NCBI GenBank assembly: GCA_028692875.1
Contig: JAQUWL010000004.1
Span: 1-64,000, forward strand
Origin: Sulfurospirillaceae bacterium
GTDB taxonomy: Bacteria; Campylobacterota; Campylobacteria; Campylobacterales; Sulfurospirillaceae
DNA: 64,000 nucleotides
Direction of reading: 5' to 3'
Shown here: positions 1 to 64,000 of the stretch, piece by piece
Position numbering within the stretch: the stretch's first letter is position 1
Layout: every line of letters begins with the position of its first letter
Program-made: the position numbers and the translations under genes
The notes under the pieces: model-generated
What the model saw: the letters and a program-made list of their open reading frames with translations, nothing else
Told to the model about the DNA's origin: nothing
Database searches by the model: none

Positions 1-563
1 TCTTCATAGTCCCAAAGCTCACGCATAATAACCTCATGAGGGATGATTTCGTTTTGCTTTTGCAAGAAAAGCTTTAGCAGTTTCGCCTCTTTATTTTGCA
101 AAAAAACCTCTTTGCCCTCAACATATAAACTATGTGTTTTTGCATCATACTCTACATGTTTGGCTATGTGAACTTTTTCGCTTGTTGCGTGAAAAAACTC
201 TCTTTTTAAAAGTGTCTCGATGCGCAACAAAAGCTCTTTAAGCTCAAAGGGTTTGCGAATATAGTCATCGCATCCGCTCTGATAACCCAAAGATAGGTCA
301 TCCATACCATTAAGTGAAGTTAAAAAAATAGCAGGAGCTGTATTGTTTTGGGCTCTAACATCTTTCAAAATTGCAAATCCATTTTTAAAAGGAACATTGA
401 CATCCAGCAAAAGTGCATCAAATCGCTCTTCATACAATACCTCTTCTGCCTCTTTTCCGTCATAAACAACTTTAACTTCGTAGCCACTATCTTCTAAAAA
501 TTCGCAAACGGTCTCACTCAAATTAATATCATCTTCGAGTAAAAGCAGGCGAGATTTTTTCAT
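1..563 (-). CDS. OmpR-family two-component response regulator (3' end cut by window edge)
   Basis: I translated this directly from the minus strand, because the gene runs off the left edge. The N-terminal receiver domain shows the acidic pocket (E10, D11, D12), the phospho-acceptor D54 in LLLDVNVP, the switch threonine in FLTSLNG and the conserved lysine in IRKPF. After a linker, the start of an OmpR/PhoB-type winged-helix domain is visible (LFLQKQNEIIPHEVIMRELW). The protein would therefore bind DNA when phosphorylated by a partner histidine kinase, which is not in the window. The start codon overlaps the stop of the upstream DUF1104-like gene (ATGA), so the two are probably co-transcribed. 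The stimulus cannot be inferred. The type call is firm. Confidence 0.93.
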   Translation of the reverse strand, partial: MKKSRLLLLEDDINLSETVCEFLEDSGYEVKVVYDGKEAEEVLYEERFDALLLDVNVPFKNGFAILKDVRAQNNTAPAIFLTSLNGMDDLSLGYQSGCDDYIRKPFELKELLLRIETLLKREFFHATSEKVHIAKHVEYDAKTHSLYVEGKEVFLQNKEAKLLKLFLQKQNEIIPHEVIMRELWDYE

Positions 564-775
564 TTTTTCATTTTTTTTAAATTTTCAAAATATATTATCT
601 TCTCTTCATCACTCATCTTGTCTACTCTTTTTTCCAACTCTTTGTATAAAAGCTCTTTTTTCTCAGGCGTCACATAGCCCATTGATGCCAAAAGCTCCTC
701 GGTACTCATCTCGCTATAATCTGCTTTTGCGAACAAAAAACCAAAAACCAAAAGAGACATAATAATCTTTTTCAT
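560..775 (-). CDS. Small secreted DUF1104-like protein
   Basis: About 71 residues. It starts with a short signal peptide (MKKIIMSLLVFGFLFAKA) followed by a charged, helical region (MSTEELLASMGYVTPEKKEL and a Lys/Glu-rich tail). Size, signal peptide and the 'MS-EEL' start of the mature part resemble DUF1104 periplasmic proteins of Campylobacterota, but I could not run a profile search. I chose the ATG at 775 over the GTG two codons upstream. It lies directly before the response regulator with a 4-bp overlap, so it may be a periplasmic accessory or target of that signalling system. No catalytic motif is visible. Confidence 0.7.
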   Translation of the reverse strand: MKKIIMSLLVFGFLFAKADYSEMSTEELLASMGYVTPEKKELLYKELEKRVDKMSDEEKIIYFENLKKMKK

Positions 776-834
776 CGCCACTCTTTACCTATTTTTCAAA
801 AGCATAACCACAAATTGTGACCCTATTGTGGATT

Positions 835-1437
835 TTACTTTCTAATATCGTTTAGCCACAACGACAAAGCTTCTATCACTTCGCTGGTTGCACCATTAAA
901 AGCCTCTACTGTTCCTTGCGCACCATTTTTATTTGTTACCTCTTTTTTAGAGGATATTTTTGTACTATTGATTACCTGTCCTGTTTTAATATCAACTAGA
1001 CGAAAACGTATGCCTACATGTACGTGGGATTTATTTTCGGCCGAAAACACCTCCTCAAATTCTTGCAAAATAGGCTCCAAAATAAGATTGCTCATCGCCA
1101 TAGATGTACTAGTTACAGTGGAATGAAACTGGTGTTGGTCTTGCAAAGCCTCTGCGATTAGATATTGAAGTCTGGATGAGGGCATCTCGCTCCAAATTCC
1201 ATATTTGTATGGCTGAAGTGCGCCATCTTTTTTATACAAAATAGAGCGAGTATTTAACCCATTACTTCCCTCAATGCGTCCTATTTTTAAAACATCATTG
1301 TTGCTTTGCGTATATCTTTTAATCGACACAACAGGATCTAGCGTATAGTTGTAAGGCTTAATCTGTGGCTCCTTAACTGCACATCCGCTTAATAACAGAA
1401 CAAAAACACTTAGTGTAAATATTGCAAAAAATCTCAT
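835..1437 (-). CDS. ABC-type transport auxiliary lipoprotein (Mla/Pqi type)
   Basis: About 200 residues. A lipoprotein signal (MRFFAIFTLSVFVLLLSGC, lipobox LLSGC, lipidated C19) is followed by a soluble alpha/beta domain. Position after mlaE-mlaF-mlaD, size and fold-type sequence fit the ABC_trans_aux/PqiC family of outer-membrane lipoproteins that work with MCE transporters. The ATG at 1437 is preferred because GAGGAG sits just upstream; the in-frame ATG at 1452 would overlap mlaD and has no better site. A partial inverted repeat (CCACAA/TTGTGG) follows the gene near 808-831 and could be a weak terminator. Family placement is by context plus general pattern. Confidence 0.8.
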   Translation of the reverse strand: MRFFAIFTLSVFVLLLSGCAVKEPQIKPYNYTLDPVVSIKRYTQSNNDVLKIGRIEGSNGLNTRSILYKKDGALQPYKYGIWSEMPSSRLQYLIAEALQDQHQFHSTVTSTSMAMSNLILEPILQEFEEVFSAENKSHVHVGIRFRLVDIKTGQVINSTKISSKKEVTNKNGAQGTVEAFNGATSEVIEALSLWLNDIRK

Positions 1438-1438
1438 A

Positions 1439-2416
1439 TTATCTCCTCTCATTGGGGGCTGGGTTGATAGTCTCTTCTTTAAAAATCAAATCACTTGGGC
1501 TGTCTCTTAGGTTGGTTACTATATCTTTTGTCTCGTTAATCAACCCTCTCAAATCTTCAATCGCGCCTTGCGCTGGAAGTAGGTTTTCTTTTACCATAAC
1601 ATCAATATCAAATGTCCCTTTTTCCAACTTTTCATTTAGCCCTGCCATTGTCTGCTTAACACTTTTTGAAGCATCTCTCATGCTGTTCATCGTGTCTATT
1701 CCTGTATTGTCTATAGCGTTGGTAAAAGATTTTGACATATCACTTACGCCTTTTGCTGCGTTAATTGCAGCTTCTTCAAACACTAAGGCTTGCTCTAAAA
1801 GCTTACTTGCTAACTTTTTCTGCTCTTCAACACCTGCTAAAGTTTGGTTGATTGCATTGGATATATTTGCAGTATTTGCCAAAATATCCTCAATGTTTTT
1901 CAGATTTTTTTCACTTAAAATATCGTCCGCCCTCTCAAAAATCTCTTCTGCTTTTCTGCTAACAGATGTTATCGTTTTATCAAGCCTGCTAAAAACAGAG
2001 GGCTTGGAGTGGATGATGCCGTATTCGCTGTATTTTCCGCCTGTTTGTAGGTTTTTTGCCTCATTGGTTCCGCCTCGTAGCTCAATATAACTCAAACCTG
2101 TTATGCCTTGAGCCTCAACGATAGCGTGTGTATCTTCTTTGATTGGCGTATCTTCTTTGATTTTAATAACAACAGTTACCTCTTCGGCATTGTCGGGATT
2201 TATGTTTATATCTTTAACTTCGCCTATAGCAACGCCTCTAAGTTTTACTGGCGCTTTTAAGTTTAGCCCCGCAACAGACTCTTTTGTGTTGACTTTGTAG
2301 TACTTAAAAACCGTGTCTTCATTGTAGTTGCTAAACCAAACGATGACCGCTACAATACAAACAGTGATAACCAATACGAAAACACCGACCAAAATATAGC
2401 TTATTTTATTTTCCAT
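1439..2416 (-). CDS. mlaD: MlaD-like MCE-domain protein
   Basis: 325 residues. An N-terminal membrane anchor (about residues 7-29) is followed by an MCE domain at about 38-120, with the typical stretch VAGLNLKAPVKLRGVAIGEV and ITGLSYIELRGG. The rest is a long predicted helical/coiled-coil tail (about 145-310) like that of longer MCE proteins, which form a periplasmic tunnel for lipids. It is the substrate-binding part of the retrograde phospholipid transport complex with MlaE and MlaF encoded upstream. It ends 1 bp before the lipoprotein ATG. The C-terminal 'PAPNERR' is hydrophilic, so the protein is anchored only at its N terminus in the inner membrane. Confidence 0.93.
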   Translation of the reverse strand: MENKISYILVGVFVLVITVCIVAVIVWFSNYNEDTVFKYYKVNTKESVAGLNLKAPVKLRGVAIGEVKDININPDNAEEVTVVIKIKEDTPIKEDTHAIVEAQGITGLSYIELRGGTNEAKNLQTGGKYSEYGIIHSKPSVFSRLDKTITSVSRKAEEIFERADDILSEKNLKNIEDILANTANISNAINQTLAGVEEQKKLASKLLEQALVFEEAAINAAKGVSDMSKSFTNAIDNTGIDTMNSMRDASKSVKQTMAGLNEKLEKGTFDIDVMVKENLLPAQGAIEDLRGLINETKDIVTNLRDSPSDLIFKEETINPAPNERR

Positions 2417-2423
2417 TATTTCC

Positions 2424-3149
2424 TCAGTTTAAAAAGTTTCGCAACTCTTTATTGGTTGTCTCTTGTAGTTCTGATATATTCCCATCAAAAATCACTTTTT
2501 TATTTCCCAATATAATAAATCTATCCAAAACTCCCTCAATAGTATCTTTATCATGCGTAACCATTACCACCGTAATCCCCAATGTCTGCCTTAACATAAC
2601 AATCAGCTCATCAAAGCCACGAGCACTTTTCGGGTCAAGTCCAGAAGTTGGCTCATCCAAAAAAAGCAGTTTTGGATCAAGTGCTAATGCTCTAGCAAGT
2701 CCGGCTCTTTTTTTCATTCCTCCACTTAACTCGCTAGGATACATGTAAGCTGTCTTTTCGGGCAAACCAACCATTGAGAGCTTCATCAAAGCGGATTCAA
2801 ATATCAATTTATCTGGAATGTCTGTATACTCTTTAAGAGCAATGGATATATTTTCTACTATATTTAAAGAGGTAAAAAGTGCACCAAATTGAAATAAAAC
2901 ACCCCATTGAGATTGGAGTTTTTTTTCATTCTCTTTTGAGATGCCTACCACACTATTGTCTAGTACCTCAAGCTCTCCGCCTGCTATCTTTTGCAACAAA
3001 ATCATCTCTCTTAGTAGTGTCGTTTTACCGCTACCGCTACCACCCAAAAGACCGAAAATCTCCCCTTGCTTGATATCAAAACTCACACCATCGTGGATAA
3101 CATTGTCGCCAAAACGAGTAACAATATTTCTAGCTTTAACAACTATCAT
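2424..3149 (-). CDS. mlaF: MlaF-like ABC transporter ATPase
   Basis: 241 residues from the ATG at 3149, which overlaps the mlaE stop (ATGA). A longer in-frame version from 3203 would run into mlaE and starts with non-conserved sequence. Walker A is GGSGSGKTTLLREM, the signature is LSGGMKKRAGLARALA, Walker B is LLFLDEPTSGLDP and the H-loop is VTHD. The GGMKKR variant of the signature is characteristic of the Mla/Mkl (phospholipid) ATPase subfamily. It powers lipid transfer by the MlaE permease. The downstream gap to mlaD is 7 bp. Confidence 0.95.
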   Translation of the reverse strand: MIVVKARNIVTRFGDNVIHDGVSFDIKQGEIFGLLGGSGSGKTTLLREMILLQKIAGGELEVLDNSVVGISKENEKKLQSQWGVLFQFGALFTSLNIVENISIALKEYTDIPDKLIFESALMKLSMVGLPEKTAYMYPSELSGGMKKRAGLARALALDPKLLFLDEPTSGLDPKSARGFDELIVMLRQTLGITVVMVTHDKDTIEGVLDRFIILGNKKVIFDGNISELQETTNKELRNFLN

Positions 3150-4282
3150 AGCCCCAACTCCGTTAACAATACAGAGATGATGGCGTCCATAGCAATTACC
3201 CAAAAAATCGCATTCACTACACTTATTGTCGTGTAGCGTCCTACACTTTCGGTATTATTATCTATCTGAAAACCTCTAAAACATCCAATAGTTGCAACAA
3301 TCCAACCAAAAATAGGAGCCTTAATTAAACCGATAATAAAATGTTTTAAATCAACACTACTGTGCATCCTGTCAATAAATTCAAAAAAACTTACATCCAG
3401 CGTTGTGGCAGCAACCGTCATGCCACCAAAGATAGACACAACATCTGCAAAAAAGACCAATAATGGTAGTGATATCATCAAGCCAAAAACCCTAGGCAAT
3501 ACCAAAAAATTCCACGGCGAAAAACCCATCGTACGCATAGCATCTATCTCATCAGTAATCTTCATAACACCGATTTGTGCCGTGTATGCCGAAGCACTTC
3601 TGCCCGCAACAACGATGGCTGTTAAAAGTGGTGCTAACTCTCTAGTTGCGGATATCGTTACCATCTCAACAATAAAAATATTTGCACCAAATTTTTCTAA
3701 TTGCACTGCACCTTGATAAGCAATAACAACGCCGATTAAAAAAGAGGTTAAAAAGATAATTGGAAGTGCCATCAGTCCGCTATTTTCAATATGATACAAA
3801 ACAGCACGAAAGCGTATTTGATTTGGAAACATAAAAGAGTCGATGCCACGATGCGTTAATTCCCCAACGAAAGAGAAAAAAACAGTTAGCGTTTTATACC
3901 CTTCAACCACCAACCTGCCAAGGTTTTCAAGATTTTTTAATAAAATATTTTGCTTAGATGACTTTTCTCTTGAGGGCGGAAAATTATTTTCGCATGCCAC
4001 AAAAAGCTTTTCAAATCTTTCACTCATTCCGATTTTTTCAATCTTACATGTAGAGGGTATATTTTTAATAAAATGTAAAATAAGAATAATCCCATGGGTG
4101 TCAAACTCTTCTATTTTAGAGCAATCAAAAACAATCTGCTCGAACTCAAAATCTCTTTTGCCTTCAAGCCTGTCCATCTTTTTATAAAGTTTCTTGATGT
4201 TTTGAATCGTCCAATTTCCTATTAGTTGACACTTTAAAACCTGTGCACTTCTTAAAAAAACCACATTGGGTTGATTATTCAT
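3146..4282 (-). CDS. mlaE: MlaE-like permease with N-terminal STAS domain
   Basis: 378 residues, longer than stand-alone MlaE (about 260). Residues 1-115 form a STAS-like domain (IVFDCSKIEEFDTHGIILIL), which in E. coli is the separate protein MlaB. The remainder is a MlaE permease with five or so membrane segments and the conserved cytoplasmic stretch ATRELAPLLTAIVVAGRSA / EIDAMRTMG. This is an MlaB-MlaE fusion, an arrangement known in Campylobacterota. It is first in the operon mlaE-mlaF-mlaD-lipoprotein, whose genes overlap or nearly touch. The complex should move phospholipids between outer and inner membranes. Confidence 0.94.
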   Translation of the reverse strand: MNNQPNVVFLRSAQVLKCQLIGNWTIQNIKKLYKKMDRLEGKRDFEFEQIVFDCSKIEEFDTHGIILILHFIKNIPSTCKIEKIGMSERFEKLFVACENNFPPSREKSSKQNILLKNLENLGRLVVEGYKTLTVFFSFVGELTHRGIDSFMFPNQIRFRAVLYHIENSGLMALPIIFLTSFLIGVVIAYQGAVQLEKFGANIFIVEMVTISATRELAPLLTAIVVAGRSASAYTAQIGVMKITDEIDAMRTMGFSPWNFLVLPRVFGLMISLPLLVFFADVVSIFGGMTVAATTLDVSFFEFIDRMHSSVDLKHFIIGLIKAPIFGWIVATIGCFRGFQIDNNTESVGRYTTISVVNAIFWVIAMDAIISVLLTELGL

Positions 4283-4347
4283 CTGCCTACCTATGATAGA
4301 AAATTAGAAAATTATAACATAAACAAAAACTCCCCAAAAGGCTATCT

Positions 4348-4851
4348 TTAAGGCACAATAAAATCATTTCTATTGTAGCGGTTAATCGTCTCTTCGTATC
4401 TATCAATAATCAATTTAAGCTCTTCAAAAAAATCTTTGTCTATTAAAAAATCTTTTTTTCCTTTATGAAGCTCTATGTATCCTTGTTTTTTAGCATTATC
4501 ATCCAAAACACCCTCAATAGAGTCAGCCTTTTGATTGCTTAAACGCAAAAGTTCATGCCCAAGCCCTGTAACCCATTTGTTCATATACTCTACATCTTTA
4601 GGGTAAATCTTAACCGCTTCTAGCACAACTAGTTTTCCATCTTTAAGAGCGTATTTATGTTCTGTAATAGTCTCATCTTTGGTATCGTAAGTTACGAAAC
4701 TCTTGCCGACCAATACAGTTTGGATTTTTTGCTCATCTGTTTTTGGCAACTCGAAACCAATAGCTTTGGGGTTTATGGATTGCACACTAACAACTCTTGT
4801 GCAGCCTGTTATAAAAAACAGACAGAGTAAAATAATAGTTACTTTTTTCAT
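4348..4851 (-). CDS. Lipoprotein of unknown function
   Basis: 167 residues. Signal peptide with lipobox (MKKVTIILLCLFFITGCTR, C17) and a mature part rich in charged residues without a recognised motif. The C-terminal half (about 120-165) is Lys/Glu-rich and probably helical. It is encoded between the mla operon and the superoxide-reductase-like gene on the same strand, separated from mlaE by 65 bp with no clear terminator. I do not recognise a family; the safest statement is that it is exported and lipidated. Confidence 0.75.
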   Translation of the reverse strand: MKKVTIILLCLFFITGCTRVVSVQSINPKAIGFELPKTDEQKIQTVLVGKSFVTYDTKDETITEHKYALKDGKLVVLEAVKIYPKDVEYMNKWVTGLGHELLRLSNQKADSIEGVLDDNAKKQGYIELHKGKKDFLIDKDFFEELKLIIDRYEETINRYNRNDFIVP

Positions 4852-4937
4852 CTATATTTCCTACTATAAATTTAGTGGAAGTATACCATCACAAACAATT
4901 AAAGCAAGGAGTTTTAACCCCTTTGCTAGAAAGTTTT

Positions 4938-5363
4938 TTAGAGTTTTACAGAAGCGGAGTAATCCCCGTGTAGATTACATCTTGAAATCGCTTCCAAAAC
5001 TGATACCCCTTGGGTCTTAACTTTTGTCGCCAAATACCCTTTTGAAGCCGTAGGCTCCAAAATAACATTTGCCACTTTTTTCCCATCCGCATTTAATACA
5101 ATTTCATAAATCCAGTGATTATCCACACTAGGATGAATAATGCCTTTTTGACCTATTGTCACTTCTACAAGTGCATAGCCTTTATCATCAACTTTGCCCA
5201 CTTGTATCTCTGGAGAGTGTTTAAGCTCAAATTCTGTTGGATTTTGAGGGTCTACAACCTTCATAACCTTTTTGTTTATTATAAGCTTTTCATCGTACGC
5301 CAAACCCGAAGTGGCAACCATAGCCACACCTGCTACTACCTTAAGAGCATCTCTTCTATCCAT
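4938..5363 (-). CDS. Tat-signal superoxide-reductase-like (class II desulfoferrodoxin/neelaredoxin) protein
   Basis: 141 residues from the ATG at 5363, which has a strong AGGAGG site 6 bp upstream; the ATG at 5393 lacks one. The N terminus is a twin-arginine type signal (DRRDALK then a hydrophobic stretch VVAGVAMVATSGLA). The mature part keeps all five iron ligands expected for superoxide reductase: H49 (KHSPEI), H77 (HPSV), H83 (NHW), C129 and H132 (CNLHG). The N-terminal rubredoxin-type Fe site of class I enzymes is absent. Known family members reduce superoxide to hydrogen peroxide and are usually cytoplasmic; the Tat signal implies a folded iron protein exported to the periplasm. The electron donor is unknown. 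Confidence 0.85.
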   Translation of the reverse strand: MDRRDALKVVAGVAMVATSGLAYDEKLIINKKVMKVVDPQNPTEFELKHSPEIQVGKVDDKGYALVEVTIGQKGIIHPSVDNHWIYEIVLNADGKKVANVILEPTASKGYLATKVKTQGVSVLEAISRCNLHGDYSASVKL

Positions 5364-5467
5364 TTTGTGCCTCCTGTGATATTTATGTGACAATTTTATG
5401 TTTAATCACCTTAAAATCAAAACTGCCTTTAAAACTAGTTCACTCACGCACAATTTTTACAAGAATT

Positions 5468-5965
5468 CTATTTCATATTTGTAAAATTTATAGGAATCTC
5501 CAAATCTCTCTCGCGTATTGCTTTTATTGCGGTTTGCAAATCATCAATAGACTTTCCAACAACCCTAACAATATCTCCCCTGATAGAAGCTTGTACTTTG
5601 AGCTTCAAATCCTTAATCTCTTTTACTATCGTCTTTGCATCATCACTTGAAATAGCATCAATAATCGAAACAAGGAGTCTTGTTTTATTGCCTCCAGCCA
5701 CTTCTGTTTTTGCCTTTTTAAAAGCCTTTGATGAGATTCCTCGCTTGATAGCCTCGCCAACCAAAGCATCATACATCGCCTCAGCCTTGCTATCACTTGT
5801 AGTTAAAAGTGTAATAGTTTTTGCCTTTTCATTGTAGTCAAACTCGCACGTGACACCTTTAAAATCCCATCGGTTCGTGATAACTTTTTTTGCTTGCTCA
5901 AAAGCGTCTTTAAATTTTTGCTTATCTATCTCTGCACTTATGTCAAAACTATGTTCTGTTGCCAT
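5468..5965 (-). CDS. yajQ: YajQ family nucleotide-binding protein
   Basis: 165 residues, the usual length of the YajQ/DUF520 family. The start MATEHSFDISAEIDKQKFKD and ITNRWDFKG are characteristic, as is the central RGISSKAFKKAKTEVAGGNK. Family members bind nucleic acid or nucleotides; some bind cyclic di-GMP and alter transcription. It closes a same-strand run that starts near 9436 and matches the order I recall for Cj0370-Cj0374 of C. jejuni. The stretch 5364-5467 downstream holds no gene. Confidence 0.94.
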   Translation of the reverse strand: MATEHSFDISAEIDKQKFKDAFEQAKKVITNRWDFKGVTCEFDYNEKAKTITLLTTSDSKAEAMYDALVGEAIKRGISSKAFKKAKTEVAGGNKTRLLVSIIDAISSDDAKTIVKEIKDLKLKVQASIRGDIVRVVGKSIDDLQTAIKAIRERDLEIPINFTNMK

Positions 5966-5992
5966 CTGTTCTCCTTTTCTCTACATGTAAAT

Positions 5993-6928
5993 CTACATTG
6001 TCTCCATGTAACTTTGTATATTGTTTGCTACCATCTCTACTAATCTTTGTCTTGCTTCAACACTAGCCCAAGCAACGTGAGGAAATATCACTAAACGCTC
6101 TTTGTGTTTTACGTTTAAAAGAGGGTTGTCTTGCTCTATCGGCTCTACTGTTGTCACGTCAAGGCCAGCATAAATTTCTTGTTTATCTATAGCATTTGCC
6201 AAAGCATGCTCGTCCACAATAGAGCCTCTACCAAGATTCAACAAAAGTGCACCTTTTTTCATCAGTGAAAGCTCTTTTTCGCCTATCAAGCCTTTGGTTT
6301 TATCGTTTAATGGCGAGTGTATTGAGACTATATCACAACTGCTCAACATTTCATTTAGCTCAACCCTAGAATAATTGCTATCATTATTAACGCCAGACGT
6401 TGAAAAATATACCACTTGTGCACCAAACGCCTCAGCTATTTTTGCAACCTCTTTTCCTATAGTACCAAAACCCACAATTCCCCACTTTTTACCTTTTATT
6501 TCGCATACAGGTCTATCAAGATGGGTAAAAATATCGTTTTTTGACCACTCTTTGGATTTTACATAATTGTCATAATATGAACTTTGCCCTATAAGATAAA
6601 GTGCGAGTGTAAAAGTTGTTTGTGCTACACTAAAGGTTGAATAACCTGCTACGTTTTTAACCACAATGCCTCTTTTTTTTGCATACTCCAAGTCAATATT
6701 ATTCATTCCTGTAGCAGTTACACAAATAAGTCCCATATTTGGGCATGCGTCCATTGTTTTGGCATCAATAACAACTTTATTTGTTAGAACAATTTTTGCA
6801 TCTCCAATACTTTCAATACACTTTTCCTTAGAAGTTGTCTCAAAAACCTCAACCTCTCCAAACTGCTTAAAAACACTCAAATCAATATCTTTGCCCAATG
6901 TTTTTGCATCTAAAATAACAATTTTCAC
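5993..6928 (-). CDS. D-isomer-specific 2-hydroxyacid dehydrogenase
   Basis: 311 residues. The Rossmann nucleotide-binding motif GIVGFGTIGKEVAKIAEAFG lies at about 150-170, and the catalytic Arg/Glu/His set appears as LLNLGRGSIVDE, TTVEP and FPHVAW. Length and layout fit glycerate/hydroxypyruvate reductase-type enzymes (HprA-like), which interconvert 2-keto and D-2-hydroxy acids with NAD(P)H. Exact substrate cannot be read from sequence. The gene starts 3 bp after the stop of the glutathionylspermidine-synthase-like gene, so they share a transcript. A TACATGTA site (5982-5989) lies in the short gap to yajQ. Confidence 0.92.
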   Translation of the reverse strand: MKIVILDAKTLGKDIDLSVFKQFGEVEVFETTSKEKCIESIGDAKIVLTNKVVIDAKTMDACPNMGLICVTATGMNNIDLEYAKKRGIVVKNVAGYSTFSVAQTTFTLALYLIGQSSYYDNYVKSKEWSKNDIFTHLDRPVCEIKGKKWGIVGFGTIGKEVAKIAEAFGAQVVYFSTSGVNNDSNYSRVELNEMLSSCDIVSIHSPLNDKTKGLIGEKELSLMKKGALLLNLGRGSIVDEHALANAIDKQEIYAGLDVTTVEPIEQDNPLLNVKHKERLVIFPHVAWASVEARQRLVEMVANNIQSYMETM

Positions 6929-6931
6929 TCT

Positions 6932-8113
6932 TTATCCTTTTAGAATATGACCAACAAATTTTGAAAAATTATTTAAAATAAGTCCGCCTTTTCTAAAACC
7001 AAGTCCGCACGCCTCATACGCAAAAAAGACTCCAGCTTGGTATCTTTGACCATGCTTGTCTTGTGGCAAATCTACAAATTCTTGATATATTGGCGTAAAA
7101 TTTTCGTATTCGCCAGATTCTTTTTCAATAACAACACCTTTTTCATCATAAATAACAGTGTTAGCACCTTCTCGCCCAAAAGCTCTTTTTTCAACATACT
7201 TTTTACCGACAATTGGCTCAAAAGAAGTCTCTAAAAGCAGTGGATGATTTGGAAATAGCTCCCACAATATCTTCATAAAAGCTTTGCTTTGAAAAATCAA
7301 AGTGTATGCAGGATTTAAAATAATAGCTTTTTGCTCTTTTATGATTTCATTTAACAAAAGTGCCAAATCCGGCTCTTCAATAGCAATATTTTCCCAAGGA
7401 AGAAGTTTAAACCAAAATTCAAAGTTTTCATCATCTTTAAAAATTCCTTCATTTCCCACAAACCCAACTTCATCAACATAAGCAAAATCAGTGTTAAAAC
7501 CTGCTTCATTGGCAGCTATTTGCAAAAATCTAACAGTATTTTCATCTTCAATAATTCCCTTTACCGACGAAAATAAAATCTTCCATCCCTGATAGTACTG
7601 CTGAAACTCTTGCGTATCTCCACCCAAAACCACAAGGCGTTTAAAATTCTCTTTTATGGCATCAAATACGTTATTAAACTGCTCATCTTCGTCCATTTTA
7701 TTCATCTTCAGTATAGCCCATTGAACGATAGCCGTCTCAAAAAGAGATGTTGGAGTATCAGCATTAAATTCCAAAAGCTTTATCGGCTTTCCATCAACCC
7801 CTCCAGCAAAATCAAATCTTCCGTACAGATGCCAATGCACATCGTTTTCCCAAGAATGCTTAATAACCTCAACCAAATTAAAAGGAATGTTAAGGTCGTG
7901 GAATAGATTATTATCAATAACATGCTCAGCACCCTCGACAAACATATCGTATAGCTCGTTAGTCGCCTCATAATAAGCCTCTGCCTCGTCGTGGCTTACG
8001 ACAACTAGTTCATCAGCCACATACAAAGAATCATCATTATCTGTATGCCACATAAATCCGATAGACTCTAAAAAATCCTTACTTAAGGGCTTAACATTAA
8101 TGGTTTGTATCAT
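6932..8113 (-). CDS. Glutathionylspermidine synthase family ATP-grasp protein
   Basis: 393 residues. The sequence LLEFNADTPTSLFE near residue 120, and the C-terminal segments EPIVGKKYVEKRAFGREG and YQAGVFFAYEACGLGFR, are characteristic of the C-terminal (ligase) domain of glutathionylspermidine synthases, which has an ATP-grasp fold. No amidase domain is present. In Campylobacterota the family occurs alone and its true amide-forming reaction is not settled, so I would not assume glutathionylspermidine is made. It is packed between the UPF0323 lipoprotein (3 bp) and the hydroxyacid dehydrogenase (3 bp). Confidence 0.9.
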   Translation of the reverse strand: MIQTINVKPLSKDFLESIGFMWHTDNDDSLYVADELVVVSHDEAEAYYEATNELYDMFVEGAEHVIDNNLFHDLNIPFNLVEVIKHSWENDVHWHLYGRFDFAGGVDGKPIKLLEFNADTPTSLFETAIVQWAILKMNKMDEDEQFNNVFDAIKENFKRLVVLGGDTQEFQQYYQGWKILFSSVKGIIEDENTVRFLQIAANEAGFNTDFAYVDEVGFVGNEGIFKDDENFEFWFKLLPWENIAIEEPDLALLLNEIIKEQKAIILNPAYTLIFQSKAFMKILWELFPNHPLLLETSFEPIVGKKYVEKRAFGREGANTVIYDEKGVVIEKESGEYENFTPIYQEFVDLPQDKHGQRYQAGVFFAYEACGLGFRKGGLILNNFSKFVGHILKG

Positions 8114-8116
8114 AAA

Positions 8117-8722
8117 TCAACCGCCTGTACTAAATGTTGAGCTAGAGCTAGAGCTTTTATTTGAACCAAAAAAACCACTGCTTTTTGATGTGGATGAGGT
8201 GGCTGAAGTAGCTTTTGCTTTATTGAAGCTATCTGTGCTACGAGAATAAGTTTGTGGACTCTTGTATGTTGTACTTCTTTGATTTTGGTAATTTTGGTTA
8301 TTAAATAATTTTCCACCTATCCAACTTCCCAATATCGCACCAGCAGCACTTGAGAGAAGTATACCTCCCAAACTTGGAGAGTTTGAGCTAAGCTGAGGGT
8401 TTGTGAGTGTTGATGTATTGTTTTCTATCCTAGCAGACTCTTCTTTGATTAGAGCATCCATCTCCTCTTTGGTCAATATTCTCTCGCCTCCACCAAACTC
8501 TCGCAAAATAACTCTCGTATCTTTACTCGGATACTCTTCTACTATTTTGTACTGTTTTGGCTGCACCTCTTCAATAACAACAAATGCTCCTTGAATTTTT
8601 GCTGCCTCCTCTAAAGCATTTTTATCATCTTGCTTGCTATCACATCCTTGCATACCTGCAATAACAAATACGCTCAAGCCACCTGCAATCGCATATTCTG
8701 AAATTTTTCTAATATATCCCAT
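8117..8722 (-). CDS. UPF0323 family lipoprotein
   Basis: 201 residues. A hydrophobic N terminus (about 11-24) ends at C27 in GMQGCDSK, a weak lipobox. The central region (EEVQPKQYKIVEEYPSKDTR, LTKEEMDALIKEE) is what I recall of the Campylobacterota-specific UPF0323 family (Cj0371-like). The tail (about 140-201) is low complexity, rich in Ser/Thr/Gly and ending FSTGG, probably disordered. The AAILGSWIGG-type hydrophobic stretch at about 125-140 may touch the membrane. Function is unknown; in C. jejuni the homologue has been linked to virulence or motility. It is co-transcribed with the HTH gene upstream (3 bp gap). Confidence 0.87.
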   Translation of the reverse strand: MGYIRKISEYAIAGGLSVFVIAGMQGCDSKQDDKNALEEAAKIQGAFVVIEEVQPKQYKIVEEYPSKDTRVILREFGGGERILTKEEMDALIKEESARIENNTSTLTNPQLSSNSPSLGGILLSSAAGAILGSWIGGKLFNNQNYQNQRSTTYKSPQTYSRSTDSFNKAKATSATSSTSKSSGFFGSNKSSSSSSTFSTGG

Positions 8723-8725
8723 TTG

Positions 8726-9436
8726 TTAGCTTCCTAAAATTTCTTTGAGTTTTTTGCCTTTTTTTGTAAACAATTTGCTATTTTTATCTTTACTGTGACT
8801 ATCTTGATCTGTTTTTTTATTTGCTTTTTCGCTTATAATTTCTTTATCTTTTTTAGAAAAACCTTTTTCTTTGAGATAACTTCGTAACTCTTTCCAGTCA
8901 CGATAACCATCAAAAATATCATCAACATTTTCATCTTCTTCTAAAACATCAACATCCTCATAGCCATCCACATCTTCACTTTTAAGCTGAGTATGGTTGG
9001 TATATGCAAAGGGATTTTTCATGGTTTGATTTTCACTAGATGCGTTAGCAATAATTGCTGGTCTGTTAGCCAAAGTCAAAATAGCTTTTAACTGCTCATC
9101 TCTCTCTTTGTAGATTGCCTCTATACGCTCTTTTGATTCAATCAAAAGACGCTCTTTATCCGCAATAAGACGATCTTTATCTTGCTCTAGTTGAATATTT
9201 TTTTGCTTTATTTCATCAAGCTGTGATTTCAATAACTCCACATAGGCATTTTCAGATGGTGATTCTACCTTGCGTGTGTTATTGCCCTCCCTGATGTTTC
9301 CTTTGGTTAAAACTACGTATTTTACGCCATTCTCAACGACTGTCTGTAAGGAGCCTCTTCTTATGCGATTGTATACCGCCTCTTTACTAACGCCTAAAAA
9401 TTTTGCAGCTTCGAGAACAGTGAATTTTTTTTCCAT
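8726..9436 (-). CDS. Helix-turn-helix / coiled-coil DNA-binding protein
   Basis: 236 residues from the ATG at 9436, which follows AAGGA; an in-frame ATG at 9457 lacks a ribosome site. Residues 1-45 look like an excisionase/MerR-type winged helix (FTVLEAAKFLGVSKEAVYNR). Residues about 65-125 are a long coiled coil (ELLKSQLDEIKQKNIQLEQ and following), then an acidic stretch (DEDENVDD) and a Lys-rich tail. The architecture suggests a dimeric DNA-binding or nucleoid-associated regulator rather than an enzyme. It heads the run toward yajQ and is preceded by the rpsU terminator. I do not recognise a named gene. Confidence 0.75.
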   Translation of the reverse strand: MEKKFTVLEAAKFLGVSKEAVYNRIRRGSLQTVVENGVKYVVLTKGNIREGNNTRKVESPSENAYVELLKSQLDEIKQKNIQLEQDKDRLIADKERLLIESKERIEAIYKERDEQLKAILTLANRPAIIANASSENQTMKNPFAYTNHTQLKSEDVDGYEDVDVLEEDENVDDIFDGYRDWKELRSYLKEKGFSKKDKEIISEKANKKTDQDSHSKDKNSKLFTKKGKKLKEILGS

Positions 9437-9526
9437 TTCATATCCTTTGAAAGACAAACAGTTATGTTATGTTAGCATAGGTTTGATTAGTTTAGTTTTA
9501 GAAGTGGGAAATGGTAGAAAAAAGTG

Positions 9527-9554
9527 AAAAAGGCCACATTTGTGTAGCCTTTTT
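9527..9554 (-). terminator. Rho-independent terminator of rpsU
   Basis: Inverted repeat with outer arms AAAAAGGC (9527-9534) and GCCTTTTT (9547-9554), plus inner CACA/TGTG pairs. On the minus strand the hairpin lies just after the rpsU stop (9560) and ends in a T run, so it should end rpsU transcription. The A/T-flanked symmetry could also work on the other strand. Confidence 0.85.
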
Positions 9555-9559
9555 GCGTG

Positions 9560-9772
9560 TTAGAGTCTTGACTCGTATCTTCTTAACATATAAAGTCGTT
9601 TTAACATTTTTTTTCGTGCACTAATCTTCTGCTTTTTGCGCTTTTCAGTCTCTGTTTCAAAGAAACGTCTTGCACGTACTTCAGTAACAACTAGATTACG
9701 GTCAACTTGCTTTTTAAACTTTCTATATGCTTCATCAAACGAATCATTAGGGTGTACTTTAATCCCTGGCAT
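9560..9772 (-). CDS. rpsU: 30S ribosomal protein S21
   Basis: 70 residues, very basic, starting [20 protein letters not shown], with the [16 protein letters not shown] centre and a C-terminal Arg-rich helix, as in bacterial bS21. It joins the small subunit late and helps initiation-site recognition. It is monocistronic: a hairpin terminator follows immediately, and the next gene upstream is divergent. The intergenic region 9773-9942 therefore holds its promoter. Confidence 0.97.
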
Positions 9773-9884
9773 ACTCTATCACCGCCTTTCGATTAAATTA
9801 GGCGAGTATTTTATCGGATTATCCTTGCATGTAAGCTTAAGTAAAGATTTTACACTTATAATGACGATAAAATATATATAAGTA

Positions 9885-9914
9885 TTGACTTTTTACGTCA
9901 AAACAGTGTAAACT
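9885..9914 (+). promoter_or_regulatory. Promoter with TTGAC-N7-GTCAA palindrome upstream of the recombinase-like gene
   Basis: TTGACT (9885-9890) and TAAACT (9909-9914) are 18 bp apart, a plausible sigma-70 promoter for the gene at 9943. The -35 box is one arm of an inverted repeat TTGAC (9885-9889) / GTCAA (9897-9901). Two direct TGACA copies follow just before the start codon (about 9924-9941). The palindrome is a candidate operator; the regulator is unknown, possibly the gene's own product. Confidence 0.5.
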
Positions 9915-9942
9915 ATCAATCTTGTGACAAAAAGGTGACATT

Positions 9943-10614
9943 ATGACTATTGTTCTTCTTAAAAATAGGCTTGACACAACGACTGCTACATCGCAACAAA
10001 AACAGATTTTGAGATATGCACATGCTCATTTTTTAACAATAAACGCAACAGAGATAGAGAACTCAAAATCCTCTGCTCCAATAGAGGAAAGAAGAGAGTT
10101 AAAAGGTTTTTTGAGATCGCTTGAAAACAAAGACAATCTTTTAATTTATGACATAGAAACACTTTCAGAAAATATAGATGACCTTATAAAAATATTTGAA
10201 TGTCTTTTTTCTCGCTCTATAAGCATCCATGTCGTCAGCGAAAATAGGCTATTAAATGCCAAAACAAGTGCCTTAGATATCTTAGAGGTTCTTAGCAAAA
10301 AGAGAAGTTTGGCAAAAAAATCACAACAAGACAAATCAAAAGGAAGACCAAAAGGAAGAATGTCAAAATCAAAATTTGACGTCCTAAGACCAAAAGTTAT
10401 AAAGCTCTTGGAAGAAAATTTTTCCGTAAACGAAATAGCTAAGCAATTAGAAGTTAGAAGAAGTTCACTGAAAGACTATATCCATTCTAGGGGCTTAAAA
10501 GAGTTGGCAAAAGTTAAAAACTCTATTTTAGAACCATCCAAAATAAAAACACTCGAAAAAAAAACTCCCTCTTACTGTTCCCTTATAGACGATAAAATAA
10601 ACAATAAGGAATAA
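9943..10614 (+). CDS. Serine-recombinase-like protein with degenerate catalytic domain and HTH (putative regulator)
   Basis: 223 residues. The N-terminal 110 residues follow the outline of a resolvase/invertase domain: RLDTTTATSQQKQI where recombinases have the R-V-S-T--Q motif, and LLIYDIETLSENIDDLIKI where they have WKLDRLGRSL--L. The catalytic serine and the Arg pair of the RLxRS motif are missing. Residues about 125-180 are a recombinase-type helix-turn-helix (KGRPKGRMSKSKFD, then SVNEIAKQLEVRRSSLKDY). I infer a catalytically dead recombinase fold used for DNA binding. It ends 2 bp before ccoG, so the two are one operon. A weakly active recombinase is the alternative but unlikely. Confidence 0.78.
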   Translation: MTIVLLKNRLDTTTATSQQKQILRYAHAHFLTINATEIENSKSSAPIEERRELKGFLRSLENKDNLLIYDIETLSENIDDLIKIFECLFSRSISIHVVSENRLLNAKTSALDILEVLSKKRSLAKKSQQDKSKGRPKGRMSKSKFDVLRPKVIKLLEENFSVNEIAKQLEVRRSSLKDYIHSRGLKELAKVKNSILEPSKIKTLEKKTPSYCSLIDDKINNKE

Positions 10615-10616
10615 AT

Positions 10617-11960
10617 ATGGAAAAGAATAGTCAACCATCTAATTTCAAACAAAAAAGATATTTAATTTTTTTGATTATAACTTTTATTTCGCTTCTTTTA
10701 CCCTTTGCTAAATTAGATGGCAAGCATTTTTTTCTGCTTAGTTTTGACAAAAAACAGCTACATTTTTTCTTTACGGTATTTGACATGCAAGAGCTTTATC
10801 TTATGCCATTTTTATTGATTTTTATGTTTTTGGGTATTTTCTTTATGACCACCTTAGGCGGAAGAGTGTGGTGCGGATGGTCGTGTCCTCAAACTATTTT
10901 TAGAACAATTTATAGAGATTTGATACAGACTTATCTTCTTAAAATTCGCAAAAACTCCAAAAATAAGCAACTTCCAGAGACCGAAGGGCAATTTTTAAAA
11001 AAAACTGTCGCCATACTTATTTGGTCGACTCTTTCTTTGGTGGCATCTGCAAACTTTATGTGGTACTTCATCCCTCCCGAAGATTTTTTCGCTTACATAT
11101 TAAAGCCTCAAGAACATATTGTTTTGGTGGTTTTCTTGTTAAGTATCGCACTTTTTTTGATATATGATGCTGTGTTGCTTAAAGAGGATTTTTGTATTTA
11201 TGTATGTCCGTACGCTAGAGTTCAGTCCGTTCTTTTTGACAATGACACACTTCAGACTATTTACGATACTCAAAGAGGCGGAAAGATTTATGATGAACAT
11301 GGGGTAAAGCTTTGGAGTAAGCCTCAAGGAAATAACGATGAATGCACAGGATGTGAGGCATGCGTTAGGGTTTGCCCTACACATATAGATATAAGAAAGG
11401 GGATGCAGCTTGAGTGTATAAATTGTCTTGAGTGTGCAGATGCTTGTGCTCCCATTATGGCAAAATTTAACAAGCCATCTCTTATTTCGTGGACAAGCAC
11501 CAACGCAGTAGAAAAAGGACAAAAAACAGAGTTTGTTCGATTTAGAACTATTGCTTATGCTATTGCTCTTGTGTGTGCTCTTGCTATGCTTGTGGTCTTA
11601 GGAAGCAATAAAGAGCATATGTTGCTTAATATAAACAGAACAACCCAACTCTACAAAATCAACAAAGACGAAAGCGTAGATAACATTTATACTTTTTTAT
11701 TCCAAAATACAGATGCGAAGAAACACACCTATTTTTTTGAGGTAGACAATAAAGATATTGCCCTCAAACAACCATCCGCTCCTTTTTCTATAAAATCTGG
11801 GGAAAAGGTAAAGAAAATAGTAGTTTTGTCTAGCAAAAGGGCCTTAGAGTCACAAGAAAAAGAGATTGCTTTAAAGATAACTGCTTTTGCAACAGATGAT
11901 AAAGAGAAGATAAAAATACAAAGAGAGACAACTTTTATATATCCGAAAAAATTGCCATAA
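10617..11960 (+). CDS. ccoG: CcoG, cbb3 cytochrome oxidase accessory ferredoxin-like protein
   Basis: 447 residues. Several membrane segments lie in the first half (about 15-33, 55-80, 125-145, 165-185) and one near 310-330. The conserved GRVWCGWSCPQT motif follows the second. The polyferredoxin part carries two [4Fe-4S] motifs, CTGCEACVRVCP and CINCLECADACAP (about 240-280). The C-terminal 110 residues form a periplasmic Ig-like domain (IgA/FixG type). CcoG is a copper-reducing assembly factor for cbb3-type oxidase. The oxidase genes are not in the window. A strong terminator follows. Confidence 0.95.
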   Translation: MEKNSQPSNFKQKRYLIFLIITFISLLLPFAKLDGKHFFLLSFDKKQLHFFFTVFDMQELYLMPFLLIFMFLGIFFMTTLGGRVWCGWSCPQTIFRTIYRDLIQTYLLKIRKNSKNKQLPETEGQFLKKTVAILIWSTLSLVASANFMWYFIPPEDFFAYILKPQEHIVLVVFLLSIALFLIYDAVLLKEDFCIYVCPYARVQSVLFDNDTLQTIYDTQRGGKIYDEHGVKLWSKPQGNNDECTGCEACVRVCPTHIDIRKGMQLECINCLECADACAPIMAKFNKPSLISWTSTNAVEKGQKTEFVRFRTIAYAIALVCALAMLVVLGSNKEHMLLNINRTTQLYKINKDESVDNIYTFLFQNTDAKKHTYFFEVDNKDIALKQPSAPFSIKSGEKVKKIVVLSSKRALESQEKEIALKITAFATDDKEKIKIQRETTFIYPKKLP

Positions 11961-11973
11961 AAATAAGAGTTAT

Positions 11974-11999
11974 AAAGGGCGTCATAATAAACGCCCTTT
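11974..11999. terminator. Bidirectional terminator between ccoG and rplT
   Basis: Perfect inverted repeat AAAGGGCGT (11974-11982) / ACGCCCTTT (11991-11999) with an 8-nt loop, placed between the convergent ccoG (+) and rplT (-) stops. A/T runs on both sides allow termination in both directions. Confidence 0.9.
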
Positions 12000-12012
12000 G
12001 ATTGTAGGTATA

Positions 12013-12366
12013 TTAAAGTGCTGTTTTTGCTTGTTTTACTACTGCTGAAAACGCTTGAGGATCGTTCATTGCCATATCTGCAAGGATTTTTCTATCCAAG
12101 TCAATATTTGCTTTGTTGAGTGCATTTATAAAGCGAGAATAACTAATATCATTTAATCTGCAAGCAGCGTTGATTCTGGTAATCCAAAGTCTTCTAAAGT
12201 CTCTTTTTTTCTGTCGTCTATCTCTAAACGCATAAACCAAACTTCTTTCTAACTGCTCTTTGGCTTTTCTAAAGTGTTTTCTTCTGCCACTAAAGAAACC
12301 TCTCGCCATTTTTAAAATTTTCTTATGACGTCTTCTTCTGACGATACCTGTTTTTACTCTTGCCAT
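12013..12366 (-). CDS. rplT: 50S ribosomal protein L20
   Basis: 117 residues starting [20 protein letters not shown], basic and helical, as in bL20. The ATG at 12366 is the conserved start; an ATG 36 nt upstream (12402) lies within a hairpin element and adds non-conserved residues. L20 is essential for early 50S assembly and, in E. coli, represses its own operon by binding mRNA sites that mimic its 23S rRNA site. Matching RNA elements precede this gene and rpmI here. It is the last gene of the thrS-infC-rpmI-rplT run. Confidence 0.97.
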
Positions 12367-12396
12367 TGTGTCTCCTTGACCAATAAAATGTCGGTG

Positions 12397-12428
12397 TCCC
12401 AAAATGGGAACTTGCCCTCAACGAGGGG
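12397..12428 (-). promoter_or_regulatory. Putative L20-responsive mRNA element before rplT
   Basis: Read on the mRNA (minus) strand: CCCCTC, short loop GTT, GAGGG, spacer CAAGTT, then CCCATTTTGGG. The two hairpins sit 31-62 nt before the rplT start. The same order (CCCCTC - loop - GAGGGG - TAAATT - CCCATTGG) occurs before rpmI at 12702-12736. Two similar elements in one operon fit L20 autoregulation. The repeat is seen; the function is inferred. Confidence 0.6.
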
Positions 12429-12447
12429 AACATTACACAGTAATAAA

Positions 12448-12463
12448 TGACGCTTATGCGTCA
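12448..12463. other. Hairpin after the rpmI stop
   Basis: Perfect inverted repeat TGACGC (12448-12453) / GCGTCA (12458-12463) with a TTAT loop, 17 nt past the rpmI stop codon (12480). On the mRNA strand no U run follows it, so it is more likely a processing or stability element than a terminator, letting transcription continue to rplT. Confidence 0.5.
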
Positions 12464-12479
12464 AAAACTCTTTTTTAAA

Positions 12480-12674
12480 TTATGCTTTGCAAAGCATTAA
12501 TTTGATTGATTTCTCGTCGCGACTATCTACAACTTTCGCCTCTTTTAACCCACGCATTCTTTTTGTAGGCTTCTTAGTAAGAATATGACTTCTAAAGGCT
12601 GCACCTCTTTTGATCTTGCTCTTACCAATCTTAAAACGCTTGGCTGCACCGCGTACCGTTTTCATTTTCGGCAT
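12480..12674 (-). CDS. rpmI: 50S ribosomal protein L35
   Basis: 64 residues, starting [20 protein letters not shown] and containing [20 protein letters not shown], the conserved core of bL35. It lies between infC and rplT as in most bacteria. The ribosome-binding region (AAAAAGGAG) directly follows the CCCATTGG part of the upstream element at 12702-12736, so a protein bound there could block initiation. Confidence 0.97.
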
Positions 12675-12701
12675 GCTTACTCCTTTTTATACACTAAAAA
12701 T

Positions 12702-12765
12702 CCAATGGGAATTTACCCCTCAGAAGATTAGAGGGGCTATTTTATCTTATTATTTCTTAGAGGGG
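12702..12765 (-). promoter_or_regulatory. Putative L20-responsive leader before rpmI with alternative pairing partner
   Basis: On the minus strand, CCCCTCTAA occurs twice (12757-12765 and 12728-12736), followed by a single GAGGGG (complement of 12716-12721), then TAAATT and CCCATTGG (12702-12709). GAGGGG can pair with either CCCCTC copy, giving two mutually exclusive folds or a long-range helix. The second half matches the element before rplT. This resembles translational operators in infC-rpmI-rplT operons; the fold is inferred from complementarity only. Confidence 0.6.
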
Positions 12766-12789
12766 ATTAAAATTATAGGCTATAGTATG

Positions 12790-13305
12790 TTATTTTTTGG
12801 GTGTAACCAACATATTAACATATCTTCCTTCTAATTTAGGCTCTTTATCCCTATCGGCAATATCTTCAACAAGTGGCCAAACGCTCTCTAGAACTTTCTC
12901 GCCAGCTTCTGGGTTTGAAATCTCTCGTCCACGCAAGAAAACTCTAAATTTAACATGCTTGCCCTCTTCTAGGAACTCTCTGGCATGTTTTATTTTGTAG
13001 TTGATGTCGTTTTGTGCTATTTTGGCAGACAATTTTATCTCTTTTATTTCGATAACCTTCTGCTTCTTTTTCGCCTCTTTTTGTTTCTTTTCTTGTTGAT
13101 ATTTGAATTTGCCGTAATTCATAATCTTGCAAACAGGTGGCTTTGCATCAGGTGCAATAAGAACTAGATCCAAACCTAGAGTCTCAGCTTGAGCCAAAGC
13201 CTCTTTTCTCGAGATAATCCCATACTGAGTACCATCATCTCCCATACATCTTACTTCGCTTGCCCTGATGTCTTCGTTGAGCATTACCTCTTTGTCTTTA
13301 CTCAA
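12790..13305 (-). CDS. infC: Translation initiation factor IF-3
   Basis: 171 residues. The N-terminal domain has [20 protein letters not shown] and the linker/C-terminal domain [25 protein letters not shown] and [12 protein letters not shown], as in Campylobacterota IF-3. IF-3 keeps 30S subunits free and checks the start codon. The likely start is TTG at 13305, overlapping the thrS TGA. A rare start codon is the usual device by which IF-3 limits its own synthesis. An ATG seven codons downstream is the alternative but would trim conserved residues. Confidence 0.95.
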
Positions 13306-15119
13306 AAGTGTACCTCACTCATTTTCTCCTTCATTTTTAATATTAATTGCTCTTTTGTTAGATTATACTGCGTTCTTTCTCTTCTGTCTCTTAAAGCAAC
13401 GCTTTTATTTTTGACTTCCTCGTCGCCTATTACTAAAATCATCGGAACACGCATTTTTTCGGCATTTCTAATACGTTTATTGAGACTTTCATTTTTCATA
13501 GAAATCTCAGTATCAATATTTTCGCCCGCCAATTCACTTGCTAACTCTTTTGCGTATGCATGATGGTCTTCACCAATAGGAACAATAACCGCTTGCGTAG
13601 GTGCTATAAAAAATGGAAACTCCCCAGCGGTATGCTCTGTTAAAATACCAATAAATCGCTCGAACGAGCCTAAAATAGCACGATGTAGCATAACTGGACG
13701 TGCATGCTCATTGTTTGCATCAACATAGGATATATCAAAACGCTCTGGCAAGTTAAAATCAACTTGGATGGTTCCACATTGCCATTTTCGCTTTAATGCA
13801 TCGGTTATTTTGATGTCGATTTTAGGGCCATAAAAAGCTCCACCACCCTCGTCAATGCCATACTTTATACCATTTTCACCAAGTGCATCTTTCAACCCTT
13901 GTGTGGCTCTCTCCCAATACACCTCATCGCCAATCGATTTTTCAGGTTTTGTAGAAATCTCCATCTCATATGTAAAATCAAACGCTTTCATCAGAGAATC
14001 GACAAAACTCAAAATTTCTATAACATTTTCTTTGATTTGATCTGGTGTACAGAAAATATGTGCATCATCTTGTGTAAATTCACGCACACGAAATAACCCA
14101 TGTAGCACGCCACTTTTTTCATGACGATGTACAACACCGTATTCAAAAAACTTCAAAGGCAAATCACGATAACTTCTAACTTCGTTTTGAAAAACTTTAA
14201 TATGCCCCAAACAGTTCATGGGCTTTATGCCATATTCCGCCTCATCAATAACGGTAAAATACATATTTTCGCCGTAATTTGCATAGTGACCACTTACTTT
14301 CCATGCGTCAGACTTCAATAACTCTGGACCACGCACTGGCTGATAACCTCTAATGCGATGTGCTTTAAATAAAAACTGCTCTAGTTTGGAGCGTAATCTT
14401 CCGCCATTTGGCAACCAAATCGGCAAACCCGCACCAACTTCTTCATCAAAAGTAAAAAGCTTAAGCTCTGCACCTAGTTTTCTATGGTCACGTTTTTTCG
14501 CCTCTTCAATAGTGGCGATATACTCTTTTAAACTCTCTTTGTCGCAAAAAGCTGTGCCATAGATGCGGGTAAGCATCTCCCTTTTTTCATCACCACCCAA
14601 ATATGCACCAGCAACTCTTGTTAATTTAAAAAATCTTAGATATTTGGTGTTTGGAGCGTGAGGACCGCGACACAAATCTTCAAAACTACCCTGTTTATAG
14701 ATAGTCACTTCCCCATCTGGAATACGCAAAAGCACCTCTTGCTTCAAATCGTCATTTGCAAAATGGCCAATAGCTTGCGTTTTTGTAATATAAATTTTTT
14801 CAATAGGAAGTTTTGCCTTAACAAGCTCTTCCATTTTATCCTCGATGGCTTTTAAATCGCCCTCACCCATCTTTTCACTGACACGAAAATCATAATAAAA
14901 ACCGTCCTCAATCACGGGACCTACAAAAAACTGAGCATCTTTATACAATTCTTTAATCGCTTGTGCCATGAGATGTGCGCACGAATGGCGTATAACCTCA
15001 AGAGCTTCGGCAGAATTGTCAAAGAGTATTTCGTTTTCGTAAGTAGCAGATGATGCGGAAGCAGTCTGTGTGTCAATGATGAGATCCCCACTTTTGTAGG
15101 CTAAAACATCATTTGTCAT
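13302..15119 (-). CDS. thrS: Threonyl-tRNA synthetase
   Basis: 605 residues, close to the Campylobacterota length (about 600). It begins with a shortened TGS-like region (residues 1-45), then the editing domain with [15 protein letters not shown] (about 45-190), a class II catalytic core with zinc ligands ([46 protein letters not shown]), and the C-terminal anticodon-binding domain (about 505-600). It charges tRNA-Thr. The gene follows tRNA-Val on the same strand after 51 bp that include a small CTCCC/GGGAG hairpin (15144-15161), and overlaps the start of infC. Confidence 0.97.
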
Positions 15120-15170
15120 TTAAGTATCCTTTTACTGTACGAACTCCCAAACAGACGGGAGAACAAAATA

Positions 15171-15246
15171 TGGTGGTCGCGATTGGGTTCGAACCAACGA
15201 CCACTACCTTGTCGAGGTAGTGCTCTACCAACTGAGCTACGCGGCC
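15171..15246 (-). tRNA. tRNA-Val (anticodon GAC) with unusual C33 and a C3-A70 mismatch
   Basis: 76 nt with encoded CCA. Acceptor GGCCGCG/CGCGACC, D-arm GCTC...GAGC, anticodon stem CTACC/GGTAG, T-arm GTTGG-TTCGAAC-CCAAT. The seven-base anticodon loop reads TCGACAA, giving GAC (Val). Position 33, almost always T, is C here, and the third acceptor pair is C-A. Both oddities are unusual for a functional tRNA, so it could be a decaying copy or hold sequence errors. It is read toward thrS from a promoter at 15263-15291. Confidence 0.85.
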
Positions 15247-15262
15247 ATCAAAATAGAGCGAG

Positions 15263-15291
15263 ATTATAACAAAAAATACACGAAATGCAAA
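15263..15291 (-). promoter_or_regulatory. Sigma-70 promoter of the tRNA-Val/thrS transcript
   Basis: On the minus strand TTTGCA (complement of 15286-15291), a 17-bp spacer and a perfect TATAAT (complement of 15263-15268), about 17 bp before the tRNA 5' end at 15246. Good match to consensus spacing. Confidence 0.65.
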
Positions 15292-15301
15292 ATTTATTTT
15301 T

Positions 15302-15994
15302 TTAAGATGGCAAGCGCATCTCAAAAATAACATCCGCCACTCTTTTAACCTGCTCTTTAAAATGCGAAATCATCACGATGGTCATTTTCTGTTTTAGAGA
15401 TATTAATAAATCCTCAATTTTCAACGACAACTCTTCATTGAGCGATGCTGTAGGCTCATCCAAAAGCAAAACATCTGGCCGCATTGCTAAAGCACGTGCC
15501 AATATAAGCCTTTGCTGTTGTCCTCCAGAGAGGATATCCGCCTTTACATGTAAGCGTTCTTTGACCTCATCCCACAAAAAAACATCCCTTAGCGACATCT
15601 CAATACGATTATTTATATCATTTTTTCCGATACCTTGCAAACGCAAACCAAACGCAACATTATCATATATAGAAAGTGGCAATAGGTCTGGATGTTGGGC
15701 AACATAGAGAACTTTTTTTCGCAAAGAAGGAAGCTCACACTCCTTAAGTTTTAAAATATCAACAGACAAGCCTTTGTTATGTAAAAGAACTTTGCCCTCT
15801 ACATGTAAGCCCTCTTCTTCTCGTATCATTTGATTTAAAATCTTTAAAAAAGAGCTTTTCCCTATACCACTAGGACCAACCAAAGCGGTAATGGAACGAG
15901 GGAAAATATCAAAACTCAAATTTTCAAAAACCACCCTTTTACCATAGCTCAAGGTAAGATTTTCAACCTCTATTTTTATAGCATCAAATTCCAA
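15302..15994 (-). CDS. pstB: Phosphate ABC transporter ATPase PstB
   Basis: About 230 residues from a TTG at 15994 that follows AAGGAG; longer in-frame versions would be translated from inside pstA and begin with nonconserved sequence. Walker A GPSGIGKSSF, Q-loop region VAQHPDLLPLSIYDNVAFGL (the SIYDNVA segment is typical of PstB), signature LSGGQQQRLILARALA and Walker B VLLLDEPTASL. It is slightly shorter than common PstB (about 250). It powers high-affinity phosphate import with PstC and PstA. No phoU follows. It overlaps the end of pstA by 11 bp. Confidence 0.9.
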   Translation of the reverse strand: MEFDAIKIEVENLTLSYGKRVVFENLSFDIFPRSITALVGPSGIGKSSFLKILNQMIREEEGLHVEGKVLLHNKGLSVDILKLKECELPSLRKKVLYVAQHPDLLPLSIYDNVAFGLRLQGIGKNDINNRIEMSLRDVFLWDEVKERLHVKADILSGGQQQRLILARALAMRPDVLLLDEPTASLNEELSLKIEDLLISLKQKMTIVMISHFKEQVKRVADVIFEMRLPS

Positions 15995-16865
15995 AACCAC
16001 TCCTTTTCGATATGATTTTTCGCAAAGCAAAAGCAGTAGCAAATAAAAACAATGACACCCCCAAAAGTAAAATCGCCGCACCAAAACCTTGATTTATCTG
16101 CTCCTTGGAGGAATATTCCGAAGAGATATGATAGATAAAAAATGGCAATGCTTCGTATTTTTGAAAAATCGAAGATGGGATTCCAGCCATCGCAACTGCT
16201 CCCGTCATCATGATGACCGCCGTATCTTCAACAGCCCTTCCGGTTGCCAAAATAATACCTCCTAAAATCTCTTTGCTAACGTAAGGCAACTGCACAAAAA
16301 ATAGATTTTGCGTTTTACTCGCACCTAAATTTAAACCTACGTTTTTAATAGAAAATGGAATTTGACATAGTGATGACTCGGTCATTTTTATAATATAAGG
16401 AATAACTAGTATCGCCAAAGAACATGCGGAAATCAAAAGCGAGGGATAGAGCTCGGCAAAAAAGTTTTTATGTAAAAAAATCGTGACAGACAATCCAAAA
16501 AGTCCTATCACAATAGAAGGCATACTTGAGAGCAGTTCACATAAAAAACCCATCCAAAATCGAACATTTTTGGAGGCGTAACATGCCACATAAATACTGC
16601 TCAAAAAACCCAAAGGCAAAGCTAAAATAATAGAAACAAATACCACAAAAAAAGAGCCGACAATAGCATTAAAAATACCATTAAAAACCCTTGCTTGCAA
16701 CATCAAAGCATCTAAAGGCGGAGTGTCATCAAAAATAAGTTTTATCGAAAAAGCATTTACGCCTTTGTAAAAAATAAATATAAAAAAAACGCTCAAGGCA
16801 ATAAAAGCCACGAATGCAAAAAAATAGAATAAAAAAATGATAATTTTTTGAAAAATTTTATGCAT
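15984..16865 (-). CDS. pstA: Phosphate ABC transporter permease PstA
   Basis: About 293 residues from the ATG at 16865; upstream in-frame codons lie inside pstC and are not plausible. It is a six-segment binding-protein-dependent permease; the cytoplasmic EAA-like loop is GLNLGASKTQNLFFVQLP and the following ATGRAVEDTAVIMMTGA is characteristic of PstA. It forms the membrane channel for phosphate with PstC. The start overlaps the pstC stop by 8 bp. Confidence 0.93.
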   Translation of the reverse strand: MHKIFQKIIIFLFYFFAFVAFIALSVFFIFIFYKGVNAFSIKLIFDDTPPLDALMLQARVFNGIFNAIVGSFFVVFVSIILALPLGFLSSIYVACYASKNVRFWMGFLCELLSSMPSIVIGLFGLSVTIFLHKNFFAELYPSLLISACSLAILVIPYIIKMTESSLCQIPFSIKNVGLNLGASKTQNLFFVQLPYVSKEILGGIILATGRAVEDTAVIMMTGAVAMAGIPSSIFQKYEALPFFIYHISSEYSSKEQINQGFGAAILLLGVSLFLFATAFALRKIISKRSGFGI

Positions 16866-17703
16866 ATCTTTTCTCTTTATAGAGATATTTAAGGGTCGCA
16901 ACGACAAAAAAAGTAAAAATAAACAAAAGCAGAGCACACAAAAAAATCGCCTTAAATGCAACTGACTCATAATCATTTGCATTAATAAGTGCGATATGTG
17001 ATGTTAGCGTTCTAGCAGAATCAAACAAAGTGTTTGGCATATGAAGAGAGTTTCCACTAAGCATCAAAGCTATCAAGGTATCGCCCACAGATCTAGCAAA
17101 TCCAAATACTATGGCACCTAAAAGTGCAGGTTTTGCTTGAGGCAACATAATCGAAAAAAAGACCTCTTTTTTTGTAGCCCCCAAACAAAGCGATGTTTTG
17201 ATGTGTTTTTTAGGCACTCCCCTAAAAGCACTTAGCATCATTACATAAATTGTTGGAAGAACAACAAAGGCAAGCACAAAAGAAGCTGTAAAAATAGAAA
17301 GTCCTTTTCCCATAAAAAAATATATATTTATAAGCGGAACTAGCAAAAAAAGTGCCACAAACGCATACAGAACAGTAGGCACACCTGCTAGCAATACAAT
17401 AATGCCTTCAACCACTGTAGCAATTTTTTTTGGCAAAAATCCCTCACTCAAACTTGCGAGTGAAAAACTCATCGCCGTAGCAAAAAAAGTTGCTAACACG
17501 CTAATATATATGGTGCCCAAAATCATCGGCAAAAGACCATACAAGCTCTTAGAAACATCCCATTTTTGAGTAAAAAACCCAACAAATATGGCTGAGTCAA
17601 AAAGAGGAATGGAAAAATATAGCAAAAATGCCAAAATTAAAAAGACGAGAGAGCTTGTTGTAATTACCGATACAACAAGCCCGAATTTAAACAAAAATTT
17701 CAT
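16858..17703 (-). CDS. pstC: Phosphate ABC transporter permease PstC
   Basis: 281 residues with six predicted membrane segments. The EAA loop reads SLCLGATKKEVFFSIMLPQA and is followed by GFARSVGDTLIALMLSGNS, the PstC counterpart of the PstA motif. It pairs with PstA. Its start codon overlaps the last base of the pstS stop, indicating translational coupling. A large exported domain is not present. Confidence 0.93.
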   Translation of the reverse strand: MKFLFKFGLVVSVITTSSLVFLILAFLLYFSIPLFDSAIFVGFFTQKWDVSKSLYGLLPMILGTIYISVLATFFATAMSFSLASLSEGFLPKKIATVVEGIIVLLAGVPTVLYAFVALFLLVPLINIYFFMGKGLSIFTASFVLAFVVLPTIYVMMLSAFRGVPKKHIKTSLCLGATKKEVFFSIMLPQAKPALLGAIVFGFARSVGDTLIALMLSGNSLHMPNTLFDSARTLTSHIALINANDYESVAFKAIFLCALLLFIFTFFVVATLKYLYKEKRYA

Positions 17704-18518
17704 TATTTTTTAGGGGCAATAAATCCATGTTTTTTTACAATATCTGCACCTTTTGGACTTTGCAAATAATCTATAAAAGCTTTTGCAAGTGGTTTTGGCT
17801 CACCTTTTGTGATTAGATATAAACCTCTTGAAACTTTATATTTACCATTAACGACATTGTCGATTGTTGGGCATACATCATCTATACACAAGAGCTTAAC
17901 ACTATCGTCCGCCACACCCAAAGATACAAAACCTATTGCGTTCAAATCGTTTGCAATAGCTGTTTTCATAGAGGCATTCGAGGCTACAACTTTTGCTTTA
18001 TCTGATATAACCCCTTTGTTGATACCTTTTTCCACAAAAACATCTTGAGTACCACTAGAAGAATCTCGAACATAAAGGTTGATTTCGCCTCCTTTAAATC
18101 CTAATTCCTCAAATGTTTTGACTTTGCCGCTAAAAATATCAATAAGCTGTGTTGTAATTAAATTTGAAAGTGGAGATTTTGGATTTACGACGATTCCTAT
18201 ACCATCAATCGCAAAAACAAAACTTTTCAGATTTGCTCTGTGAACCTCTTCTGCCTTAGGTGCTCTTCCAGAGTTGGCAATGTCTATCAAGCCCTCACTT
18301 ACTTGCTTTATGCCAACGCCACTTCCGCCACCAGCAATAGTAATATTGATAGCTGGATACGCTTGCATAATTTTTTTAACCACCTCTTTCTCACATTCAA
18401 CATGTGCCGTTCCGCCGGCGATATTTAAAGAACCACCAAGACCTTTAAAAATATCCAAATCACTTGCATGTAGAGACAAAAGTCCAACAAAACAGACCAA
18501 CAATAGTACTTTTTTCAT
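17703..18518 (-). CDS. pstS: Periplasmic phosphate-binding protein PstS
   Basis: 271 residues. Signal peptide MKKVLLLVCFVGLLSLHA, then a type II periplasmic binding fold. Ligand-binding loops show IAGGGSGVGIKQV, IANSGRAP and RDSSSGTQDVF, the usual phosphate contacts, and the C-terminal YLQSPKGADIVKKHGFIAP. It captures phosphate for PstCAB. It is first in pstSCAB; the 149-bp upstream region contains a 17-bp palindrome (18592-18608). No phoBR genes are in the window, although the response regulator at 1-563 is of the same class. Confidence 0.94.
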   Translation of the reverse strand: MKKVLLLVCFVGLLSLHASDLDIFKGLGGSLNIAGGTAHVECEKEVVKKIMQAYPAINITIAGGGSGVGIKQVSEGLIDIANSGRAPKAEEVHRANLKSFVFAIDGIGIVVNPKSPLSNLITTQLIDIFSGKVKTFEELGFKGGEINLYVRDSSSGTQDVFVEKGINKGVISDKAKVVASNASMKTAIANDLNAIGFVSLGVADDSVKLLCIDDVCPTIDNVVNGKYKVSRGLYLITKGEPKPLAKAFIDYLQSPKGADIVKKHGFIAPKK

Positions 18519-18591
18519 AGAAAACCTCCAAGATAGTTTAGAGGCATTGTGTAATGAAGCATAGAAGTTAAGTTAAAGACACCCTATGTTC

Positions 18592-18608
18592 TGCTTAAGC
18601 CTTAAGCA
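18592..18608. promoter_or_regulatory. Palindrome upstream of pstS
   Basis: TGCTTAAG (18592-18599), one central base, CTTAAGCA (18601-18608): a perfect 8-bp inverted repeat about 75 bp before the pstS start. No T run follows in either direction, so it is not a good terminator for lspA. It may be an operator for phosphate control. It does not look like an E. coli Pho box. Confidence 0.45.
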
Positions 18609-18667
18609 AATGCCAAATCAAAGGGATTGTAATATATTTTGGCTAAAAGTTTGTAAAAATAATGTTT

Positions 18668-19123
18668 TTACTGAGAGAGGGTTGCTCTTTTTTTACGAAA
18701 TGAAATCCAAAGCACAACTACTACACCCAAATCTATCATAACATCTGCAAAATTAAAAATAGCGAACTCAAAACCATAGTGCCAATAAAAATAATCCACC
18801 ACACCTTCGTGAATAAATCTATCGTAAATATTGCTACATGCAGCACCTAAAATAATCCCCGCAGGAATACAATACTCCTTGAAAATATCTTTATATAAAA
18901 GCAGATATACAATAATTCCAAAAATCAAAGCCATCTGAAGATATTTTAAATAACCATCCAAAAAAGAGAACATCGAAAATGCAACACCTTTATTATAGGT
19001 CAAAATAAGTGAAAAATAGTCGCTTCCCCAGCGAAAACCCTCCAGAAAAATGTTTTTAATCATCTGATCAACTACAAAAACACCCACAAAAAAGATGGCA
19101 AAAAAAAGAGTACTTCTAATCAT
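18668..19123 (-). CDS. lspA: Lipoprotein signal peptidase
   Basis: 151 residues, four membrane segments, with the conserved NKGVAFSMF, the aspartate in the [11 protein letters not shown] motif, and [20 protein letters not shown] carrying the second catalytic aspartate. It cleaves the signal peptide of prolipoproteins after lipidation and is needed by the several lipoproteins encoded in this window. It overlaps the glmM stop by 8 bp, so the pair is co-transcribed. Confidence 0.96.
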
Positions 19124-20456
19124 TGAGTGTACTTTTTAATAATTTTAAAACTCTATCTATAGACTCTTCCAATACGCCTTCTTGTTTGCCTTCGAGTAAA
19201 ATACGCAATAAATTTTCAGTTCCAGAATAACGAATTAAAACTCTCACACCTTTTTTCTCTATCTCCTCGACAAGTTCGCAATATCCGTTGATTTCATTAA
19301 GTGGAATTTTTGTATTTACAGTAATATTTTGCTGCAACTGCGGATAAAGCTCAAAAGGATTTAACAGTACGCTCACTGGCTTTTTCTCTGTTAGCACACA
19401 CGCCATTACCGCAAGTGATGCAACTAAAGCATCGCCTGTTTTAGCAAAATCAGACAGTATAATATGACCGCTTTGCTCTCCTCCAAAATTCATCTGTTTG
19501 GACGCCAAAGTTTCCAAAACATATTTATCACCAACATCACAACGATAAGTTTGGATTTTATGTTTTGCTAAATAGTCCTCAAGTGCTTGATTACTCATTA
19601 CTGTAACGCATGCACCACTATTTTCAAGCTCATTTCTACTTTTCAAAAACGTGGCAAGTTTTCCCAAAAGCTTGTCGCCGTGAATAGGATTTCCCTTTTC
19701 ATCAACCACAACAAGCCTATCTGCATCACCATCAAAAGCAAATCCAATATCCGCTCTAAGCTTTCGCACCTCTTCGCCAAGCTCCTCTGGGTGTAGTGCT
19801 CCACAATTAAGATTGATATTGCTACCGTTTGGCTCATTGTTAATGATGATAACATCTGCACCAAGCTCATTGAAAACTGTTGGAGCCACCTTGTAAGCCG
19901 CACCATTTGCAGTATCTAGGACGATTCTTAGCCCTTTTAATGTAAAATTTTTAGGAAAAGAGTTTTTGATATGTACGATGTATCTGCCAATAACATCGTC
20001 CACTCTTTTAGACCTTCCAATGTCAAACTCGCTTTTTTGGTTCTTATCAATTATCTCATCATCATAATAAATCTTCTCAATCTCCGCTTCATCAGCTTCG
20101 CCTAGCTTATTGCCAAATGAGTCGAAAAATTTGATGCCATTGTCAAAATAAGGGTTATGTGATGCGCTAATCATAATACCAGCATCGCAACGCATATCTT
20201 CGGTTAAAAAGGCAATAGCAGGAGTAGGCATAGGACCGATTTGTCTAACATCATAACCTACTGCGGTAAGACCAGAAACGATAGCATTTTCTATCATATA
20301 GCCACTGCGTCTTGTGTCCTTTCCGACTAAGATTTTATTTGTAATTGAGTTTTTACGAAAGTAGATACCTGCGGCCATCGCTAAACGCATTGCCACAAAA
20401 GCGCTGAGTTTTTTACCAGCTTTTCCTCTAACGCCATCTGTTCCAAAAAGTTTCAT
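19116..20456 (-). CDS. glmM: Phosphoglucosamine mutase
   Basis: 446 residues from the ATG at 20456 ([15 protein letters not shown]); an upstream in-frame start at 20486 would cover the promoter. The phospho-serine loop is [19 protein letters not shown], the metal site [12 protein letters not shown], the sugar loop GGEQSGHI and the phosphate site [11 protein letters not shown]. It converts glucosamine-6-phosphate to glucosamine-1-phosphate for peptidoglycan and lipopolysaccharide. A TATAAT on the minus strand (complement of 20486-20491) is the likely -10 box. Confidence 0.97.
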
Positions 20457-20596
20457 TGAGTGTTCCTGTGCAAAATATTGCCCCAATTATAACAAAACTT
20501 TACTTCTTACTCGTATTGTATGGAACTATTTCAAAAAAAGAGCTATTTTTCGTTTAAATTGCCCTTAAAATAAGTTCGGTTTAATATTTATTTTTA

Positions 20597-20602
20597 TATA
20601 AT
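20597..20602 (+). promoter_or_regulatory. -10 box of the rpsT-prfA promoter
   Basis: A perfect TATAAT 31 bp before the rpsT start in a very A/T-rich stretch (20570-20602). No good -35 hexamer is present, as is usual for Campylobacterota sigma-70 promoters, which rely on the -10 box and periodic A/T runs. Confidence 0.55.
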
Positions 20603-20633
20603 CTACGCCTAAATTTAAGAGAAAGGCTTATCT

Positions 20634-20909
20634 ATGGCAAATCACAAGTCAGCAGAAAAGCGTATTAGACAAACTAAAGTAAGAACAGAGAGAAATAGAT
20701 TTTACAAAACTAGGATCAAAAATCTTACAAGAGCCGTCAAAGAAGCAGTCGAGGCTGGAGATAAAGCAGCAGCCGAATTGGCATTGAAAAATGTTAATAA
20801 GAGTTTTCACTCCTACTCAAGCAAGGGTATTTTAACTAAAAATACTGCTGCTAGACGTGTGAGCAGATTGTCTAAAATGGTACATACGCTAGGTAATGTT
20901 GCTGCATAA
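20634..20909 (+). CDS. rpsT: 30S ribosomal protein S20
   Basis: 91 residues, starting [20 protein letters not shown], with the conserved [15 protein letters not shown] near the C terminus. It is a three-helix protein binding 16S rRNA. GAGAAAGG precedes the start. It is followed 30 bp later by prfA on the same strand, a conserved pair in Campylobacterota. Confidence 0.97.
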
Positions 20910-20939
20910 CTTGCGGCAACTTCCCTCCTCTATCTCTAC

Positions 20940-22007
20940 ATGTTAAAAGAAAAATTACTTCCTTTCATAAAACGCTATGATGAGTTAACAGCTCTTTTAA
21001 GTAGCCCCGATATAGCAAATGATATCAAAAAGATGACAGCTCTATCGAAAGAGCAAGCTAGCATTGAAGATATTAAAGATAAAACTCAAGAGTACATAGC
21101 AACACTTAAAAATATTGATGATAATCGCCTCATGCTAGATGATGAAGAGCTTGGCGAACTGGCTAAAGAGGATTTAAAATACCTCGAAGGCAAAAAAGAG
21201 GCTCTAGAAGACGAGATAAAACTTCTTCTTTTGCCAACAGACCCAAATGATGACAGAAATATATTTTTGGAAATTAGAGCGGGAACAGGTGGCGATGAAG
21301 CTGCTATTTTTGCATCAGATCTTTTTAAATCATATTTACGTTATGCTGAAAACAGAGGATGGAAAGTCGAGATTGTCTCCATAAGTGAAGGTGTGTTAAA
21401 CGGCTTCAAAGAGGTTATCGCACTCATCAAAGGACAAGGGGCTTTTTCAAGGCTAAAATATGAAGGTGGAGTACATCGAGTTCAGCGTGTTCCGTTAACA
21501 GAGTCCCAAGGACGTGTTCACACCTCAGCAGTTACTGTAGCAGTTATGCCTGAAGTGGAAGATGTTGATATAGAAATAGGTGCCAACGACCTAAAAATTG
21601 ACGTTATGAGATCTTCTGGAAACGGCGGTCAATCAGTAAATACAACCGATAGTGCTGTACGAATAACTCACTTGCCAACAGGTATTGTGGTTGTAAATCA
21701 AGATGGAAAATCACAGCACAAAAACAAAGATGCTGCAATGAAAATATTAAAAGCAAAACTTTATGACTTAGAGCTTCAAGAGAGAAACGCCAAAGAGAGT
21801 GAAGCCAGAAAGGCTCAAGTAGGTTCAGGCGACAGAAGTGCACGTATACGCACATATAACTACCCACAAAATCGCATAACAGACCATCGTATTGGATTGA
21901 CACTTTATCGTCTTGATGCGATTATGGAAGGCGGATTGTATGATGAGATTATTGAGCCTATCATTGCTCACTATCAAGCAGAGCTTATTAAAGAGGCGGG
22001 ATTATAA
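20940..22007 (+). CDS. prfA: Peptide chain release factor 1
   Basis: 355 residues. The stop-codon-reading region and the GGQ loop ([20 protein letters not shown], about 222-241) are intact, with [17 protein letters not shown] downstream. It releases peptides at UAA and UAG. The start codon is part of a CTACATGTT sequence. It converges on the Bax-like gene with only 2 bp between stops and no visible terminator. Confidence 0.97.
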
Positions 22008-22009
22008 AG

Positions 22010-22765
22010 CTAGTTTTGTCTCTCTTTAGATTTAGTATCAAAATATAAAAGATTGTTTTGAGATAGCACTTTTTGGATTTTTTTAACATACTCTTGCCTT
22101 AACTCCGAGTAATTTTCCATAGTTAAAGCTGCTTGCTTTCCGCCAAAATTTTCATTATTTACTCTTGCTCTCAGACGCTCTGCTCTAAACTCTTCATAAG
22201 ATGCATGTTTATTAAGATTTAACATGTAAGCATTCACAGAGTTTTGCAAAGAGGAAAAAATTCTTAACATATGGGTTTTGCCCTCTTCTCGCTCTTCTGG
22301 AATAATGCCTTTTCCTGTAAATGTCCAGTGCCCAAAAAGATTATTTGCCTCCCTTGCAAATCTACTCTTGCCCCAACCGCTCTCAATGGCACTTTGAGCA
22401 AGAGCTAGAGAAACAGGAATCTCATCAATTTTTTTTAAAAACTCATCCTTGTCAAAAAGATTTCTAATGCCATATTTTTCCCTAAGAGCTATCAAGCGTC
22501 CTAGCTCTTTATGACCCAAACCTCGAAAAGCATCTGCCATAGCTTTAGAAAAAAAATCAACCACAAAAGCCCTTTCCGCTCCTATATTTTCATTATTTTT
22601 TTCCACAAAAGGCTTGATAATTTTTATAAATTCCTCTTTTTGCTTTTCAATATCTTCAATTTTATAATACGATGCTGGAAAACCTGCTGCCTTTACACAA
22701 GAGAGTGAAAATAGAAAAACTCCCAAAACAAAAGAGGCTATAAGTGGTTTTAAAACAATTTTCAT
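22010..22765 (-). CDS. Bax-like exported glucosaminidase
   Basis: 251 residues. Signal sequence (about 1-26, ending VKAAG), then a glucosaminidase-type lysozyme-fold domain. The stretch VSLALAQSAIESGWGKSRFA contains the catalytic glutamate, followed by NNLFGHWTF, SVNAYMLNLNKHASYEEFRA and MENYSELRQEYVKKI. It should cut peptidoglycan glycan strands in the periplasm. It is the last gene of the operon speE-like-coaE-dapF-bax; its start overlaps the dapF stop. E. coli bax is the named relative. Confidence 0.88.
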   Translation of the reverse strand: MKIVLKPLIASFVLGVFLFSLSCVKAAGFPASYYKIEDIEKQKEEFIKIIKPFVEKNNENIGAERAFVVDFFSKAMADAFRGLGHKELGRLIALREKYGIRNLFDKDEFLKKIDEIPVSLALAQSAIESGWGKSRFAREANNLFGHWTFTGKGIIPEEREEGKTHMLRIFSSLQNSVNAYMLNLNKHASYEEFRAERLRARVNNENFGGKQAALTMENYSELRQEYVKKIQKVLSQNNLLYFDTKSKERQN

Positions 22766-23517
22766 TAGAAATATGACAACTCAATATCTGTCTCAAAAAC
22801 ACGATGCACTTCGCCTTTAAAATAGAGGTTGCCTTCGTCCATTTTGAGGTATAGCTCTTCTTGACTTTTTGGATATACACGCACTGTAGAGGCAACTAAG
22901 CCTTGTAAAAAAGCACAATAAAATGATGCTGCCATCCCCGTTCCGCAAGCCAAAGTTTCATCTTCGACCCCTCGCTCGTATGTCCTTACATGTAGGTCTT
23001 CATCTTTAATATAGGCAAAATTTACATTGGTATTGTACTTGTATCGCATTTGTCTTGCTATATCTTTATCAAACACATCAGCGGTATCTGCAAAAGTTAC
23101 TAGATGAGGCACGCCTGTATCTACAAAATGCCATACAAATCCCATCTCTTCAAAAATATCACTAAGAATTTGTGGTTGTGTTAATTGTGTCTCGACCATA
23201 TTTCCATCAACTGTAGAGCTAATAACTCCAGCTCCTGTTAAAAATGTCATTTTTTCTTTGGCTAATCCGTTATGATAAGCATAGTGAGCACACGCTCTAG
23301 TACCATTTCCGCACATCGAGGCCTCACTGCCATCACTATTATAAAATTGCCACTTAAAATCACAAACAGAATTAGGCAGCAATACAATGAGTCCGTCTGC
23401 ACCTACGCCCTCTTGACGATGACATAACTTGCGAGCCAAAGTGCTTGCATCAAACTCCTTAAAAGTATGGAAAATGACAAAATCATTACCACTTGCATTA
23501 TATTTTGTGACGTGCAT
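22765..23517 (-). CDS. dapF: Diaminopimelate epimerase
   Basis: 250 residues. Both active-site cysteines are present, in MCGNGTRACAHYAY and ETLACGTGMAASF, with N-terminal KYNASGNDFVIF binding substrate. It converts LL- to meso-diaminopimelate for peptidoglycan and lysine. It overlaps coaE by 20 bp at its start. Pairing with a peptidoglycan hydrolase gene is a reasonable functional link. Confidence 0.96.
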   Translation of the reverse strand: MHVTKYNASGNDFVIFHTFKEFDASTLARKLCHRQEGVGADGLIVLLPNSVCDFKWQFYNSDGSEASMCGNGTRACAHYAYHNGLAKEKMTFLTGAGVISSTVDGNMVETQLTQPQILSDIFEEMGFVWHFVDTGVPHLVTFADTADVFDKDIARQMRYKYNTNVNFAYIKDEDLHVRTYERGVEDETLACGTGMAASFYCAFLQGLVASTVRVYPKSQEELYLKMDEGNLYFKGEVHRVFETDIELSYF

Positions 23518-24109
23518 CGCTTCCTCTTATAAAATCCACAAATTTTTCCACCTCATCTTGAAGGTGTTTTAAATCAAACGAATTGTCAATAATCCAATCC
23601 GCTTTTTCACGCTTTGCTTCGATATCTATCTGTGCATCAATACGCATTCTTGCCTCATCAGCACTCAAGCCCTCTCTGCCAATAAGTCTTTTTAGCTGAA
23701 TCTCCTGTGGCACATACACCAAAGCAACATTTTTGCATTTATACCCGCCACTTTCGAAATATAAAGGTATGTCAATGATATATGGCACTTTAAACTCATC
23801 TCGCTGAAGACTTTGACGCTCTATCTCTTTTTGAATCAAAGGGTGCATAAATGAGTTAAGTTTCTTTCTCTTGTTTTCATTGCTAAAAATTATTTGTCCG
23901 AGAATTTTTCTGTCTATTTTTCCATTTTTTGCCAAAATATCATCATCGTCAAAAAGCTCCAAAATCTCTGCTTGATGTTCGTTAAAAACCTCTTTAGCAA
24001 TCACATCAGCGTCAATAATATAAAAACCGTGAAGCTTTAGAAGATTGCATACGGTACTTTTTCCGCTTGCAATCCCTCCTGTTAGCGCCACGCCGTACTT
24101 ACATGTCAT
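23498..24109 (-). CDS. coaE: Dephospho-CoA kinase
   Basis: 203 residues. P-loop LTGGIASGKSTVCNLL at the N terminus, the DADVIAKEV substrate motif, HPLIQKEIER and the lid region LIGREGLSADEARMRI. It phosphorylates dephospho-CoA, the last step of CoA synthesis. Start overlaps the last base of the upstream spermidine-synthase-like gene. The order speE-like/coaE/dapF is one I associate with Campylobacterota. Confidence 0.96.
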   Translation of the reverse strand: MTCKYGVALTGGIASGKSTVCNLLKLHGFYIIDADVIAKEVFNEHQAEILELFDDDDILAKNGKIDRKILGQIIFSNENKRKKLNSFMHPLIQKEIERQSLQRDEFKVPYIIDIPLYFESGGYKCKNVALVYVPQEIQLKRLIGREGLSADEARMRIDAQIDIEAKREKADWIIDNSFDLKHLQDEVEKFVDFIRGSDARHKI

Positions 24110-24669
24110 TACTGCTTTAAAACCCCAGCAAGCTCGGCTCTTAGATAATTTGGCAAGACAAATACTGCTCCATGTATCTCAGTATTGTAATAGCTTAAGC
24201 CTTCAAGCAAATCAGAACGCTGTAAAACGATATCAGCCGTTGGATGATACTTTTTGGAGATAAAAATTGCTGTGTGCATCTGATTTTTGGTATCACAAAA
24301 ACGATACGGCATAACTATCTCAAAAAGTGATGAAAAACGCTCCATGTCAGCTTTTAATGCCTTACTCCAAACTACTATCAAGCCTTTTTCTTTTACTATT
24401 CGATTGAGCTGAGCACTCATAATCAGCGTATTTAAATCCGAACTATCTACCATTGCAACATCGTAGTATTGAGCTTCTTCATTCTCACAAAACGATATAG
24501 CATCTTCGATATTGCATTGTTTAAAAGATTGATTTTCATATTTTAAAAACTCTTGCTCTATAAATTTATTGTCCGAAATAACTAAAACTTGTTTGGGCTC
24601 TTTGTGACTACAAATCGCTACATGTACCATCATTTCGGCACAAACAGTACCACTTTCAATGAAATTCAT
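24109..24669 (-). CDS. N-terminally shortened spermidine-synthase-like protein
   Basis: 186 residues from the ATG at 24669. IESGTVCAEMMVHVAICSH aligns with the region just inside aminopropyltransferases, QVLVISDN is the start of the SAM/Rossmann part, and YYNTEIHGAVFVLPNYL is the diagnostic C-terminal motif of spermidine synthases. The usual N-terminal beta-barrel (about 60-75 residues) is missing, and no start upstream could supply it. Catalytic GDGDGG-like and Asp motifs are not visible. It may be a non-catalytic relative or an enzyme of altered activity. It begins the operon with coaE. Confidence 0.72.
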   Translation of the reverse strand: MNFIESGTVCAEMMVHVAICSHKEPKQVLVISDNKFIEQEFLKYENQSFKQCNIEDAISFCENEEAQYYDVAMVDSSDLNTLIMSAQLNRIVKEKGLIVVWSKALKADMERFSSLFEIVMPYRFCDTKNQMHTAIFISKKYHPTADIVLQRSDLLEGLSYYNTEIHGAVFVLPNYLRAELAGVLKQ

Positions 24670-24697
24670 AAACAATTAGCCTTTTTATTTTTAGGAC

Positions 24698-24723
24698 GAT
24701 TTTAACATAGTTTTGTTAAAATC
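24698..24723. promoter_or_regulatory. Palindromic divergent promoter between speE-like gene and purM
   Basis: GATTTTAACA (24698-24707), six bases, TGTTAAAATC (24714-24723): a perfect 10-bp inverted repeat midway between the divergent genes. Each arm contains TGTTAAAAT, an extended -10-like sequence in opposite orientation, so one element may serve both directions. Confidence 0.5.
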
Positions 24724-24770
24724 AATTAAAATTATTTTGGTAGAAAATACCTCAAAAAAAGGGAACAGAT

Positions 24771-25766
24771 ATGAGTACGGTAAGCTACAAAGACGCCGGT
24801 GTAGACATTGATGCGGGTAACCAATTTGTCGAAGATATTAAACCTTTAGTAAAATCTACATTCGATGCCAATGTAATTGGCGGAATAGGCTCTTTTGCAG
24901 GTGCGTACGAACTTCCAAATGGATATAAAAAACCTGTCATTTTGGGTGCTACTGATGGCGTTGGTACCAAATTAAAACTTGCTATTGATTCTGGAATCTA
25001 TGATACCGTTGGGGTTGATTTAGTTGCCATGTGTGCTAACGATTTGATTTGCAACTTTGGCACACCGCTTTTCTTTTTGGACTACTATGCAATGGGAAAA
25101 TTGGAGCTAGATGCTTCTGTATCTATTGTTAGCGGAATTGCTAAGGGATGTATTGAGGCGGAATGCTCTTTAATAGGTGGTGAAACGGCAGAGATGCCTG
25201 GAATGTACCATGGAAAAGATTTTGATTTAGCTGGATTTGCCGTAGGCATTGCAGAAAAAGAGGAGATGAACAGACTCCCACATGTAAAAGCAGGGGATGT
25301 CTTAATAGCACTTCCTAGTTCAGGTGTGCATTCAAACGGATTTTCACTTGTGCGAAAACTCTTTTTTGAAAAACTAGACTACAAATTTGACACTATTGTT
25401 GATGGAAAGCCATTGATTGAACTTCTTTTAACTCCGACTAGACTGTATGTAAAACTCTTTAAAAAACTCAAAAGCAAAATCAACGCTTTGGCTCATATAA
25501 CGGGTGGTGGCATAGTGGAAAATCTTCCTCGCGTGCTTCCTGAGGGTTTACAAGCTCTTATTTATAAAGACAAAATCAAAACTTTGCCAGTATTTGATAT
25601 TATGAGCAAACATGTAGAAGAGAGCGAAATGTACCGCACTTTCAATATGGGCGTGGGCATGGTTTGGGTTGTAAGTCCAGAAAATGTTCAAGAGGTGTTA
25701 GCAAACAGTGATGGGTATGTTATCGGCGAACTAAAAAAGGGCGAACGTAGTGCAATAATGGTCTAA
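24771..25766 (+). CDS. purM: Phosphoribosylformylglycinamidine cyclo-ligase
   Basis: 331 residues. The N-terminal YKDAGVDIDAGNQFVEDIKP, the ATP-binding LGATDGVGTKLKLA, GGETAEMPGMY, and GGGIVENLPRVLP are diagnostic of AIR synthase. It closes the imidazole ring in purine synthesis. AAAGGGAACAGAT precedes the ATG. It is followed 1 bp later by the YdcF-like gene, so the two are coupled. Confidence 0.97.
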   Translation: MSTVSYKDAGVDIDAGNQFVEDIKPLVKSTFDANVIGGIGSFAGAYELPNGYKKPVILGATDGVGTKLKLAIDSGIYDTVGVDLVAMCANDLICNFGTPLFFLDYYAMGKLELDASVSIVSGIAKGCIEAECSLIGGETAEMPGMYHGKDFDLAGFAVGIAEKEEMNRLPHVKAGDVLIALPSSGVHSNGFSLVRKLFFEKLDYKFDTIVDGKPLIELLLTPTRLYVKLFKKLKSKINALAHITGGGIVENLPRVLPEGLQALIYKDKIKTLPVFDIMSKHVEESEMYRTFNMGVGMVWVVSPENVQEVLANSDGYVIGELKKGERSAIMV

Positions 25767-25767
25767 T

Positions 25768-26553
25768 ATGGGCATTATGTATATCCTCTCAAAGATTTTT
25801 ACTTTTATAGTGTTATCGCCTGTTATCTTCATAATAGCACTTTTTATGGGAGCGTTTTTGGCAAAAAAGTTTAAAAAAACAATTTTGCTGTGCGCTCTTG
25901 CGTTATACCTTTTGTCTATATCATTTGTTTCAAATATGCTTTTGTCGCCACTGGAGCGTCCGTACAATTTGCCCACTTCGCAAGCCAATGCCGATGCGGT
26001 TATAGTTCTATCTGGTGGACACATACCCAAAAGTGCGAACTTGCCTTTGGGCGCAGATGCTACTAAAAGGGCTTTGTGGGGAGTTATGCTAGCAAAATCA
26101 AAAAACCTTCCACTTCTATTTAGTGGGGCTGGACTAAAAGAGTATAAAGAAAGTGATGCTTTTTTAGATATGACACACGAGCTTGGCTCAATGCTAGAGA
26201 TAGCACTTCCGCAAAACAAGATATTTACACCAAAACAGTTTTCGATTTTAATAGAAGATAAAAGTTTAGATACTTACGAAAATGCCAAATTGAGTCAAAA
26301 ATTTTTCAAAGATAACGGCATTGAAAACCCTCGCATTTACCTAGTTACCTCGGCGTACCACATGGAGCGTTCAAAACGTCTATATGAACATTTTGGATTT
26401 AAAGTAACTCCTTCGGCAACTGATTTTAAACTAGGTCCCAAAGAGCCTACTAATTTAATGAATTTTGTGCCGAATTTCCATTTTATGAATTTAAGCTATA
26501 CCGCTTTACACGAATATGCGGGTCTACTTAGTCTTAAACTTAGAGGGATTTAG
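25768..26553 (+). CDS. YdcF/ElyC family (DUF218) membrane protein
   Basis: 261 residues. Two N-terminal membrane segments (about 6-30 and 38-58) precede a DUF218 domain: DAVIVLSGGHIP (about 90), KSKNLPLLFSGAG, SLDTYENAKLSQKF and YLVTSAYHMERSKRLYEHFG. The layout matches E. coli ElyC/YdcF, envelope proteins linked to peptidoglycan or lipid-carrier metabolism. The enzymatic reaction is not established. Its stop overlaps the stop of the convergent antiporter gene by 4 bp. Confidence 0.87.
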   Translation: MGIMYILSKIFTFIVLSPVIFIIALFMGAFLAKKFKKTILLCALALYLLSISFVSNMLLSPLERPYNLPTSQANADAVIVLSGGHIPKSANLPLGADATKRALWGVMLAKSKNLPLLFSGAGLKEYKESDAFLDMTHELGSMLEIALPQNKIFTPKQFSILIEDKSLDTYENAKLSQKFFKDNGIENPRIYLVTSAYHMERSKRLYEHFGFKVTPSATDFKLGPKEPTNLMNFVPNFHFMNLSYTALHEYAGLLSLKLRGI

Positions 26554-28250
26554 TTTTTACCTCTTAACATCTGATAATCCCCTGCTCGTAGCTCTTCTGT
26601 AAGTATTTTTATACTATCTTCAGATACACCCATTTCGCGCAATACACCTTTTCCAAAAAAGATACTTCCCTCTGCAACTTCTGGAACTGCCCAATTTGCA
26701 CCCATTGATATTATAGAATCAGCATCATCAATATCTTTTGCTCTAACAACAACTTTTACACTGGGATAGTTTGTCTTTATGGCAGATACGATTTTGCGAG
26801 ATATTTTTTCCTCTCCCACTGTTACCACGACAAGCAAAGCCCCTGTTATATGAAGACTTTCTAAAAATTTAATGTCATCAGCGTGCCCAAAAAAAATATT
26901 ATGATTATTTTCTCTTCCAAACCGGACTCTTTTTATGCTTTGGTCAAACACAATAAAGGGTATTCCTGTTTTTTCAAGCATCAAAGAGATCATATACCCA
27001 ACTCTTCCATATCCAGCAACCACAACATGTGAGATATCTTCTTTTCTGCTAGGTGCATTGTCATCATCCTTGTCCTCTTCTTTAACATACTTTTGCGAAA
27101 TAAAATCTCCAATTTTAGTTAAAAGCGGTGTTAAAAGCATTGTAAAAGATATAATACCTATACCAATAACAAACGTGTAACTACTAATGACTCCGAGTGA
27201 TTTTGCCGCTCCAAAGATTACAAACCCAAACTCTCCCGACTGCGAAAGAAAAAAAGCGATTTTAACTGCAACATCTTTTGTAAATTTAAAAATGAGTGCC
27301 AAGAAAAAAATAACAGTAGCCTTTATCAACACAATAGCCCCCACATGAATGGCAAAAATATGTGCGTCTTTTGCGATTGTTGCTATATCAATAGACATTC
27401 CCACGGAAACGAAAAAAAGACTCATCAAAACGCCTTTAAAAGGCTCAATATACGCTTGTATTTGATAGCTATACACGGAGGTCGAAAGTAACATTCCCAT
27501 CATAAAAGCACCCAATGCCATAGATAGACCCACATACTCCATTGCCCAAGCAGAAAACACAACTGCAAGCATCACGCTCAAAAAAAAGCCCTCTTTGTTG
27601 AGTTCTTTAACAAGCCTATCTAAAACAAATGGCAAAATATATCTTCCCAGAACAAAGACGCCCCCTAGCATCGCAAAAATTATCATTAACTGCTCAAGAA
27701 AAGAGTGATTTTTTGTTAGTGTTCCGCTTTGAGAAAGAAGTGGTACAAGTGCCAAAAGAGGAACAACTGCTAAATCCTGCATAAGAAGTACTGCAAAAGA
27801 AGCTTTTCCATATGGCATTGTCATCTCCGCTCTTTCTTGAAGTATTTGTAAGACAAATGCGGTTGAAGACAAAGATAGCGTCAGCCCTATCAAAACGGCA
27901 CTCTTCCAAGAGGAGGCAAAAGTCATGGCATACAAAGCCAGTGCCCCTCCACAAAGTATTATCTGCAAAGAACCAAACCCAAAAACTTCTCGACGCATTG
28001 CCCATAATTTTTTTGGACGCATCTCCAGCCCTATCACAAACAAAAACAAAACAACGCCCAATTCAGTAAAATGCATGAGGGTCTCCACCTCATTTGTCAT
28101 CATCGGCCCTGGAGTATTTGGTCCTATAATAATCCCCGCTATCAACAACCCCAAGACTGACCCTAGCCCAATTTTTTTAAAAAAAGAAACGGATAAAGAG
28201 GTAACAAACAGCAGAAGCAATGCAGACATAAGAAAAGATTCGATTGACAT
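26550..28250 (-). CDS. CPA2 family cation:proton antiporter (KefB/KefC-like)
   Basis: 566 residues. About 12 membrane segments fill residues 1-385, with GLVLGLLIAGIIIGPNT-like sequence at the start, VLLMQDLAVVPLLAL and SQSGEFGFVIFGAA, which are hallmarks of the Kef/CPA2 family. A cytoplasmic RCK_N/TrkA-N NAD-binding domain follows (VVVAGYGRVGYMISLMLEKT, about 410-530). There is no long C-terminal RCK_C domain. It probably exchanges potassium or sodium for protons. Ion and gating ligand cannot be set. Confidence 0.91.
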   Translation of the reverse strand: MSIESFLMSALLLLFVTSLSVSFFKKIGLGSVLGLLIAGIIIGPNTPGPMMTNEVETLMHFTELGVVLFLFVIGLEMRPKKLWAMRREVFGFGSLQIILCGGALALYAMTFASSWKSAVLIGLTLSLSSTAFVLQILQERAEMTMPYGKASFAVLLMQDLAVVPLLALVPLLSQSGTLTKNHSFLEQLMIIFAMLGGVFVLGRYILPFVLDRLVKELNKEGFFLSVMLAVVFSAWAMEYVGLSMALGAFMMGMLLSTSVYSYQIQAYIEPFKGVLMSLFFVSVGMSIDIATIAKDAHIFAIHVGAIVLIKATVIFFLALIFKFTKDVAVKIAFFLSQSGEFGFVIFGAAKSLGVISSYTFVIGIGIISFTMLLTPLLTKIGDFISQKYVKEEDKDDDNAPSRKEDISHVVVAGYGRVGYMISLMLEKTGIPFIVFDQSIKRVRFGRENNHNIFFGHADDIKFLESLHITGALLVVVTVGEEKISRKIVSAIKTNYPSVKVVVRAKDIDDADSIISMGANWAVPEVAEGSIFFGKGVLREMGVSEDSIKILTEELRAGDYQMLRGKN

Positions 28251-28325
28251 AAAATTCCTTTCAAATAGACCTTTAGCGAGGTTTTTGTGTTAAAATTATA
28301 ACAAACAAAAAAAGAGGTATATCAT

Positions 28326-28826
28326 ATGAATACTCGAGCCACTATACAAGATAAAATCTTAGATTATATTTATCTTACTTCAAAAAAACCCATTTTACTC
28401 AAGGATATGCTAACCGCAAATAGTCAATTTAACGAAGGGCTGTATGTAGATTCGGCAAAACTTGGTTTTCGTATGAAAATTGCTCGTGCATATCTTGTTT
28501 ATACTGGAATTTGTTGTTTGATTTTAATTCCGCTTTTTGGTGTTACGCATGCACTTTTAGCAAACATAGACTCACATGTTTCAATACTAGGTGTAGTTAT
28601 AGCAACTGCTGGTGTATTTATTGGTTTTAATTTTTTTAAATCCAAAATGAGAGATGCAATAGCTCTTAAGCAAATCAAAAAAGCATGGAGTGTTCATTTG
28701 CCATACTTTCCATACGAAAAATACTCGGTACATGTAGAGAAAATCTATAACGAAGCAGTAAAAAAAGAGATTCAGAAAAAAGATTTAGAAAAATATATTT
28801 TAGACAATATAGTCAAAGAGGGCTAA
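28326..28826 (+). CDS. Unknown two-segment membrane protein
   Basis: 166 residues. Two predicted membrane segments (about 51-75 and 84-104) sit between a basic N-terminal region and a charged, helical C-terminal tail (about 105-166, ending LDNIVKEG). No lipobox or signal peptide. TGTTAAAATTATAAC upstream (about 28289-28303) is a plausible -10 region. A stem-loop terminator overlaps its stop codon. I do not recognise the family. Confidence 0.75.
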   Translation: MNTRATIQDKILDYIYLTSKKPILLKDMLTANSQFNEGLYVDSAKLGFRMKIARAYLVYTGICCLILIPLFGVTHALLANIDSHVSILGVVIATAGVFIGFNFFKSKMRDAIALKQIKKAWSVHLPYFPYEKYSVHVEKIYNEAVKKEIQKKDLEKYILDNIVKEG

Positions 28827-28835
28827 GCCCTCTTT
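28815..28835. terminator. Convergent terminator whose loop is a stop codon
   Basis: AAAGAGGGC (28815-28823) and GCCCTCTTT (28827-28835) with the three-base loop TAA (28824-28826), which is the stop codon of the gene at 28326. The hairpin ends one base before the hemG stop of the opposite strand. T runs lie on the + side (TTTTTAC). It can serve both genes. Confidence 0.85.
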
Positions 28836-30167
28836 TTACAACTCATTAACCACTTGTTGAGCACATTTTTTAGCGTTACTTACGCAATCATTCAAGCCAA
28901 CCCCAAAGTAGGCATTTGAGCTTAAATAAAGCCCTTTATGTCGTTCGAGTTGCGCAAATAATTTTTCCATCTTTTGTGAATGCCCAACACGATAATTTGG
29001 AATTCCTTTTTCATATCTTTTTACAAATACAACATCAGGTTGTGCATCTAGACCCATCGTCTCTTTTATTCCATTTTTTGCCATCTCAATAAGCTCTTCA
29101 TCACTTTTTAGTGCAAGTTCAGGACTTCTCTGACCACCAATCATCACACGAACGGATTTTTTACCAGATGGGGCTCTATCATCAAAAATGGAGCTATCCC
29201 ACAACACTCCCAGAACCTCTTTTTTGGCCGAAGTTGTTGTAAGTAGACCAAATCCATCTAAATCGTGAGGAAGTGCATTGTAACCAAAGCCAACAACACT
29301 GATGGGCGAATACTCGATATCATCAAGCTCATTGGCCAATACTTCATCAAACTCACGCACCAACGATGAGCTTACATAGGATGGCGTTGAGAGAATCACC
29401 TTGTCAAAACTCATATCAATATTTGTTGCTAAAACTTTATATTTGCCATCATGTAGCTCTATCTTTTCAATCTCACAATTTGTTACTATGTCTATATCGC
29501 AAGCCTTTGCAACTCTTTCAATAAAGTTTGAAACGCCTTGTTTAAAACTCATTAAAATCCCGCCTGGACCTGCCTCTTTTTTGCGTTTTGCCAACATTCC
29601 CTTGAACAATCCGCCATACTCTTGCTCTAGCTTTACAACAGCCGGAAAGGCTGATTTTACAGATATTTTATCTGGGGACGAGGCAAAAATACCTGCCACC
29701 ATCGCATCCAAAAAGACGTCGGTCATCTCTTTGCCTACACGGCGATATCCAAAACTTTGCAATGTCTCATGCGTATCATCTTTTTTTGGTGCTATAAAAA
29801 ACTCACATGCAACCCTAAGTTTTCCCGCCAATGAAAGCAGGGGTGTTTTTAAAAATGCTTTTGGAGATTCTGGAAGAGGGCACAAGGAGTCTTTATAGAT
29901 AAAGCGTTTTCTTGCACTATCATTACTGCGTATCAAAATATCGCCACATCCGCTTTGCTCAACCAAATCAAGCGTATCTGGCTTATTGGACAAAAATCCA
30001 TTACTACCCTCTTCAAAAAAGAAGCCCTCTTTTTCAACGGTACTCATCTTTCCGCCAAGTCGACCCTCTTTTTCAAAAAGCGTTATTTGTGCCTTTGGCT
30101 CTGCTTGACGTATATAAAAAGCGGTGGCTAGGGCACTGATACCTCCGCCTATGATGGCTATTTTCAT
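28836..30167 (-). CDS. hemG: Oxygen-type protoporphyrinogen oxidase (HemG/HemY family)
   Basis: 443 residues. N-terminal FAD motif IAIIGGGISALATAFYI, the GRLGGKMSTVEKEGFFFEEG second half, and C-terminal GLYLSSNAYFGVGLNDCVSN are those of the flavin-dependent protoporphyrinogen oxidase (formerly HemY). It oxidises protoporphyrinogen IX to protoporphyrin IX in haem synthesis. Some Campylobacterota use the unrelated HemJ instead. The next gene upstream, rarA, is on the same strand 70 bp away. Confidence 0.9.
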   Translation of the reverse strand: MKIAIIGGGISALATAFYIRQAEPKAQITLFEKEGRLGGKMSTVEKEGFFFEEGSNGFLSNKPDTLDLVEQSGCGDILIRSNDSARKRFIYKDSLCPLPESPKAFLKTPLLSLAGKLRVACEFFIAPKKDDTHETLQSFGYRRVGKEMTDVFLDAMVAGIFASSPDKISVKSAFPAVVKLEQEYGGLFKGMLAKRKKEAGPGGILMSFKQGVSNFIERVAKACDIDIVTNCEIEKIELHDGKYKVLATNIDMSFDKVILSTPSYVSSSLVREFDEVLANELDDIEYSPISVVGFGYNALPHDLDGFGLLTTTSAKKEVLGVLWDSSIFDDRAPSGKKSVRVMIGGQRSPELALKSDEELIEMAKNGIKETMGLDAQPDVVFVKRYEKGIPNYRVGHSQKMEKLFAQLERHKGLYLSSNAYFGVGLNDCVSNAKKCAQQVVNEL

Positions 30168-30236
30168 GATGTCTCCATTTAAATTGGTAAGATATTATAG
30201 AATTTTTTTAAACAAATTAGCCTTACATGTAAGGAT

Positions 30237-31424
30237 TTAAGGTTTTTTAGTTATTTTTTCAAGCCACTCATTTAGAGTTTTTTCATAACCAACACTTTTG
30301 GATGAGTAAAACTTCAACGGCTTTTCCAAATACTTTTGCTTAACCCAACCGCCAAAATCATGTGGATAAAGATATCCTTTAGGGGAGGGGCTTTTAAGAT
30401 GTTGTGGTACTTTAAGTGCTTTTTGTTCTCTAACATAAGCTAACGCATCATTAATAGCAACATATGCACTATTTGATTTTGGGCTACATGTAAGATAAAT
30501 CAAACATTGAGAAAGGGGAATTCTAGCTTCTGGATAGCCAATCTTGCTAACTATAAAAAGAGTGTTTGAAGCGATAGTTATGGCATTTGGATTTGCGTTG
30601 CCAATATCTTCACTTGCCAAAATAGCCAATCTTCTTGCGATAAAATCAGGACTCTCTCCACCATCAATCAATCTTGCAAGATAATACAACCCTGCATCTA
30701 CATCACTTCCTCGCACACTTTTTATCATAGCACTGATAAGATTATAGTGCGAATCATCACTGCTAATACCATCTTTAAGTGCGTTTGGTCGTAGAGCTTT
30801 GAGCGTCTCTAGGGTTACATGTAGGTCTATCTTAAGGGCAAATTCCAAAAGATTTAAGAGCGACCTAGCATCACCTGCGCTTGAATGAATAAGATAATTT
30901 CTCGCATCATCATCAATAGTAAAGGAATTTTTTCTTTTAACGCTCTCTAAAATATCCTCAAGGTCTTTGGTCTCAAGCGGATAAAATTCAAACAACATCA
31001 TACGAGATCGAATGCCAGAACTTAGAGTAAAATAGGGATTCTCTGTCGATGCACCAACAACAATGGCTTCGTGATTTTCCATAGGAAGAAGAAGAACTTC
31101 TTGTTGCGTTTTAGAGAGTCGGTGAACCTCATCAATAAATATCAGAGGCCTTTGCAAGCCGTGCTTGTGCTGTGCTATGATTTTGCGAAACTCTTCCACT
31201 TTGACGCTCGTAGCGTCAAGCTCATAAAAAGGTAGCTCTAGCGTTTTGGCAACGATTTTTGCCAAAGTTGTTTTGCCAACACCCGCTGGTCCAAAAAAGA
31301 TACAATGAGGCATCGTGCTAGATTTTAAAAGTTTGCTAAAAGCGCTATGCGGACTGCACAAATGTTTTTGTCCGCACATCTCTTCGATAGTAGCGGGACG
31401 CAAAGATACCGCTAAGTTATTCAT
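30237..31424 (-). CDS. rarA: Replication-associated recombination protein A (RarA/MgsA AAA+ ATPase)
   Basis: 395 residues. Walker A FFGPAGVGKTTLAKIVA, Walker B PLIFIDEVHRLSKTQQEVLL, sensor 1 VGASTENPYF and the C-terminal clamp-loader-like region with SEDIGNANPNA and PKSNSAYVAINDAL. Members act at stalled replication forks. Its start lies inside the 3' end of the upstream pseudouridine synthase gene (8-bp overlap). Three TACATGTA sites occur in and just downstream of it. Confidence 0.94.
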   Translation of the reverse strand: MNNLAVSLRPATIEEMCGQKHLCSPHSAFSKLLKSSTMPHCIFFGPAGVGKTTLAKIVAKTLELPFYELDATSVKVEEFRKIIAQHKHGLQRPLIFIDEVHRLSKTQQEVLLLPMENHEAIVVGASTENPYFTLSSGIRSRMMLFEFYPLETKDLEDILESVKRKNSFTIDDDARNYLIHSSAGDARSLLNLLEFALKIDLHVTLETLKALRPNALKDGISSDDSHYNLISAMIKSVRGSDVDAGLYYLARLIDGGESPDFIARRLAILASEDIGNANPNAITIASNTLFIVSKIGYPEARIPLSQCLIYLTCSPKSNSAYVAINDALAYVREQKALKVPQHLKSPSPKGYLYPHDFGGWVKQKYLEKPLKFYSSKSVGYEKTLNEWLEKITKKP

Positions 31425-32202
31425 CCTTGTTTTGACCCTCTACATAGTCCAAATAGTCTCTTAAAGCAGAGTATTCATTGGCCTCCAAAAATCGCATTTT
31501 CCCAGGCTTCAACATTCCCAAATCTACTCGCCCATAACTAACACGCTTCAAATCCACAACATCCACATCAAAATAGCCAAAAAATCTTCTAAGTTCTCTA
31601 TTTTTGCCCTCATTTATCGTTACTTTGAGAGTAGAGTAGGTTGGTGAATTTTTAATTATTCGATACTGTATAAAAGGTGCAAAGTCCATAGCTCTAACAT
31701 CACTAAGCTCGTGCCCACCTTTTCTAGCATCTTGTACATGTAGACCTTCTCGCATCGCAAGCTCCATCGCCTGAGTGATAGGGCCGTTGATTTTGACATA
31801 ATAAACTCGCTCCAAGTCCCCATGCATCAAAGCAGAAACAACAGAAGGAGAGTCACACAAAAGAAGCAACCCCTCACTTGCAAAATCAAGTCTGCCTACA
31901 CTTAGAAAATGTGCATAACGCTTTGGCAAAGAATCATAAATAGTTTTACGACCCCTATCGTCCTTCTTACTTACTAGCTCACCTTTTGGCTTATGATATA
32001 CAATAACCGTATATTGGGTTTTCTCAAATAGTGCTTTGCCGTTAATAACGATTTTATTTTTAAAGCTTACTTTGGTCGACAAGTCATCAACCACTTTGCC
32101 ATCCACTTGAACTTCGCCCTTTTTAATCAACTCGTCAGCTTCACGGCGTGAGTATCTAGTATTGTGCGAAATCATCTTGTTTAATCTTATGGGTGTATTC
32201 AT
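31417..32202 (-). CDS. RsuA/RluB-family pseudouridine synthase
   Basis: 261 residues. An S4 RNA-binding domain (about 1-60, RLNKMISHNTRYSRREADEL) is followed by the catalytic domain with VGRLDFASEGLLLL (catalytic aspartate) and INEGKNRELRRFFGYF, diagnostic of the RsuA/RluB/E/F group. It isomerises specific uridines in rRNA; whether the substrate is 16S or 23S cannot be told. The start overlaps the kpsF stop by 4 bp (ATGA). Confidence 0.93.
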   Translation of the reverse strand: MNTPIRLNKMISHNTRYSRREADELIKKGEVQVDGKVVDDLSTKVSFKNKIVINGKALFEKTQYTVIVYHKPKGELVSKKDDRGRKTIYDSLPKRYAHFLSVGRLDFASEGLLLLCDSPSVVSALMHGDLERVYYVKINGPITQAMELAMREGLHVQDARKGGHELSDVRAMDFAPFIQYRIIKNSPTYSTLKVTINEGKNRELRRFFGYFDVDVVDLKRVSYGRVDLGMLKPGKMRFLEANEYSALRDYLDYVEGQNKDE

Positions 32203-33164
32203 TTTATTCCTGCTTCTACGAGGTTATGTATATGCAATACACCCTCAATTTTTCCACTCTCGTCAGTCACTACTAGCAACTGAATCTTGCATGACTCTAT
32301 CAAAGCCAAAGCATCACTTGCCAAAAGATTTGAGTTGGTTATCGTTTTTGGATTTTTAGTAGCGTACTCCAAGGCGGATGCCTCCATAGAAAAATCACTA
32401 CGCATCAACGCTCTTCTTAAATCCCCATCGCTTAGTACTGCTAACAGTTTTGAGTTATTATCTGCGATAAGAACATTGCCGAGTCTCCCCTCGCTCATCG
32501 CAACAATCGCATCTTTTAAAGGTGTAGATTCGCTAACAATCGGCAAATCGTTATGTAACATCAAGTCTTTTACTTTCACAAATAAACGCCTGCCCAAACT
32601 ACCGCCTGGATGAAACGAAGCAAAATCCTCTTTTTGAAAATTTTTCTTTTTCATTAGACAAACAGCTAACGCATCACCCAGCGCTAACGTGAGCGTAGTT
32701 GAGGTAGTCGGTGCTGCGTCAAGCGGACACGCTTCTTTTTCTACATGTAGCGCTAAAAATACATCACTGTATCGTCCCAATGAGGAATTTTTGGATTTTG
32801 CCATACCTATAAGTGGAATATCAAAACGCTTGACATGTGGCAATATTTTGATAAGCTCTTCACTTTCACCGCTATAACTTATCGCCAACACAGCATCATC
32901 TTTGCTTATCATTCCCAGATCTCCATGCATTGCCTCGGTAGGATGCAAAAAGAAACTGCTGGTGCCTGTACTTGCGAGCGTTGCGGCTATTTTTGCGCCT
33001 ATGAGCCCGCTTTTGCCAACGCCTGTTACAATTAACTTGCCTTTTATGTTGGCTATTAAATTTGTCGCCTCTGCCATCTCATCGCCAATAAGTGTCGCAG
33101 CATGTGCTAACTCTTTAGCTTCAAGCTCAATTACCTCTTTGGCTATCTGTTTAAAATCGTACAT
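32199..33164 (-). CDS. kpsF: KpsF/GutQ family arabinose-5-phosphate isomerase
   Basis: 321 residues. An SIS sugar-isomerase domain (about 35-170, with TGVGKSGLIGAKIAATLAST, EAMHGDLGM and SYSGESEE) precedes two CBS domains (about 205-320). This architecture makes arabinose-5-phosphate for Kdo and lipopolysaccharide synthesis. Same order ksgA-rnj-kpsF is known in H. pylori. A TACATGTAG site encodes LHV in it. Confidence 0.95.
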   Translation of the reverse strand: MYDFKQIAKEVIELEAKELAHAATLIGDEMAEATNLIANIKGKLIVTGVGKSGLIGAKIAATLASTGTSSFFLHPTEAMHGDLGMISKDDAVLAISYSGESEELIKILPHVKRFDIPLIGMAKSKNSSLGRYSDVFLALHVEKEACPLDAAPTTSTTLTLALGDALAVCLMKKKNFQKEDFASFHPGGSLGRRLFVKVKDLMLHNDLPIVSESTPLKDAIVAMSEGRLGNVLIADNNSKLLAVLSDGDLRRALMRSDFSMEASALEYATKNPKTITNSNLLASDALALIESCKIQLLVVTDESGKIEGVLHIHNLVEAGIK

Positions 33165-33172
33165 CCGTTTTC

Positions 33173-35182
33173 CTACATCATAAATATCGTCGGAACGATG
33201 GTTGGGTATTTTTTCATTTGTCTGTAAATATGCTTTCGCACCACTTGTCGCACCTCATTTTCAAGAGCCCTGCTGTTCTCCAAAAGCTCTTTTTTTGCAT
33301 TGACAAGAAACTGGTCAATAACACCTTCCATCTCAACAGAAAACGCTTTATCGTCTTTGTCTGACACCAAACCATAACTAATAATCTTTGGTTTTGAGAT
33401 AAGTTTGTGCTCACTTTTGTCTAGTTGAATTACCAACATAACAAGCCCAGAATCCGCCAATTTTTGACGGTCTATAACAACATCATCAGCTATTTGTTCG
33501 TTTATCTGGTTGTCAATAAAAACTTTTCCCGTTTTAACGGATTTAACTTTTTTCATATATTTTGAACACAACTCTATCTGGTCGCCATCACTCATTAAAA
33601 CGATATTTTTCTCTGAAATACCACACGAAATAGCCGTCTCTTTATGTCTTGCTATGTGATTATACTCGCCATGTACAGGTAGGAAAAATTTTGGCTTCGT
33701 CAATCTTAGGATAAGTTTTTGCTCTTCTTGTGCTGCGTGACCACTTACATGTATCTCACTAAAGTCTTGATATGCCACATTTGCACCACTTTTCATTAAA
33801 AAGTTAAGCACCTTTGAAACGCTTCCCTCATTCCCAGGAATTGCCTTTGCGGAGATAATAATCTGATCCGTTGGCTTGATTTTGATATGACGATGCTCAT
33901 CAGTTGCCATACGATACAAAGCACTCATAGTCTCGCCTTGGCTTCCTGTTGTAACGATAAGAACATCTTTGTCTGGGTATTTATTGACCTCATGTGGATC
34001 AATAAAAATGCTCTTGTCTAACTCAATATACCCCAAATCAATCGCCGTAAAGAGGTTTCTCTCCATGGAGCGACCAATAACAGAAACTTTTCTTCCGTAT
34101 TTTAGCCCATATTCAATCGCTTGATAAACCCTATGGATGTTTGAAGAAAACGTCGACATAATAACTCTTCCTTTGGACTTTGCAAAAATGCTATCAAAGG
34201 TCTTTCCAACGGTAATTTCGCTTCTTGTAATGCCTTCTTTGTAGGAATTTGTGCTATCGCTCATTAAACACAAAACCCCTTTTTCGCCGTAGTGGGCAAA
34301 GCGGTGAAGATCTGTTACATAGCCATCCATTGGTGTATGGTCTATCTTGAAGTCGCCAGTATGGATAATCGTTCCAACTTCTGTTGTAATAGCAAGTGAG
34401 GAGGCATCAATAATAGAGTGTGTTATATGTATCCACTCGACTTCAAAATCGCCGATTTTGTAAATTTTTCTCTTTTCGACTGGTCTAAAGAATCTCTTTT
34501 GATTTTTCAATCCATGCTCATCAAATTTATTGGAAAGCATGCCTAGGGGCAACGGTGTTGCATAAAGCGGAAACTGCATCTCTTTAAAAAGGTAAGCAAC
34601 CGCTCCTATATGATCCTCGTGTGCATGCGAAATCACTACTCCTGCTATTTTCTTTTTGATTTGTCGAAGATAAGAAAAATCTGGCACTAAAATATCAACA
34701 CCATGCATATCTTCGCTTGGAAAACTCATTCCCACGTCTAAAATTATTGCTGAAGTATCAGTTTCAAAAACACAAATATTTCCACCTATTTCGCCAAGCC
34801 CACCTAAAGGGGTTATTTTGATTTTGCCTTTAGAGTTTTGCTCGATACTCGCAAAATCATTAAGCCTAAGCTTGTGCATCTTTTTATTGGCATCTATCGC
34901 CTTTTTCATATCTCTTTGCCACGCCTCATTTCCCTCTATTGAACTTGTTGGTGCTTTGTTATTTTTTCTTCTTTTGTTATTACCAGATTTTGCTTGCTTA
35001 TTGCCCTGCTCTTGCGAAACACCAGTTTGAGGATTTTCTCCCTCTTGTTTTTGATGGTTCTGTTGGGGATTTGGGTAAGGTTTTCTTGGCCTATTTCTGT
35101 TCTGATTTGGGTTCTGGCTTGGGGCTTTTTCTTGATTATTGCCTTCAGTCTGCTGTTGTTGTATCTCTTTTTCTTGCATCAT
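33173..35182 (-). CDS. rnj: Ribonuclease J
   Basis: 669 residues. A long hydrophilic N-terminal extension (about 1-110, rich in Gln, Asn, Lys, Arg and Pro) resembles the disordered one of H. pylori RNase J. Then the metallo-beta-lactamase core: VISHAHEDHIGAVAYLFKE (metal ligands), IHTGDFKIDHTP, beta-CASP FSSNIHRVYQAI and HVSGHAAQEEQKLILRL. The C-terminal domain ends IYRQMKKYPTIVPTIFMM. It is the main 5'-3' exo/endoribonuclease of these bacteria. The 5' end overlaps the ksgA 3' end by 38 bp. Confidence 0.96.
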   Translation of the reverse strand: MMQEKEIQQQQTEGNNQEKAPSQNPNQNRNRPRKPYPNPQQNHQKQEGENPQTGVSQEQGNKQAKSGNNKRRKNNKAPTSSIEGNEAWQRDMKKAIDANKKMHKLRLNDFASIEQNSKGKIKITPLGGLGEIGGNICVFETDTSAIILDVGMSFPSEDMHGVDILVPDFSYLRQIKKKIAGVVISHAHEDHIGAVAYLFKEMQFPLYATPLPLGMLSNKFDEHGLKNQKRFFRPVEKRKIYKIGDFEVEWIHITHSIIDASSLAITTEVGTIIHTGDFKIDHTPMDGYVTDLHRFAHYGEKGVLCLMSDSTNSYKEGITRSEITVGKTFDSIFAKSKGRVIMSTFSSNIHRVYQAIEYGLKYGRKVSVIGRSMERNLFTAIDLGYIELDKSIFIDPHEVNKYPDKDVLIVTTGSQGETMSALYRMATDEHRHIKIKPTDQIIISAKAIPGNEGSVSKVLNFLMKSGANVAYQDFSEIHVSGHAAQEEQKLILRLTKPKFFLPVHGEYNHIARHKETAISCGISEKNIVLMSDGDQIELCSKYMKKVKSVKTGKVFIDNQINEQIADDVVIDRQKLADSGLVMLVIQLDKSEHKLISKPKIISYGLVSDKDDKAFSVEMEGVIDQFLVNAKKELLENSRALENEVRQVVRKHIYRQMKKYPTIVPTIFMM

Positions 35183-35990
35183 TCAACCTTAGTTTTTTAA
35201 ATAGTAGATGATGAGACAAGACGCTAAGTTCATGAGGACGAATAGTTATTGGAAGGTTTTCATCATGCATAATCTCTTGCACGACTTCTTTGTTAAACTC
35301 TGACGAAATATTTTTCAGCCATGTTTTTCTGGGACTTTGAAACGAAGAGCGCAAATATCGCTTAAACGCCTTTAGTTGCTCTTTTGATTCAAATAATCCA
35401 GAAAATTTACCTTCAATAAACTCTTTTTGTTTGTCAATTTTGAGAATGGACGACACCACTTTTGGGCGTGGCTCAAACGACTCTGGAGGAACATCAAATA
35501 GCAGGGAAGCACTGCCTATGCTCTGCGCCAAAATCGCCAAAGAGGTAAACTCTTTTGTCTTTGGAAGTGCGGCAAACTTTTGCGCAACCTCTTTTTGAAC
35601 CATAACTATCATGGACTTACAATTTTGATCCTCTAGGGCATCCAAAATAATAGTCGTTGCAATATAATAGGGAAGATTGGCAATCAAATCATAAGGCTCA
35701 TCACAAAGACTACCTTGTTCAAATTGCTTTAAAACATCGGCATAAACCAATGTTAATCTATCTTCGCTTATTGGAGTTGCAAATTTTCCTCTCAAATAAA
35801 CACACAAATCTTCATCGACCTCATAAGCTGTCAAGGGCTTTACGCTCAACAGCTCCTGCGTCAAATCACCTAATCCAGGCCCAATCTCAACAAGTTTTCG
35901 AGAATTTTTGGGCATCGATTGGATGATTTTGTTTAAAATGCTTCTATCTTTGAGAAAGTTTTGTCCAAACTTTTTTTTCGCCTCTATCAA
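35145..35990 (-). CDS. ksgA: 16S rRNA dimethyladenosine transferase
   Basis: 281 residues from a TTG at 35990, preceded by AAGGTG, giving (M)IEAKKKFGQNFLKD, the conserved start of KsgA. A longer in-frame ATG at 36155 would overlap divergent hisF and is unlikely. Motifs LVEIGPGLGDLTQELL (SAM) and NLPYYIAT (catalytic) are intact. It dimethylates two adenines of the 16S 3' stem. Its 3' end overlaps rnj. Confidence 0.95.
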   Translation of the reverse strand: MIEAKKKFGQNFLKDRSILNKIIQSMPKNSRKLVEIGPGLGDLTQELLSVKPLTAYEVDEDLCVYLRGKFATPISEDRLTLVYADVLKQFEQGSLCDEPYDLIANLPYYIATTIILDALEDQNCKSMIVMVQKEVAQKFAALPKTKEFTSLAILAQSIGSASLLFDVPPESFEPRPKVVSSILKIDKQKEFIEGKFSGLFESKEQLKAFKRYLRSSFQSPRKTWLKNISSEFNKEVVQEIMHDENLPITIRPHELSVLSHHLLFKKLRLNDARKRDTTTAD

Positions 35991-36139
35991 TGTGCACCTT
36001 AACGCCGTGAATAAAATTTGCCCGATTATAACCACTGTTTGCTTCAGAATAGGTAAAAAATATAATATACCATCTTCAGAAGAGATTTTTAATTCTTTTG
36101 CTATGATTGTAACCACTAATTTTACTGCATTGGATGCGA

Positions 36140-36898
36140 ATGGACTATTTTGCAAAACGTATTATTCCTTGTTTGGATGTTAAAAATGGACGCGTTGTTA
36201 AGGGCGTGAATTTTGTTGGACTTCGTGACGCAGGAGACCCTGTGGAAGTTGCCAAAAGATACAATGAAGAGGGCGCAGACGAAATCACATTTTTAGATAT
36301 AACCGCTAGCCATGAAGAGCGTAACACAATGGTGGATATCGTTGCAAAAGTTGCAAAAGAGGTTTTTATACCATTGACTGTTGGCGGAGGCATTAGAACG
36401 CTTGAGGATATTTACAACCTTCTACATGTAGGGTGCGACAAGATTAGCATCAACTCTCACGCCATTAAAAATCCTGATTTTATCAACGAAGCCTCAAAAA
36501 GATTTGGCTCACAATGCATAGTTGTAGCTATTGATGCTAAACGCACAGGCGATTCTTGGAATGTTTTTATAAATGGCGGAAGAATTGACACAGGGCTTGA
36601 TGCACTTGAGTGGGCAAAAGAGGTTGAGCAAAGAGGTGCGGGCGAGATACTATTAACTTCGATGGATTGCGATGGAGTCAAACAAGGTTATGATATTGAG
36701 CTTACTTCAAAAATGAGCAAAATGCTCAATATCCCCGTTATAGCTAGTGGCGGAGCTGGAACTATGGAACACATAAAAGAGGCATTTCTAAACAATGCAG
36801 ATGCGGCTCTTGCGGCTTCTATTTTTCACTTTAAAGAGATAAATATTGTGGATTTGAAAAACTACTTAAAAAATGAAGGGATAGCGGTTAGGCTATGA
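36140..36898 (+). CDS. hisF: Imidazole glycerol phosphate synthase cyclase subunit
   Basis: 252 residues from [20 protein letters not shown]; an ATG 6 bp earlier is also possible. The TIM barrel keeps both catalytic aspartates (PCLDVKNG and [14 protein letters not shown]) and the phosphate sites VGGGIRTL and [11 protein letters not shown]. It makes imidazole glycerol phosphate with HisH, which is not in this window. It overlaps the next gene by 4 bp. Confidence 0.96.
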
Positions 36899-37446
36899 TT
36901 GTATGTGCTGGACGCAATGAAAATTTTGACTTTGCAACACCTATTGGAGTAGGGCTAATCGAAAGCAGTATCGCCTTAACAAAACTAGCCCTTTTCAATA
37001 AACCACCATTTTTTCTCTTTATGGGAAGCGCTGGAAGTTATGGCAACTACAAACCATTTGATATTATACGCTCAAGTCGCGCATCAAATATAGAGCTAGG
37101 TTTCCTTGAGGAAAAATGTTATACGCCACTTGACAACGTCATTGCAACGGATAATGTTCCACGTGAAACAAAAGATAATCCTATTGTAAACTCTAGCAAC
37201 TACATCACATCAGATGAAATGAGCTCGAAAAAGATGCTTTCCCTTGGCGTTGAGCTTGAAAATATGGAATTTTTTGCCCTTTTAAGCGTAGCAAAGAAGT
37301 TTGAAATACCTGCTTTTGGAATATTTATTGTGACTAATTATTGCTTTGAAAATGCCCACAAAGAATTTGTGTCAAACCACCAAAAGTCTAAAGCCATGCT
37401 AGAAAAATATGTCAAATCAACCTTCGCAAAAATGGAAAAAAAATGA
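36895..37446 (+). CDS. Nucleoside phosphorylase-family protein
   Basis: 183 residues, shorter than PNP or MTAN enzymes (about 230). [10 protein letters not shown] fits the phosphate/sugar-binding loop, and [32 protein letters not shown] matches the substrate-contact and central strand region of the PNP/UDP family. The catalytic details are incomplete, so activity is uncertain. It sits between hisF and rlmN, overlapping both by 4 bp (ATGA), the position of Cj1712 in C. jejuni as I recall it. Function might be purine salvage. Confidence 0.75.
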
Positions 37447-38510
37447 ACAAAATAAACCTATTAGATATCCCCAAAGAAGAGTTGGCACACATAATAAAAC
37501 CATCTTTTAGAGCCAAACAGATATATCAGTGGATTTATAAAAAATATGCCGACTCATTTTTTGAGATGACAAATCTACCAAAAAATCTTCTTCAAGAACT
37601 TGATGAAAAATATACTTTTAAGCCTCTTAATATTGTCAAAATCGAAACCAGCCTAGATGGTAGCAAGAAGTATCTTTTTGCTCTTCAAGATGGCAATACT
37701 GTCGAATCCGTTTTACTTCCAATGAAACAGGAAGAGAGCAGCGAAGATGGAAAGCTCATACATCAAGCACGATACACCATCTGTATATCTAGTCAAGTTG
37801 GTTGCAAAATAGGATGTGCTTTTTGTCTAACAGGTAAAGACGGCTTCAGAAGAAACTTAAGCGCTGGCGAAATAACTTCTCAAGTTCTGATGATAAAAAA
37901 AGATAACAACATAGCTGAAAATAGACGAGTAAATATTGTTTATATGGGCATGGGGGAACCACTTGACAACCTAGATAACGTCTCAAAAGCTGTAAAAATA
38001 TTTAGCGATGAAGATGGGCTTTGCATATCATCTCGCAGACAAACCATATCGACAAGTGGACTAAGTACACAGATTCAAAAACTAGGAGAGATGGATTTGG
38101 GTGTTTTACTTGCTATCTCTTTGCATGCAGTAGATGACGTGTTGCGTCAAAAATTAATGCCTATAAACAAAGCATACAATATCGAGTCCATTATCAATGC
38201 CGTAAAAGCATTTCCAATTGATGCAAGAAAACGAGTAATGTTTGAGTACTTGGTTATGAAAGATGTAAACGACGACATTAAAAGCGCAAAAAAACTAGTC
38301 AAACTTCTACATGGCATAAAATCAAAAGTAAATCTTATCTATTTTAATCCACATGAAGGCAGTGAGTTTTTAAGACCTAGCGAAAAAGATGTAATAGCTT
38401 TTCAACAATATCTTACCGACCATGGGGTTTTGTGTACAATTCGTCAATCAAAAGGGCTGGATATAAGTGCCGCATGTGGGCAACTAAAAGACAGGGAAGA
38501 GAAAAGATGA
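37443..38510 (+). CDS. rlmN: Dual-specificity 23S rRNA/tRNA adenine C2-methyltransferase
   Basis: 355 residues. Radical-SAM motif [11 protein letters not shown], an N-terminal [17 protein letters not shown] region, RRQTISTSG, and the second catalytic cysteine in [16 protein letters not shown] near the C terminus. It methylates A2503 of 23S rRNA and A37 of some tRNAs. Stop overlaps the start of a 31-residue membrane protein. Confidence 0.97.
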
Positions 38511-38602
38511 ATTGGCTGGATATTGGACAAATCATCTTTCTTTTGGTGGTTGTAACTTTTAGCCTAGCAGGAATTTTTTACGTTGTTTTTTTCAAAGAAT
38601 AG
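38507..38602 (+). CDS. 31-residue single-pass membrane protein
   Basis: Read directly: ATG at 38507 overlaps the rlmN TGA (ATGA), and the frame runs to TAG at 38602. Residues about 8-28 ([21 protein letters not shown]) form one membrane helix flanked by an acidic N terminus (MNWLDIG) and KE. RBS-like GGGAAGAGAA lies inside rlmN. I recall a 'small hydrophobic protein' at the same place in C. jejuni (Cj1714). A tiny, position-conserved membrane protein is the best reading; no function is known. Confidence 0.72.
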
Positions 38603-38605
38603 TGC

Positions 38606-39217
38606 TTATTTTGCTATCCATTCACAAGCTAAAATTTCTTTTTTACCGCTCAATATCTTGCCTAAAAATATATCATTTTTATTATAAACTCCCACCCCTT
38701 TTGGAGTACCAGTCATAACAATATCGTTATCTAACAGTGTTGAAAATGTACCTATCTCCGAAATAATTTCTTGTGGCTTATAAAGCATTTGAGCTACACA
38801 TCCTTCTTGAGCTAACACACCATTTATGTAAAGTTGCAAGCTCAATAAATCAATAACATACTCATCAATTTGAACAAACCTACTAAAGACCGCCGAGCCA
38901 TCAAAAGCCTTTGCGCGCTCCCATGGCAAGCCTTTTGCCTTTAACTCACTTTGTAACTCACGCTTTGTCAAATCAAGCCCAAAACCAACACCTGCAATCT
39001 TGCCATGTTTGATAACAAACGATAACTCTGCTTCGTACTGCGAAGGTGTTTTCCCAACTAACAAATCTTCGCTAACACTACTATTTGGTTTCATAAAAAT
39101 TACCATAGAGGAGGGCACTTCATTATTAAGCTCTTGTATATGCTCAACATAATTTCTGCCTATGCACACAACCTTGCTGGGCGCAACTCTTTGATTTTTA
39201 AAAACTATGGTTTTCAT
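38606..39217 (-). CDS. Fumarylacetoacetate hydrolase family protein
   Basis: 203 residues. CIGRNYVEHIQEL, the metal-binding EAELSFVIKHG and VMTGTPKGVGVY are hallmarks of the FAH catalytic domain. Stand-alone FAH proteins of this size include oxaloacetate decarboxylase/acylpyruvase-type enzymes that hydrolyse or decarboxylate small diketo acids. The substrate is unknown. It abuts the RluA-family gene with no gap. Confidence 0.88.
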   Translation of the reverse strand: MKTIVFKNQRVAPSKVVCIGRNYVEHIQELNNEVPSSMVIFMKPNSSVSEDLLVGKTPSQYEAELSFVIKHGKIAGVGFGLDLTKRELQSELKAKGLPWERAKAFDGSAVFSRFVQIDEYVIDLLSLQLYINGVLAQEGCVAQMLYKPQEIISEIGTFSTLLDNDIVMTGTPKGVGVYNKNDIFLGKILSGKKEILACEWIAK

Positions 39218-40129
39218 CTACAAACCTTTTGCCAAATTATAAAAAAGCGTCTTAATGTCAGTTTTTGATACAACTTCATAATCAACACCTTTATAGGAAA
39301 ATTGCAAGCTATGTGCATGCAATAAAAGTCTACTGCATCCAGAAAGTTGAGCAGTTTGATTTTTGTCAAGTTTGTTGTCTAAAAATAGAACAACGCTATC
39401 CTCATCAACACCATATATAATATCCCCAATGATTTTATGTTTCACGTGGAACAAATGCACACGAATTTGATGTTGCCTTCCCGTTAAAGGTTCCGCCTCA
39501 ATCAAAGTCGCATCAATATCATCAAAATACTCCAATGGCGTTATTTTGGTTTGTGAATTTTTCCCACTCTCGTCAACATGTACTTTTATTCTTACTTTAC
39601 TTTGGGGTAAATCTCTTTTGAGCTTCTCATCAATCATCATCGCTTTTTCAATTTTCCCCTCAACTAAGGCAAGATATGTTTTTCTTACTTGACGATTGGC
39701 AAAAAGAGATTTTAGTGCTATCTCGGATTGCTTATTTTTTCCAACCAAAACTAAACCGCTTGTTCCTTTGTCAATACGATGAGCACAATTTGCGTCTTTT
39801 CCGTATCTAGACTTTATCTCATCATTTAGCGTATAAGCATCTTCTCTTTTTTTAGGATGGATCATGATTCCACTTGGCTTTTCAAAAACCGCAAAATCTT
39901 CTGTTTCAAAAATCGGCTCAAGTCCTCTTGGCTTTGGCTCATAAGACAAAACAGAAATTTCTCCTTGTATGTCGCAAGACTTACATGTAAGTAAATTCCC
40001 GCCGATACTTACTCTTCTTCTGTCGATGATACTTTGCGCTTCATTCATGCTAACGTTTAGTTCGTCCATTAAAAATCTAAATGCCTTTTTCGGCTTTGAG
40101 AGAAAATAAGTTTTAGAAACATATGCCAA
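39218..40129 (-). CDS. RluA/RluD-family pseudouridine synthase
   Basis: 303 residues. N-terminal S4-like region (about 15-60), then CAHRIDKGTSGLVLVGK with the catalytic aspartate and GRQHQIRVHLFHVKHKIIGD, which identifies the RluA superfamily. It modifies uridines in rRNA or tRNA. A TACATGTA site encodes the LTCKSCD stretch. Exact target is not readable. Confidence 0.92.
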   Translation of the reverse strand: MAYVSKTYFLSKPKKAFRFLMDELNVSMNEAQSIIDRRRVSIGGNLLTCKSCDIQGEISVLSYEPKPRGLEPIFETEDFAVFEKPSGIMIHPKKREDAYTLNDEIKSRYGKDANCAHRIDKGTSGLVLVGKNKQSEIALKSLFANRQVRKTYLALVEGKIEKAMMIDEKLKRDLPQSKVRIKVHVDESGKNSQTKITPLEYFDDIDATLIEAEPLTGRQHQIRVHLFHVKHKIIGDIIYGVDEDSVVLFLDNKLDKNQTAQLSGCSRLLLHAHSLQFSYKGVDYEVVSKTDIKTLFYNLAKGL

Positions 40130-40173
40130 ATTTTTAACCTTTTTTAACTATCCATCAGATAAAATTATAACTC

Positions 40174-40197
40174 ATTTGACACTCACGGAAGTCAAAT
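40174..40197. promoter_or_regulatory. Inverted repeat upstream of purB
   Basis: ATTTGAC (40174-40180) and GTCAAAT (40191-40197) with a 10-nt loop, between divergent genes at 40129 and 40251. It resembles the TTGAC/GTCAA repeat at 9885-9901. It could be an operator. It is not adjacent to a stop, so a terminator role is unlikely. Confidence 0.4.
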
Positions 40198-40250
40198 TTG
40201 CAAAATTGTATCACAAAAACTAACTCAACCTACAACAGAAGGAAATCACC

Positions 40251-41579
40251 ATGGTAGAACGCTACGCACGAGAAGAGATGAAAAAAAATTGGACAATGCA
40301 AGCCAAATATGACGCTTGGCTAAAAGTCGAAAAAGCTGTCACAAAAGCGTGGAATACTCTTGGTCTAATCCCAAATGATGATTGTGAAAAAATATTAAAA
40401 AACGCCACATTTAACATTGAAAGAATTGAAGAGATAGAACAAACTACCAAACATGATGTTATAGCATTTCTAACAAGCGTTGCAGATAGTCTAGGTGAAG
40501 AGAGTAGGTGGGTTCATTATGGCATGACAAGCTCTGACTGCATTGATACTGCGGTTGCTCTTCAAATGAGAGACTCTTTGAGCATTGTTATTGACGATGT
40601 CAAATTACTTATGAACTCTATCGAAAAAAGAGCCAAAGAACACAAGATGACTTTAATGGTTGGGCGAAGTCACGGAATACATGGTGAGCCTATTACGTTT
40701 GGCTTGGTTCTTGCTATTTGGTATGAGGAGATGAAACGAAACCTTATAAACCTAGAACACACGATGAAAGTTATCTCTGTAGGACAAATCAGTGGAGCGA
40801 TGGGCAACATGGCACACTCCCCAATGGAGCTTGAGGAGTTAGTTTGCGAGAACTTAGGACTCTTGCCAGCTCCCGTTTCAAACCAAATCATTCAGCGCGA
40901 TAGATACGCAAATCTTATGAACGCCCTAGCACTTCTTGCGTCAAGTTGCGAAAAGATTGCAGTAGCAATCCGTCACTACCAAAGAACGGAAGTTTATGAA
41001 TGCGAAGAGTTTTTCTCACAAGGACAAAAAGGAAGCTCTGCAATGCCTCACAAGCGAAATCCAGTTTTAAGTGAAAACATTACAGGACTTTGCCGTATGA
41101 TACGCTCCTATGCGATACCTGCGATGGAAAATGTCGCACTTTGGCACGAGAGAGATATCTCGCATAGCTCGGTTGAGCGTTTTATATTGCCAGATGGCTT
41201 TATCACGACGGATTTTATGTTACATAGACTCAATGGATTAATTGAAAAATTGGTTGTTTACCCTGAAAATATGATGAAAAATCTCAACCTTACTGGCGGA
41301 CTCGTCTTTTCACAAAGAGTGCTTTTAGAGCTTCCGCTAAAAGGTGTATCTAGAGAAGATGCGTATAAAATCGTTCAGCGAAATGCGATGAAAGTTTGGG
41401 CTGATTTGCAACAAGGCAAACCTGCACTCAACGCCAAAGGCGAAAGTCTTTATCTCGAAAATCTCTTAAGCGACTCCGAGCTGAGAGGGAAACTAAGCGA
41501 AGAGGCTATCCGGGAGTGTTTTGACTATGACTACTACACAAAAAATGTTGATAAACTTTTTGCAAGGGTATTTAAGTAA
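40251..41579 (+). CDS. purB: Adenylosuccinate lyase
   Basis: 442 residues. The fumarase/lyase signature GSSAMPHKRNPVLSEN, VGRSHGIHGEP and the N-terminal MVERYAREEMKKNWT are diagnostic. It cleaves SAICAR and adenylosuccinate in purine synthesis. AAGGAAATCACC precedes the start. Its stop codon is immediately followed by the nrdA ATG, coupling nucleotide synthesis and reduction genes. Confidence 0.97.
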   Translation: MVERYAREEMKKNWTMQAKYDAWLKVEKAVTKAWNTLGLIPNDDCEKILKNATFNIERIEEIEQTTKHDVIAFLTSVADSLGEESRWVHYGMTSSDCIDTAVALQMRDSLSIVIDDVKLLMNSIEKRAKEHKMTLMVGRSHGIHGEPITFGLVLAIWYEEMKRNLINLEHTMKVISVGQISGAMGNMAHSPMELEELVCENLGLLPAPVSNQIIQRDRYANLMNALALLASSCEKIAVAIRHYQRTEVYECEEFFSQGQKGSSAMPHKRNPVLSENITGLCRMIRSYAIPAMENVALWHERDISHSSVERFILPDGFITTDFMLHRLNGLIEKLVVYPENMMKNLNLTGGLVFSQRVLLELPLKGVSREDAYKIVQRNAMKVWADLQQGKPALNAKGESLYLENLLSDSELRGKLSEEAIRECFDYDYYTKNVDKLFARVFK

Positions 41580-43946
41580 ATGCTAACCGTACAAAAAAGA
41601 AATGGTCGAATTGAGCCACTTGATATTTCAAAAATACAAAAATATACTAGCTCCGCTGTTTTTGGGCTTGATGGCGTTAGCCAAAGCGAACTTGAAGTTG
41701 ATGCCAAAATTCAGTTTAGAGATAAAATTACCACGGAAGAGATTCAAAAAACGCTCATCAAAACCGCCATCGACAAAATCGATATTGATAGACCCAACTG
41801 GACTTTTGTAGCATCTCGTCTTTTTTTATATGACATGTACCACAAAGTAAATGGATTTACTGGCTATGGCACACTAAAAGAGTACTTTGAAAACGGCGAA
41901 AAAAATGGACGTCTTTTTTTAGGGCTTAAAGAAAAATATGACCTCAACGACCTCAATTCATACATCAAGCCTGAGAGAGATTTACAATTTACCTATTTGG
42001 GCATAAAAACACTACATGATAGATATCTCATAAAGGACAAGACTGGAAAACCAATAGAGTTGCCACAACATATGTTTATGGCTATTGCTATGTTTTTGGC
42101 TCAAAATGAATTAAACTCTGGAGAATGGGCTAAAAAGTTTTATGATGTCATTAGTAAATTTGAAGTGATGCTTGCAACTCCTACACTCTCAAATGCTCGC
42201 ACCACTAGGCATCAACTTAGCTCGTGCTACATTGGAAGTACTCCTGATAATATCGAGGGTATATTTGACTCCTTTAAAGAGATGTCTTTGTTGAGTAAGT
42301 TTGGTGGGGGTATAGGCTGGGATTGGAGTTTGGTACGCTCAATGGGCGGAATGATAGATGGGCACAAAAACGCCGCTGGAGGAATTATTCCATTTTTGAA
42401 AATTACAAACGATATCGCTATCGCAGTAGACCAATTAGGCACCAGAAAAGGTGCTATCGCTGTTTACATTGAGCCTTGGCATATGGACGTTTCAGACTTT
42501 CTTGATTTGAAGAAAAATTCAGGCGAAGAGAGACGCAGAACGCACGATCTTTTTCCTGCACTTTGGATAAATGACCTTTTTATGAAAAGAGTTGAAGAGG
42601 ATGGCATGTGGACACTTTTTGACCCAGCCCAAACGAGCGATTTATGCACGTCTTACGGGAATGATTTTGAGAGCAAATATATTGCTTACGAGCACGATGA
42701 TAGCGTAGCTAAAGAATATATTAAAGCTAAAGAGTTGTGGAAAAAGATTTTAACGAGCTATTTTGAAAGTGGAAGTCCATTTTTATGCTTCAAGGATAAC
42801 GCCAATAAAGCCAACCCCAATTCTCACTCTGGAATCATCAGAAGTTCAAACCTTTGTACTGAAATTTTTCAAAACACACAGCCAAATCATTACAAAATCA
42901 AAGTAACATTATCAGACAATAGTATTAAAATATTTAAAGAAAATGATATTGTAAAAACTGGCAATGGCGTAACTAAAGAGGCTAAAAAAATTAGCTCTCT
43001 TGATTCGCTAGATGGCAAAGATGTTTTTATCGTTGAAAAAGAATCTATCGAGGGAAAAACAGCAGTTTGCAACCTTGCAAGCATAAATCTATCCAAAATA
43101 AACACAAAAGAGGGTATTGAGCGTGTCACTCCAATAGCAGTACGTATGCTTGATAATGTAATTGATTTAAATTTTTATCCGCATGCCAAAGTAAAACATA
43201 CCAACCTAAAATCAAGAGCTATTGGGCTTGGCGTTATGGGAGAGGCTCAGATGCTTGCCGAAAGAGGAGTTTCTTGGGGAAGCTCTGAGCATTTATACAC
43301 CATTGATGAGATAATGGAATTCATTAGCTACAACGCCATCAACTCCTCTTGTAATTTAGCAATTGAAAAGGGGAGATATCCTGAATTTGAAGGCTCAAAA
43401 TGGAGCGAGGGAATTTTTCCAATAGACATGGCAAATGAAAATGCTAAAAAATTGGTCGACAGGGGAGGGCTTTTTGGCTATAGCTACAACTGGAAGGAGT
43501 TGCGTCAAAAAGTTAAAAAATCTGGCATGCGAAATGGCTACCTAATGGCAATCGCACCAACAAGCTCTATCTCCATCTTGGTTGGAACAACACAAGCTAT
43601 CGAGCCTATTTACAAACGAAAATGGTTTGAAGAAAACCTCTCAGGTCTTATTCCTGTTGTTGCACCAAATCTAAGTCCAAACACATGGGAATTTTACACT
43701 CCAGCATATGACCTAGACCAAAGATTACTTATAAAAGCGGGAGCTATTCGCCAAAAATGGATAGATCAAGGGCAAAGCTTAAATATATTTATGCGGCTAG
43801 ACAAAGCAAGCGGAAAATACCTTAATGATATCTACATGTTAGGGTGGAAGCTTGGGCTTAAATCCACCTATTATCTGCGTGGTCAATCGCCAGAAAATAG
43901 GCTCGATGTTGCTGATAGAAGCATAGAATGTGAGGGATGCCAATAA
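41580..43946 (+). CDS. nrdA: Class I ribonucleotide reductase, large subunit
   Basis: 788 residues, the length I recall for H. pylori NrdA. An ATP-cone lies at 1-90 (VQKRNGRIEPLDISKIQKY). Active-site region SSNLCTEIF, FGGGIGWDW, MAIAPTSSISILVGTTQAIEP, and C-terminal CEGC for re-reduction. Between TEIFQNT and GKTAVCNLASINLSKI is an insertion of about 55 residues not present in E. coli NrdA. It reduces ribonucleoside diphosphates aerobically with NrdB, encoded 3 kb downstream beyond the anaerobic genes. Starts directly after the purB stop. Confidence 0.96.
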   Translation: MLTVQKRNGRIEPLDISKIQKYTSSAVFGLDGVSQSELEVDAKIQFRDKITTEEIQKTLIKTAIDKIDIDRPNWTFVASRLFLYDMYHKVNGFTGYGTLKEYFENGEKNGRLFLGLKEKYDLNDLNSYIKPERDLQFTYLGIKTLHDRYLIKDKTGKPIELPQHMFMAIAMFLAQNELNSGEWAKKFYDVISKFEVMLATPTLSNARTTRHQLSSCYIGSTPDNIEGIFDSFKEMSLLSKFGGGIGWDWSLVRSMGGMIDGHKNAAGGIIPFLKITNDIAIAVDQLGTRKGAIAVYIEPWHMDVSDFLDLKKNSGEERRRTHDLFPALWINDLFMKRVEEDGMWTLFDPAQTSDLCTSYGNDFESKYIAYEHDDSVAKEYIKAKELWKKILTSYFESGSPFLCFKDNANKANPNSHSGIIRSSNLCTEIFQNTQPNHYKIKVTLSDNSIKIFKENDIVKTGNGVTKEAKKISSLDSLDGKDVFIVEKESIEGKTAVCNLASINLSKINTKEGIERVTPIAVRMLDNVIDLNFYPHAKVKHTNLKSRAIGLGVMGEAQMLAERGVSWGSSEHLYTIDEIMEFISYNAINSSCNLAIEKGRYPEFEGSKWSEGIFPIDMANENAKKLVDRGGLFGYSYNWKELRQKVKKSGMRNGYLMAIAPTSSISILVGTTQAIEPIYKRKWFEENLSGLIPVVAPNLSPNTWEFYTPAYDLDQRLLIKAGAIRQKWIDQGQSLNIFMRLDKASGKYLNDIYMLGWKLGLKSTYYLRGQSPENRLDVADRSIECEGCQ

Positions 43947-43968
43947 AAGCACAAATTTTTGTGCTTTT
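43945..43968 (+). terminator. Terminator overlapping the nrdA stop
   Basis: 11-bp perfect arms AAAAGCACAAA (43945-43955) and TTTGTGCTTTT (43958-43968) with a 2-nt core. The nrdA TAA is in the left arm. It should separate nrdA from nrdD. Confidence 0.85.
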
Positions 43969-44036
43969 ATCACTATTTAAAATCAACAATGTTATACTCC
44001 TTGACTTAAAAATTATATCTCTCTGCTAGGATTATC

Positions 44037-46142
44037 ATGCTTACCAAAGTTCTCAAACGTGACGGAGTTACAGAAGAGTTTCAGCCCTACAAAATAGAAG
44101 ATGCCATCAAAAAAGCCTTTAAAAGCGAAGATGTCAACTATGATGAAAATATCTTCAAAAATATTCTCAAACGACTAGAGACAAAACGTGTAGCTGCCGT
44201 TGAAGACTTTCAAGACATGATAGAGCAAGAGCTTTACAAGGCTCGCTATTTTGATGTTATGCGTTCATTTATGCTCTACCGCCACACACACAAAATGCAA
44301 AGAGAGCATATCGCTGGTCTAAATGATGATACGACTTACATCAATTCTACACAAACTATCGAAGAGTATATTGGCAAAAGCGACTGGAGAATTAAAGCCA
44401 ATTCAAACACAGGCTACTCAAATGCAGGTCTTGTAAACAATACCGCTGGCAAAGTTATCGCAAACTATTGGCTAGATAAAATCTACTCAAAAGAAGAGGG
44501 CTTGGCACATCGAAACGGGGATTATCATATTCACGACCTAGATTGCTTAACTGCATATTGTGCGGGCTGGAGTCTTAGGGTTTTGCTTGATGAGGGCTTC
44601 AACGGCGTAAGAGGCAGAGTTGAAAGTCGTCCTCCTATGCACTTTAGAGAAGCTCTTGGTCAAATGGCAAACTTTTTGGGAATTTTACAGAGCGAGTGGG
44701 CTGGAGCACAAGCATTTAGTTCATTTGACACATATTTAGCACCTTATGTATTTAAAGATAAAATTTCGTACAAAGAGATAAAAAAAGCTATCCGCAGTTT
44801 TGTCTACAATCTTAATGTTCCTGCACGATGGGGTCAGAGTCCTTTTACAAACATCACGATTGACTGGACGGTTCCTAGCGATTTGGCAACCCAAATACCA
44901 ACCTCTAGCCAGATGCACCTGTTTAAAAATATTGAAGATGAAGAACTTGTGGAAGAGGCGAAAAAAAGAGGAGCCTCATCACTGGAGGCTATGACATACA
45001 AACATTTTCAAAAAGAGATGAATCTTATCAACAAAGCTTACTACGAAGTTATGACCGAGGGCGACAAAACAGGACAACCATTTACTTTTCCAATTCCTAC
45101 CGTAAACATAACAGAAGATTTTGATTGGGATGGCGAAAATAGTGATTTGCTCTTTGAAAATACCGCCAAAATAGGCTCATCATATTTTCAAAATTTTATA
45201 GGCAGTCAATACATCAGAAACTCCGAAGGAAAACTTGTTGAAAATCCAAAAGCTTATAAGCCTGGGCATGTAAGAAGCATGTGTTGTCGTTTGCAACTAG
45301 ATTTGAGGGAGCTTTTAAAGCGTGGCGGTGGACTTTTTGGAAGTGCCGAGATGACAGGAAGTATTGGCGTTGTAACTATTAACATGGCACGACTTGGATA
45401 TCTCTATAAAGGCGACAAAGCAAAGCTTATGGAAGAGTTTGAAAAGTTGATGGAGCTTGCAAAATCAACTTTAGAGAAAAAAAGGGTATTTGTTCAAGAT
45501 ATGTACAATCGTGGGCTTTATCCTTATACGGCACGTTATTTGCCAGGATTTAACAATCACTTTTCAACTATCGGAGTTAATGGAATTAACGAGATGGTAC
45601 GTAATTTCACTGAAGATAAACACAATATTGCCGATAATTATGGAATGGAATTTGCTCACGAAATATTAGAGTTTGTACGTAATAAAATGGTTCATTATCA
45701 AGAAGAGACAGGGAATCTATACAACCTTGAAGCAACTCCAGCAGAAGGAACAACTTATAGGTTTGCCAAAGAGGATAAAAAGAGATATCCTGAGATGATT
45801 CAAGCAGGAAATGGTAAAAATATTTACTATACCAACTCATCTCAACTTCCTGCAGATTATACCGATGATCCATTTGAGGCGTTGGATTTGCAAGATGACT
45901 TGCAATGCTCATACACGGGGGGAACAGTACTTCACCTATATATGAGAGAGAGAATAAGCTCAAGCGAAGCATGTAAGAAACTTGTAAAACAGGTTATTAC
46001 AAATTATAGATTGCCATACTTGACGATTACACCAGTTTTTTCAGTGTGTGAGAAACATGGCTACATAAGTGGCGAGCATGAATTTTGTCCAAAGTGTGAT
46101 GAAGAGTTAATAGAAAAAATCAAAAAAGGAGAAGACAAATGA
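44037..46142 (+). CDS. nrdD: Class III (anaerobic) ribonucleoside-triphosphate reductase, lacking its glycyl-radical loop
   Basis: 701 residues. ATP-cone at 1-90, then the PFL-like barrel: GWSLRVLLDEGFNG, VPARWGQSPFTNI, MCCRLQLDLREL and YTGGTVLHLYM. The C terminus stops after a zinc-finger-like CEKHGYISGEHEFCPKC and a short charged tail. The expected glycyl-radical segment (R--GY-RPV--N-GK) is absent from this chain and is encoded by the next gene, which overlaps by ATGA. It reduces NTPs under anaerobic conditions once activated by NrdG. No frameshift error is needed to explain the stop. Confidence 0.93.
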   Translation: MLTKVLKRDGVTEEFQPYKIEDAIKKAFKSEDVNYDENIFKNILKRLETKRVAAVEDFQDMIEQELYKARYFDVMRSFMLYRHTHKMQREHIAGLNDDTTYINSTQTIEEYIGKSDWRIKANSNTGYSNAGLVNNTAGKVIANYWLDKIYSKEEGLAHRNGDYHIHDLDCLTAYCAGWSLRVLLDEGFNGVRGRVESRPPMHFREALGQMANFLGILQSEWAGAQAFSSFDTYLAPYVFKDKISYKEIKKAIRSFVYNLNVPARWGQSPFTNITIDWTVPSDLATQIPTSSQMHLFKNIEDEELVEEAKKRGASSLEAMTYKHFQKEMNLINKAYYEVMTEGDKTGQPFTFPIPTVNITEDFDWDGENSDLLFENTAKIGSSYFQNFIGSQYIRNSEGKLVENPKAYKPGHVRSMCCRLQLDLRELLKRGGGLFGSAEMTGSIGVVTINMARLGYLYKGDKAKLMEEFEKLMELAKSTLEKKRVFVQDMYNRGLYPYTARYLPGFNNHFSTIGVNGINEMVRNFTEDKHNIADNYGMEFAHEILEFVRNKMVHYQEETGNLYNLEATPAEGTTYRFAKEDKKRYPEMIQAGNGKNIYYTNSSQLPADYTDDPFEALDLQDDLQCSYTGGTVLHLYMRERISSSEACKKLVKQVITNYRLPYLTITPVFSVCEKHGYISGEHEFCPKCDEELIEKIKKGEDK

Positions 46143-46303
46143 GTAGAGAAGAGCTTTTAGAACAACTAAAAGCAAAAAGAACAAAGTGTATTGTTTACAC
46201 AAGAGTTATGGGTTACCACAGACCTGTTGAAAGCTTCAACGTAGGAAAGCTTGGTGAACACAGAGAGAGAGTACAGTTTATTGAAAAATGCTCTTGCAAA
46301 TAG
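46139..46303 (+). CDS. Separate NrdD glycyl-radical domain polypeptide
   Basis: 54 residues, read directly from the sequence. RVMGYHRPVESFNVGKLGEH is the glycyl-radical motif of class III reductases; G25 is the predicted radical glycine. The N-terminal helix (MSREELLEQLKAKRTK) and terminal CSC add Cys residues C17, C51 and C53. An AGGAG site lies 7 bp before the ATG, inside the nrdD end, and ATGA couples the two. The chain must bind NrdD in trans to complete the enzyme. Too short for common gene-finding cutoffs. Start and stop are both in the window. Confidence 0.88.
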   Translation: MSREELLEQLKAKRTKCIVYTRVMGYHRPVESFNVGKLGEHRERVQFIEKCSCK

Positions 46304-46973
46304 AGTAATTTACAGTATTACAAAATTTACCACGCTAGATTATCCTAATCATCTAGCGTGTATTCTTTGGTTTGCCAAATGCAACATGGCATGCCCATAC
46401 TGCTACAACCCCGATATAGTAAGAGGCGATGGAGTTCTGTCTATCGGTGAAATTCTTGATTTTTTACAAAAACGTGTTGGCATGCTTGATGGCGTTGTTC
46501 TAAGCGGCGGAGAGTGTACATTGTGCCCAGATGTTGAGTATATATGCGAAAAAATCAAAAACCTTGGCTTTAAAATCAAAATAGACACAAATGGCTCAAA
46601 TCCTAAAACTCTTGAGACTTTAATAGAAAAAGACCTTATTGATTATGTTGCACTTGACTATAAAGCACCTAATTATAAATTCCAAAATATTACAAAAAGG
46701 AAAGATTTTGACAAATTTTCCCAAACGCTAGATCTGCTTATTGCCAAAGCTGTGCCTTTTGAAGCCAGAACTACTGTGCATTCAAAACTATTAGACGAAA
46801 ATGATATCAATGCTATTATTGAAGACCTGCACAAAAGAGGTTATGGCGGAGTATATTACCTTCAAAACTACCTACATGTAGGAGATACATTGGGTAAAAC
46901 TGTTGAGCAAGACAATAAACTTAATGTCACAAAGTTGTCACAACTTATCCCCATAGAATTAAGAAATTTCTGA
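46251..46973 (+). CDS. nrdG: Anaerobic ribonucleotide reductase activating protein (radical SAM)
   Basis: 240 residues. Radical-SAM motif CNMACPYCYNPD, then LSGGECTLCPD and IDTNGSNPKTLETL. It loads the glycyl radical on the NrdD partner. Start choice: TTG at 46251 (or GTG at 46254) follows AGGAAAG and overlaps the glycyl-radical gene by 53 bp; a TTG at 46281 is another option. The organisation nrdD - small gene - nrdG matches the reaction order. Other NrdG-like activases are smaller (about 155), while this length is common for longer types. Confidence 0.92.
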   Translation: MVNTEREYSLLKNALANRVIYSITKFTTLDYPNHLACILWFAKCNMACPYCYNPDIVRGDGVLSIGEILDFLQKRVGMLDGVVLSGGECTLCPDVEYICEKIKNLGFKIKIDTNGSNPKTLETLIEKDLIDYVALDYKAPNYKFQNITKRKDFDKFSQTLDLLIAKAVPFEARTTVHSKLLDENDINAIIEDLHKRGYGGVYYLQNYLHVGDTLGKTVEQDNKLNVTKLSQLIPIELRNF

Positions 46974-47009
46974 TAAAATTAGCCTCAATTTAACTTAAAA
47001 AGAGTCTTA

Positions 47010-48032
47010 ATGGAACGCAAAAAAATATACAATCCAAACTCCAATGAAAACCTAAACGACAGAAAGATTTTTAATGGAAATCCGCATGGCATACTCAATT
47101 TCACAAAAGCCAAATACACTTGGGCGCTAAAATTGTGGGATATGATGGAGGCAAATACATGGTTTCCAAAAGAGGTAGATACAACAAAAGATATTATTGA
47201 TTACAATAAAAATTTAACAGATGCTGAGCGAAGAATGTACGACCTTGTTTGGTCACAACTTATAAGCATGGACAGTTTTCAAACAAACAATATCGCCGAC
47301 AACATCAACCCTTATATTACCGCTCCAGAAATCAACGCTTGCCTTGCAAGACAGGCTTACGAAGAGGCAAACCACTCCAAATCATATGCTGTTATGGTCG
47401 AAGCGATCTGCGACAATACTGACCTTATCTATGAAATGGAAAAACACGATGAAGTGCTTAGGCGAAAAAACGACTATATCTCAAGCGTTTATGAGGAGCT
47501 TGCGGGCGAAGTTACTGATGAAAAACTAGTCCTTGCAATGTTTGCAAATCAGATTTTAGAAGGAATATATTTTTATTCAGGATTTACTGCTATCTACGCC
47601 CTTGCAAGAGCTGGAAGAATGTTAGGAAGTGCGCAGATGATACGCTTTATTCAGCGGGATGAAATAACCCATCTTCTACTCTTTCAAAATATGATAAATT
47701 CAACAAAAAAAGAGCGTCCAGATATTTTCACAACCCAGCTAAAAGAAAAAGTTTATAGCATGTTTGAAAAAGCTGGAGCACTTGAGATTGAGTGGGGCAG
47801 ATACATTACACAAAATCAAATCATGGGATTTACGGACACTATTATTGAGGAATATATTCACTATCTCGTTGATGAGCGTTTAGTTGCTGTTGGGTTTGAT
47901 AAACTATATAATGCAAAACATCCAATAAAGTGGGTCGATGACTTTTCAAAATTTAACGACCAAAAAACCAATTTCTTCGAGGGAAATGTTGCAAATTACA
48001 GCAAAGGAAGTCTAAGTTTCGATGATTTCTAA
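47010..48032 (+). CDS. nrdB: Class I ribonucleotide reductase, small (radical) subunit
   Basis: 340 residues. Metal ligands appear in EEANHSKSY and [11 protein letters not shown], with [12 protein letters not shown] between. It carries the diiron-tyrosyl or Mn/Fe cofactor that starts the NrdA reaction. TGATAAAAT before the start may be its own -10, so it may be expressed apart from nrdG. No NrdR box is visible. It overlaps the next gene by 11 bp. Confidence 0.95.
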
Positions 48033-48747
48033 CAAAACGATCTGTGCATTGCAGTTTGCTTACAAAGATAAAACGCCAGAAGAAAATTTTGAAACACTGA
48101 CAAATCTCATTAGGCAAACGCCTAAAAATTCGATTGTGCTTGCACCTGAGCTTTGTTTGAGTGGATACGCATATGAAAATATGTCACTGGTGGCTCAATT
48201 TTCAACAAACGCACTTCCTCCAATACTTGAACTGTCTCAAGGGCGAACTATCGCTTTTACCCTTATAGAGCGTGTGAAAGATGGATATATCAATAGTTTC
48301 AAAATTTTTCATGATGGCGTCATAATCCAATCTCGCCCAAAAGCAAAACTCTTTAGCCTCGGCATGGAAAATGATTTTTTCATAGAAGGAAAAAGCTCGG
48401 ATGTTCAAATCATCGACATAGGCGGAATAAAAATTGCTGGTCTCGTCTGTTTTGAGCTTCGTTTTATTGAACTTTGGCAACAGATTAAAGGTGCAGATAT
48501 TATTCTTGTTCCTGCCTATTGGGGACTTCCTAGAAAAGAGCAACTTCAAATCCTATCAACCGCCCTAGCCGTAGCAAATCAGGCTTTTGTGGTTGTATCC
48601 AACAGCCAAGATGCCATTATGGCAAGCTCAAGTGCCGTTATTTCGCCATTTGGAAAAGTATTTAGCAATGATTCAAAAAATATCATTGAATATAATGCTG
48701 ATTTAAAAGAGGTGGAAAAAATGAGAAAATACATTACCCTAGGATAA
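48022..48747 (+). CDS. Carbon-nitrogen hydrolase (nitrilase superfamily)
   Basis: 241 residues. The catalytic triad of the superfamily fits E in [10 protein letters not shown] in RPKAKLF and C in GLVCFELRF. Such enzymes hydrolyse amides, e.g. omega-amidase or N-carbamoyl substrates. No specificity residue is recognised. It begins within the 3' end of nrdB and is followed 7 bp later by pcm. Confidence 0.88.
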
Positions 48748-48754
48748 GAACTGA

Positions 48755-49417
48755 ATGACCATGCAAAATGATTTAAATACCAAAATTCGCTATCAAAAAT
48801 CTATAAAAATGGCTGATGAAATCGTAAAAATCTGCGATATCGAAGATGATTTATATAGAGCCATCGCCACAACGGAGCGTGAAGAGTTTATACCAAAAGG
48901 TTTTGGAATGCACGCTTACAAGCTAAATGCTCTACCTTTAGTTGCAAATCAATGGATAAGTTCACCTTTGACGGTTGCCAAAATGACACAAGCACTCTCG
49001 TGTAAAGGAGCCGACAGTGTCTTAGAGATAGGCTGTGGAAGTGGTTATCAAGCTGTTATTTTAAGCAAAATAGTAAGAAGAGTTTTTACAATAGAAAGAA
49101 TTGAGAGACTTTTAAAAGAGTCTAAAGAACGCTTTAAAAAAATGGGGATACACCATATTCACGCACGATTTGATGATGGGCAAAATGGTTGGCGAGAATT
49201 TGCACCATTTGATCGCATACTGTTTTCTGCCTCGCCTATTATCATCCCAGAAAAGATTTTTAACCAGCTACATATAGGTGGTATATTGGTTGCTCCAATG
49301 GAAAAAGATGGCAAACAAATCATTACTCGTTTTACAAAATTATCTGACAACAATATCCAAAAAGAGGAGCTAGAAGAGTGCTTTTTTGTGCCAGTAAAAG
49401 AGGGTAGAGAGTTTTAA
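48755..49417 (+). CDS. pcm: Protein-L-isoaspartate O-methyltransferase
   Basis: 220 residues. Motif I VLEIGCGSGYQAVILSK, with PLVANQWISSPLTVAKMTQAL upstream, and IGGILVAPMEKDGKQIITRF near the C terminus fit PCMT. It repairs isoaspartyl residues or acts on small molecules. The typical N-terminal R-x-FVP is present as REEFIPKGF. It converges with the small membrane gene (1-bp gap). Confidence 0.92.
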   Translation: MTMQNDLNTKIRYQKSIKMADEIVKICDIEDDLYRAIATTEREEFIPKGFGMHAYKLNALPLVANQWISSPLTVAKMTQALSCKGADSVLEIGCGSGYQAVILSKIVRRVFTIERIERLLKESKERFKKMGIHHIHARFDDGQNGWREFAPFDRILFSASPIIIPEKIFNQLHIGGILVAPMEKDGKQIITRFTKLSDNNIQKEELEECFFVPVKEGREF

Positions 49418-49418
49418 A

Positions 49419-49643
49419 CTATCTCCTTAAAAAACGTTTTAAAAACCTATAAATATATCTAAATGGCAAAATAACAAGATAGACAATAAAACTATAAAGT
49501 AGTGGATGATATGGCATTTTATGATGTCCCAACGCCTTTAAATGAGCAATTGGGTGAGTTATCCATTGTGCCATATGCATAAACAGAGCTAAAAACAATA
49601 AAAGCACCAAATATACTACCAACTCTTCTTTAAAACGATTCAA
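49419..49643 (-). CDS. Small two-segment membrane protein
   Basis: 74 residues. Hydrophobic segments at about 9-27 and 48-64 are separated by a His-rich loop (HPIAHLKALGHHKMPYHP). The C terminus is strongly basic (RYIYRFLKRFLRR). It is on the same strand as the cytochrome and SQR genes but separated from them by a terminator. Five histidines between the segments could bind metal or haem; this is speculation. No known family recognised. Confidence 0.65.
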   Translation of the reverse strand: MNRFKEELVVYLVLLLFLALFMHMAQWITHPIAHLKALGHHKMPYHPLLYSFIVYLVILPFRYIYRFLKRFLRR

Positions 49644-49665
49644 TTTATATCCTCAAGTGGGTTTT

Positions 49666-49688
49666 AAAGAGGTGTTTTACACCTCTTT
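49666..49688. terminator. Stem-loop after the cytochrome gene
   Basis: AAAGAGGTG (49666-49674) / CACCTCTTT (49680-49688) with a 5-nt loop, just after the cytochrome stop on the minus strand. A T tract is strong on the + side and weak on the minus side, so it could be partly read through to 49643. Confidence 0.7.
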
Positions 49689-49690
49689 TA

Positions 49691-50374
49691 TTATTTTTTT
49701 GCCTTTGGCTTTGTTTTGTTGAAATTGTGATAAATATAGGTTGCCATATCTTCAGGATGATAATCCATTCCCTTTTCAACAATCTTTTTCTGGTTATGCT
49801 CCATCACTTCATGCTCCGTGCCAGAAGACTGAAATCCTCCGCCAAGGGATTGAAGAGAGTACAACTCCATCTCAAGCTCTCCATAACTCATCTCATTAAG
49901 CGAAGGTCCTTTTTTTTCAGGCACACCCTCTGCGTTTATACCATGGCATTTGGAACACATACGCTTATATATCTCTGATGTACTATATACTCTTCTTTCA
50001 CCAAAACTTGCCTGCCCAGAATTGCGAAATATCTTAGAGGCACCTGTTTTATTAAATGATGAATATATATACATAGCCATATCTTCTGGATGATAATCCA
50101 TCCCTTTTTCAACAATCTTTTTCTGGTTGTGCTCCATAATCTCATGTCCGCCATCGGTTGATCTTCCAATGATTTCAAAAAGTTCGTATGACAACTCCTC
50201 TTTGCTTAAATCATTAAGAACAGGTCCTTTTTTTTCAGGATTTCCCTCGCCCTTAGCACCATGGCATTTTGAACACATTTGGTCATAAATCTCAGCCACA
50301 CTATATTGTCTCGCCTGCGCAAAGCTCGTTAAAATACCTAACGCCAAACACGCATAAACTATTTTTTTAAACAT
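49691..50374 (-). CDS. Periplasmic dihaem cytochrome c with tandem domains
   Basis: 227 residues from the ATG at 50374, which follows AAGGAG; an upstream ATG (50401) lacks one. Signal peptide (MFKKIVYACLALGILTSFAQA). Two class I haem domains follow, each CSKCHG with a conserved KKGP-LN and a Met ligand in EKGMDYHPEDMA. The two halves are near-identical for about 70 nt. It lies directly after the SQR gene on the same strand, so it is probably the electron acceptor of the flavoprotein, like the FccA subunit of flavocytochrome c. Confidence 0.9.
   Translation of the reverse strand: MFKKIVYACLALGILTSFAQARQYSVAEIYDQMCSKCHGAKGEGNPEKKGPVLNDLSKEELSYELFEIIGRSTDGGHEIMEHNQKKIVEKGMDYHPEDMAMYIYSSFNKTGASKIFRNSGQASFGERRVYSTSEIYKRMCSKCHGINAEGVPEKKGPSLNEMSYGELEMELYSLQSLGGGFQSSGTEHEVMEHNQKKIVEKGMDYHPEDMATYIYHNFNKTKPKAKK
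49743..49813. repeat. Internal direct repeat, copy 1
   Basis: 71 nt that match 50076-50146 at 64 of 71 positions by hand comparison, 333 nt (111 codons) away in frame. It encodes the Met-ligand segment of the second cytochrome domain. Confidence 0.8.
50076..50146. repeat. Internal direct repeat, copy 2
   Basis: Partner of 49743-49813; encodes the same segment in the first cytochrome domain. The flanking haem-motif stretches also match but less closely. Confidence 0.8.
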
Positions 50375-50404
50375 ATGCTTCTCCTTATATGTCGTTAGCA
50401 ATTT

Positions 50405-51850
50405 TTAAGCTCTTCCCTTTAGCATTCCATAAAAATACATCGGTTTAAGTGCATACACTTTCAAAAGCCACCAAATCCAACGCTCTTGTGAAGGGTCTAA
50501 CGGAAACGAAGGAGCTGGTCTGTTTGTCCAGTTAAATTCTAAAAGAGCAACTGTGCCAAGCCCTGTAATCAAAGGGCAAACAGTATAGCCATCATACTTC
50601 GCACTCATCTGCTTGCCCTCCATCATTGCAATCAAGTTTTGGCACAAGACACTATACTGCTTTCGCACAGAGCCACCAGTTTTGCCCATTGGAATACCAG
50701 CAACATCGCCTAGTGCAAAAACATTTTTATATCTAGTGTGGTGCAATGTCTCCTTTTCAAGCTCAACCCATCCACCAGTTGCTGCACTTCCTTTTTTCCA
50801 AGATAAGGGTGAGTCTTTAACAACTTTTGGTGCACTCATCGGCGGAGTTACATGTAAGAAGTCGTAAGGAACTTCTACCTTTTTGACTTTTGGAATCATC
50901 TCAAACTCGCCCAAATCCTCATCCCATTTGCCCTTTTCGAGATAATGATTGTCAAAGATAGCGATTTTTTTGCTGGCATCAACACCTACAAGATTGTGCT
51001 TGTATTTCCATTTCATATTGCGTTCTTCAAACTGCTTAACAATAGCCTCATGATACTCTTTAACACCAAACATCGAGCCACCACTAGGATAAAAAGTTAG
51101 TTCTGCATTTGCTCTAGCACCCGCCTCTTCAAGTCTTGCATGAGTTAAATACATAATCTTTTTAGGTGCGCCACCACACTTGATGGGTGTTGCAGGGTGA
51201 GTAAAGACACCCTCTACTTTCTTACCACCATTTTTGGCTTTTTGAACAAATTCTTGCATCAAAGGCCAAGTCTTAACTGAACCCTCAGGAAAATATATAG
51301 AGCCAATACCATCTTTTCCTATCATCTCTTTAGTAAGACCCTCAATCGCATCGTAATTTAACTGTAGACCTGTTGCAACAACCAAAAAGTCATAGGCTAC
51401 ATCACCATTTTTGGCGGTTTTTACTTTGTTATTATCTGGGTCAAATTCGGTAATGCTATCTTGAATCCATTTAGCTTCTGATGGATAAAAATCTTTATTG
51501 TCCGCCAAAATATCATCCAATGTCCAAACGCCCGATGCAATAAATGTTTGACCTGGTTGATAGCTCACGCCCTTTGGATTTGGCTCAATAATCGTAATAT
51601 TTGGCGAGCTTAGATTTTTAGCCAAATACGAAGCCACTGAACAACCAGCAGCACCACCGCCAGCTATTACTATTTTCGCTTTCGCATTAGATGCTTCAGC
51701 TTTTGTCGAAGCAGTAGCAATCGTTGGATTTAACATAAATGAAGCAGTTCCAAGACCTGCTAATTTAAGTGCATCTCTTCTTGAAAGACCTCTTTTTTTT
51801 AGTTCAACATCCAGAGCATCACACATCTCATCAAGATTAGTACTATCCAT
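50405..51850 (-). CDS. Tat-exported sulfide:quinone oxidoreductase / flavocytochrome c-type flavoprotein
   Basis: 481 residues. A twin-arginine signal (SRRDALKLAGLG, R24-R25) follows an unusual 20-residue leader. FAD motif VIAGGGAAGCSVASYL, and cysteines C225 (PIKCGGAPKK), C403 and C425 (GYTVCPLITGLG) where SQR/FCSD enzymes place redox cysteines. The C-terminal ALKPMYFYGMLKGR is an amphipathic segment typical of membrane-surface SQR. It oxidises sulfide in the periplasm. The dihaem cytochrome gene 30 bp downstream suggests transfer to cytochrome c; quinone is the other possible acceptor. Confidence 0.87.
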   Translation of the reverse strand: MDSTNLDEMCDALDVELKKRGLSRRDALKLAGLGTASFMLNPTIATASTKAEASNAKAKIVIAGGGAAGCSVASYLAKNLSSPNITIIEPNPKGVSYQPGQTFIASGVWTLDDILADNKDFYPSEAKWIQDSITEFDPDNNKVKTAKNGDVAYDFLVVATGLQLNYDAIEGLTKEMIGKDGIGSIYFPEGSVKTWPLMQEFVQKAKNGGKKVEGVFTHPATPIKCGGAPKKIMYLTHARLEEAGARANAELTFYPSGGSMFGVKEYHEAIVKQFEERNMKWKYKHNLVGVDASKKIAIFDNHYLEKGKWDEDLGEFEMIPKVKKVEVPYDFLHVTPPMSAPKVVKDSPLSWKKGSAATGGWVELEKETLHHTRYKNVFALGDVAGIPMGKTGGSVRKQYSVLCQNLIAMMEGKQMSAKYDGYTVCPLITGLGTVALLEFNWTNRPAPSFPLDPSQERWIWWLLKVYALKPMYFYGMLKGRA

Positions 51851-51898
51851 AGCTTCTCCTTATAAAAAAACTTTAAAAACACGATAGCATATTTACTT

Positions 51899-55142
<3,244 letters not shown>

Positions 55143-55267
55143 TTATAGCTCAACAAATATAATAAAGGGTTTATCTTCTATTGTGTAAAAAATATTAAGC
55201 ATTCATTAACACTTCGACAGATATGATAATAACAATATTTATTTAGTATTACTTAAGGGTAAACAAA

Positions 55268-56026
55268 GTGTTCAACTTAAAAAGCAAAAAAGCCTCTATT
55301 TGGGACAAAAAAGCCAAAAAATACAACCGTTTTTCAAACGACAAAGACTCATTTCAGAGTCAAATTCTTGAAAAAATTGCCCAAAGAGGTATCAGTTTTA
55401 AAGACAAAACTGTTTTGGATATTGGTTGTGGAACAGGAGTCTACACCCTTCATATCGCAAAAGATGCCCTACATGTAGAGGCTCTTGATTTTTCACAAGA
55501 GATGCTAGATATTCTTAAGATTGATGCGCAAAACGAGGGTTTAGCAGAAAAATTTACCTTTACATGTAGCACTTGGAGCGATTTTAAAACAGACAAAAGC
55601 TTTGATATCATCTTCTCATCCATGTCTCCAGCACTCCAAAATGACAATGATTTTGTCAAAATGAACACAAAGGCAAAAGAATATTGCGTATATTTAGGGT
55701 GGGGCGGAAAGCGAAAATCCACTCTTTTAGACCCCATCTTTCAAGCACATGGTCAAAAACTCAAAGTCCCATCAGGCTCAGAAGTTATTCGCAAATGGCT
55801 AGATAAACAAAGTATCAAATACATCAGCGAATACATCGAGGAATCACGCTTACATGTAAAGACTTACGATGAGGCTTTGGAGTCCGTGCTTTGGCATTTT
55901 GAAATCAACGATATTATTCCAAGCAAAGCTCTTGTGCAAAGTGTTTTGCAACCGATGCAAGACGAAAATAAAAATGTCTCTTTTCAAACAGATATAGGAG
56001 TGGAGCTTATCTCATGGAAAAAATAG
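55268..56026 (+). CDS. SAM-dependent methyltransferase, first gene of metal-type ABC operon
   Basis: 252 residues from GTG at 55268 (AAGGG 8 bp upstream). Class I methyltransferase: motif I VLDIGCGTG at 49-57, then VEALDFSQEMLDIL (motif II region) and SFDIIFSSMSPAL. The substrate domain is not recognised. Its end overlaps the binding-protein start by 13 bp. In operons of this kind a methyltransferase may modify a metal-binding small molecule; this is inference. Three TACATGTA sites fall inside it. Confidence 0.85.
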   Translation: MFNLKSKKASIWDKKAKKYNRFSNDKDSFQSQILEKIAQRGISFKDKTVLDIGCGTGVYTLHIAKDALHVEALDFSQEMLDILKIDAQNEGLAEKFTFTCSTWSDFKTDKSFDIIFSSMSPALQNDNDFVKMNTKAKEYCVYLGWGGKRKSTLLDPIFQAHGQKLKVPSGSEVIRKWLDKQSIKYISEYIEESRLHVKTYDEALESVLWHFEINDIIPSKALVQSVLQPMQDENKNVSFQTDIGVELISWKK

Positions 56027-57045
56027 TCTTTATTTGCTTGTTTTTAGCAACTACGCTTTTTGGAAAGTCTTATGTTGACCTCATAGGTCGAAATGTTGAG
56101 GTTAAAAAAAGTTCTAGGCTTGTTTTTATAGGACCAGGAGCGTTGCGCTTAGGTGTTTATTTGGGTCTAGAAAATCGTCTTGTTGGCATTGAAAATATCG
56201 AAAATCAATCCTCAAAACTTTCGCCATATCGCACTTTTTTAGGAAAAGAATTTATCTCAAAACTCCCTACGATAGGTCAAGGAGGTCCTGGAAAAATACC
56301 AAACCTCGAAGCACTTTTGGTAACAAATCCCGATGTCATTGTCGCTTCTTTTGTCGATAAAAATCAACTTGAAATCATCTCTTCTAAAACTAAAATTCCT
56401 GTCATTGCGGTTAGCTATGGAGCCTCTTATGGTGGAAATAACAAGAAAAATCTCGAAGATATAAAAACCTCTTTGGCACTCTTAGGCGAAATAACTGGCA
56501 CTCAACAAAGAGCAAAAAAGCTGATTGAATTTATCAAAACTCAAGAGGATAGACTTTCAAAAACAACTCTTAAATCTCAAACGGTATATATTGGTGGTGT
56601 AGGATATAAAGGTGCCCAAGGCATCACAAGCACTGATGCAAACTACCCACCATTTGAGCTTTTAGGACTTAAAAATGCTGTTTTTAAAAACTCACGAGCA
56701 CAAGGTCACCAATTTATAGAACTTGAAACTCTTTTAAAAACAGACCCTCAAATCATCTTTACAGACATGCTAGGAAAGATAAAAATACAAGAAGAGTATG
56801 TTCAAAAAAAAGAGATTTTTAACACTTTGAGTGCCTATAAAAACGGAAATATTAAAGAGCTTTTAGGATTTAATTTTTATACAACAAATATCGAAAATCT
56901 TTTTGTTATAGCTTGGCAAATCGCTTCAGCAATGGGTTTTGAAGTGGATTTGGACAGAGCTTCAAAAGAGATTTTTGACGCATTTTATCCAGAAAAAGGT
57001 TCTGAGCTTTTAGGTAAACTATCTTATGGATTTAACAAGCAATGA
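56014..57045 (+). CDS. Periplasmic binding protein, FecB/BtuF type
   Basis: 343 residues. Signal peptide MEKIVFICLFLATTLFG without a lipobox, then a class III (helical-backbone) binding protein: DLIGRNVEV at the start of the mature part and NPDVIVASF, AVSYGASYGGN, and FTDMLGKI further on. Family members bind siderophores, haem, cobalamin or, in MolA, molybdate. No Trp/Tyr set typical of cobalamin binding can be confirmed. Stop overlaps the permease start by 4 bp. Confidence 0.88.
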   Translation: MEKIVFICLFLATTLFGKSYVDLIGRNVEVKKSSRLVFIGPGALRLGVYLGLENRLVGIENIENQSSKLSPYRTFLGKEFISKLPTIGQGGPGKIPNLEALLVTNPDVIVASFVDKNQLEIISSKTKIPVIAVSYGASYGGNNKKNLEDIKTSLALLGEITGTQQRAKKLIEFIKTQEDRLSKTTLKSQTVYIGGVGYKGAQGITSTDANYPPFELLGLKNAVFKNSRAQGHQFIELETLLKTDPQIIFTDMLGKIKIQEEYVQKKEIFNTLSAYKNGNIKELLGFNFYTTNIENLFVIAWQIASAMGFEVDLDRASKEIFDAFYPEKGSELLGKLSYGFNKQ

Positions 57046-58082
57046 GTCTTGCAAAAAGCTATGAAAAAAGGGCAAAAAAACGACTCTTAACAACTGCTTT
57101 TTTACTCAGTGCAATGGTTGCTCTTTTTTGGTTGGCTCTCATTAGTGGCTCTGGCAAAATCATATTTAGCGATACTTTTCGTATTTTAAATATCTCTACA
57201 TGTAATGATAATTTTGCGATGATTATTGAGGCGATAAGAGCACCTAGAGCATTTGGAGCGATTTTGGTCGGAATGCTTTTAGGACTATCTGGAGTGACTA
57301 TGCAAGGCGTTTTAAAAAATCCTCTGGCTTCTCCATTTACGCTTGGCATATCTCAAGCAGCGGGATTTGGAGCATCTCTTGCGATTGTTGTTTTCGAACC
57401 AAACGCCATTAGTAACCCCTTTATGTCCAAATTTGTCATCGCCTTTTTGGCGTTTTCAACAAGCATACTTTGTATGTTTGTTATCGTTTGGATAGGAAGA
57501 AAAGTAGCAATGATTCCCTCAACGCTTATCTTATCTGGCGTAGCCCTTGGCTCACTTTTCCACGCAGGAACGATGTTTTTGCAATATTTTACAACCGAAA
57601 TAAACGCCTCTGCAACTCTTTTTTGGACATTCGGAGATCTTAGTAAAGCCACTTATGAAAACCTTTGGTTGTTGCTTTTAGTCTTGGTGGTCTCGATGGT
57701 TGTGTTATGGTCATCACATTGGAAATTTGACGCACTTGGGTTTGGAGATGAGAGTGCCTTCAACAAAGGCGTAAATGTCAAAAATTTTCGCTCCTTTGCT
57801 TTGATTTTCTCGGCACTTTGCACTGCCATAGCAGTAGCTTTTTTTGGTATTATCGGATTTATAGGACTTGTGGCTCCACATCTTGTAAGACTTTTTTTAG
57901 GAAACTCACATGTGGCTCTTATACCTCTTAGTGCACTAAGCGGAGGTGTCTTACTTCTGGGGGCAGACTTACTTTCTAGAATGTTGTTTTATCCTTCGGT
58001 CCTACCAGTTGGCATATTGACATCATTTATAGGAGCACCTATGCTTTTATATCTTTTGGCATCCAAAGGAAAAATAAGATGA
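57042..58082 (+). CDS. FecCD-family ABC permease
   Basis: 346 residues with about ten membrane segments. RAPRAFGAILVGMLLGLSGVTMQGVLKNPLASPFTLGIS is the hallmark of the FecCD/BtuC family (positions about 64-103), with FFGIIGFIGLVAPHLVRLFLG near 260-280. A single gene, so it likely forms a homodimer like BtuC and MolB. It abuts the ATPase with a 4-bp overlap. Confidence 0.94.
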   Translation: MSLAKSYEKRAKKRLLTTAFLLSAMVALFWLALISGSGKIIFSDTFRILNISTCNDNFAMIIEAIRAPRAFGAILVGMLLGLSGVTMQGVLKNPLASPFTLGISQAAGFGASLAIVVFEPNAISNPFMSKFVIAFLAFSTSILCMFVIVWIGRKVAMIPSTLILSGVALGSLFHAGTMFLQYFTTEINASATLFWTFGDLSKATYENLWLLLLVLVVSMVVLWSSHWKFDALGFGDESAFNKGVNVKNFRSFALIFSALCTAIAVAFFGIIGFIGLVAPHLVRLFLGNSHVALIPLSALSGGVLLLGADLLSRMLFYPSVLPVGILTSFIGAPMLLYLLASKGKIR

Positions 58083-58876
58083 CACTAAGCATTAAAAATC
58101 TTAATTATGCTTTGGGTAAAAAAAGACTTTTGCAAGATATATCTTTTGAGTCACAAGGTGGACAGATTGTCGGCATAATCGGTCCAAATGGGGCTGGAAA
58201 AAGTACACTTTTAAAGCATATTGCAGGATTTTTAAAGCCAAACACCTCAAATATTTTGCTTGACAAAATAGACCTTTGCAACCTAAATCCTAGAGCACTT
58301 TCTAAAAAGGTAGCCTATCTTTCGCAATTTTCATCTTCTGTGCACATCAGCGTTTTGGAAACTTTGGAACTTGGCAGACGAACTCATAGTGGTATGCAAA
58401 TCAACCAAAAAGATAAGCAGAAAATTGAAGAAACTATCACGCATTTTGATTTGAAAGATTTGCTAGAGCGTGATTTGGATAGTTTGAGTGGGGGGGAGAG
58501 ACAAAAGGTGCTCATCGCAAGTGCACTTTTGCAAGAACCTGATGTGCTCTTACTTGATGAGCCAATATCACACCTAGACCCAAAAAATCAGCTAGAAATG
58601 CTTCAAGCTGTGAAAAAAATTACAATAGAAAAGGGACTTGTTACACTTATCGTACTGCACGATATCCAACATGCCATTCACTATTCAACAATGCTTTTGC
58701 TACTCAAAAAAGGAAAGATTTCAAACTATATTGAAACAGGGCAACTAAACAAAGAGATGCTTGAAGAGCTTTTTGATGTTAAAACAAGCTTACATGTAAG
58801 CGAAGGTCATACGTTTGTATATTACGGTCATGTGCACGATGAAGGGCATCGTTTGCACCATCATCATACATTTTAA
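58079..58876 (+). CDS. ABC transporter ATPase with His-rich C-terminal tail
   Basis: 265 residues. Walker A GPNGAGKST at 35-43, signature SLSGGERQKVLIASALL, Walker B VLLLDEPISHLD and H-loop VLHDIQHA, as in FecE/BtuD ATPases. The last 27 residues (from about 58793) hold nine histidines, ending HRLHHHH-TF. Such a tail is not part of normal BtuD/FecE and could bind a transition metal or sense its level. Followed 14 bp later by the FmdE gene. Confidence 0.92.
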   Translation: MTLSIKNLNYALGKKRLLQDISFESQGGQIVGIIGPNGAGKSTLLKHIAGFLKPNTSNILLDKIDLCNLNPRALSKKVAYLSQFSSSVHISVLETLELGRRTHSGMQINQKDKQKIEETITHFDLKDLLERDLDSLSGGERQKVLIASALLQEPDVLLLDEPISHLDPKNQLEMLQAVKKITIEKGLVTLIVLHDIQHAIHYSTMLLLLKKGKISNYIETGQLNKEMLEELFDVKTSLHVSEGHTFVYYGHVHDEGHRLHHHHTF

Positions 58877-58890
58877 ATAAAGGGATTGCA

Positions 58891-59427
58891 ATGAATTTAT
58901 GGGAAAAATGTGTCGCATTTCATGGACACTCTTGTCCTGGTCTTGCTATAGGATTTAGAACAGTTGAGGCTGCCCAAAAATGGCTTGGTCTTGTTGGCTT
59001 TAGTCATGATGAGGAGTTAGTATGTGTAAGCGAAAACGATGCTTGTGGTATAGATGCTGTACAGGTCTTACTAGGCTGTAGTACTGGAAAGGGAAATTTA
59101 ATACACAAAGACATGGGCAAGCAGGCATTCAGTTTTTTTGACCGAAAAAATAATAAAAAAGGTCGCATTGTCTACAAGCACCCATTTAGCCCAAACATAC
59201 AAAGAGAAGAACTTCAAAAAAATATTCTCAGTACACCCCTTGAAGAACTTTTTGAACTCAAGATGCCAGATTTTGAAGTTCCAATACAAGCAAAAATATT
59301 TAAATCTATTCAATGCGAAAAGTGCGGGGAAAGTGCAATGGAGCAAAAAATGAGATTGGAAGATGGAAAAAAACTTTGCCTAGACTGTGCATCGGCATAT
59401 ACTAGAGGATGGGGGAGGCTACTTTAG
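58891..59427 (+). CDS. FmdE-family protein with C-terminal zinc ribbon
   Basis: 178 residues. The N-terminal CVAFHGHSCPGLAIGFRT is the FmdE signature (H11, H13, C15), followed by C52 and C63. The C-terminal 45 residues form a zinc ribbon, C142/C145/C163/C166. FmdE was named for an accessory subunit of molybdenum/tungsten formylmethanofuran dehydrogenase. In bacteria, FmdE genes often lie beside transport genes for metals; the exact function is not settled. Ends in an overlap of 9 bp with the convergent Cys-rich gene. Confidence 0.9.
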   Translation: MNLWEKCVAFHGHSCPGLAIGFRTVEAAQKWLGLVGFSHDEELVCVSENDACGIDAVQVLLGCSTGKGNLIHKDMGKQAFSFFDRKNNKKGRIVYKHPFSPNIQREELQKNILSTPLEELFELKMPDFEVPIQAKIFKSIQCEKCGESAMEQKMRLEDGKKLCLDCASAYTRGWGRLL

Positions 59428-59616
59428 CTTTTCCCCCATCTCTTTCATTTTACGTTCCATTTTCTTTTCAAAGGCTTCATTTGAAGGAGTTTCTTCGCAA
59501 GCAAATTTTACTTTGCCATAAAGTACGCACCCTTTATCTCCAGGATCACACTCTTTTTTAATAGCAATACATATGCCATCGACTTCCTTGGGGCACGACC
59601 AACCACCCACGTTCAT
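59419..59616 (-). CDS. Small Cys-rich protein
   Basis: 65 residues. Five cysteines in the first 40 residues (C8, C16, C23, C30, C40) and a charged helical tail (EKKMERKMKEMGEKLK). No signal peptide. The cysteines could hold zinc or form an Fe-S or redox site. It is convergent with the FmdE gene, overlapping it by 9 bp, and may be independent of the operon. I recall similar short proteins in Campylobacterota, annotated only as hypothetical. Confidence 0.7.
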   Translation of the reverse strand: MNVGGWSCPKEVDGICIAIKKECDPGDKGCVLYGKVKFACEETPSNEAFEKKMERKMKEMGEKLK

Positions 59617-59707
59617 CGCATATCCTTTAACTTAAAATATTTCTCGATTCTGCCCTATGAGATATTTTCAAAATAGATACCATCTTAAACATTTGGAATA
59701 TCAGTCA

Positions 59708-61387
59708 TCAAAACTCGGTTTTCAAAACTGCACCATTGCTGGCATTTGTTACAAGTTGTCGATACTGTTTGAGCCAACTTCCCTCGATAGCTTTTACATG
59801 AGGCTTAAACGCCTCTTTTCGTTTTGCTATCTCAGCTTCACTTATCTTTACATCTATCGTGTACGCATCAACATCTATTTCGATAATATCGCCATCTTGA
59901 ACCAATCCTATCATTCCACCTTCTGCCGCTTCTGGGCTTACATGTCCGATACTAAGTCCTCTAGTTGCACCACTAAAACGTCCATCGGTTATAAGTGCTA
60001 CATCTGCACCCAAACCCATCCCCATAATCATACTTGTAGGAGCTAGCATCTCTTGCATACCAGGACCTCCTCGAGGACCTTCATAGCGTATAACAACAAC
60101 ATTTCCTTTGGCGACTTTTCCTCCAACGATACCAGCTATGGCTTGTCTTTGAGAGTCAAAACATACCGCCTTTCCGCTAAATCTTCTCTCTCCAACGATT
60201 CCAGCGGTTTTGATAACACATCCATCTTTTGCAAGATTTCCAAAAAGTATCGCAAGTCCGCCAACTTTTGAGTAGGGATTTTCAAGCGTGTGAATGATAT
60301 TTGTATCTTTTATATCGGCTTTTGCTATACGCTCTGCGATAGTCTCACCCGTAACGGTTAGATTGTCCGTAAACAAAGCACCATTGTCTCTTCTTGCTAT
60401 CTCTTTCATAACAGCGTTTACACCGCCAGCACGGTTGATGTCTTCCATGTGCACGGTTGAAAGCGAAGGAGATATTTTGGCGATGTGAGAGACTTTTTTA
60501 CTTATCTCGTTGATATCGGCTATCTTAAAGTCCACGCCAGCTTCTTTGGCAATAGCTAACATGTGAAGAACAGTGTTAGAGCTTCCGCCCATTGCCATAT
60601 CGATAGCAAATGCGTTACGAACGGCTTTTTCGTTGAGGATATTTCTAAAATTGTACTTGCTATCAAGTGCTATCTCGCAAACTCTTTTGGCAGCCGAGCG
60701 AATCAAAACTTCACGCTCAGGAGTCAAAGCGGGGATTGTTCCGTTTCCAGAAAGTGCTATTCCCATAGCCTCCATAAGTGTATTCATACTATTTGCGGTA
60801 AACATTCCAGAACATGAGCCACCACTTGGACATGCGTTGCACTCGATGTCTGTTAGCTCCGCTTCACTCATGTCGCCTTTTTCAAACTTGCCAACCGCCT
60901 CAAACGCAGCCGCAAGGTCGATAGGAGTGCCTTCTTTGGTGTAGCCTTTTTTCATCGGTCCACCACTTACAAAAACGGTTGGAACATTGACTCGCAAAGC
61001 GCCCATTATCATACCGGGAACGATTTTGTCGCAGTTTGGCATACAAATCATCGCATCAAGTTTGTGAGCATTCATAACCGTTTCAATGGAGTTAGCTATC
61101 AACTCACGGCTTGGTAGAGAGTAAAGCATACCATCATGCCCCATAGCGATACCATCATCCACTCCGATAGTGTTAAACTCAAATGGAATACATCCATTTT
61201 TGCGAATCTCATCTTTGATGATTTTGCCGTATTCTGCTAGAAAAAAATGCCCTGGAATAATGTCAATGTATGAGTTGGCAACCCCAATAAATGGCTTATC
61301 AAAATCCTCTGTTTTTACACCAGTGGCTCTAAACAAACTTCGATGTGGTGCTCTATCGTAGCCCTTTTTAACCTGATCACTTCTCAT
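59708..61387 (-). CDS. ilvD: Dihydroxy-acid dehydratase
   Basis: 559 residues from the ATG at 61387, preceded by AAGGGA; an in-frame codon at 61441 adds unconserved sequence. Fe-S cysteines lie in [24 protein letters not shown] and the N-terminal region; [14 protein letters not shown] and [19 protein letters not shown] are diagnostic. It makes branched-chain keto acids for Val, Leu and Ile. The gene is monocistronic here. An TACATGTA site (61430-61437) lies in its upstream region. Confidence 0.96.
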
Positions 61388-61458
61388 AAAATTTCCCTTA
61401 AGTTTTTCGGTGATTATAGCGAAATACTCTACATGTAACAATGTTTTAATATAACTTC

Positions 61459-61487
61459 TTTACATTAGAAAAAAAAACTGATATACT
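61459..61487 (+). promoter_or_regulatory. Promoter of the tRNA operon
   Basis: TTTACA (61459-61464), 17-bp spacer, TATACT (61482-61487), about 18 bp before tRNA-Gly. A near-consensus sigma-70 promoter, stronger in its -35 than most in the window, as expected for stable RNA. Confidence 0.75.
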
Positions 61488-61505
61488 TTCAACTCTTTTT
61501 TAAAT

Positions 61506-61580
<75 letters not shown>

Positions 61581-61608
61581 TAAAACTTTAAAATTGCGAA
61601 AAAACTAT

Positions 61609-61696
61609 GCCCGGGTGGCGGAATAGGTAGACGCAAGGGACTTAAAATCCCTCGCTCGTTTTGAGCGTACCGGTTCAAGTCCGGTCTCGGGCACCA
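61609..61696 (+). tRNA. tRNA-Leu (TAA)
   Basis: 88 nt with a long variable arm (CGCTCG...CGAGCG-like) and encoded CCA. Acceptor GCCCGGG/CTCGGGC (with a G-C/G-T end), anticodon loop CTTAAAA (TAA), T-arm CCGGT-TCAAGTC-CGG. Second in the operon. Confidence 0.96.
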
Positions 61697-61705
61697 CAAA
61701 AAGTC

Positions 61706-61779
61706 GGCGATATAGCCAAGCGGTAAGGCATGGGCCTGCAAAGCCTTGATCCCCGGTTCAAATCCGGGTGTCGCCTCCA
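61706..61779 (+). tRNA. tRNA-Cys (GCA)
   Basis: 74 nt with encoded CCA. Acceptor GGCGATA/TGTCGCC, short D-arm GCC/GGC, anticodon loop CTGCAAA (GCA), T-arm CCCGG-TTCAAAT-CCGGG. Third in the operon. Charges cysteine. Confidence 0.96.
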
Positions 61780-61803
61780 ACTTTTTTGCGATTTTACTAC
61801 TGT

Positions 61804-61891
61804 CGGGAGATGGCAGAGCGGCTTAATGCGGCGGTCTTGAAAACCGTTGAAGGTAACACTTCCGGGGGTTCAAATCCCTCTCTCCCGGCCA
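61804..61891 (+). tRNA. tRNA-Ser (TGA)
   Basis: 88 nt with encoded CCA. Acceptor CGGGAGA/TCTCCCG (a 5' C, less common), anticodon stem GCGGT/ACCGT with loop CTTGAAA (TGA), long variable arm. Last tRNA; its 3' end lies 1 bp from the stop of the convergent ATPase gene. No duplicated 3' end was seen nearby. Confidence 0.95.
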
Positions 61892-61892
61892 C

Positions 61893-63140
61893 TTACTTGA
61901 AAAAATACTCCCAAAAACTTACTACCTCTATATTTTCTATTGTATCTTTGTGATTATAAGTAATGATATATCTCTCATCCACATCAAAAGGAAGTTTTTT
62001 AATTGCGTTTATTTCTCTGTTTTTGTTTTGTTCATTAAGCTCATAGCATACTTGTATGGCGATAGTTTTGTCTGCTTTTTTCACTATAAAATCACACTCT
62101 ACCTCTTTATTATAAAAAAATATCTCATACCCATTTTTTTGCAATTCACTAAATACAAGATTTTCAAGCAACTTCCAATAGTTTGAGCTAAAACTGTATC
62201 CTAAGTTCATAAAACCGTTGTCACACAAGTAGAGTTTCTTTTTGTTGTTTGCCTGCTCTTTTAGGGAGTATGAGAAAAGTTTTAGTTCACTAAACAGATA
62301 GCAATCTTCTAGGGCTTGTATATAATCTTTTATTGATTTATCGTTTAATTTTACGGCTTTTGCCAAAGATGAGTATGAATATGTCGAAGCAAGATTGCTG
62401 AGCCCATAAAAACTCAACTCCTTAAATCCTTTTATGTCCCTTATTTGATTATTTGCTATGCAATCTTTCAAAAGAATAGTGTCATAATAACTAATAAGAA
62501 CCTCCCTTTTTAAATCATCTTGCAGTTGATAAACTTCCGCAAATGAGCCGTAATTCATCATATCATCAACAAGTTTTAAAACTTTTGGTAACTGCTTATG
62601 AAGCTCTAAAAAGCTCCTGATATCATTTATCTTTAAAATTTCACCGAAGCTAAGGGGGTAAACTTTTGTCGAGATATATCGCCCAGTAAGTAAAGTCGCA
62701 AATTCTCCATTTAAAAGCGAGGAGTTAGAGCCTGTTATAAATATTTTCTCAAACTCGTCACTATCATATACGCTTTTAACATATTTTTCCCAGCCATTTA
62801 TCGCTTGAACCTCATCTAAAAAAAGATATTTTATCTCTTTTTGGGTAAGTTTTTTTGCTGTTTGGATTACCTCATAAAAACTTTTTGGGTCGTTGGAATA
62901 TTTAGTAAAAAAAGGGTCATCTAGGTTGATATAGAGTATCTCTTGCGGGTCGATATGTTGCGAAAGATGATTTATCATCAATTTAAAAAGCGACGACTTC
63001 CCACTTCTTCTTATTCCCTGCAAAACTTGGATATGTTTAGTTTTCAAATTTGTAAGAAGTTTTTGAAAAACATCTCTCTCGTATAGTTTTTTATAGCTAT
63101 GTTCCCAATGCTTATTTTGAGATATTATAACATTGTTCAT
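61893..63140 (-). CDS. AAA-type ATPase with DUF4143 domain
   Basis: 415 residues. Walker A GIRRSGKSSLFK (about 43-54), Walker B KYLFLDEVQAINGW, sensor GSNSSLL. The C-terminal DUF4143 region has a nuclease-like pattern ECDFIVKKADKTIAIQVCYEL. This family is common, patchily distributed and often near mobile DNA, and its function is unknown. It lies next to a tRNA cluster, a usual insertion point. A palindrome lies 14 bp upstream of its start. Base composition is slightly more A/T-rich than neighbours, by eye. Confidence 0.9.
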   Translation of the reverse strand: MNNVIISQNKHWEHSYKKLYERDVFQKLLTNLKTKHIQVLQGIRRSGKSSLFKLMINHLSQHIDPQEILYINLDDPFFTKYSNDPKSFYEVIQTAKKLTQKEIKYLFLDEVQAINGWEKYVKSVYDSDEFEKIFITGSNSSLLNGEFATLLTGRYISTKVYPLSFGEILKINDIRSFLELHKQLPKVLKLVDDMMNYGSFAEVYQLQDDLKREVLISYYDTILLKDCIANNQIRDIKGFKELSFYGLSNLASTYSYSSLAKAVKLNDKSIKDYIQALEDCYLFSELKLFSYSLKEQANNKKKLYLCDNGFMNLGYSFSSNYWKLLENLVFSELQKNGYEIFFYNKEVECDFIVKKADKTIAIQVCYELNEQNKNREINAIKKLPFDVDERYIITYNHKDTIENIEVVSFWEYFFK

Positions 63141-63153
63141 AGTGTAATCCTTG

Positions 63154-63171
63154 AGATATATAGATATCTCG
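63154..63171. promoter_or_regulatory. Palindrome at the DUF4143 gene promoter
   Basis: GAGATAT (63154-63160), ATAG, ATATCTC (63165-63171): perfect 7-bp arms 14 bp upstream of the ATPase start. A second related piece GATATATC follows at about 63183-63190. Candidate operator. Confidence 0.45.
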
Positions 63172-63291
63172 TATTATATTGCGATATATCCAACATGTCA
63201 ACAGCAGATGCACAAACACAAACTCCGATTTGAAACTTTAAACATAACCTTTACGGACTATTTTTTGCTTACATATTTCAAAGGAGATGCT

Positions 63292-63642
63292 ATGCAAAGT
63301 AGGCTTTTTGAGATAGACCCGATGGCTGGTATCGGTTATGGTATGTACAATGCGCTGAAAAAAGAGAAGGGGAGTTTTGAGGATTTTTTATTGCATTATG
63401 ACTCTCATCAAGTAAACGAAGGCGACAATAGCTGGCTTACCAAACTCATATCTGAGGATATTTTTTCAAGCATAGCCTCGCCCGAAATATTTGAAGCTAT
63501 GGGAGCTTTGGGCATTAACGGTATTGATTTTCTCTCTTCGGGCAATTTTTTTGATACGCAAACAAGTGCCTACAAGCTTCAAATCCTTCAAGAGATGCAA
63601 AAACGAAAGATAACACCTCCGCCAAATATCACTTGCATGTAA
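63292..63642 (+). CDS. Unknown 116-residue protein
   Basis: From the ATG at 63292, which follows AAGGAGA; the in-frame start at 63151 would include a palindrome and lacks a site. No signal or membrane segment. The N-terminal FEIDPMAGIGYGMYNALKKEK and central acidic helices are followed by a Pro-containing C terminus. No known family recognised. It is divergent from the ATPase and convergent with the gene at 63646. Confidence 0.65.
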   Translation: MQSRLFEIDPMAGIGYGMYNALKKEKGSFEDFLLHYDSHQVNEGDNSWLTKLISEDIFSSIASPEIFEAMGALGINGIDFLSSGNFFDTQTSAYKLQILQEMQKRKITPPPNITCM

Positions 63643-63645
63643 AGA

Positions 63646-63996
63646 CTACGCAACCTCTTCGTCCCACAAAACAGAGACACCATATTCCTTGTCTGTAACT
63701 ACGTATTTGAAGTACTCTCTCGTGCCTTTTCTCCCATGAAGTCGTACGATAACTTGACCTTGTTGGAGAAGTGTTCTCATCTCTCTTTCGCTAAAACTCC
63801 GCTTATTCCAACGCCTAAAAACATTTGAATAAACTCTAAAACGACAAGTTGCATCTACACTAAAGACATAAGTATCGCTGATATCACGCTCTTTTGTAGC
63901 ATTTTCACATGTATAAAGATACACCTTTTGACCTTGAACCATTATCTCCTTGGAAAAAACCCGCCCTTTACAATATGGACATGTTCCTAATGTCAT
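63646..63996 (-). CDS. Zinc-ribbon protein of unknown function
   Basis: 116 residues. The start MTLGTCPYCKGRVF gives CxxC, and CENATKERD and CRFRV supply two more cysteines, resembling a topoisomerase-type zinc ribbon that binds nucleic acid. The remainder (RRWNKRSFSEREMRTLLQQG, GQVIVRLHGRKG) is basic and could bind DNA or RNA. The 4 bp to its right is the window edge, so an upstream start outside the window is possible. Confidence 0.65.
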   Translation of the reverse strand: MTLGTCPYCKGRVFSKEIMVQGQKVYLYTCENATKERDISDTYVFSVDATCRFRVYSNVFRRWNKRSFSEREMRTLLQQGQVIVRLHGRKGTREYFKYVVTDKEYGVSVLWDEEVA

Positions 63997-64000
63997 AAGC

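Follow-up and report, generated by a model that had tools for sequence, protein, structure and literature searches.

A catalytically dead serine-recombinase-like protein encoded upstream of ccoG as a candidate regulator of respiratory-oxidase genes in Campylobacterota

The recombinase-ccoG locus

The window, by which we mean the whole stretch of 64,000 nucleotides that was analysed, contains a gene for a serine-recombinase-like protein immediately in front of ccoG, and its promoter is overlapped by a long inverted repeat. The features are as follows.

9861-9901, no strand: 41-bp inverted repeat (dyad), candidate operator, with arms ATGACGATAAAA and TTTTTACGTCAA
9885-9914, + strand: sigma70-type promoter TTGACT-18-TAAACT, within and just 3' of the dyad
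9925-9940, + strand: Shine-Dalgarno region TGACAAAAAGGTGACA, containing the TGACA repeats of the first-pass annotation
9943-10614, + strand: serine-recombinase-like gene (223 aa, PF00239 match), apparently catalytically dead, proposed regulator
10201-10203, + strand: codon of invariant Cys87, in the helix after the former active-site loop
10342-10359, + strand: GRPKGR, an AT-hook-like arm as in the minor-groove arms of resolvases and invertases
10378-10488, + strand: predicted C-terminal helix-turn-helix (HTH), AlphaFold2 (AF2) helices 146-157, 162-169 and 173-182
10576-10578, + strand: codon of invariant Cys212, in a C-terminal tail that is otherwise variable
10617-11960, + strand: ccoG, cbb3 oxidase assembly factor of the cupric reductase family (TIGR02745)

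The recombinase-like reading frame of 223 codons starts with ATG at 9943 and stops at 10614, leaving 2 bp before the ccoG start at 10617. The ccoG product matches NCBIfam TIGR02745 at 2.4e-149 (498 bits), and the CcoG protein serves the assembly of cbb3 oxidase as a cupric reductase (PMC8267372). The first-pass annotation had placed the two genes in one operon, which agrees with the short gap and with the arrangement in other genomes: among 80 loci sampled from Sulfurospirillum, Sulfurovum, Nitratiruptor, Nitratifractor, Hydrogenimonas and uncultured relatives, ccoG lies directly downstream in all 76 in which the contig continues, the remaining four stopping at a contig edge, and the gap between the genes ranges from -25 to +77 bp. 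A second sample, of families, gave the same pairing in every family that has the gene except f18, so that, judged from gene order, the pairing with ccoG appears obligatory outside that family. The protein was matched in 48 of 60 relatives, a few of the matches being weak paralogues. In an order-wide sample of 150 genomes, about 59 have orthologues at E below 1e-40, far fewer than the genomes that have ccoG. Judged by its close named relatives, the genome of the window belongs in or near the Sulfurospirillaceae.

Further downstream, the order recombinase, ccoG and a gene that we call SQR-like, a label that denotes family resemblance below the NCBIfam cut-off and does not prove function, is found in 20 of the 67 loci with room for it, and one genome (G071) carries recombinase, ccoG, NifX, SQR-like and cydA genes in one row. 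The neighbours of the f18 regulator in G084 include genes for Sco and for the copper chaperone PCuAC.

Several side observations concern these neighbourhoods. Three genomes have two ccoG copies with 97.7-99.8% identity that extends over no more than about 1.4 kb (L219/L220 in G054, L221/L222 in G039 and L223/L224 in G071), one copy lying behind the recombinase-like gene and the other elsewhere, in G054 in a cco oxidase operon; it seems that duplication or gene conversion took place recently. At G074:C1:40634-41420 (L255), the ccoG beside the recombinase-like gene is apparently fragmented, and the same genome has an intact ccoG at another place. Upstream in the window, on the opposite strand, 8726-9439 encodes a protein with a predicted N-terminal MerR/excisionase-like HTH that scores below the cut-off.

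A recombinase fold without its active site

The resolvase-like layout claimed by the first-pass annotation is borne out by profile and structure. Pfam PF00239 is matched at 35.4 bits (cut-off 23.3, E 1.4e-8), and the AF2 model of the 223-aa protein, with a mean pLDDT of 82, finds its top PDB folds by Foldseek in the Tn3/gamma-delta resolvase and Sin, serine recombinases being best. The model also matches the catalytic domain of TP901-1 integrase; the structural matches have E values of 1e-7 to 1e-5, and their low whole-chain TM scores are expected where the domain arrangement differs. PPR and CAP-repeat matches in the PDB sequence search were set aside as repeat-protein artefacts. Behind the GRPKGR arm, whose role in the minor groove we presume from gamma-delta and Hin, helices are predicted for the C-terminal HTH, which Pfam HTH_7 matches at 13.8 bits, under its cut-off of 23.8. 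The GRPKG arm is invariant in our alignment A1, and of the 19 columns that are invariant among 30 diverse sequences the majority fall in the DNA-binding half.

The catalytic residues have fared differently. With gamma-delta resolvase as the active-site reference, we compared 123 ccoG-linked rows, which comprise 97 distinct sequences from two overlapping samples. None has serine at S10, where K, R or M mostly stands, none has arginine at R68, and only 3 have it at R71, the window protein carrying T and E at these two arginine positions of the RLxR motif; the equivalents of R8 and R45 stay R or K in nearly all rows. The lack of the serine and the RLxRS arginines had been noted from the window alone; it holds throughout the ccoG-linked set but for the 3 rows with arginine at R71. 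A catalytic serine hidden by misalignment was considered and ruled out; serines in adjacent columns are scattered and unconserved. L049, an unlinked invertase of a relative, keeps S10, R68 and R71, and the dead proteins group on a single branch (support 95/97) that excludes gamma-delta resolvase, L049 and L048, the outgroup branches being long. By these residues, the active site is dead across the ccoG-linked family while fold, arm and predicted HTH are kept. Beside this family, L048 (G044) and similar matches in f9 make up a second, separate recombinase-like family that does not lie beside ccoG and whose active site is apparently altered, possibly another domestication.

Cys87 and Cys212 are each cysteine in 123 of 123 ccoG-linked rows, the latter within a tail that is otherwise unalignable; these likely sensing residues had escaped the first-pass annotation. 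In the f18 proteins position 87 is changed and the tail is truncated, and both cysteines are absent at these positions. That f18 lacks both together suggests a coupled pair and, from that, a switch responsive to redox state, persulfide or Cu(I), which Cys87 and Cys212 probably form on this comparative evidence. Two f18 variants, L044 (G053) and L251:1510-2061 (G084), have tails that end at the same point and share two other cysteines (CEILC); they keep the dyad and do not lie beside ccoG.

A 41-bp dyad that accompanies the gene

The first-pass annotation had proposed a palindromic operator, TTGAC-N7-GTCAA, together with the TGACA repeats. The palindrome is present exactly at 9885-9901 (0.07 expected per window) but consists of the -35 hexamer plus one arm of a larger element, and we rejected it as the operator because its inner TTGAC is the -35 box, and about 10 of 79 relatives have lost this box but still carry the outer arms. 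A conserved dyad does exist; it is the 41-bp element at 9861-9901, which starts outside the stretch 9885-10614 that had been annotated. The TGACA repeats are likewise present, at 9925-9940, where AAAAAGGTGA represents Shine-Dalgarno context conserved only within its own family, and they too were rejected as an operator. The within-family conservation around the Shine-Dalgarno site is perhaps beyond the needs of ribosome binding.

Across the promoters of the order the dyad has the consensus TGACG-AT-tract ... AT-tract-CGTCA and spans 40-42 bp. It is present at 77 of the 80 sampled loci, with spans of 41, 40 and 42 bp in 58, 16 and 3 of them (spans of 26-59 were scanned). In the window it has the best weight-matrix score, 32.4, whereas 30 shuffled windows reach no more than 18.3; such scores are partly circular since the matrix was trained on the same loci. 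The pattern counts, whether order-wide, in the own genome or as chance expectation, were made without the matrix: 0.02 such dyads are expected per window, and the AT-armed dyad occurs once in the own genome and not at all in the reversed control. Its right arm sits between -35 and -10 and its left arm upstream of -35. A permutation test for covariation between the arms gave nothing significant. A weight-matrix site at 45130 (score 19.3), inside a long anaerobic-ribonucleotide-reductase-like reading frame, was taken as chance, as were loose-pattern dyads in G024 and G046 that are intragenic or have no AT arms.

The dyad appears to follow the gene. The ccoG loci without the recombinase-like gene that we checked have no dyad; in G001 the gene is a pseudogene and the dyad is gone, and G008 retains a decayed gene remnant with a half-decayed dyad, its right arm reading AAATCTA versus CGTCTA in close relatives, a change of CG to AA. 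In terms of inheritance, the dyad is passed on together with the gene and is absent or decayed without it, as far as these loci allow us to read.

In addition, detached dyads were found in families f7, f17 and f18, in genomes that all have the recombinase-like gene, and their targets are mostly respiratory or oxidase genes. They lie upstream of cydA or of a NifX-like gene followed by cydA (G125, G158, G042, G168, G053), upstream of a NifX-like gene (G084), and at -83 to -115 of a gene for an SQR-like pyridine nucleotide-disulfide oxidoreductase (G154, G108, G052, G076, G164), with what looks like a matching SQR-like locus in G168. A further dyad precedes a DUF6858 gene in G052; going by gene order without annotation, some relatives seem to have a DUF6858 gene upstream of cydA. 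Five f17 genomes (L163, L164, L165, L162, L072) also share a conserved AT-armed dyad close to and upstream of a gene for an M48 (Ste24/HtpX-like) peptidase. Of the SQR-like genes examined, 13 of 18 have no dyad, nor do most cydA genes of the Sulfurospirillum family, and in the own genome no target was found besides the recombinase-ccoG operon.

A possible regulator of aerobic respiration and its known counterparts

The first-pass annotation had suggested that an invertase domain was converted to regulatory use, with either oxidase assembly or its own gene under its control. Comparative evidence supports this suggestion, in that catalysis seems to be lost with fold and arm kept, ccoG remains the partner, the dyad tracks the gene, and further dyads occur at cytochrome bd and SQR-like genes. 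We consider it likely that a domesticated serine recombinase, no longer cutting DNA, serves as an autoregulatory transcription factor whose targets are respiratory-oxidase genes. Most likely, it regulates aerobic respiration in free-living Campylobacterota by sensing redox state or a metal. In the mechanism that we propose, a dimer would sit on the dyad at 9861-9901 as resolvase does on its crossover site, each HTH reading TGACG and each GRPKGR arm lying in the AT tract next to it. Given the place of the right arm between -35 and -10, binding would most simply block RNA polymerase and thus repress the recombinase-ccoG operon, and a switch formed by Cys87 in the former catalytic domain and Cys212 in the tail would probably release or reshape the dimer. 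We infer the binding, the repression and the cysteine switch with its signal from the comparison of genomes. More tentatively, and with somewhat less than even confidence, we speculate that a single inactivation of a recombinase gave rise to an order-wide family that senses redox state, persulfide or copper through Cys87 and Cys212, acts at 41-bp operators resembling crossover sites to keep the cbb3 and bd oxidases in balance with an SQR-like flavoprotein in free-living Campylobacterota, and takes the place of FNR and ArcA.

The same observations could be read in other ways. The protein might be a simple autorepressor that holds expression of the operon constant, with structural cysteines and no sensed signal, as the single AT-armed dyad in the own genome and the autorepression of TnpR-type resolvases, which involves no signal sensing, would allow; we think this rather unlikely in view of the two invariant cysteines, one of them in a tail that cannot otherwise be aligned, and of the extra dyads that other families have, mainly at genes for respiration or oxidases. 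A comparably low probability is given to a transcriptional activator or architectural protein that aids RNA polymerase by binding the upstream arm. The left arm upstream of -35 would suit such a role, and some relatives keep the dyad without a TTGAC -35 box, as activator-dependent promoters would, but the position of the right arm between -35 and -10 is typical of a repressor. It is more doubtful still that the dyad serves some unlinked regulator, with the recombinase-like protein doing something else, such as acting as a protein partner of CcoG. The dyad does lie in the promoter region like any operator, and its binding by the protein is deduced; however, it accompanies the gene and is lost or decayed without it, its arms resemble recombinase half-sites in joining a major-groove word to an AT tract, and conservation within the protein is highest at the GRPKG and HTH residues.

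Two remaining explanations seem hardly credible. A still active recombinase, using another nucleophile to invert or resolve DNA at the dyad, would be in keeping with the retained fold, arm and R8/R45 equivalents, but the nucleophile and the RLxR arginines are lost, the site is 41 bp long rather than 26-34 bp, no partner site for inversion was seen, and there is usually one site per genome; the single AT-armed site in the own genome argues against strand exchange at paired sites. Equally far-fetched is a functionless remnant of a mobile element, to which the resolvase homology and the decayed copies in G001 and G008 might point, since the reading frames are intact in many families of the order, residues, synteny and dyad are conserved, and the search of viral contigs for relatives yielded nothing beyond one weak match.

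Among known systems, the proposed autoregulator most resembles the Tn3/gamma-delta resolvase TnpR, with which it shares the fold and the succession of an N-terminal catalytic-like domain, a long helix, a DNA arm and, as predicted, a C-terminal HTH. The half-sites that TnpR binds at res are inverted and overlap the promoter of its own gene, whose transcription it represses, so that autorepression by a resolvase is in itself known. Unlike TnpR, the protein described here has neither the catalytic serine nor RLxR and has two invariant cysteines, its candidate site is a single one of 41 bp rather than a res array of 28/34/25 bp, and its partner is the cellular ccoG rather than tnpA. In NCBIfam, the best similarity is to Mpi-type DNA invertases (NF009949; 2.7e-13, 50 bits), which is far below the cut-off of 272 bits. 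With these and with active-looking Campylobacterota invertases such as L049 (G013) it shares the arm G(R/K)PKG-x-SK(F/Y)D, but it differs from them in the loss of the catalytic residues and in its separate branch (95/97). Hin-type serine recombinases, for their part, regulate through inversion (PMC8987985).

The thiol-switch repressors SqrR and BigR offer a comparison of working principle only, resting on two cysteines and on targets among which are respiration genes and an SQR-like flavoprotein; they are ArsR-type proteins, and their fold differs from that of serine recombinases. Both are sulfide/persulfide-responsive regulators (PMC5823870, PMC9143464). In the open-access literature we found no paper on a dead serine recombinase as a dedicated respiration regulator, nor any on ccoG with a resolvase in Epsilonproteobacteria or on ccoG in Sulfurospirillum, and a chromosomal family that has given up recombination while keeping the regulatory half, its own operator and respiratory targets thus appears to be undescribed in the literature searched. 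Regulators of the FNR, ArcA and NarP type are similar in the proposed control of oxidase genes and unrelated in fold, and according to a review no orthologues of ArcA, FNR or NarP are encoded in Campylobacterota (PMC6682613). As FNR and ArcA are reported absent, the recombinase-like protein is a testable candidate for a missing regulator. It is conserved, and its defined 41-bp site, two testable cysteines and fixed partner gene open the question of the oxygen/redox regulator to direct tests in laboratory strains of Sulfurospirillum.
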